Source: a virus. From it: a stretch of DNA of 26,812 nt. Position 1 is the stretch's first letter. Each line of letters begins with the position of its first letter. Shown here in pieces: positions 1 to 26,812 of this stretch. The translations under genes were made by a program, and so were the position numbers. The notes under the pieces were generated by a model that saw nothing but the letters and a program-made list of their open reading frames with translations, was not told the origin of the DNA and ran no database searches. Location: positions 1 through 26,812 of the IMG/VR virus record IMGVR_UViG_3300009124_000082, one strand, 5' to 3'.

Positions 1-185
1 ATAAGAGACAGTACCTTTACACTTAGTTTTTTAGCAGAGCCACCACGTAACTCCTTAAACTCAGTGAGGTAACGTTTTATAACGTGTGCCTTAGTCCTAA
101 GTGTACGTTGTAGTTTTTCCAGTCTCTTAATTTCTTGAGCCTCTCTTAGTTGTAACTGCTCTTCAGTTAAATTTTCCTCTTCCAT
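1..185 (-). CDS. Charged helical protein, partial (runs off the left edge)
   Basis: The reading frame opens at ATG 185 and stays open to the window edge, giving 61 complete residues. It begins MEEENLTEEQLQLREAQ and continues with a Lys/Arg/Leu-rich stretch (EIKRLEKLQRTLRTK), so it is probably a long amphipathic helix. The start is supported by an A-rich leader (AAAAAAAGTAAAAGT directly before ATG) that matches other starts in this window, and by a promoter-like TATATTTA at 223-230. Asp/Glu codon choice (mainly GAG) is like the neighbouring genes. I do not recognise the family. The C-terminus lies outside the window, so no function is proposed. Confidence 0.6.
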   Translation of the reverse strand, partial: MEEENLTEEQLQLREAQEIKRLEKLQRTLRTKAHVIKRYLTEFKELRGGSAKKLSVKVLSL

Positions 186-222
186 ACTTTTACTTTTTTT
201 GGTTAATTTATTTTATACTCTA

Positions 223-253
223 TAAATATAAGGGTTTTACTTTTTAGTGTCAA
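223..253 (-). promoter_or_regulatory. Candidate promoter (TTG-N20-TATATTTA)
   Basis: On the minus strand TTG (251-253) is followed after exactly 20 bases by TATATTTA (223-230), about 40 bases before the ATG at 185. The layout resembles the Bacteroidota -33/-7 promoter (TTTG and TAnnTTTG). It overlaps the end of the upstream gene 237-914. Confidence 0.5.
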
Positions 254-914
254 GTTGTTTACAGTGTAGTTGTAACTGACCCTCTAACCACCAGTAGTTA
301 CTCTTAAAAAAGGTAAGTATACTATACCTCTTAGAGTCAAAGACAACCTCACCGTCCTTATATGCTGTAATACGACAAGTTTTACCACTACTACTAAAGT
401 CTGTAAAGGTAACCTTGTCAGTAACATACCCTTTGTTTTTATACCACAGGTCTCTCTTGTCCTTGAGGGTATACCATATACCGTCCTCTACTATATCAAA
501 GTAAAAGTCCGTTATAACACGCTCTATTACCGTCTCTAAGTCTCGTTTATAAGACTTAATAATACCGTTATAGTCGGGGTTACCAGTAGACTCAGTGTTT
601 AATACTTTGTTTATATGGTAAACCACGTCATTAACCTCTAAAAAGTTGTTGTAGTTAGCCCATACACTAATAGTAGACCTAAAGTTATGCTCGTTAATAT
701 ACCACGTACATACACCGTCACCCTTATACGCCAGGGTTAGTTGTTGTTGGTAAGTGTTTAATAATCTATAGTCGGGGTAAGACTCCTCCAACCACTCGTT
801 TAAGTTTAATACGTCACCGTTAAACTTACCTTTACTTTGGTGTTTCCTCATCCATTGCCAGTTGTCAATATTAGTAAGGAGGTTTTTTACCTCGTAATAC
901 TCGTCGTAAATCAT
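237..914 (-). CDS. Unknown phage protein, 225 aa
   Basis: I do not recognise a family. The protein is soluble and mixed alpha/beta in appearance, rich in Trp, Tyr, Asn and Asp, with no signal peptide or membrane segment. Its ATG at 914 overlaps the TGA of the upstream 25-codon ORF as ATGA, so translation is probably coupled, and CTTAGTAAT directly precedes the start. Codon choice is extreme: by hand count 17 of 18 Asp codons are GAC, every Glu codon I checked is GAG, and no Phe or Ile codon I checked is TTC or ATC. It lies in a cluster of small accessory genes away from the virion genes, so an early or host-takeover role is possible, but that is inference only. Confidence 0.75.
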   Translation of the reverse strand: MIYDEYYEVKNLLTNIDNWQWMRKHQSKGKFNGDVLNLNEWLEESYPDYRLLNTYQQQLTLAYKGDGVCTWYINEHNFRSTISVWANYNNFLEVNDVVYHINKVLNTESTGNPDYNGIIKSYKRDLETVIERVITDFYFDIVEDGIWYTLKDKRDLWYKNKGYVTDKVTFTDFSSSGKTCRITAYKDGEVVFDSKRYSILTFFKSNYWWLEGQLQLHCKQLDTKK

Positions 915-988
915 ATTACTAAGTTTAAGTTGTCAAAGACGTCTATGGTAACCTCGTCCTTGTCTGTTGTGTCAATATTACTCTTCAT
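911..988 (-). CDS. Very small ORF, 25 aa
   Basis: ATG 988 to TGA 911-913 encodes a 25-residue acidic peptide beginning MKSNIDTTDKDEV. Its start lies inside the last codons of the upstream gene (978-1169), and its stop overlaps the next ATG (914) as ATGA. This chain of overlaps is the main evidence that it is translated. It may instead serve only to couple translation between its neighbours. No function can be assigned. Confidence 0.45.
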   Translation of the reverse strand: MKSNIDTTDKDEVTIDVFDNLNLVI

Positions 989-1169
989 AGTTTCTAATAG
1001 TCTCAGCCATAAACGGAGGGTATATACCTACAATATGTTGGTTAGGGTCTGTGCTCAAAAGGTAATCCTCGTATTCCTTCTTTGGGTACCACTTGTCGTT
1101 TACAAGTATCCACTCACCGACCTCGTCCTTGTGCTTGTCTAACCACTCTCGTTGCTCGTCAATAGTCAT
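978..1169 (-). CDS. Small acidic protein, 63 aa
   Basis: The frame is open from 1196, but I prefer ATG 1169. It falls one base after the TAA (1171-1173) of the upstream 45-aa gene, forming TAATATG, whereas 1196 would overlap that gene by 26 bases. The product starts MTIDEQREWLDKHKDEV and is rich in Trp, Tyr, Glu and Asp, with no signal peptide or membrane segment. I do not recognise it. Tight spacing with genes on both sides indicates one co-translated mini-operon. Confidence 0.6.
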   Translation of the reverse strand: MTIDEQREWLDKHKDEVGEWILVNDKWYPKKEYEDYLLSTDPNQHIVGIYPPFMAETIRNYEE

Positions 1170-1170
1170 A

Positions 1171-1308
1171 TTAGTTGTTTTTAAGGTATGCCTCAATCTC
1201 CTTTACAGTTTCTTTGTAAAGGTTAGCACGGTGGTTATCACCTAACTCTGTAAATAATGTTACTTGGTCTTTGTAAAAGTTTAAGGTGTTTACTAAGTTG
1301 TTTTTCAT
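1171..1308 (-). CDS. Small protein, 45 aa
   Basis: ATG 1308 to TAA 1171-1173 encodes a 45-residue protein starting MKNNLVNTLNFYKDQV and ending EIEAYLKNN, probably two helices. It is the first gene after a promoter-like TTG-N20-TATATTTA (1342-1372), with an A-rich leader (AACTTAAAACAACTTAGAA) before the ATG. It is followed immediately by the 63-aa gene. Supporting signs are the promoter position, the lack of overlap and codon choice like its neighbours. Family unknown. Confidence 0.6.
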   Translation of the reverse strand: MKNNLVNTLNFYKDQVTLFTELGDNHRANLYKETVKEIEAYLKNN

Positions 1309-1341
1309 TTCTAAGTTGTTTTAAGTTGTTGTTTTACACTG

Positions 1342-1372
1342 TAAATATACGGCTTTTATTTTATACCGACAA
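1342..1372 (-). promoter_or_regulatory. Candidate promoter (TTG-N20-TATATTTA)
   Basis: Minus-strand TTG (1370-1372), 20 bases, then TATATTTA (1342-1349), 33 bases upstream of the ATG at 1308. It has the same spacing as the site at 223-253. It would drive the 1308-237 small-gene cluster. Confidence 0.5.
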
Positions 1373-1400
1373 GTAAGTCAATAAAAAAAAGTAAATTATT

Positions 1401-1706
1401 TTATTTAGGATAGTCGTCAAGGTTAATACCCCTCTCCTTAAGACGTTGGTAAAACTGCTCGTGTACGGGGTTGTCGTCGTTGTATATCTCGTAACCTAAG
1501 TTAGTTAATATCTCCTCAGTATACATACCTATTCTTTTGTAGTTAACCTCGTTACCTTTAACCTCTTTAAGTGTAGTACCGTCGTCCTTATTACGACGAC
1601 TCCTACATACTTTACACTGACTATCTTTACCGTCACTTGAGATTGTACGGTTGTGAAACTCACTATAAGGTTTAACTATTTTACACCCGTTACACTTTTT
1701 TTCCAT
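1401..1706 (-). CDS. Zinc-ribbon protein related to the N-terminus of phage HNH nucleases, 101 aa
   Basis: Residues 5-35 carry two CxxC pairs (CNGC near residue 5 and CKVC near 31), separated by a segment with KPYSEFHNR and SSDGKDSQC. This is the usual treble-clef or zinc-ribbon module found at the start of many phage HNH endonucleases and stand-alone phage proteins. The rest (residues 40-101) has no His-Asn-His motif, so nuclease activity is not supported. It is more likely a DNA- or RNA-binding protein. The start follows AAAGAAAGTAAAAAAG and lies 21 bases after a TATATTTA motif at 1727-1734. The domain call rests on recognised spacing only. Confidence 0.6.
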   Translation of the reverse strand: MEKKCNGCKIVKPYSEFHNRTISSDGKDSQCKVCRSRRNKDDGTTLKEVKGNEVNYKRIGMYTEEILTNLGYEIYNDDNPVHEQFYQRLKERGINLDDYPK

Positions 1707-1720
1707 CTTTTTTACTTTCT

Positions 1721-1757
1721 TTACTATAAATATAGTCTAAAATTATATTTATATAAA
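1721..1757. promoter_or_regulatory. Two interleaved opposing promoter candidates
   Basis: TATATTTA occurs on the minus strand at 1727-1734 with TTT 20 bases upstream (1755-1757), facing the zinc-ribbon gene. It also occurs on the plus strand at 1744-1751 with TTA 20 bases upstream (1721-1723), facing the small-RNA candidate. The two sites occupy almost the same 37 bases, so polymerase could use only one at a time. Confidence 0.45.
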
Positions 1758-1939
1758 GTAACGGGGTTTTTTCTCTCAAGGATTTATTCATTCAAGTAAT
1801 ATGCCCAACCTTCTTCCCGGCATATATAACTTGTCATTACTTTTCCCCGTTACTTTTTTTTTTAACTTCGTTAATTAACGTTGTTTATTTATTCTTATAC
1901 ATAAGGAGGGGTGGTTTTTTAACCACCTCTTTTTTTTTT
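1755..1939 (+). ncRNA. Candidate structured small RNA, about 185 nt
   Basis: AAAGTAACGGGG (1755-1766) is perfectly complementary to CCCCGTTACTTT (1845-1856). Inside lies a second stem: CAAGT (1793-1797) pairs with ACTTG (1829-1833), and ATATGCC (1799-1805) pairs with GGCATAT (1819-1825), closing a 13-base loop. The first arm begins 4 bases after a plus-strand TATATTTA (1744-1751), where transcription would start. The unit ends in a strong intrinsic terminator (1905-1939). No reading frame of useful length covers it. Promoter, folded body and terminator together suggest an independent RNA gene. A long stem, a large unpaired bubble and an upper stem are vaguely 6S-like, but no homology is claimed. 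Confidence 0.5.
1905..1939 (+). terminator. Strong intrinsic terminator
   Basis: The stem AGGGGTGGTT (1907-1916) pairs with AACCACCTCT (1921-1930), with one G-U pair, around a TTTT loop. Ten T follow (1930-1939). It ends whatever is transcribed on the plus strand from about 1757, and there is no plus-strand protein gene upstream of it. Confidence 0.75.
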
Positions 1940-1943
1940 ATTA

Positions 1944-1974
1944 TTTACGTAAAAAACTTTTTACTGTATATTTA
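1944..1974 (+). promoter_or_regulatory. Candidate promoter of the HTH gene
   Basis: TTT (1944-1946), 20 bases, then TATATTTA (1967-1974) lie just upstream of the A-rich leader and ATG at 1992. The site comes directly after the small-RNA terminator, so the two plus-strand units are separate. Confidence 0.5.
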
Positions 1975-1991
1975 TTAAAAAAAGTAACAGT

Positions 1992-2273
1992 ATGGAAACA
2001 AGTAAAAAAGGGGCAAGTAAGTTAACACCCGAAAGAGTTAACGTGATTAAACAACTATTTCAGTTTAAGGACATTAAAGACGGTGAGATAGCACAGTGCT
2101 TCGGTGTAAGCAGAGAGTGTATTAACACAATACGTAACGGTCACCGTTGGGGTGACGTTACGGGTATTAAGGTAAAGACTGGTAACGACTTTAGACAATT
2201 TAGTAAAACTAAGGAGGACGTAATAAAAGACCAGATTAAAAAACAACTTATAAACCACCTAAAAGATTTGTAG
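1992..2273 (+). CDS. Helix-turn-helix protein, 93 aa
   Basis: Residues 28-52 form a clear helix-turn-helix: DGEIAQCFGVSRECINTIRN, followed by GHRW. The pattern (AxxFGVSRxxIxxIxxGxxW) is shared with the DNA-binding tail domains of phage homing endonucleases and with small phage regulators. The rest is basic and helical, with no nuclease motif, so it is probably a stand-alone DNA-binding regulator. It is the only plus-strand protein gene I support here, and it has its own promoter (1944-1974), the leader AAAAAAAGTAACAGT and a terminator (2296-2325). Being opposite to all other genes is typical of a phage repressor or early regulator, but its target is unknown. Confidence 0.7.
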   Translation: METSKKGASKLTPERVNVIKQLFQFKDIKDGEIAQCFGVSRECINTIRNGHRWGDVTGIKVKTGNDFRQFSKTKEDVIKDQIKKQLINHLKDL

Positions 2274-2295
2274 TTTTTGTTAGTTTAATGTTGTT

Positions 2296-2325
2296 AAAGG
2301 GGGTTGTGGTTTACCCCCTTTTTTT
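2296..2325 (+). terminator. Intrinsic terminator between convergent genes
   Basis: AAAGGGGG (2296-2303) pairs with CCCCCTTT (2314-2321) around a 10-base loop, with T7 at 2319-2325. It ends the HTH gene on the plus strand. The same hairpin also lies directly after the minus-strand gene 2324-2461, with a weaker T-tract (TTT) on that side. Confidence 0.8.
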
Positions 2326-2461
2326 ATTTATTACGGTCTTTATATTTTTGGTAACATATACCGAAGGCTTGAGCAGTCTTATACTCCTCTTTAATCTCTC
2401 TATAACAACGTTGTATAAACTGTTGTTGTGTCTCGTTACTTTTTGGCGTCGGTATCGGCAT
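2324..2461 (-). CDS. Small Cys-containing phage protein, 45 aa
   Basis: ATG 2461 to TAA 2324-2326 gives a protein beginning MPIPTPKSNETQQQFIQRCY and ending CYQKYKDRNK. The pattern MPxPxxxExxxxFIxRC followed about 17 residues later by CYxxY/W is a small module I recognise from phage structural gene clusters, both stand-alone and as the N-terminus of portal or protease proteins. Its exact role is not known to me. The two Cys residues could bind metal or form a disulphide. It overlaps the upstream 58-aa gene by 26 bases and is the last gene of the leftward virion operon, ending at the shared terminator. Confidence 0.65.
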   Translation of the reverse strand: MPIPTPKSNETQQQFIQRCYREIKEEYKTAQAFGICYQKYKDRNK

Positions 2462-2612
2462 TATTCTTAAACTTTTCGTAAATCTTAATGGCTGACAAAG
2501 TAATAGTCAATAATAATAAGAGTATACGTAAACCGTCCTCTATATTCATAAAGGATATACCTAAAACCACAGGGTTAATAAGTAATAATTTCTCTTGTAA
2601 CAACTCCTTCAT
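2436..2612 (-). CDS. Single-span membrane peptide, holin-like, 58 aa
   Basis: ATG 2612 overlaps the TAA of the upstream adaptor gene as TAATG, so it is probably translationally coupled. The product starts MKELLQEKLLLINPVV and carries one hydrophobic segment (LRILLLLLTITLSAIKIY, about residues 28-45), followed by a charged tail (EKFKNNADTDAKK). Size, a single span and a late position fit a small holin or other lysis-related membrane protein. No endolysin is visible beside it, so the lysis role is inference. It could also be an inner-membrane protein of another kind. Confidence 0.6.
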   Translation of the reverse strand: MKELLQEKLLLINPVVLGISFMNIEDGLRILLLLLTITLSAIKIYEKFKNNADTDAKK

Positions 2613-3193
2613 TACTTACAGCAGTAATAATCACTTGACGGGTCTAAATACCCTTTAACACCCTTTGGTGGTAACTTACGTGGCATTGTATTACTAATAT
2701 GGATACCGTTAAAATAATTCTCCTTAGACGGTGGCATACCGTCAGTACTACTATAACTGTAATACTGTGGAAAGTCGTTAGGGTTGTTTTTAAGATAGTC
2801 CATTAAACGAGCAGCATAAAACTCGTAACGGTTCTGTGTTATACTCCTCAAGTAACGCATCTCACTTGCCGTCACTGCCGAACCACCCTCAGTATTACCG
2901 ACTATAACCGTTTTATTCATTACTCTACTCCATATCTCAGGTAAAGACTCGTAGTAACTACGTTGTATTAAATAAGGTTGTATATAGTCCTGTAATAAGG
3001 TTGTTTCTGCTGAGGTTAAAGTACTATTTTCTGCCGCATTTTTAATATGATTTAGGTATTTTGTACCTAAAAGTGTCTGTAAACCGATATCGGTTGCTAC
3101 TTGTATATTGCTTAATAATAAAGCCTCGTCTACATTCTCGTTAATGGACGAGAAACTCTTAATTTTCTCCGCACTTACTAATAATACTGGCAT
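2612..3193 (-). CDS. Head-tail adaptor-like protein, 193 aa
   Basis: The protein sits directly after the portal gene and starts on its last base (position 3193 shared). The N-terminal half (VDEALLLSNIQVATDIGLQ, LLGTKYLNHI, LQDYIQPYLIQRSYYESL) looks like the all-helical adaptor family of Bacteroidota phages (DUF6712-like), which attach to the bottom of the portal ring. The tail (residues 150-193) is loop-like and rich in Tyr and Pro, ending in CCK. There is no signal peptide. Family assignment is from motif memory, and the position next to the portal strengthens it. Confidence 0.55.
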   Translation of the reverse strand: MPVLLVSAEKIKSFSSINENVDEALLLSNIQVATDIGLQTLLGTKYLNHIKNAAENSTLTSAETTLLQDYIQPYLIQRSYYESLPEIWSRVMNKTVIVGNTEGGSAVTASEMRYLRSITQNRYEFYAARLMDYLKNNPNDFPQYYSYSSTDGMPPSKENYFNGIHISNTMPRKLPPKGVKGYLDPSSDYYCCK

Positions 3194-4302
3194 TACTCAG
3201 GGGTGTTGTTTAATGGTTTATCGTCAAAAAGAGTATTCTGTACGTTGGTAATCTCGTAGTCCTTTTTGTCTTTGTAAAATAAGACCTTTCTAAACTCCTT
3301 ATTTAACTTGTTCTGTAGTGGTACTATTAAAGTAGACAAGAAGTGCTCGTAGGCGTCACGTAACTCGTCCTTAGACCCTAATCCTTGTACGGTCTTAATA
3401 CCTAACAACGACGGGTTACTAATTCTAACGGCTGTAAGTATGGTCTGGTTTACCATCTCGTTTAACTGTATAAACATATCCGCACTGGCACTGTTGGTAA
3501 AAGGTGTAATAGTCGGCTCGTGCTCCTTGTCCTCACTGAAGGTTACGATAATATTACCAGCCTGATTTGTAGAGGTATACTTTTCCTCAAGGTGACGGTA
3601 CACTGACTCTCTTTCCTCTTCCGAAGGTATACCATTATTCATACTAAAGACCGCTCCACTGTGGTAACCATTCTGTAAGTTACGTAAGTGATAGTTTTTT
3701 ATCTCTACGTCAATCTCAGCAGCGTAACGTGCTCCTATCCATGCGTTAACAGGGTAATAAAACTGAGAAGGCTGGTAAGTCTTATAGTAATAAATCTGTG
3801 AGGGTGTATCGTTGGTAAGGTCAAAGGCAGGTAACTCTACAGGCTTGTTTTTTCTAACTTGCGTCCAGTCACTACTAAAGTAAAAGTTTTTAATACGGTC
3901 GTATTCGTCAGCCTTACCAGTCCTAAGTTTACTCAAGTCCATATGGTAAAACTCACTAATACCCTCACCGTCTTTACGGAGGAGAGTATTAAGTGAGATA
4001 CCGTTATGGATAATAAAATCCGTAGCACACTTTTTATAAATATCGTAAACACTCTCCGTAGAGTTAGCCATAACAAGGTCAGCGGTAACACCGTCAATAA
4101 GTAAGTCTCTACCTACAACAGCGTCTATTACACTGTTTAATGCGGACCTTAAAATACTACTGTAGTTGTAAAGGTCTATACTGTGACTGGGCCACAAGTT
4201 ATCGTCACCCCAGTAAATCCAGTCCTTATTGTTTTTTACCTCCTCAAAGTGAGGTAAGTTAGCCGCACTGAACTCAAGTGTTTTTACATTTATATTTTCC
4301 AT
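3193..4302 (-). CDS. Portal protein, 369 aa
   Basis: The sequence follows the phage portal pattern: an N-terminal segment with WIYWGDDNLWP, then SSILRSALNSVIDAVVGRDL (residues about 49-68), a central region with RKDGEGISEFYHMDL, and a C-terminal helical part with AVRISNPSLLGIKTVQGLGS (the usual portal region with PxLLG). Length is at the low end for portals. A TATATTTA motif ends only 7 bases before its ATG, so it may start its own transcript. It lies after the fibres and about 17 kb from the terminase, whereas portals usually follow the terminase. It should form the dodecameric DNA gate at the capsid vertex. Confidence 0.75.
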   Translation of the reverse strand: MENINVKTLEFSAANLPHFEEVKNNKDWIYWGDDNLWPSHSIDLYNYSSILRSALNSVIDAVVGRDLLIDGVTADLVMANSTESVYDIYKKCATDFIIHNGISLNTLLRKDGEGISEFYHMDLSKLRTGKADEYDRIKNFYFSSDWTQVRKNKPVELPAFDLTNDTPSQIYYYKTYQPSQFYYPVNAWIGARYAAEIDVEIKNYHLRNLQNGYHSGAVFSMNNGIPSEEERESVYRHLEEKYTSTNQAGNIIVTFSEDKEHEPTITPFTNSASADMFIQLNEMVNQTILTAVRISNPSLLGIKTVQGLGSKDELRDAYEHFLSTLIVPLQNKLNKEFRKVLFYKDKKDYEITNVQNTLFDDKPLNNTPE

Positions 4303-4309
4303 ATACTAC

Positions 4310-4317
4310 TAAATATA
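4310..4317 (-). promoter_or_regulatory. TATATTTA motif 7 bases before the portal ATG
   Basis: The minus-strand sequence is TATATTTAGTAGTATATGG. If TATATTTA is the -7 box, transcription would begin at or next to the start codon, giving a leaderless message. Confidence 0.4.
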
Positions 4318-4339
4318 ATTTTTAGTTTAATTTCACGTA

Positions 4340-5440
4340 TTAGTGTGTTCCTTCAACTACAATATGGTCGTCTACAATAACAATCGTAAAGATATGACGA
4401 CCCGTAGTTAAACTATTTGCTGAGTTGTCTGTTATACCGAAGCCAGTATCCGTTGCCACTGAATTGATTGATACATTACTACCCGTATCATTGTTGATTA
4501 CCCAGTGGTAAACCTCACCGTTTCTTACTCCGTTAATTTTAAGGTTTAAGTTACCAGCACCGATTGTAGTGTATTGAACCATACCTCCACCACCAGTCAA
4601 AAACTGCTCGTTGGATATGGATGTCCCTGAACTCGTTGCCGATTGTATTCTACCATAAGAATATAAGTTGTCGGTGTGTAAAGTCTGGTCGTAAAGGGTT
4701 GTTCTACCTGACGCAGCAATCATTGCTGAGATGTCATTCTCAATAGTACAAGTCTGTACCGCAATACCGGCAACCTTATATAAGAAACCACCTTTATTAG
4801 TACCATCAAAGGTTAAACCATTAAAAGCAAGTGCTGCGTGGTCGTTACCACTGTCATTAGTACAAGTTAGTTGGTAACCACCTGCGGCAATAGCATAACG
4901 TGGTCCGTCCCAACCACCTGCCTCTACACCTATACCTGATGCTTTATTACAGTTAGGACCCGTGTAAAAACCTTGAGTACCTATAAGAGTATTGTACTCA
5001 CCTCCATATATATTACCGTTTACTGAGTTACTAATAAACTGGTGGTTACCATTAGTCTGTACTCCACCCTTAGACCCTATAATAGTATTATATTGTCCTC
5101 CGTTAATATGCGGTTGTGAGGAGTCATTATCTTGTTCTGAACCGATAATGGTATTCATCTGCCCTGACGAGATGTTAGCACCCCTTGACGAGATAACTGC
5201 CACGTTGTTTATACCACCTATACGGATATGCGTGTTAGGTGATGCTGACGCTGACGCAATAATAGCGTAGGTCTGGTCTGTTGCTGTTATGGTATATGTC
5301 CCTCCACTGTGATTAGAGAATAAGGAACCATAAGTCCTTTTAGATGTTGTAGTACTGCCTGAGTTAACGACCGGAATTATTTCATTAAGGTTCCAGACCT
5401 CGTTAGCCGTAGGTAAAGCACTTATTTTAACGTTAGCCAT
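4340..5440 (-). CDS. Tail fibre or spike protein with hemagglutinin-like repeats, 366 aa
   Basis: After an N-terminal region of phage fibre type (MANVKISALPTANE, then IIPVVNSGSTTTSKRTYGSL), the protein carries repeated short strands such as GGQYNTIIGSKGG, GGEYNTLIGTQGF and SGQMNTIIGSEQD at 14-30 residue spacing. These resemble the beta-prism repeats of YadA-like and Hep/Hag adhesin heads, which trimerise. The C-terminal part (DDHIVVEGTH) closes the fibre. The protein is rich in Gly, Asn and Thr and has no signal peptide, as expected for a virion protein. It is probably a receptor-binding side fibre. Specificity cannot be read from the sequence. Confidence 0.65.
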   Translation of the reverse strand: MANVKISALPTANEVWNLNEIIPVVNSGSTTTSKRTYGSLFSNHSGGTYTITATDQTYAIIASASASPNTHIRIGGINNVAVISSRGANISSGQMNTIIGSEQDNDSSQPHINGGQYNTIIGSKGGVQTNGNHQFISNSVNGNIYGGEYNTLIGTQGFYTGPNCNKASGIGVEAGGWDGPRYAIAAGGYQLTCTNDSGNDHAALAFNGLTFDGTNKGGFLYKVAGIAVQTCTIENDISAMIAASGRTTLYDQTLHTDNLYSYGRIQSATSSGTSISNEQFLTGGGGMVQYTTIGAGNLNLKINGVRNGEVYHWVINNDTGSNVSINSVATDTGFGITDNSANSLTTGRHIFTIVIVDDHIVVEGTH

Positions 5441-5445
5441 ATTAT

Positions 5446-6918
5446 TTAATTTTGCTCTGTTCTAATCGGGTCGTTACCCTCTGTTGTTATAGTATCCCCA
5501 CCCTCACTTAATAAGTTATATGTAACCTGAGATGGAGATGGCGTTATGGTCGGTGTAGGTGTTGGTGTTTCCGTTGTTGTTAATGTAGGTGTTATAGTCG
5601 GTGTCGGTGTAGGTGTCTCCGTCTGTGTCTGTGTAGGAGTTAATGTAGGTGTTGCCGTCTGTGTCGGTGTAATAGTCTGTGTAGGAGTTATAGTAGGGGT
5701 CGGTGTCGGTGTAGGAGACGGTGGTATACACGTATAAACGTAGTCTAACGTACTATCTCCATTAAAGATAGCCACATATACATCTACACCGTCACTATAC
5801 CCGTAGTAGTTAGTATTTCCGTCTTTAACCCACTCACATCTTTCCATTGAGTAATCAGTTGTTGCTGACGTAGAGTACCATAAAGACTCCGCACTATCTC
5901 TAAAGTATAAGTTAACGTTGGCAACACCAGGCTCGTAACCCGCACCCTGTAAAGCCCTACATACGTCACTAATACTATTACCCGTAACCCCGTATTGTTT
6001 CGTTGTAAATACAGGGTCAGTATTACCACTCAAAGATAAACTAATACCTATAACAGGGTCGTTGTCCTTAGGAGCCCATATAGGTTTATTAACCACGTTG
6101 GTTGTACCGTCTTTATAATACTCAGTTACGGTTGCTGAGTAATACCCTGGCACTATAGGTGACTGACCGATGTTGGTATAAGTGTAAGCCGTTATAGGTG
6201 ATAGGTCAAAGTAACCGTAACCCTGACTTATAACTTGTGTTGGGTCTAAATATGTCTTAAATCCAGCCCACGTATTACCCGTTGTAATCTCTTTATAAAA
6301 AGTCTCACCAGACGCTCCTATTGACACGTTACAGGCGTTAGGGTCATTACCATATAGATTGTTGTTGTAACGTTGTATAACACCCGTTGTGATGTCCTCC
6401 ACTAATAAGTCAGGGAAACTATATTTCCATTCCCACTGTAACCTTGAGGCATTAGGCATAGAATACTTAAAGGCAACCATTGCTCTCTCCTCGTTAACTC
6501 CCTCCTCGTAATAAATAAAGTTGGCATTATTCTCGTTACTACTAATGTAAGTGGTAAACTCACCAGGTATAGTGTCGTCCTCCAGAACGGCTCTACCCTC
6601 CTCTAACTTGTCAAAGGCATATTTAGGGTCAGTACTATTCTGGTTAAACGTCTCGTATACTGAGTAATAGTGTTGTCCTTCGTGAGAAAATAAAACATAA
6701 GGTACGTCACCGGTATAACCCTCAGGTTCTTGACCTTCAATAAAGATAAACTCGTCGTAACGACTTGTACTTGTACTTACGTTTTTAGGGTAAAACCTTA
6801 CCTTCTCTTTACTTAATATGTGCTCAAAAGAAAATAAGTAGTTGGGGTTGTCTAACGTCTTATGTTGTGAGACCGTTACGACTAATCTATTTTCCTCGTT
6901 ACGTTTAATGTATAACAT
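5446..6918 (-). CDS. Virion protein with PT-rich repeat linker, 490 aa
   Basis: The N-terminal domain (MLYIKRNEENRLVVTVSQHK, residues 1-80) is a beta-rich module seen repeatedly in Bacteroidota and marine phage tail regions. The middle (residues 80-400) is Tyr/Asn/Thr-rich, probably beta-sandwich, and includes WYSTSATTDYSMERCEW. Residues about 402-470 are a Pro-Thr repeat (TPTPTITPTQTITPTQTATP and variants), followed by a short tail with GGDTITTEGND. Such linkers usually form extended stalks on the virion surface. The gene lies between the adhesin cluster and the fibre, so tail-tip or surface decoration is likely. The exact role is unknown. Confidence 0.6.
   Translation of the reverse strand: MLYIKRNEENRLVVTVSQHKTLDNPNYLFSFEHILSKEKVRFYPKNVSTSTSRYDEFIFIEGQEPEGYTGDVPYVLFSHEGQHYYSVYETFNQNSTDPKYAFDKLEEGRAVLEDDTIPGEFTTYISSNENNANFIYYEEGVNEERAMVAFKYSMPNASRLQWEWKYSFPDLLVEDITTGVIQRYNNNLYGNDPNACNVSIGASGETFYKEITTGNTWAGFKTYLDPTQVISQGYGYFDLSPITAYTYTNIGQSPIVPGYYSATVTEYYKDGTTNVVNKPIWAPKDNDPVIGISLSLSGNTDPVFTTKQYGVTGNSISDVCRALQGAGYEPGVANVNLYFRDSAESLWYSTSATTDYSMERCEWVKDGNTNYYGYSDGVDVYVAIFNGDSTLDYVYTCIPPSPTPTPTPTITPTQTITPTQTATPTLTPTQTQTETPTPTPTITPTLTTTETPTPTPTITPSPSQVTYNLLSEGGDTITTEGNDPIRTEQN
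5516..5725. repeat. Tandem repeat coding the PT linker
   Basis: Short degenerate units of 6-30 bases (GGTGTAGGTGTT-like on the plus strand) encode the Pro-Thr stalk of the 490-aa protein. Open frames on the other strand and in the other minus-strand frame exist only because of this repeat. Confidence 0.75.
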
Positions 6919-6921
6919 TAC

Positions 6922-7125
6922 CTAACTGCTTAAGTTGTTTATAGGGTCAATAAAATCTATTAGTGGTAATGTTTTCATCCATTCCAAATCACTGAACTCC
7001 ATCTCAGTCGTTGATATCACCCAATTCCCCTCATCATCTTGTATTGGATAATAATAAGTATCATCGGTGTATAAAACACCGACCAGTTGGTCTTTCTGTT
7101 GTTCTGTTAGTAATCCTACTTTCAT
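6922..7125 (-). CDS. Small acidic protein, 67 aa
   Basis: This acidic protein starts MKVGLLTEQQKDQLVGVLY and contains YYPIQDDEGNWVISTTEMEF. The order (an N-terminal helix with TEQQ, then a Tyr/Asp strand with NWVIS) resembles small proteins that sit beside fibre genes in Bacteroidota phages, possibly assembly helpers. It is 4 bases from the next gene and 2 bases from the adhesin gene, so it is co-translated with the fibre block. Unlike most of the window it uses many GAT and GAA codons, like the C-terminal part of the adhesin. The function is not established. Confidence 0.55.
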   Translation of the reverse strand: MKVGLLTEQQKDQLVGVLYTDDTYYYPIQDDEGNWVISTTEMEFSDLEWMKTLPLIDFIDPINNLSS

Positions 7126-7127
7126 AT

Positions 7128-8147
7128 CTAATAAGTGTTTCTACTTAAGGCTGTTTGTAATGTATTTACGGCATCACTTAAATCACTGACCTCTGTTGGG
7201 GTTAAACCATATCCAATAAACGAAAAGGATTGAACCCTATCACTCTGTTCTGAAATACCTATACCTCTTAAATTACTAACTCCAATATAAATATCCAATG
7301 CCATACCACTAATGTCTGTTGTATTAGGACCACCTGTATAAGATACACTACCTCGTTGGTAATAACCTAAATCAGCACTATCATTAGAGGTCCTTGAGAT
7401 AACCACAAGACCATCTTGTAGTTGTGGTGATGATTGCGTCCAACCAGCATATAACGACCCTAATAGGTTAGGACTATTCTTACTCCTTAGCATCATCTGT
7501 TGACCGTAAAACGCACATCCAATCTCCGCAGGATATGATTTTGTTGTTGCCGTTGTCTGTATGTAAGACCCTAATGAACCTTGTGTGTTATCAAGGTAAT
7601 CCAATGGGTTCAAGTGAGTATCACCATAACCATTTACACCATTTGGTTGAATACCATCACTGCTATGGGTTATACCACCATAGAAAGTCAATCTAAATGC
7701 TGCGTCCAAGTCTCTTGGGTCTTTACCGTTGAACTTATGTGACCCTGCTGTACCACCGATAAATGGATAGAATGCTATTAACTTATCATATAAACCATCT
7801 ACCATCAACGAGTTATAAAAAGTCCTTGTAGCCGCAGATATTGTAGGTGTAATACCTGTGCCACCAGCATCAACCACCGCCGTTAAATACGCATCCGCTT
7901 CAGTATATCCCGTAGGTGTTGGGGTAGGTGCCTCACCTACAGGTCCTGCGGCCCTAACTACTTTGTGTTTACGTGGGTCGTAGGTATAAGGTTTTAGTTT
8001 TTCGTTTAACAAACGGTTTCTCTCCTCGTCCGTTAATTCGGGCACCCTCTCAAACTCAGTGTTTTTGTAAGTCTTATACTTACCTAAAAAGCCGAGGTTA
8101 ACATACTTACCTTGACCTGACTTTCTATTTGGTCTTAATTTACTCAT
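7128..8147 (-). CDS. Lectin-like adhesin or receptor-binding protein, 339 aa
   Basis: Residues 1-70 are a basic virion-anchoring region (MSKLRPNRKSGQGKY, then LTDEERNRLLNEKLKPYTYD). Next comes a short PTPTPT linker (about 74-79), then a C-terminal domain (85-339) with LIAFYPFIGGTAGSHKFNG and YYGG/FYGGIT-type strands. I know this domain from Bacteroidota phage surface proteins, and it probably has a lectin-like beta-sandwich fold. The anchor uses the window's usual GAC/GAG codons, whereas the C-terminal domain uses GAT, GAA, ATC and TTC freely, as if swapped in. It is the first gene after the terminator at 8166-8206. Receptor binding is inference from fold type and position. Confidence 0.6.
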   Translation of the reverse strand: MSKLRPNRKSGQGKYVNLGFLGKYKTYKNTEFERVPELTDEERNRLLNEKLKPYTYDPRKHKVVRAAGPVGEAPTPTPTGYTEADAYLTAVVDAGGTGITPTISAATRTFYNSLMVDGLYDKLIAFYPFIGGTAGSHKFNGKDPRDLDAAFRLTFYGGITHSSDGIQPNGVNGYGDTHLNPLDYLDNTQGSLGSYIQTTATTKSYPAEIGCAFYGQQMMLRSKNSPNLLGSLYAGWTQSSPQLQDGLVVISRTSNDSADLGYYQRGSVSYTGGPNTTDISGMALDIYIGVSNLRGIGISEQSDRVQSFSFIGYGLTPTEVSDLSDAVNTLQTALSRNTY

Positions 8148-8165
8148 ATCTCGTGTCTGTTGGCT

Positions 8166-8206
8166 TAAAAAGGGGTGAGTAATATATACCCACCCCCTTA
8201 GTTTTT
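8166..8206 (-). terminator. Intrinsic terminator after the tail tube gene
   Basis: On the minus strand AAGGGGGTGGGT pairs with ACTCACCCCTT with a one-base bulge and one mismatch, followed by T5 (8167-8171). The opposite strand also ends in T5, so it could work both ways. It separates the capsid/tail tube genes from the adhesin block. Confidence 0.65.
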
Positions 8207-8213
8207 AACGTCG

Positions 8214-8732
8214 TTATACAATAGTTACAACGTCCGCTATATTAGATGATGACAAGGTTGTCATCGGTTCTTTACTATAAGTAGTGATGGTTACTGAGTA
8301 TCCGTTACGGTCACCGAATGCCGTTCCAGACTCACCAGTACCAGCAGAAACAAATCCACCGTCAAAGTCACGCCCTAAATACCATATTACGTCATTGTTA
8401 TCTTTAACAAAGATTGTAATATTTCTATTCTGAGCAAGTAACTTGAGTTGGTTTCTCTTGTCCTGGTCCATTTTATTCATCACAGCCGTTAACGCCTGCT
8501 CAAAGAAAGTGGTACCATTTTCAAGTGAGACTTGAAATGTCTCCGTTAGGTTACTCGTCTGCTTTTGTAACTCAAAAGTATAGTAAGCACCTGTAATGCT
8601 TACACCAGTTAAAACACCGTCACTATTATAACTCTGCCCTGAGACCGCACCGCCAGCCACGTATAATTCTTTAACGCCACCGACTGAAGCAGCACAACCT
8701 AATTCAATATTTGCTGTATTTAGACAAGCCAT
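8214..8732 (-). CDS. Major tail (tube) protein candidate, 172 aa
   Basis: The size, the beta-rich character and the position after the capsid gene fit a siphovirus tail tube subunit. The N-terminus is MACLNTANIELGCAASVGGV. The middle has YYTFELQKQTSNLTETFQVS, followed by a helix (FEQALTAVMNKMDQDKRNQL) and a strand (NITIFVKDNNDVIWYLGRD). This is the usual tube layout of beta-sandwich plus one helix. A terminator follows immediately, which suits a highly expressed gene. Its codons are less GAC/GAG-biased than neighbouring low-copy genes. The alternative is a second abundant head or decoration protein. Confidence 0.6.
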   Translation of the reverse strand: MACLNTANIELGCAASVGGVKELYVAGGAVSGQSYNSDGVLTGVSITGAYYTFELQKQTSNLTETFQVSLENGTTFFEQALTAVMNKMDQDKRNQLKLLAQNRNITIFVKDNNDVIWYLGRDFDGGFVSAGTGESGTAFGDRNGYSVTITTYSKEPMTTLSSSNIADVVTIV

Positions 8733-8757
8733 AATTTTTTACTGTTTTAATTGTTTA

Positions 8758-9687
8758 TTATAAATTATTTGTTACAAAATATTCTGGATATGCTATCTGA
8801 GCCCCAATCTTAAAGTTAGACCTTACACGTACTTCGTCGTTATCACGTGAGTAGAAAATGTCTAATCTTTCTTCATCTGACATTAAATCCACACCTACAA
8901 CCATAAACTCAGCCGCACCTAAATAAACACCGTTATCGTTAATACCGTGAGTACCTACAACTCTAAAGTTAGTTCCCGGATGTAGAGTTACATACTCAGT
9001 CATCTGGTCTCCTTCTACGATAAAGTCCTGATAGTAGTTAGACGTTCTAAGGTTAATAAGATATTTTCTGTAGTTAGACATTGACATCCATATAATAATG
9101 TCGTCTCTGTCAGCAATCTCGTTAGGTACTAACTCTACTAACTTGTCTACCTCAGCAAGAGCGTTAGACGACGTAATAGCCACAGCACCTACAACAGGTA
9201 CAACACCAGTCGTCCCTGTAGAGATTAATGTAGAGAATCCGTCAAAACAAGAAGTACCTGTTGTGCTTCTCCATAGTTGCTCCTCTACGTATTTCTTAAT
9301 TTGTTCTACTTTCAATTTAGCAATTGCCTCCTCAAACGGTACAGTCTCGTTGTAAGAGCCAGCGTTCAAGAATGCTGATTGCCAGTATTGATTCAAATCA
9401 CGAGGACATAAAGCCTCGTTTACTTTTTTATCACACACCGTAATATCACGTTGTGAGTAAGTTGTTGTACCTGAAGAATTCCAGCCACAAGAACCATCTT
9501 GTACGTTCAATGTAGACGTCAAAAGGTTAATTGCTTGAGTACCTTTTACACCTGATTGAATATTACAAAGTTCAGCGGTTTTACCTTTTACGATAGATTC
9601 CGCAATTAACATTCCACCTACTTCGTCAGTATACGTGTTTAACGCAGTTAGGTCAAAAGAAAAGTTGTGTTTTTTCATATTTTCCAT
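8758..9687 (-). CDS. Major capsid protein candidate, 309 aa
   Basis: The position directly after a scaffold-like gene, the length, and an arrangement of an N-arm, a long spine-like helix (FEEAIAKLKVEQIKKYVEEQ, residues about 119-138) and a C-terminal beta region fit an HK97-fold capsid protein. The C-terminal part contains DDIIIWMSMSNYRKYLINLR and FKIGAQIAYPEYFVTNNL, the domain pattern of Bacteroidota phage capsids. It has several Cys residues (for example SCGWN, TVCDK, LCPRD, TSCFD), unusual for a capsid protein. Either ATG 9687 or ATG 9678 could be the start. GAA and GAG are mixed here, unlike the rest of the window, which may reflect high expression. Confidence 0.7.
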   Translation of the reverse strand: MENMKKHNFSFDLTALNTYTDEVGGMLIAESIVKGKTAELCNIQSGVKGTQAINLLTSTLNVQDGSCGWNSSGTTTYSQRDITVCDKKVNEALCPRDLNQYWQSAFLNAGSYNETVPFEEAIAKLKVEQIKKYVEEQLWRSTTGTSCFDGFSTLISTGTTGVVPVVGAVAITSSNALAEVDKLVELVPNEIADRDDIIIWMSMSNYRKYLINLRTSNYYQDFIVEGDQMTEYVTLHPGTNFRVVGTHGINDNGVYLGAAEFMVVGVDLMSDEERLDIFYSRDNDEVRVRSNFKIGAQIAYPEYFVTNNL

Positions 9688-9709
9688 TTCTAAAAATATT
9701 TGTTTTTAT

Positions 9710-10471
9710 TTATTTATTTTTTAATGCTCTTAAAGCGTCCAACTTACTATGTTTTTTAGTCTTTAACTCTTTAGCATAATCCTGCGTGTTGAAGTATAAT
9801 CTATCACCAGCAGGTTCAGCAGAAAACTTACTAAAGTCCTCTCTTAATTTATCGTATTCCTCACGCATAACGTTTAACTCACTTGATAAGTGGTTAAAGC
9901 CAGCCGTAAATACCTCTAATAATTCGTCAAAAGACTCAGTTTCCTCAGTTGTCAATTCCTCTACAACTTCCTCCACCTTGTCCTCAATAGCGGTTACTAC
10001 ACCGTCTACAACAGTTACGATTTTAGAGTCGGTCGTCTCGTGGTCTCCATCCGGAGCCTCAATACGTCCTTCCTCAGTAACAACAAAGAGTGCGTCACCG
10101 ACCTTGAGTTCCTCCGTGTCAGTCTCTACTAACGTGCCGTCAATTAACTCAGCACTAACCATAGTAGTTTCCTCTTCTTCGGTAACCTCAATCTCAGTTT
10201 CCATTTCCTCTTCCTTGTCCTCGTAACCCGCTTCGTAGTCAATAGCGTCAATTAGACCCTCTACTACTTTAACTTTCATACCGTCTTCCATCTCGTAATC
10301 ACCCTCAGCCGCAGGGATGTTACCGTCAGGTGTAATAATGTAAATCTCTTTACCTAATTCTACGTCACCCTCTACAGTCATCTCTACACCCTCTTTGGTC
10401 TTGTGTGTACCGAAACTTTCTTGACCGAATAAAAGTTTTTTAATTCTTTCAATAGCGTCTTTACTGTTCAT
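9710..10471 (-). CDS. Acidic scaffold-like protein with an internal duplication, 253 aa
   Basis: The protein is very acidic and lies between the protease and the capsid gene, where phage scaffolds are found. Residues about 29-78 and 105-163 are two copies of one module. Each has a VGD/LGKE strand, then a short PDG or EEG turn, an APDGD or AAEGDYE turn, and a closing VVDGVVTAI or VVEGLIDAI strand. The last 85 residues (FNHLSSELNVMREEYDKLRE) form a probable coiled coil and end in a basic tail (TKKHSKLDALRALKNK), which in scaffolds contacts the capsid shell. The gene overlaps the protease gene by 11 bases. The protease is expected to remove it during maturation. Confidence 0.6.
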   Translation of the reverse strand: MNSKDAIERIKKLLFGQESFGTHKTKEGVEMTVEGDVELGKEIYIITPDGNIPAAEGDYEMEDGMKVKVVEGLIDAIDYEAGYEDKEEEMETEIEVTEEEETTMVSAELIDGTLVETDTEELKVGDALFVVTEEGRIEAPDGDHETTDSKIVTVVDGVVTAIEDKVEEVVEELTTEETESFDELLEVFTAGFNHLSSELNVMREEYDKLREDFSKFSAEPAGDRLYFNTQDYAKELKTKKHSKLDALRALKNK

Positions 10472-12257
10472 CTGTTACTTGTTTTAACAAAGTTTTTATT
10501 TCGTCTACTAAAACGTCCTCCTTACTGAATACCGCTTTCTCACTAAAGTAACCCTCTACGGAGAAACCAGCATACTTACCACTTTTAATGTCAGTCCATA
10601 CCTTTGGTGAGTCAGTCTTCATAGTGATTACCCACGTACCTTTAGGATAGTCTAACCCTAAAGCATTACTCTTGTCGTCCAACTGGTCTTCAATAATCCA
10701 ACTCTCCACCACGTAAGTGTCCTCAGCCTCAAGTGAGGTGTGTTCAATATTAGTCTGGTCTAACCTCTTCTCACGCATAAACTTGTAAGCAAGAGTTTTA
10801 ATAGTATCCTCACTAAAATAAACGTAATAAGGCTCACCGTTAGGTGACGTTCTAATAATCAGTTTATTAGGTACCAGTGCGGCACCCGTGATTTCCATCT
10901 TGTCGTCGTCATAGTTAAACGACAACTTAGGCTTGTTGTTACGAGTCTTTGGTATACAGTTAGGTACCGTCTTACCATTCTTCTTTTTGGTACCGTATGC
11001 TACCCACCCTGACTGACAAGGGTTAGGGGTTATAAACTCCTCTCCCGTCGTTTTACCCGTCTGGTTAACATAGGGGTCTAAAGTGCTGACATCTATTGCC
11101 AGTGACTCTCTATCTATACGGTCTAACTCCTTTTGTGCCCACTCTATTCCTTTCTTTCCGCCCCACGCATCCACCATAAGTAAAGCACAACCGTCTTCGT
11201 AACTATCTTGCTTCTCAGCATTCTTGAGGTGACGACTAAATGCTGCCATTCTGGCAATAATGTCTCTACTGACCTTGTCACCGTTACAAAGTTGGGCTGA
11301 CCTCGTCCACCCTACTCTCGTTCCACAGTCTACACCTATACTCTCCTCCTTGTATTTACGTGCTTTACATGCTGAGTCTCTTGCGTATTGTGGTACGTCG
11401 TAAATTGCCTCTTGTAACTCCTCTTTCTCAGGGTGTCTCTCACAAGGCATATAATAGTCTACACCGTTTACCGTGTGAGTATGGTAACCTTTACAACCTA
11501 TTACCTCAGCAATGGTCTCAGCCTCTAACTTATTGTCAAAAAGGGGATAGTTGTCTATTACGTCTACTAAAGAAAAACTCTCAGCAAGAGCGTCGTAACC
11601 GTTAGCAGCCGCAGCCGTTGTGGTTGTATTCTCTTGTGGTATATTAAGTTGGTCCTCAAGGTTACGTTGGGATTTACCCTTGTTAATAAGTCTATTCTGT
11701 GCCTTACCTTTGTTAGGGTCAATAGGACTATAAATAAGTTTAACCCATCTGTGTCTACAGTTGAAAGAACCTCTCCATTCCCAGATAGAGTAGTTACCGA
11801 ATTGGTCGTTTACGTTACGGTCAGTAAGACTATCTATGTCCTCTCTACGGTAAACTAAGTCCTTTTTTAACATCTCACTACAAAAGGGTCTATTCTTTTT
11901 GTCCTTAGGACCTACGTACTTATACCTTACCCTTTGTGTGAGGTTGTCCTCGTAAGACTCCTTGTTAGGGTCACTCTTAATTTGTCCTACAAAGTTACTA
12001 TTATTAGGTAACTCCTCTACTTTGGTAATTTCCCACCCGTCCATCTCAGTCGGCTCACCGACAAGGGTAATAGCCTCAGCAAGTTGGTTTAACTCGTCGT
12101 CGGTTAATACCTCGTATGGTTGTTTACTTTGTTTTACCTCGTTAAAGGCAAGCCAGTTCTCCATATGGGCAGGACGGTTAACAAGTGCTATACCGTCAAT
12201 CCCTACTGACGGGTCGTTTATTAACTCGTCGTCTAATAATAGTTCTACTATCTTCAT
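10461..12257 (-). CDS. Fused MuF-like and XkdF-type prohead protease, 598 aa
   Basis: Several modules are visible. Residues 1-40 carry LVNRPAHMENWLAFNE, the N-terminal part of XkdF-like phage proteases. Residues 105-172 contain RPFCSEMLKK, VYRREDI and NCRHRW, the C-terminal signature of Mu gpF-like head morphogenesis proteins. Residues 285-385 (YARDSACKARKYKEES, VGWTRSAQLCNG, DAWGG) form a helical domain of unknown function common in phage structural proteins. Residues 410-440 (NPCQSGWVAYGTKKKNG, then VPNCIP) are a small Cys module. Residues 452-575 are the XkdF-type protease, with NIEHT (His about 506) and GFSVEGYF (Ser about 566) as likely catalytic residues. It should cleave the scaffold during head maturation. 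A TATATTTA motif lies 17 bases before the ATG. Confidence 0.75.
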   Translation of the reverse strand: MKIVELLLDDELINDPSVGIDGIALVNRPAHMENWLAFNEVKQSKQPYEVLTDDELNQLAEAITLVGEPTEMDGWEITKVEELPNNSNFVGQIKSDPNKESYEDNLTQRVRYKYVGPKDKKNRPFCSEMLKKDLVYRREDIDSLTDRNVNDQFGNYSIWEWRGSFNCRHRWVKLIYSPIDPNKGKAQNRLINKGKSQRNLEDQLNIPQENTTTTAAAANGYDALAESFSLVDVIDNYPLFDNKLEAETIAEVIGCKGYHTHTVNGVDYYMPCERHPEKEELQEAIYDVPQYARDSACKARKYKEESIGVDCGTRVGWTRSAQLCNGDKVSRDIIARMAAFSRHLKNAEKQDSYEDGCALLMVDAWGGKKGIEWAQKELDRIDRESLAIDVSTLDPYVNQTGKTTGEEFITPNPCQSGWVAYGTKKKNGKTVPNCIPKTRNNKPKLSFNYDDDKMEITGAALVPNKLIIRTSPNGEPYYVYFSEDTIKTLAYKFMREKRLDQTNIEHTSLEAEDTYVVESWIIEDQLDDKSNALGLDYPKGTWVITMKTDSPKVWTDIKSGKYAGFSVEGYFSEKAVFSKEDVLVDEIKTLLKQVTDEQ

Positions 12258-12274
12258 AAGTTAGTTTCTAACTC

Positions 12275-12282
12275 TAAATATA
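12275..12282 (-). promoter_or_regulatory. TATATTTA motif upstream of the protease gene
   Basis: It lies in the short gap between the tape measure and protease genes, 17 bases before the ATG at 12257. It may give the head genes an extra transcript. Confidence 0.35.
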
Positions 12283-12307
12283 ATTTAATGGTAATATTGC
12301 CGAAGGG

Positions 12308-14350
12308 TTAAATAATACTACGTGACTTGACTTGACGGTCTAACGTTACTTGACTACTTACGTCGTCTGCCACGACATATGTTTTAATCACAGGTGTAGA
12401 CGTGTCTGCCGTTGGTGTAGACGGTGTTAGGTCACCCTCAAACCTTCTACCTCCACCTGCTTGATTAATTGCTGATAGGAGGGGTGTAAACATTGCTGTA
12501 GACCTGGCATTTATAACACTCTCACCGTTAGACAACATAGCAGGTACTGAGTCACTGGTACCCGACCCTTGACCTCTTACTAACCCACCCTCGTTAAATG
12601 CGTCAGGGGTTTTAACACCTTTTATTTGTCTTACTGCCGCAAGACCTGAAGCCACAACAACACCCGTGTTTACAACTTTAGCAATCACGTCAAAAGGTGA
12701 CGGTAAAGTAGACTTTTGTTTAAGTGCCTCACTGACCCCTAAATACGTGTTTACTAATGCCTGTGCTATTGCCGCTGCTTTACTTAATTTGGTCTCCTCA
12801 CCCGCTACTTGTTGTACTATACTTAGACCCTTGAAGAGTAAGTCTTGCTTTTGTTGTTGTATACTCTTCTCACCGTCTAATACCTGTTGTCTTGCTGCCG
12901 CCATTGCGGTGTCAAAGTTAGCCTGTAGTTGTAATATCTCAGCGTCAGTTAAATTCTTGTTAGCAATCTCAGCATTAAACTTTTGTAATAATAATGCCTC
13001 AAAGCGGGCAAGGTCCTCCTCGTTAGCAATATCTTGTAAACCTAACCTAATGTCTAAGTCCTTGATGGTGTCGTCAATACGTTTTTGTTCTCTTGCTTTA
13101 CGGTCAGCCTCTCTTTTGTCAGCCTCCTCTTTCTCTTTTTTGGTAATAGCCTCCTCAAGGTCCTCTACACTATTAAGGTATTTCTGTTGTGCTTGCTCAC
13201 GTAACTCTTGCTTATGCTCCTCAGTTGTTTTTAAGTTGTCTATAGCCTCAAGGTCAGCGTCACGTTGTATCTCAAGTAAAGTCTGTGCTTTCTCGTCCTC
13301 GTCCTCTATAAGGTCTAACATAAGTTGCTGCTCAAAGTCAGCAAGTTGTTGTAACTCTTGTTTACGTTTCTCTGCTGCTGCTTTCTCCTCAGCCCTACGA
13401 CGGTCACGTAACGACTTGGCTTGGTCGGCAATTTCCTTTTGTTTATCAGCGGTCTCTTTTTGTCTGTTTAATACCTCTATCTCAGCAGCCGCAAGTTCGT
13501 CCAACTGTTCCTTACTACTATCACTAAGGTCAGCAAGAGCCTTGAGTGCTTTATACCTATCCTCAGCCAGTTTTTGTTCTTGCTGAGCAAGGGCAACCTC
13601 TTTTTGTCTTACCTCCTCAAGTGCTGCCTCTCTCTCGGCGTAACTTAGGTTCTCGTCGTTAATTTTCTGCTTAGCCTCACTTATTAACTTGTTGGTCTTA
13701 GCCCTCTCTACATTAAGACTACGTTGTCTATCCTCAATTCTCTGTAGTGCTTTAGTAGCGTCAGCGGCGGCTTTGAACTCAGCGGCAACCTCCTCACCTA
13801 ACCCACTAAATGCTCCTCTTGCGTCTGCCGCAGCACCCTTAAAGTCACCCTTGAAAAACTTAATAAGGGCTCCACCTATTTTTAATACCCTGTCACGTAA
13901 TACGTCCATAACGGCACTTACACCTGCCATTACCTGCTCTAATTGCTCAGCACCAGCCTTAGTAGACGTAAATGCTTTATATAGTGCTGTAACCGCAACA
14001 ACAATAGCAGTTATAATAGCCCCGATTGGGTTAGCCGCAAGGACCTTGAGTGCCGTACCGAAGCCTTTAATACCTTGTATAACACCACCTATAGGACCTG
14101 GTATAGCCGCCATACTATCACCTAAGGACTGTGACTTAATTTTAGTTTTCTCAAACTGACCCTCAGCGTCTTTTAACTCCTTATTAAGTTTCTTAAACTG
14201 TTCAGAGCCTAAGGGTGCTTGATTTAACTGTTCTTGTAAACCGGCAATACCCTCCTCAAAGTCATTTACTGACTTTGCTACTTTCTGTACTTCTTCAACT
14301 CCGTTACCGGTGTCTACTTTTACTGTATATACAAATTCTTTCTTAGCCAT
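12308..14350 (-). CDS. Tape measure protein, 680 aa
   Basis: A Gly/Ala-rich hydrophobic region near residues 84-125 (GPIGGVIQGIKGFGTALKVL, then NPIGAIITAIVVAVTALYKA) is followed by a long charged coiled coil (about 200-430, rich in Ala, Glu, Lys and Gln). A second hydrophobic part (570-620) then leads to FNEGGLVRGQGSGTSDSVPA and MLSNGESVINARST, the classic C-terminal motif of phage tape measure proteins. At roughly 1.5 A per residue, 680 residues predict a tail of about 100 nm. A TATATTTA motif ends 7 bases before the ATG. The protein sets tail length and is ejected with the DNA. Confidence 0.9.
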   Translation of the reverse strand: MAKKEFVYTVKVDTGNGVEEVQKVAKSVNDFEEGIAGLQEQLNQAPLGSEQFKKLNKELKDAEGQFEKTKIKSQSLGDSMAAIPGPIGGVIQGIKGFGTALKVLAANPIGAIITAIVVAVTALYKAFTSTKAGAEQLEQVMAGVSAVMDVLRDRVLKIGGALIKFFKGDFKGAAADARGAFSGLGEEVAAEFKAAADATKALQRIEDRQRSLNVERAKTNKLISEAKQKINDENLSYAEREAALEEVRQKEVALAQQEQKLAEDRYKALKALADLSDSSKEQLDELAAAEIEVLNRQKETADKQKEIADQAKSLRDRRRAEEKAAAEKRKQELQQLADFEQQLMLDLIEDEDEKAQTLLEIQRDADLEAIDNLKTTEEHKQELREQAQQKYLNSVEDLEEAITKKEKEEADKREADRKAREQKRIDDTIKDLDIRLGLQDIANEEDLARFEALLLQKFNAEIANKNLTDAEILQLQANFDTAMAAARQQVLDGEKSIQQQKQDLLFKGLSIVQQVAGEETKLSKAAAIAQALVNTYLGVSEALKQKSTLPSPFDVIAKVVNTGVVVASGLAAVRQIKGVKTPDAFNEGGLVRGQGSGTSDSVPAMLSNGESVINARSTAMFTPLLSAINQAGGGRRFEGDLTPSTPTADTSTPVIKTYVVADDVSSQVTLDRQVKSRSII

Positions 14351-14357
14351 CTATTAC

Positions 14358-14365
14358 TAAATATA
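14358..14365 (-). promoter_or_regulatory. TATATTTA motif 7 bases before the tape measure ATG
   Basis: The minus-strand sequence is TATATTTAGTAATAGATGG, almost identical in sequence and spacing to the site before the portal gene. This suggests a second leaderless-type start. Confidence 0.4.
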
Positions 14366-14369
14366 TTTT

Positions 14370-17300
14370 TTATCTTGGACAAGTATCACACGAGGTAAAC
14401 TCTTGATTTATTTGGTCTATTTGTGTTCCAACAACCTCACTAACAATTTCAAAACATAGTGTAGGACAACAATTTAATCTTACCGCCTTTGGTGGTGTTA
14501 TAAGTGCCGTATACCCTACAACCCTAATGTCACCAGGGTCGTCACAGTTAACCACCTCGTAAGTAAACGGTGCCTCTACATAAGACGGTGACGGAGTTGG
14601 TGTGGTTGTTGGTGTCTTAGTATTAGTTGGGGTAGGTACTGGTGTGCCGGTCTGTGTTGCCGTTATAGTTGGTGTAGGAGTATATGTTGGGGTTACTGAC
14701 GGAGTAGGTGTTGGTGTAGACGGATAACACGGCTCAGTATAATTTTCTCTTAGTGACCCTCCACTTGTTCTATATCCATAAGAGTTACAAGTACAACCCG
14801 TCCATATTTGTCCGGCACCGACCGTCTCACTCTCTACTATAAGTGAGTCACAATCCCTCCACTGAACTACAACTGAGTAAGGGTTCTCGTTCTCTAACTC
14901 GTAATACGTACAAGCACCACACACGTTAGTTGGTGTAGGTGTTGGTGATGGTAAAGGTTTTAACTCGTCGTAAGGGTCAATACCAGCCTCGTCTATGGAC
15001 GTACTACAACCACAGTCGGTATATGCGTCACTTATGTTTAATGCTTGATATGTAAAACCACTGTTGTAAGTACCGGCACTAACAGTATAACAATCACCGT
15101 CAATACTCACTCTATAACCTTTTAGGTAATATACGGAGTAGTTTAAGTCAGTAGACGTATGTAAGTCAGTACCGCCAGTACAGTTAATAAGGTCGTAATA
15201 CCTAACACGGTGACCTCTATACTCTCTTGTAAGTTTAACTAACTCTACACTTGCTATACCGGGTTTACTTAAGTTAGCCCCCGTAATCTTATTAACCCTG
15301 TAATAGTTACCGTCTAAGAATATTTTCTCGTTAAACTTGAGGTTCCTTACCTCCTCAGGCTCAAGGTATATACTTGCTCTTACAAGTCTGTTCTCAGGGT
15401 CTACAAGGTCTTCTACGTAATCTTTGTAATAAACGTCGTAGAGGTCCTCGTAGTCGTTTAACGGGTACTCGTTGGTATTAGTTCTATCGTTCTTATTCCA
15501 TACCGCAGCATGTGTTAAACCTGAGACCCCGAACGGGTAAGTTGTAAACCTATTATTAGACGACCAGTTCTCAATCTTATAAGTGTCTAAAGACCACCAC
15601 TTACGACCCGTCCTAAAACTACTAATAGGTAATACAGGTTGTCTAAATAATAATTTAGGTGGTGTCTTATATGGTTTATATTGTGTAAAGTTAATACCAT
15701 TATTCTCAGTCTCCTCAGTGGTGTAATAGTTAGGTATAGTAAAACCGTTTACACCCGTCTTATTAGTATTTAATACCTCGTCTACGTGTGCTGAGAATAT
15801 GTTGTCAAACTTAGTAACCTTATCTCTATAGTCTGTGTCTAAGTCTACTATATTAGACCCAAATACTCTATTATTAAGTTTCTTAAAGTTTACGTTGGTG
15901 GTACTACTATCATTTGTGTAGGTATAGTCTAAAGTACCGTTAATAATACTTGTAACCGGCTGTACTGTAATAGGTTGGTTACGGTCTACTTTACCACTCC
16001 AGTCTAAAGTGTCACCCTTACCTATCCAGTCAATAATAGGCTCTACCCTCAAAGTTGTTGGGTCGTCAGGTTCAGGTATTACAAGTAAGTTAAATATTTT
16101 ATTTATACCACTAACAAAGTCTAACTGTTTAATGTCGGGTTTAACAAATTCTAATACGGGGTTATACTCTCTTGTAGCCGTAAATGCTGGTGCCTCTATA
16201 ACCTCTACATTAAACTTAGTAATCCTAATGTCGTCAGCAGGGTCTGCCTTAATAAGGTCAATAGCGTAATAAGGTAATAAGGACTGGTATTTGTAAGTAT
16301 TAACCTCTATCTCAAGTATCTCGTCCTCACCTGAGTCACCAGCGGTTACTACAACGTTGGTAGAGGCATTAACGGTAAAACCACTATTCCAACACGGAGT
16401 TGTAGGGTAAAAAGGTGGTGACGTTTTTAAGTTGTGTTGTACTACTGAGAATTGAAAGGCTCCGTCGTCGTTGGTAACATAGTCAAAGGTAATACGGAAG
16501 ATATATACACCCGTCCTTTTTAACAACATAGTGCCGTCGTTAAAATAAAAGGTATCGGTGTCTACAGTATACCCCGACATATTAAGTCTATCTACTTGTA
16601 TACCCGACAAGTATGTTGGTCCTTCATACCACGTAAGAGGACTACATATATGGTTAACTGAGGTGGCTGTGGTTGCTCCTATCTGCCCGAATACGTATTG
16701 TCCTTGTTCAGACTGTACGGGGTATAAGTCCTCGTTACTAACAGTTAACGGCATGTAATACCTATTAAAATATGCGGTATCCATAAAGTCACTGTTTATG
16801 TTGTAACCATTTTCTCTAAAAATACTCTCGTATATGTCTCTTACCCTCAAAGACCCTGTTAAATAAATGCTCGGCACTTGTCTTGCTGGTATCTCTAATG
16901 GAGGTACTCTATCACTATCCCAGTAATCAAGGGTGTTTACGTTAGCCGCAGGTGGGTTCTCCCACTTTAGTCGTGGTATAATGTCCGCATTAACCTCTTG
17001 TGTGTCGTTCTCACTATCCTCCTCGTAAATATACCCCCTGTTTAATAAGGGGAAATATAGTTTACCGTTGTAAACGGGTTGGTAACTTGTAGCCAGTGAG
17101 GGGTTTAAGTCAATATCGTCGTCCTCGTCATAAGTAAAACGTAATATTTCAGGGTATAAATCTTGTATATACTCCGTTGGGTTACCGTCCGTATGTAGTT
17201 GTAAGTCACTTAGGTATTTACCTTGTATATTACTAACTAAATCACCTACTTGTGAGTAAAAGGTAACACTATATACTATGTCTGTGTTGGTTTTTGTAAC

Positions 17301-17591
17301 GTTGTCTAACCTAAGGTAACCCTTATATAACTCGTAACCGTTATAAACTAACTGAGCCTCTAATTTATCTAAAATATTGTAGTCAAAAGTACTACTTTTA
17401 GTGTCGTAAAAGTGGTTAAAAATATCATTATTATTTTTACTACCAGGTAACTTAAACGTTTTACTAAAAGGACTATTTTTTGTAGTAATATCTTGTAACT
17501 CGTTAAAGGAGACCTCCATAGTAATCTCCTCGTCAGTAAATAAGTCTAAGTATTTTAACTCACTATTTATTACGGTTCTAATTTGTAGCAT
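14370..17591 (-). CDS. Large tail protein with Cys-rich modules and PT stalk, 1073 aa
   Basis: The N-terminal part (residues 1-130, with FSKTFKLPGSKNNNDIFNHF and VYNGYELYKGYLRLD) is a beta-rich domain known to me from large tail proteins of Bacteroidota phages. Residues 130-830 are beta-rich with no recognised enzyme motif. From about residue 835 come three Cys modules: YYDLINC...CGC, CTYYELENENPYSVV...CTC, and TYEVVNC...CDTC at the very end. They are separated by Pro-Thr linkers (around 912-918 and 985-1030). The start shares TAATG with the stop of the previous gene. It is probably a tail-tip or baseplate component carrying surface-exposed modules, with the precise role unknown. Confidence 0.6.
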   Translation of the reverse strand: MLQIRTVINSELKYLDLFTDEEITMEVSFNELQDITTKNSPFSKTFKLPGSKNNNDIFNHFYDTKSSTFDYNILDKLEAQLVYNGYELYKGYLRLDNVTKTNTDIVYSVTFYSQVGDLVSNIQGKYLSDLQLHTDGNPTEYIQDLYPEILRFTYDEDDDIDLNPSLATSYQPVYNGKLYFPLLNRGYIYEEDSENDTQEVNADIIPRLKWENPPAANVNTLDYWDSDRVPPLEIPARQVPSIYLTGSLRVRDIYESIFRENGYNINSDFMDTAYFNRYYMPLTVSNEDLYPVQSEQGQYVFGQIGATTATSVNHICSPLTWYEGPTYLSGIQVDRLNMSGYTVDTDTFYFNDGTMLLKRTGVYIFRITFDYVTNDDGAFQFSVVQHNLKTSPPFYPTTPCWNSGFTVNASTNVVVTAGDSGEDEILEIEVNTYKYQSLLPYYAIDLIKADPADDIRITKFNVEVIEAPAFTATREYNPVLEFVKPDIKQLDFVSGINKIFNLLVIPEPDDPTTLRVEPIIDWIGKGDTLDWSGKVDRNQPITVQPVTSIINGTLDYTYTNDSSTTNVNFKKLNNRVFGSNIVDLDTDYRDKVTKFDNIFSAHVDEVLNTNKTGVNGFTIPNYYTTEETENNGINFTQYKPYKTPPKLLFRQPVLPISSFRTGRKWWSLDTYKIENWSSNNRFTTYPFGVSGLTHAAVWNKNDRTNTNEYPLNDYEDLYDVYYKDYVEDLVDPENRLVRASIYLEPEEVRNLKFNEKIFLDGNYYRVNKITGANLSKPGIASVELVKLTREYRGHRVRYYDLINCTGGTDLHTSTDLNYSVYYLKGYRVSIDGDCYTVSAGTYNSGFTYQALNISDAYTDCGCSTSIDEAGIDPYDELKPLPSPTPTPTNVCGACTYYELENENPYSVVVQWRDCDSLIVESETVGAGQIWTGCTCNSYGYRTSGGSLRENYTEPCYPSTPTPTPSVTPTYTPTPTITATQTGTPVPTPTNTKTPTTTPTPSPSYVEAPFTYEVVNCDDPGDIRVVGYTALITPPKAVRLNCCPTLCFEIVSEVVGTQIDQINQEFTSCDTCPR
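14575..14725. repeat. Tandem repeat coding a second PT linker
   Basis: Degenerate GTTGGTGTAGGAGT-type units encode the PTPTPS-rich stalk near residues 985-1030 of the 1073-aa protein. It is similar in kind to the repeat in the 490-aa protein at 5516-5725. Confidence 0.65.
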
Positions 17592-19408
17592 TATCCTTGT
17601 GTTTTATACTCGTTTATAGGTGTATATTCTAACGTAAAGTTATATTGTGCCAGTTTCGTATAACGGTTCTTAAACTCTTGTATACTGTTGGTATTAACGA
17701 CAACAGGTAAAAGGTAAGGGTTATAAGTCTTCTCACTCTTACCCGTCCAGTCGTGGTCCTTAATAATGTATACCTCAGGTGACATAAATAAATCCTCTAC
17801 AATCTGCTTGTCGTTGTCCTCTAAATACCACGTACTTACATTCATAGTCTCCGTAATCTGTTGGTCGTATATTACCTTTCTACGGTTACTACTTAATAAA
17901 CTTAAAATATTAGTGTCAGTAATAAGTCCAGTGTCGTAAGTCTTACGTCCAACGTTTTTAGTCTCTAATGCTTTACGGTCAAGGGTATATGTATCCCAGA
18001 CTCCTTGACGGTTAATAAATGCTACGTGTACGGGGTCACTTAAACAGTCGTCCTCCTCTATATAAAACTCTAAAAACTCACTATAACCATAACCGTCGTA
18101 CTGATAGTCTCCAACGGAGCCAGCAAGCCAGAAACCTACTTTACCTCCAGCAAGGTTAGGTACTATTGTGTTGTGGTATAGTATACGGTTATCTTGACTC
18201 GTAATACCCGTTGTCTGGTAACTACTAATGTCTAACTCAGTTAGACCCGCATTAGGGTACTCTATACTTTGTGTTGCTGCGGTTACCGTTGTAAAACACC
18301 CTAAGTCGTTGTTAAACTCAAAGTCAGGGTTACTACTTAGTAAACCTTGAAACCACGAGACGAGTATAGGACAAGAGGGGTGGTGTTTACGTCTCCTTAC
18401 TCTACTTGTGTTAATACCAGCAGAGGTATTAGACGTTGTAAATAAGTTATCACCTGCCGTTGTTAAAAACCTTGAGGGTTGTGCCTCGTCTACTGTTGTA
18501 CCCGACATTAAATAGTTTTTAACCTCCCAGTACTCGTGTTGGTTTACCGGTGTCGTGTCCGTCCAGTAAGCATTATTATTTAGGTAAGGGGTATAAGACC
18601 CTTGTTTAAGAGTTGTGCCAGGCCATATGGTAATAGCGTCAGGTGACAAAGACGGGTCGTAGTCACTCGGGTAAGTAATACTCGTTAATATCCAAGCAAG
18701 ACCCTCCCCGTCAGATTGATAAGTGAAGGTATAAATAATACCACTATATTTTTCAGTGACTGACATAGTATAACCCGATATCGGTGTCGGTGATGCGGGT
18801 AAAAAGTTACCGTCCTCAGTAAAGGTCTCACCCGTTACTGACTGGTATTCATAAGTTACCCCTTTCTCTAAAACACTGCCTTCAGGTATGTTAGCCCCCG
18901 CTCCATACCATACCATACGTCCACTATCTATCTCAGCATAAAACGTACTACCAGGTGTTGCGGTGTCGGTACTAATATAAGTTACTGTGGTGTCTCCACT
19001 GAGCCATTGCTCACCGACCATAGCCCTGTAGTCTCTTACGTGTACTTGTGTATTATAGTCTGTATTACCGTTAAAACCGTTAGATGGTGTAATACCATTA
19101 ACGTTGGTAATAAGTCCATAAGGTGTCGTGTCAGTGGTACTCTCACTCGTGTATTGTGGTTGCTCACTCCTTATGTTACCCTCTACGTAGTTTTTAACTA
19201 TGTCCTCTACATTAACAATACCTTTACCGTAGGTATTAGGTGATACTAACAACCTTGTAATCTTCTCAGGGTTACTCGTTGTCGTGTCTACATATAAGTC
19301 TATTACATATCTAAAGTCGGTCTCACCCGAATTAGGACTACTAACCGTGTAAATATGTTGTGTGTTAACAGGGGTTAGTTTAAGTGGTTTTTGTTCTATT
19401 GTAATCAT
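17591..19408 (-). CDS. Large virion protein of unknown role, 605 aa
   Basis: The start overlaps the stop of the connector gene as ATGA, and its stop shares TAATG with the next gene, so the three are translated together. The protein opens MITIEQKPLKLTPVNTQHIY and is beta-rich throughout, with many Thr, Tyr and Asn residues. Notable segments are SPNTYGKGIVNVEDIVKNYV (about 71-90) and a C-terminal KTYNPYLLPVV followed by NRYTKLAQYNFTLEY. No enzyme motif, signal peptide or coiled coil is visible. Its place between neck proteins and the large tail protein suggests a distal tail or baseplate subunit, but I cannot name the family. Confidence 0.55.
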   Translation of the reverse strand: MITIEQKPLKLTPVNTQHIYTVSSPNSGETDFRYVIDLYVDTTTSNPEKITRLLVSPNTYGKGIVNVEDIVKNYVEGNIRSEQPQYTSESTTDTTPYGLITNVNGITPSNGFNGNTDYNTQVHVRDYRAMVGEQWLSGDTTVTYISTDTATPGSTFYAEIDSGRMVWYGAGANIPEGSVLEKGVTYEYQSVTGETFTEDGNFLPASPTPISGYTMSVTEKYSGIIYTFTYQSDGEGLAWILTSITYPSDYDPSLSPDAITIWPGTTLKQGSYTPYLNNNAYWTDTTPVNQHEYWEVKNYLMSGTTVDEAQPSRFLTTAGDNLFTTSNTSAGINTSRVRRRKHHPSCPILVSWFQGLLSSNPDFEFNNDLGCFTTVTAATQSIEYPNAGLTELDISSYQTTGITSQDNRILYHNTIVPNLAGGKVGFWLAGSVGDYQYDGYGYSEFLEFYIEEDDCLSDPVHVAFINRQGVWDTYTLDRKALETKNVGRKTYDTGLITDTNILSLLSSNRRKVIYDQQITETMNVSTWYLEDNDKQIVEDLFMSPEVYIIKDHDWTGKSEKTYNPYLLPVVVNTNSIQEFKNRYTKLAQYNFTLEYTPINEYKTQG

Positions 19409-19956
19409 CGTCTTTGTGGTTCAATTAGACTATCTAAAAACAACTCTAATACGTCACTAAAGTCGTCACCGAAGTCTTTCTCTAATTTATCGGCTATACG
19501 GTCAGTTGCTCGTCCGTAAAACCCGTTAGGTACTATACCGAACTTAAATATGTTACGGTTAATACCGAAACTGGCTTCTTCGGGTAAGTTGGTCTTTTCT
19601 CTTATCCATTGCTTCAATACGTCTACGGGTGCGTAGGTACCAGGTCTACGACCCTCGTCTACAACCTGCCAGTAGTCAGCCATTAAAATACCTATGGTCT
19701 GTGTCTGTGGGTTATAGTCCATACTAACACTATTATTTAATGCTGACCCGTAAGGACTACGTGGACGCATACCAGCATAAGTCCTATCTCTCTTATTACG
19801 AGCCTTGAAGTTGTTACCGTCACGACCCTTACTTGCGTAAGCACGACCCTTAAAACCTGGTGCCGACAACCTCTTACGGTTTAACTCCTGCTTAAAGTAG
19901 TCGGTAAACAGTTTACCATACTTACGTAAAAACCCGTCTATATCAAAGTCCTCCAT
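19405..19956 (-). CDS. Head-tail connector or tail completion protein (HK97 gp10-like), 183 aa
   Basis: The segment YWQVVDEGRRPGTYAPVDVL (about 94-113) is the hallmark of the HK97 gp10 family, which closes the neck and contacts the tail. It is followed by an amphipathic helix (KQWIREKTNL). The central basic part (KGRAYASKGRDG, then KARNKRDRTY) is rich in Arg and Lys, and the C-terminal helix (DKLEKDFGDDFSDVLELFLD) is acidic. Its start shares TAATG with the stop of the previous gene. The position in the neck block agrees with the call. Confidence 0.7.
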   Translation of the reverse strand: MEDFDIDGFLRKYGKLFTDYFKQELNRKRLSAPGFKGRAYASKGRDGNNFKARNKRDRTYAGMRPRSPYGSALNNSVSMDYNPQTQTIGILMADYWQVVDEGRRPGTYAPVDVLKQWIREKTNLPEEASFGINRNIFKFGIVPNGFYGRATDRIADKLEKDFGDDFSDVLELFLDSLIEPQRR

Positions 19957-20462
19957 TAGTTAAAGTCTCTATAAGGTGCCATACAACGGTTTAACGGGTT
20001 ATCTATTACAATACTAATACTGAGGTTCATACCGACTAAGTTGTCGTCGTAAGCCTCGTTAAAAGGTGTAATAGTCGTTGGTGTCTCTATGTCGTATTTA
20101 GTCTCGTAGTCACCCTGTGCTGTAGTCACGCTATACTTAAACTGAGCCAGTATGTCCTCAGCAATCTGTAGGGTGTCACTCCATAACTCAGTCTGTATGT
20201 CGTAACTCGTTTTAGTATCCATTATATCAGCAATAATAATATTAAAACCGTATACTATCTCTTGCTCTCCTCGTGTTACGTCACTGGGTATAACATACAT
20301 TATAGGGTATACGGGTGCTGCGTTGGTAGTATTGTCTTTACCGTCAATCTGCTGAGTCCAACTTACAAGTTGTGTAATATCACCGGTACTAAAACTGTTA
20401 ATCTGCTTGTGGTTTTTAGCCAGTGTCTCAAAGTCTGTAATAATGTTTTTATAATTTAGCAC
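19956..20462 (-). CDS. Tail completion or terminator-like protein, 168 aa
   Basis: The start codon is GTG at 20462, which overlaps by 14 bases the frame that ends at 20449. The product starts MLNYKNIITDFETLAKNHKQ and has a beta strand YPIMYVIPSDV, then VYGFNIIIADIM, a helix (LQIAEDILAQFKYSV), and a final strand NLSISIVIDNPLNRC. This alternating strand-helix order and length are typical of tail terminator and completion proteins of siphoviruses. It sits next to the gp10-like gene, which supports the role. The family is not certain. Confidence 0.5.
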   Translation of the reverse strand: MLNYKNIITDFETLAKNHKQINSFSTGDITQLVSWTQQIDGKDNTTNAAPVYPIMYVIPSDVTRGEQEIVYGFNIIIADIMDTKTSYDIQTELWSDTLQIAEDILAQFKYSVTTAQGDYETKYDIETPTTITPFNEAYDDNLVGMNLSISIVIDNPLNRCMAPYRDFN

Positions 20463-20661
20463 TTTTTCTTAATTCTTGTTCTCGTTTATTGTTTAATACC
20501 ATAGTGTAAGTTATCCAGTTAAATACCTCTATATGGTTTATACTCACTACTTTTTCCACATTAAGGATATTTTCCTGAGCCAGTGAGTAAATTGTAGAGT
20601 ACCACCCCCACGGATTTTTCTCCATTTTCTCTTCATAAGTCTCCACCTCAGTACCCACCAT
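20449..20661 (-). CDS. C-terminal part of the tail chaperone-like protein in the -1 frame
   Basis: The frame read from ATG 20661 encodes 70 residues, including NPWGWYSTIYSLAQENIL. Extending it upstream gives an uninterrupted reading from the T9 run (LSYGDYVRRKYPVLYPPES before the Met). This looks like authentic protein and continues the 226-aa gene, which leaves this frame at the T9 run. The frame ends inside the start of the next gene, the tight packing seen everywhere else here. It is therefore better read as the C-terminal 89 residues of a 259-aa frameshift product than as an independent gene. ATG 20661 could also be an internal start. Confidence 0.55.
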   Translation of the reverse strand: MVGTEVETYEEKMEKNPWGWYSTIYSLAQENILNVEKVVSINHIEVFNWITYTMVLNNKREQELRKSAKL

Positions 20662-21227
20662 GCTTTCTGGTGGATATAAAACGGGGTATTTTCTACGGAC
20701 ATAGTCTCCATAAGATAAAAAAAAACCGTTGCCCCTTTTACATACTTAATAGGTAACTTTCTGAACTTGAGGGCATTTAACTTTACGTTGTCAATATCGT
20801 AAGGTAAGTAGTTACCTTTGTCGTCCAACTCTCTATATAAAAGAGCCATTAACATAGGTAAGTTTTTGTGTCTCTCAGTCACGGGTTTATTAAGTAGGTC
20901 GTCAATGTCAATATACTCACCGAAACTAAGGTTAGGTAAGTCAATAAACTTGTAGGTCTTATCACCTAAGGTAAAGGTGTCAAAAAACTCCTCACTTTGG
21001 GTTGTAAAATACTCTACAATACCGTCAGCAGCATTTATAATACTACGACTATCAGCGTCTCTAACCTCCTCGTAACTTAAACCCGTTACCCACGAGAGTA
21101 TGGTAATAGCAAGGTCAAAGTCGTTAACCCAGTCTTTTTTAGCCATTAACTCCGTCCATATGTCTAAGGTCGGTTCATTAACAGTGTATTTAACACCGTC
21201 GTAAGTTATCTCGTGTATTGCTTCCAT
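20547..21227 (-). CDS. Tail assembly chaperone-like protein, 226 aa in the zero frame
   Basis: The N-terminal region (MEAIHEITYDGVKYTVNEPT, then DWVNDFDLAITILSWVTGLS) and a central FIDLPNLSFGEYIDIDDLLN look like a phage tail chaperone-type protein with a small beta domain followed by helices. After codon 170 the zero frame reads through a T9 run into a basic, low-complexity tail (WVLRWRLMKRKWRKIRGGG) that does not look natural. The -1 frame from the same point continues with a protein-like sequence to 20449. A TATATTTA motif lies 5 bases before the ATG. The gene is unusual in being separated from the tape measure by four genes. The function is inferred from layout and resemblance. Confidence 0.55.
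   Translation of the reverse strand: MEAIHEITYDGVKYTVNEPTLDIWTELMAKKDWVNDFDLAITILSWVTGLSYEEVRDADSRSIINAADGIVEYFTTQSEEFFDTFTLGDKTYKFIDLPNLSFGEYIDIDDLLNKPVTERHKNLPMLMALLYRELDDKGNYLPYDIDNVKLNALKFRKLPIKYVKGATVFFYLMETMSVENTPFYIHQKAWWVLRWRLMKRKWRKIRGGGTLQFTHWLRKISLMWKK
20717..20725 (-). other. T9 slippage site or one-base deletion
   Basis: The minus strand reads GGTTTTTTTTTATC. With nine T the zero frame gives Val-Phe-Phe-Tyr, and a -1 slip (or a tenth T) gives Phe-Phe-Leu-Ser-Tyr-Gly. Both frames are open around the run. Confidence 0.7.
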
Positions 21228-21232
21228 ATTAC

Positions 21233-21240
21233 TAAATATA
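21233..21240 (-). promoter_or_regulatory. TATATTTA motif 5 bases before the tail chaperone ATG
   Basis: The minus-strand sequence is TATATTTAGTAATATGG, the third case of this motif almost touching a start codon. It lies in the 33-base gap after the terminase gene. Confidence 0.4.
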
Positions 21241-21260
21241 TTACTTTTTATTCTTTCATT

Positions 21261-22487
21261 TTAATAAACATAGTAAGACCCTGTGGTCTTTTTTTGTTTA
21301 AGGCTGTTGTAGGCTATGGCAAGTGACATAACACAGTCGTCGTGGTGACCCTCTTGTGCCGCATAACGTATGTTACGAGTCTTAGGGTTATACTCAAAGG
21401 TAAACACCTTTAACTCCGTGTATAACGGACTAAAACAGTCTTTATTAGGTAAGGTGAGGTTACCGTTGTTAACACCGTATATAAGGTCCTCTATAATATT
21501 CTGTTTACTACTGTTGGTTGTAACAAAGGGGTGAGTGTTGGTATACTCCTTTTTAACTTGCTCGTATATTACGTCACCGACATTATTAACCTCTATAAAC
21601 AAAGTTGCCTTATAACGTTTAATGTGTTTAACTACGTTGGTAACAATCTCACTCCACGGCTTATGTCGGTCACGGTATATGTAAACCACGTTACCGTCCT
21701 CGTCTAATATGGTTAATACGGTGTAGTCGTTACTCCGTCCTAAATCCAGACCCCCGTAGTACTTTTTACCTACGGGGTCGGTAAAGGTCGGTATTTTACA
21801 ATAGTCGTCTATGTCCTTAAATACCTCACCTCCACTATCTATAAACTCAGCAAGTATCTCTTGTCTAAATATGTCCTCAGGTAAGGTGTCTCTTGCCTCG
21901 TCCAACTCCTCGTTGGTAATAAAGGGTGTGTCGTAACTTGAACCCTTTAGACTGAGGTATAAGGGTTGGTCGTCGTCCTCACCTCTAAGACTTAGACCGT
22001 ATAAAAAGTTTTTACCTTTAGGAGTACTAATAAACAGTACACGTTTACCTTTAACTAATACCGTCTGTTTTAATACGTTATCCCACACCGTATCTTTTAT
22101 AAAGGCAGACTCGTCTACAATAAGGTAATCAAGTGTGTTACCTCTAAGGTTGTCCTCACGCTCTGCTGACCTAAAGAGTATTTTACTACCGTTAAAAAGT
22201 TTAATCTCTAAGTCACTCTTGTTAATACTAACAACGACCTCAGTACCAGCAATTGCGTTGGTAACGTCGTCTAATACTTTTTTGGCTTGCTTGTATATAG
22301 GACTGACCCACATTACGGTTGCGTTAGGGGTCGTTAGAGACCACTTGAGTAACATATTCATACCTAATAATGTCTTTCCCCACTGACGACCCGTTACGAG
22401 GGTTATATACTTAGCCTCAGGGTTGTTGTCAATAGCGTCTATTACTCGTCTTTGGTCTAAGTGCGGTGTAAACCCTTTAATAATCAT
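21261..22487 (-). CDS. terL: Terminase large subunit, 408 aa
   Basis: The ATPase part shows Walker A TGRQWGKT (about 32-39), a Walker B with catalytic glutamate YLIVDESAF (121-129) and the coupling motif FISTPKG (152-158). The nuclease part has GLDLGRSNDYT (Asp about 248), an acidic strand FIEVNNVGD (Glu about 299) and GHHDDCVMSLA near the end, the usual RNase H-like metal ligands. The length fits a complete TerL. Its ATG overlaps the stop of the upstream 129-aa gene as ATGA. The enzyme pumps DNA into the prohead through the portal and cuts concatemers. Confidence 0.95.
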   Translation of the reverse strand: MIIKGFTPHLDQRRVIDAIDNNPEAKYITLVTGRQWGKTLLGMNMLLKWSLTTPNATVMWVSPIYKQAKKVLDDVTNAIAGTEVVVSINKSDLEIKLFNGSKILFRSAEREDNLRGNTLDYLIVDESAFIKDTVWDNVLKQTVLVKGKRVLFISTPKGKNFLYGLSLRGEDDDQPLYLSLKGSSYDTPFITNEELDEARDTLPEDIFRQEILAEFIDSGGEVFKDIDDYCKIPTFTDPVGKKYYGGLDLGRSNDYTVLTILDEDGNVVYIYRDRHKPWSEIVTNVVKHIKRYKATLFIEVNNVGDVIYEQVKKEYTNTHPFVTTNSSKQNIIEDLIYGVNNGNLTLPNKDCFSPLYTELKVFTFEYNPKTRNIRYAAQEGHHDDCVMSLAIAYNSLKQKKTTGSYYVY

Positions 22488-22873
22488 AAACTATAAATTA
22501 GTTTATTAAACCACAGGTCAATATCGTAGTACCTTGAGTTAGACCCTTTATCACTAATAATATTTCTATTTGCTTTCAAAGGTATTCCTTTTCCATTACC
22601 ATATATTTTTTGTTCTATTGAACCTCCACTATGAATATAGTTTTTATTTACTCCATTTATACTACCGTCATTAAGTGCGTCATCTGATACTAATAAGTTA
22701 GGGGTAAAACGACCTTGTTTAGCACTATCGTCCATACTACCCACACCCAGTTTACTATTGTGGTTTATATATATGTTTGTATCATATCTTTTCCTTGTAG
22801 TGTTATTATCACTATCATCTACAAAAGGTATTCTACAGTCATCTATCCAACTTATACCTTTAGAGTATATCAT
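22484..22873 (-). CDS. Detached DNA methyltransferase domain, 129 aa
   Basis: The sequence has SWIDDCRIPF near residue 8, KQGRFTPNLLVSDDALNDG (about 52-70) and SRYYDIDLWF near the end. This series (INIDxCRIP, GRFPANLLVSDD, SRYFxLD) normally lies inside phage N4/N6-type methyltransferases between the DPPY motif and the C-terminal AdoMet motif. Here it is a separate gene coupled by ATGA to the methyltransferase before it and to the terminase after it. No DPPY or FxGxG motif is present, so it is probably a target-recognition or structural domain acting with the 410-aa enzyme, or a remnant. It uses GAT 9 times and GAC 5 times, against the window's strong GAC habit. Confidence 0.65.
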   Translation of the reverse strand: MIYSKGISWIDDCRIPFVDDSDNNTTRKRYDTNIYINHNSKLGVGSMDDSAKQGRFTPNLLVSDDALNDGSINGVNKNYIHSGGSIEQKIYGNGKGIPLKANRNIISDKGSNSRYYDIDLWFNKLIYSL

Positions 22874-24102
22874 AAGTCCAACTTAGTCTGTTCGTTCGTT
22901 ATAACCCCCTTAAAAAAGGTTATAAGGTCTTTTCTACTAACACTGAGTCTCTCCTCAGCAATATTTATGGACTCCTCCTCCAACTCCACTCCTATAAAGT
23001 TTCTGTTTAATAATTTAGATGCCATACCTGTTGTCCCTGAGCCCATAAAAGGGTCTAATACCCAGTCACCCTCACGGGTAAATAAGGTAATAATATAAGA
23101 CATTAGTTTAACAGGTTTTACCGTTGGGTGAGTGTTTTTTCTAATAGGGTTAGTATAGTCTTTACCATTAGAGGTATTTTTCTTAAACCCGTGTTCTTTT
23201 ATTACTTTCTCCTCACTCGTCAGTCCTAAGTCCTTCTCCTTCTTAGCAGGTTTCGGGGTCTGTAAAAAAGGGTAAGTCATTTTAACACTCTCAGGTAATG
23301 CCTCAAAGTTTAATACGTTATCTATATAAGACTTTTGTCCGTGAGGTTTCATTCCAATAATGACGTGCTCTACTGAGGGTTTCGGTTGGAACCCTAATTT
23401 AGACCCCTCGTATTTTTTAGCCAGGTCTGTTGCTGGTTCAACAATATCAACCTTATCAGTACCAGTTCCCCAACCTTCTTTTGTAAATGCTTTACCTATA
23501 CCACTAACTTTTTTACCGATAATTTTACCATATACCTTTTCTACTTTTAATATATCTAAATCAAGTATTTCTATTAGTTTATTTACTTGTTCTATTGTTG
23601 GATAATTTGTTCCAGTTTCCCAATTCCATACACAACCCGTTATACCACCACTTTTACTTGGAAAATGAATTGCTACATTATTAAGTGATAATCCTTTTGC
23701 TTCACGGGCTTCTTTTAACATAACGCCTAAATCTTTAACATACGTTCCACCCCTTTTATCTATCATTTTAGAGGTATCACCGGCTTTCGGGAATCCGGTA
23801 TGGTAGGTCCATAGTATAGGACTAAAAGACATATCAAATCCAGCCTCCTCTAAGTCCTTAATCATTCTATATAAAACGTCACTACGAGGTGAGGACATAA
23901 CCGCAATAAAACTACCAGGTTTTAATACTCTATAACACTCACTCCATATGTCCGTATTAGGTAATGCTTTATCCCAATTCTTTCCCATAAAGGATATTCC
24001 GTAAGGTGGGTCAGTACATAAAAAGTCTACTGACTCGTCTTTAATGTCTGTTAATTTTTCTTTACTGTCTCCTAATAAAAGGTGTTGTTCTCTTTCTAAC
24101 AT
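22870..24102 (-). CDS. DNA methyltransferase (N6-adenine or N4-cytosine) with an HTH insert, 410 aa
   Basis: Catalytic motif DPPYGISFMGKNWD lies at residues 31-44. HPTVKP (325-330) and the AdoMet-binding LDPFMGSGTTG (349-359), followed by GVELEEE, lie at the C-terminus. This order (DPPY first, AdoMet motif last) is that of beta-class amino-methyltransferases. Between them, residues about 120-195 form an inserted XRE-like helix-turn-helix (LGVMLKEAREAKGLSLNNVA, then TGCVWNWETGTNYPTIEQVN), in place of the usual target-recognition material. The part of this family that usually occupies the middle is encoded next door (22484-22873). The insert uses GAT, GAA and ATT codons unlike the rest. The enzyme probably modifies phage DNA, perhaps against restriction. 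Its sequence target is unknown. Confidence 0.85.
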   Translation of the reverse strand: MLEREQHLLLGDSKEKLTDIKDESVDFLCTDPPYGISFMGKNWDKALPNTDIWSECYRVLKPGSFIAVMSSPRSDVLYRMIKDLEEAGFDMSFSPILWTYHTGFPKAGDTSKMIDKRGGTYVKDLGVMLKEAREAKGLSLNNVAIHFPSKSGGITGCVWNWETGTNYPTIEQVNKLIEILDLDILKVEKVYGKIIGKKVSGIGKAFTKEGWGTGTDKVDIVEPATDLAKKYEGSKLGFQPKPSVEHVIIGMKPHGQKSYIDNVLNFEALPESVKMTYPFLQTPKPAKKEKDLGLTSEEKVIKEHGFKKNTSNGKDYTNPIRKNTHPTVKPVKLMSYIITLFTREGDWVLDPFMGSGTTGMASKLLNRNFIGVELEEESINIAEERLSVSRKDLITFFKGVITNEQTKLDL

Positions 24103-24122
24103 AGTTTTTATTTTATTTAATA

Positions 24123-24545
24123 TTATTCGTCACCGAACTTAAAACTAATCTCACCCGACGTATTCATATCCAACTTGTCAGGTTCGTTTAAGCCCATTAA
24201 CTTAGCAATTGCGTCTAAGGTCTGCCTTGCGTTGGCAAGGTCACCCTTTTGTATTGCCTCGTCGTGTATTTTCCAGTACTGTAGTAAGTGCTTGTGTATT
24301 TGTTTTTCTTTGTCTAAGTCGTATTTCTCTCTAATAGTAGCCCAACTACGTTTCCAGTACTCGTTACCACGTTGCTCACTGAGTCCGTTACGTTTACTCC
24401 ATTTTATATACTCTTTCCAACTAAGGTGCTCCTTCATTATTTTAGTAATACTAATTTTAATAAACTCCTCCACCTCAGTGGCAGTCATCTTTTTACTTAC
24501 AGACCCCTTTGGTCTACCACGTCCACGTTTTTTCTCGTTATCCAT
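24123..24545 (-). CDS. Terminase small subunit-like DNA-binding protein, 140 aa
   Basis: I place the start at ATG 24545 (MDNEKKRGRGRPKGS), which overlaps the previous gene by 8 bases. An upstream ATG at 24590 would overlap it by 53. Residues 5-18 (KKRGRGRPKGSVSK) are an AT-hook-like DNA-binding motif. A helical region follows (ATEVEEFIKISITKIMKEHL), and the C-terminal part (GDLANARQTLDAIAKLMGLN, then NTSGEISFKFGDE) is like small terminase or packaging proteins of Bacteroidota phages. With the methyltransferase and TerL just downstream, a packaging role is likely. Two small-terminase-like genes in a row is unusual, and which one recognises the packaging site is unknown. Confidence 0.55.
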   Translation of the reverse strand: MDNEKKRGRGRPKGSVSKKMTATEVEEFIKISITKIMKEHLSWKEYIKWSKRNGLSEQRGNEYWKRSWATIREKYDLDKEKQIHKHLLQYWKIHDEAIQKGDLANARQTLDAIAKLMGLNEPDKLDMNTSGEISFKFGDE

Positions 24546-24807
24546 AACCTCTATCTTTTCCTTTGGTTTTAAGGTAATACTGTATAGCACTCAGGTTACC
24601 TTCTTTTATTAGTGACATTAACTGATTTTCTACATAGTCAAGGCTGGTGTCACTCACCTTGTTTACCTCGTTGGTAAAAAAGGGGTTGTCTAACCACTCG
24701 TTATATGTCTCACGGCTTACACCCTCTTGTTGTAAAGCCACCGTAACCACTCCTAATGTCTTTTTAAGGGTGTTAATAAACTCCTTTTGGTCTCTATCTA
24801 ACTCCAT
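24538..24807 (-). CDS. Small terminase-like HTH protein, 89 aa
   Basis: The protein starts MELDRDQKEFINTLKKTLGV, then has a helix-turn-helix-like VTVALQQEGVSRETYNEWLD and ends IKEGNLSAIQYYLKTKGKDR. The closing motif, including GNxxAxxYYLKTKGKxRGY, is the signature of a small phage DNA-packaging (TerS-like) family that recognises DNA. It overlaps the SpeD-like gene by 14 bases and the next gene by 8. The gene order (TerS-like, methyltransferase, TerL) is consistent with a packaging cassette. Confidence 0.7.
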   Translation of the reverse strand: MELDRDQKEFINTLKKTLGVVTVALQQEGVSRETYNEWLDNPFFTNEVNKVSDTSLDYVENQLMSLIKEGNLSAIQYYLKTKGKDRGYG

Positions 24808-25081
24808 ACTCTTTTAGTCCTTGTAAAAAGACCTCTTGTTTACTGGCATTACAACTACTTAATTCCCAGTAGGTCTTATTATCCTCGTCAAAGGTATGGA
24901 CGGCAAGGTGTGACTCACCTAACAACCATATTGCGGTATAACCTTGAGGGTAAAAGTGGTGCTCCATAAACCCTAATACCTCAAAGTCAGCCTCACTGAG
25001 TAACTTATTAAAAAGTGTGACTAACTCGTCGTAGTCAATAAGGGTTAACCACCCTCTATCATTCGTTATCTCCCAGTTCAT
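24794..25081 (-). CDS. speD: SpeD-family protein (S-adenosylmethionine decarboxylase-like), 95 aa
   Basis: The motif LLGESHLAVHTFDED matches the SpeD cleavage site, where the chain is cut between Glu and Ser to form the pyruvoyl cofactor. Counting from ATG 25081, the processing Ser is residue 57, the catalytic His is 62 (Ser+5) and the catalytic Cys is 77 (Ser+20, in SSCN). These match the spacing of bacterial Ser63/His68/Cys83 exactly. It lacks about 25 C-terminal residues of the bacterial enzyme. A TTG six bases upstream is an alternative start. The usual reaction makes decarboxylated AdoMet for spermidine synthesis, but some SpeD relatives decarboxylate arginine or ornithine. It lies beside two AdoMet-using methyltransferases. 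Confidence 0.8.
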   Translation of the reverse strand: MNWEITNDRGWLTLIDYDELVTLFNKLLSEADFEVLGFMEHHFYPQGYTAIWLLGESHLAVHTFDEDNKTYWELSSCNASKQEVFLQGLKEYGVR

Positions 25082-26354
25082 AGTCAATCTCCTCTAACTG
25101 TTTATAGTGGTCTCTAATTTTACTGGTGTCTCCTTTATAAAATATAAGGACCTCTTGATGTTGTTTACCTAACTTTCTGTTTTTCATATAACGACCGACT
25201 CTAACGGGTAAGGTACCCGCTCCCTCCACTAAAACTGCTTTGTTATATAATACCATACCCTCGTCTCTAAAAGTCCTTATAACGTCTCCTGGTAAGTCGT
25301 AGTAGTGTCCTTTGGTATCTCTTACGTCACCGACAATAATAATACCGAACCTATTGTCCTTGAGTGCCTTAATACCGTTACGTAATGCCGTGTCTAATAT
25401 GTCGTAAAACTCCTCGTAACTACTTTGGTTAGAGGCGTCGTTGGTGAGGTCACTATATACCTCTAAGTCAAAGTAAGGAGGACAACTAATAAACAAGTCC
25501 TGTGACCCTTGAGGTAAGTGGTTTAATACGTTACGTCCGTCGTCACAGATATACTTACAATTCATGCTCTTAGTCCTCTCGTTGTTTAACTTGGCTTGCT
25601 CCTCTCTAATCTCTATACCCGTAAACGTATGTCCTTTGTAACCACTAACGTAACCTAATACCGTGTCACCTGCCATAACGTCAAAGACATTACCCCTCTC
25701 AGGGGTAAACCACGTAATAAGTGACTCAGCAAGTACAGGGTCTAAAATACTAACCCCTGAGTTTACATTATTCATTATATTGTCACTCGTATGGTCTCCT
25801 GTTAGTCCTCCTTTTCTACTCTCACCGAAATCTTTAATAAGACCTCTCCATACAGTCTTACGTTCCTTCCAGTAACCTTGCCTTGAGTCTAATACTGTAA
25901 ACGGAGGTACAACAAAGGTGTCAGTTAACTTGCCCATATTGTCGTTTTTGTCGTATATGGTACCTCCACTCTCACCCTCACTCTCCCACTCAAAGTCCAA
26001 CACGTCCATACCCCACTCTTGTAACAAGTCGGTATCCCACTCAGCATTTATTACCTCCCAGTCCCAGTCTCCATACCCTAAGTTGTCCTTAATAATAAAC
26101 TCCTCTTTTTGTTGGTCTGTGAGGTCCTCTACTTTTATGTAAGGTACTTTGGTAATACCTGCCTCAGTAATAGCAGCAAGACGCATGTTACCTCCTAATA
26201 CAACCATATTCTCGTCTACAACAAGCGGTCGTAACTCAAGCATCTCAGGAAACTCTTGTATACTTTTTATAAGTTGGTTAAACTTATGTTGTTTAATAAA
26301 ACGAGGGTTGTTAGGATTATTCTTTAAGTTGTGAGGTTCAGTATAATTTACCAT
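25059..26354 (-). CDS. ParB-like domain fused to a DNA methyltransferase, 431 aa
   Basis: I place the start at ATG 26354, preceded by AAAAAAAGTAAT. The longer frame begins with GTG 26435 inside the hairpin at 26379-26441, which would be unusual. Residues 10-75 are a ParB/sulfiredoxin-type domain (NPRFIKQHKFNQLIKSIQEF, then LGGNMRLAAI). Residues 222-300 are the methyltransferase, with motif I VFDVMAGDTVLG, GIEI and catalytic SCPPYFDLEVYS, and the C-terminus has DVRDTKGHYYDLPGDV. Motif I precedes the CPPY motif, the reverse of the second methyltransferase, so the two enzymes are different classes. The ParB domain probably gives DNA contact or nucleotide binding. Such fusions are common in phages and likely modify phage DNA. 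Confidence 0.85.
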   Translation of the reverse strand: MVNYTEPHNLKNNPNNPRFIKQHKFNQLIKSIQEFPEMLELRPLVVDENMVVLGGNMRLAAITEAGITKVPYIKVEDLTDQQKEEFIIKDNLGYGDWDWEVINAEWDTDLLQEWGMDVLDFEWESEGESGGTIYDKNDNMGKLTDTFVVPPFTVLDSRQGYWKERKTVWRGLIKDFGESRKGGLTGDHTSDNIMNNVNSGVSILDPVLAESLITWFTPERGNVFDVMAGDTVLGYVSGYKGHTFTGIEIREEQAKLNNERTKSMNCKYICDDGRNVLNHLPQGSQDLFISCPPYFDLEVYSDLTNDASNQSSYEEFYDILDTALRNGIKALKDNRFGIIIVGDVRDTKGHYYDLPGDVIRTFRDEGMVLYNKAVLVEGAGTLPVRVGRYMKNRKLGKQHQEVLIFYKGDTSKIRDHYKQLEEIDYELGDNE

Positions 26355-26378
26355 ATTACTTTTTTTACTTTTTTTAGT

Positions 26379-26441
26379 GTCAGGTGTTAAACTGGTGACT
26401 GACAACCCTTTGGTGGGTTGTCTCACCTTTAACACACTGAC
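26379..26441. promoter_or_regulatory. Long imperfect hairpin in the leader of the methyltransferase gene
   Basis: The arms read GTCAG-GTGTTAAA-CT-GGTG-ACT-GACAACCC and GGGTTGTC-T-CACC-TTTAACAC-A-CTGAC, around a TTTGGT loop (26409-26414). That is 25 base pairs with three small bulges or mismatches. It lies between the TATATTTA at 26456-26463 and the ATG at 26354, so it would fold in the 5' leader of the message. No T-tract follows in the direction of the gene, so it is not a plain terminator. Confidence 0.65.
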
Positions 26442-26812
26442 TTATTTATTACTAATAAATATAGTATTAAATAAAAAAAATAAACTTAATACCAGTAATA
26501 AATATAATATTAAATAGTTGCCAGTAATATTGTTAGTTATATATGTTTCTATTTAGAGGTGGGTTCTTGAGTAGTACCCAACAGGTTATAGTAAACCTAT
26601 AGGGTCTGAACTACTAACCTAACTATTTGTCGGCCTGGTTATATTAAGTAAGGTAATATAACTTGAGAGTTCCCCTTTAACCCCTTACGGTCGTGATACC
26701 TGCGTCTCTCTTTGTTCTACAGTGTCTACTTTGTATGTACCCCGAGTAATAGACTTGACTAATAGTGTGCTCGGTGTCCTTCTTCCCCACACTACGTTAA
26801 TAAATATAAAAG
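26442..26812. other. Non-coding region with promoter motifs and hairpins
   Basis: I find no protein gene in these 371 bases. Minus-strand TATATTTA lies at 26456-26463, 26499-26506 and 26801-26808. Inverted repeats include TAGTGTG/CACACTA (26763-26769 and 26788-26794), GTTATATT/AATATAAC (26638-26645 and 26655-26662), AGGTT/AACCT (26583-26587 and 26594-26598) and TGGGT/ACCCA (26560-26564 and 26576-26580). No tRNA could be made out. It may hold a structured RNA read leftward from the 26801 motif, and it continues past the window edge. Confidence 0.5.

Follow-up and report, generated by a model that had tools for sequence, protein, structure and literature searches.

The window, the whole 26,812-nt stretch of a virus record analysed here (26.8 kb, GC 39%), carries the gene set of a typical tailed phage, including portal, terminase, tape measure and methyltransferase genes, nearly all of them on the minus strand. 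A predicted small-RNA gene sits in a divergent gap of this genome, between a zinc-ribbon gene and a helix-turn-helix (HTH) gene. Judged from its sequence, the segment 1744-1863 (+) is a small-RNA gene made up of promoter, closing stem, loop and T-run; it has its own promoter and intrinsic terminator and contains no ORF. The TATATTTA-type promoter motif also precedes other genes of the window phage. The strongest sigma-70-like promoter in the portion of the window that was scanned lies at 225-253 (-); this TTGACA-17-TATATT element has a -35 of E. coli type together with the TATATTTA box of the phage.

Table 1. Features of the small-RNA locus, in window coordinates
Feature	Position	Strand	Remarks
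Zinc-ribbon gene	1401-1706	-	Divergent from the RNA; endonuclease VII profile matched in part only
Promoter of small RNA	1720-1751	+	-33-like TTTA 1720-1723, 20-nt spacer, -7 box TATATTTA 1744-1751
-7 box of zinc-ribbon gene promoter	1734-1727	-	From sequence
Small RNA, ~109 nt	1755-1863	+	Predicted start ~1755, end within T-run 1854-1863; from folding and homologues
Closing stem 5' arm, AAAGTAACGGGG	1755-1766	+	From folding; covariation across window clade
Inner hairpin, CAAGU.AUAUGCC / GGCAUAU..ACUUG	1793-1833	+	5+7 bp, 1793-1805 with 1819-1833
Closing stem 3' arm, CCCCGTTACTTT	1845-1856	+	Runs into T10 (1854-1863)
Second intrinsic terminator	1903-1939	+	Hairpin ~1903-1934, then T10
Helix-turn-helix (HTH) gene	1992-2273	+	Downstream of the RNA; own TATATTTA promoter box at 1967-1974

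The predicted transcript and its setting

The closing stem doubles as a transcription terminator. Its 12 bp pair perfectly around a 78-nt loop (1767-1844), and the 3' arm runs straight into T10, so that the whole element, loop included, is an intrinsic terminator; the likeliest end of the transcript is therefore about 1863, giving 109 nt, and not 1939. The initial annotation had recognized the promoter motif, the closing stem, an inner hairpin and a downstream terminator with T10, all of which are present, the inner hairpin as 5+7 bp. It had further assigned the downstream terminator to a non-coding RNA of 170-190 nt. That length gives way to about 109 nt, since T10 directly follows the closing stem. 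The annotation had argued that no protein gene lies upstream of the downstream terminator; that terminator stands outside the conserved unit. It is absent from the relatives L004, L005 and L009 and is a phage-specific back-up, not the end of the conserved RNA.

The folded body proposed for this region is borne out thermodynamically, with folding z-scores of -6.9 for 1755-1939 and -5.3 for 1755-1863 and none of 200 shuffles folding as well. A descriptor combining promoter, long-range stem and T-run occurs once in the window; it was found in none of 60 dinucleotide shuffles of the window and none of 2000 shuffles of the intergenic stretch. Run on 799 kb of phage DNA, the same descriptor picks up homologues.

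Set against L005, the block of zinc-ribbon gene, RNA and HTH gene (window 1443-2240, L005 4856-5564) is flipped relative to its flanks in the window, and the gene order of L004, L007 and L009 likewise shows the window block as inverted. Elsewhere in the window the portal protein looks split: 3193-4302 matches residues 11-331 and 10461-12257 matches residues 368-510 of the same portal profile, and in Nonlabens phage P12024S one portal gene corresponds to both pieces. The second piece is additionally fused to a head-maturation protease-like domain. A prokaryote genome collection queried with the two portal proteins returned no relatives that would point to a host.

Conservation of the RNA gene in two phage clades

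Close relatives carry the same RNA gene under changed sequence. We obtained them by portal, terminase and neighbour-gene searches of a viral collection, and promoter-plus-stem scans found the gene in eight close or intermediate relatives. A divergent zinc-ribbon gene, a TATATTTA-like promoter, a closing stem at the expected start and a T-run recur in L004/L007, L005/L006, L009, L104, L008 and L010/L011, the zinc-ribbon gene adjoining the RNA in close and intermediate relatives alike. Within the window clade the arms read AAAGTAACGGGG, AAAGGAGGGGGG, AAAGTAGAGGGT, AAAGAGGGGGG, AAAGTAGGGTGT, AGGGAGGGG and GAGGGGTTAA. Across seven window-clade phages, 95.2% of closing-stem cells are paired and 10 of the 12 pairs show changes on both sides, giving a covariation score of 0.758 against 0.266 in shuffled and at most 0.31 in slid controls. 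The compensatory changes that the initial annotation made the measure of its two stems thus preserve the closing stem; the details of the inner hairpin are not kept among relatives. A nucleotide search of named phages with the window locus returned chance low-complexity matches only. In L008 (3772-4278) and L010 (8601-9134), a small ORF with a nucleotidyltransferase-like GSxxxG...DxD motif begins right after the T-run of the RNA; it had no Pfam match above cut-off.

A distant phage clade yielded about 33 distinct sequences of the RNA. These came from a promoter-anchored stem scan, applied to loci with 36-38% portal identity and then to 80 further loci reached via the next structural gene. Stems run from AGAAGGGGTGG to GAGCCGGTTGGA, GGGAACCCGA and TGCTACCGGC, unrelated sequences in which pairing is kept. 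Among 29 RNAs (261 cells), 98.9% of cells are paired. Both sides have changed in 94 cells, where shuffles give 19.8, and the covariation score is 1.056, compared with 0.245 shuffled and at most 0.32 slid; pairs were counted on arms and core joined at equal length because a whole-RNA MAFFT alignment misplaces the 5' arms of this clade. Across the family the closing stem measures 9-13 bp, and the interior hairpin, weak in some members and missing in others, is not conserved. When only the stem was scanned for, most hits were unrelated terminators, and an element in L118/L131 was not counted as a copy because it follows a gene.

The promoter is conserved together with the place at which the RNA would begin. 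In 20 of 30 distant relatives TTTG precedes TATATTT[AG] by exactly 18-20 nt, compared with 25% of all such sites, and this -33/-7 layout is one that we take to be the Bacteroidota promoter type. The 5' arm begins 3-6 nt past the -7 box in 26 of the 30, and the position that the initial annotation had given the first arm, just where transcription would start, is held in relatives. Its proposal of an undescribed phage small-RNA gene is upheld by the compensatory changes, by the conserved promoter and start, and by Rfam, whose families, 6S-Flavo and c4 (RF01695) included, gave no match in the window (gathering thresholds or E<=10) or in relatives of either clade. Distant-clade RNAs used as nucleotide queries of named phages gave only a weak promoter-like match in Flavobacterium phages. 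Computation thereby establishes the gene, its covarying structure, its promoter and its place.

Within the distant-clade loop, one short motif is nearly fixed. GCCA occurs in 31 of 33 distinct RNAs, usually as AUUGCCAU, with variable flanks. In the window clade the GCCAU core is not clearly kept: L004 and L009 read CCCAUUUUA, L008 reads UGCUAU, and the window and L005 are ambiguous. Both clades share promoter, arm at +1, closing stem, T-run, size class and a location beside the same last structural gene. We treat them on these sequence features as one architectural family, with the GCCAU seed established for the distant clade only. Two further hairpins resemble the family. In L127 (12755-12850), a phage without a matched window protein, a AAAGACGGGA...TCCCGTCTTTTTTTT hairpin lies directly 3' of a TATATTA box and may represent an independent RNA built on the same plan. 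L103 has a comparable closed hairpin (6733-6799), placed directly upstream of the early gene X described below (6894-7094) and not beside the zinc-ribbon gene.

Complementarity between the loop and early genes

Distant-clade loops are complementary to the site where translation of a phage mRNA begins. We scored contiguous pairing of each loop against every gene start in complete or long distant-clade contigs, and the repeatedly best-paired start belonged to an early gene, X, encoding a protein of about 75 aa with the motif IxRQSQLxRxLEY; neither PHROGs nor Pfam gave a family matching it above cut-off. The near-invariant loop GCCAU is complementary to the X start codon. Of 25 phages, 11 have X as the best-matched start and 18 have it in first or second place (Fisher p 3e-6), and cognate RNA-X pairing scores above swapped pairs (permutation p 1.2e-4); all target p-values given here ignore shared ancestry and are optimistic, although the permutation test, which includes swaps among close relatives, errs on the conservative side. 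When pairs are anchored on GCCA:UGGC, bases beside the invariant core also vary in step with the cognate target (p 1e-4 at offsets -1 and +5 to +9; p 0.013 over all flank positions). An all-gene target search, not restricted to X, gives a weaker signal (p 0.003) driven by the phage G008.

ATGGC opens 22 of 36 X genes, compared with 12 of 194 other ORFs, and the phages that lack GCCA (G006 and G022) have X genes without an ATGGC start as well. In G008 the seed is CGCCAU and X begins ATGGCG, a U-to-C change in the seed being met by a GCA-to-GCG change in X. Four distant phages do not fit: their X starts ATGGAA and their RNA retains GCCAU. The G008 loop (L222/L223) also carries a perfect antisense match of about 20 nt to the start of a second gene, MAKYYKQNNDAKFDFDLS (record 31342-31866, -), possibly a recent capture of target sequence into the RNA.

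For the window itself, the candidate target lies beyond the ends of the record. Position 980 of contig L036 corresponds to window position 12 at the left end and position 2321 to window position 26812 at the right end. These matches flank X (L036 1207-1419), which suggests that the window genome is circular or permuted and that about 1.3 kb, X included, is absent between its right and left ends; X is not found in the 26,812 nt. Against its own genome the window RNA reaches a longest complementarity of 12 nt, a length equalled by 25 of 100 shuffles, and nothing rises above shuffles. The 5' UTR of the HTH gene (AAAAAAAGTAAC, 1977-1988) pairs with RNA positions 1849-1860 over 12 nt, no better than chance. 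As a general window-clade target, the HTH gene offers a 13-nt match in L009; the comparison covers only four phages, and 2 of 24 permutations are as good. On contig L036 an early gene has a 5' leader to which the L004 loop is fully complementary along 18 nt; the longest match in 300 shuffles is 16. L004 and L036 are evidently one phage, because about 130 nt are common to the contig ends.

We think it probable, from these sequence relations, that the element is a stand-alone phage small RNA whose loop serves as an antisense seed blocking translation of early phage mRNA, chiefly that of X. Host RNA polymerase would start at about 1755 from the Bacteroidota-type promoter. The first dozen bases would pair with the last dozen before the T-run, forming one large closed hairpin with an accessible loop, and the paired 5' and 3' ends would keep the antisense RNA stable. 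The seed in the loop would then mask an early phage mRNA, chiefly that of X, at its start codon or 5' leader and block translation initiation or ribosome entry. Transcription, stability and repression are the parts of this account that we infer.

Other readings and known phage RNAs

The invariance of the loop motif could instead reflect protein binding. The hairpin would offer GCCA, or the equivalent motif, for binding by a protein of phage or host, for instance as a decoy, and the start-codon match would be a by-product of genes whose products begin MA. Such a role would account for a nearly invariant GCCA between variable flanks, for its placement within a small hairpin (UAGAUUGCCAUCUA) in some phages, and for the four phages that retain GCCAU opposite an X without ATGGC. 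Against it, the flanks co-vary with the cognate target, the match of seed and codon survives a change in G008, and G006 and G022 lack both GCCA and the ATGGC start; we regard it as unlikely, if worth keeping in mind. A 5' leader or attenuator, in which the long-loop terminator would halt transcription into the downstream gene (here the HTH gene) unless an antiterminator acts, appears quite improbable. The stem followed by T10, the same-strand HTH gene downstream in the window clade and the ORFs that follow the T-run in L008 and L010 all suit a leader, but the HTH gene has its own TATATTTA promoter, a second terminator stands between it and the RNA in the window, and several distant-clade members (L018 and L027, for example) have a convergent next gene, so that there is no co-oriented gene to lead.

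Two further classifications fare worse. That the element is an ordinary long-loop terminator beside a chance promoter, with no RNA function, gains something from stem arms (AAAG...GGGG) resembling the window phage's other terminators; we hold it very improbable given the conserved promoter spacing, arm position and loop motif, the lack of an upstream gene to terminate in the window clade, and a descriptor that shuffles never reproduce. The initial annotation had offered three roles, of which antisense regulation draws evidence from the relatives and a 6S-like RNA that binds host RNA polymerase now seems scarcely credible. A closed-end hairpin with a large unpaired interior recalls 6S RNA, but there is only one closing stem, the far side of the bubble is not closed by another long duplex, the unstructured loop differs freely in length and content from relative to relative around a kept motif of 4-6 nt, and no 6S or 6S-Flavo model matches even at permissive thresholds. 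6S-Flavo is a Bacteroidetes RNA of about 108 positions (PMC2864571). The window RNA is similar to it in size and general shape only, being phage-encoded where 6S-Flavo is bacterial and lacking the two long duplexes that flank an open bubble in 6S. The 6S-Flavo model (RF01685) gave no match at any threshold used, in a comparison whose control genomes contained no 6S-Flavo copy and so provided no positive control.

The antisense reading has parallels among phage RNAs. In phages P1 and P7, loop complementarity of the c4 antisense RNA (RF01695) blocks phage mRNA translation around the ribosome-binding site; the 68/69-nt sar antisense RNA of P22 base-pairs where translation of a phage gene begins; and lambda OOP RNA, 77 nt, is a short phage transcript with its own promoter, antisense to a phage regulator (PMC12197685). 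The RNA described here resembles c4 in being phage-encoded with a loop complementary, in the distant clade, to a phage translation start, and resembles sar as a small phage RNA of similar size with start-codon pairing. It differs from c4 in having its own promoter and terminator and no covariance-model match, and from OOP, which is cis-antisense to cII, belongs to other phages and hosts, and has no sequence relation to it. The partner of c4 is ant, in place of which the early gene X would stand here. Whereas sar is transcribed opposite its target, RNA and target here are separate loci and their pairing is short. On the most economical reading, the RNA would act like c4 and sar; it is not related to either by any test made.

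These results suggest an undescribed RNA family in many viruses of (probably) Bacteroidota bacteria. Phage-made small RNAs are known mostly from temperate phages of gamma-proteobacteria, and we found no small RNAs of Bacteroidota phages described in the literature searched. With promoter, arm at +1, closing stem and T-run as a search rule, such genes can be found even where their sequences are not similar. In more than 20 phages RNA and target appear to co-vary, which provides a natural test set for base-pairing control in a group whose small-RNA chaperones and translation signals are little known. The broadest version of the proposal, which we hold with evenly divided confidence, is of an RNA family distributed across an extensive lineage of aquatic phages whose hosts are (probably) Bacteroidota: a closed hairpin built on a terminator stem from +1, with a seed co-evolved with the start codon of an early gene, would time early expression by translational repression in trans and have second targets in some members. 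On the antisense reading, viruses of this lineage would shut down a gene of their own by means of a small RNA.
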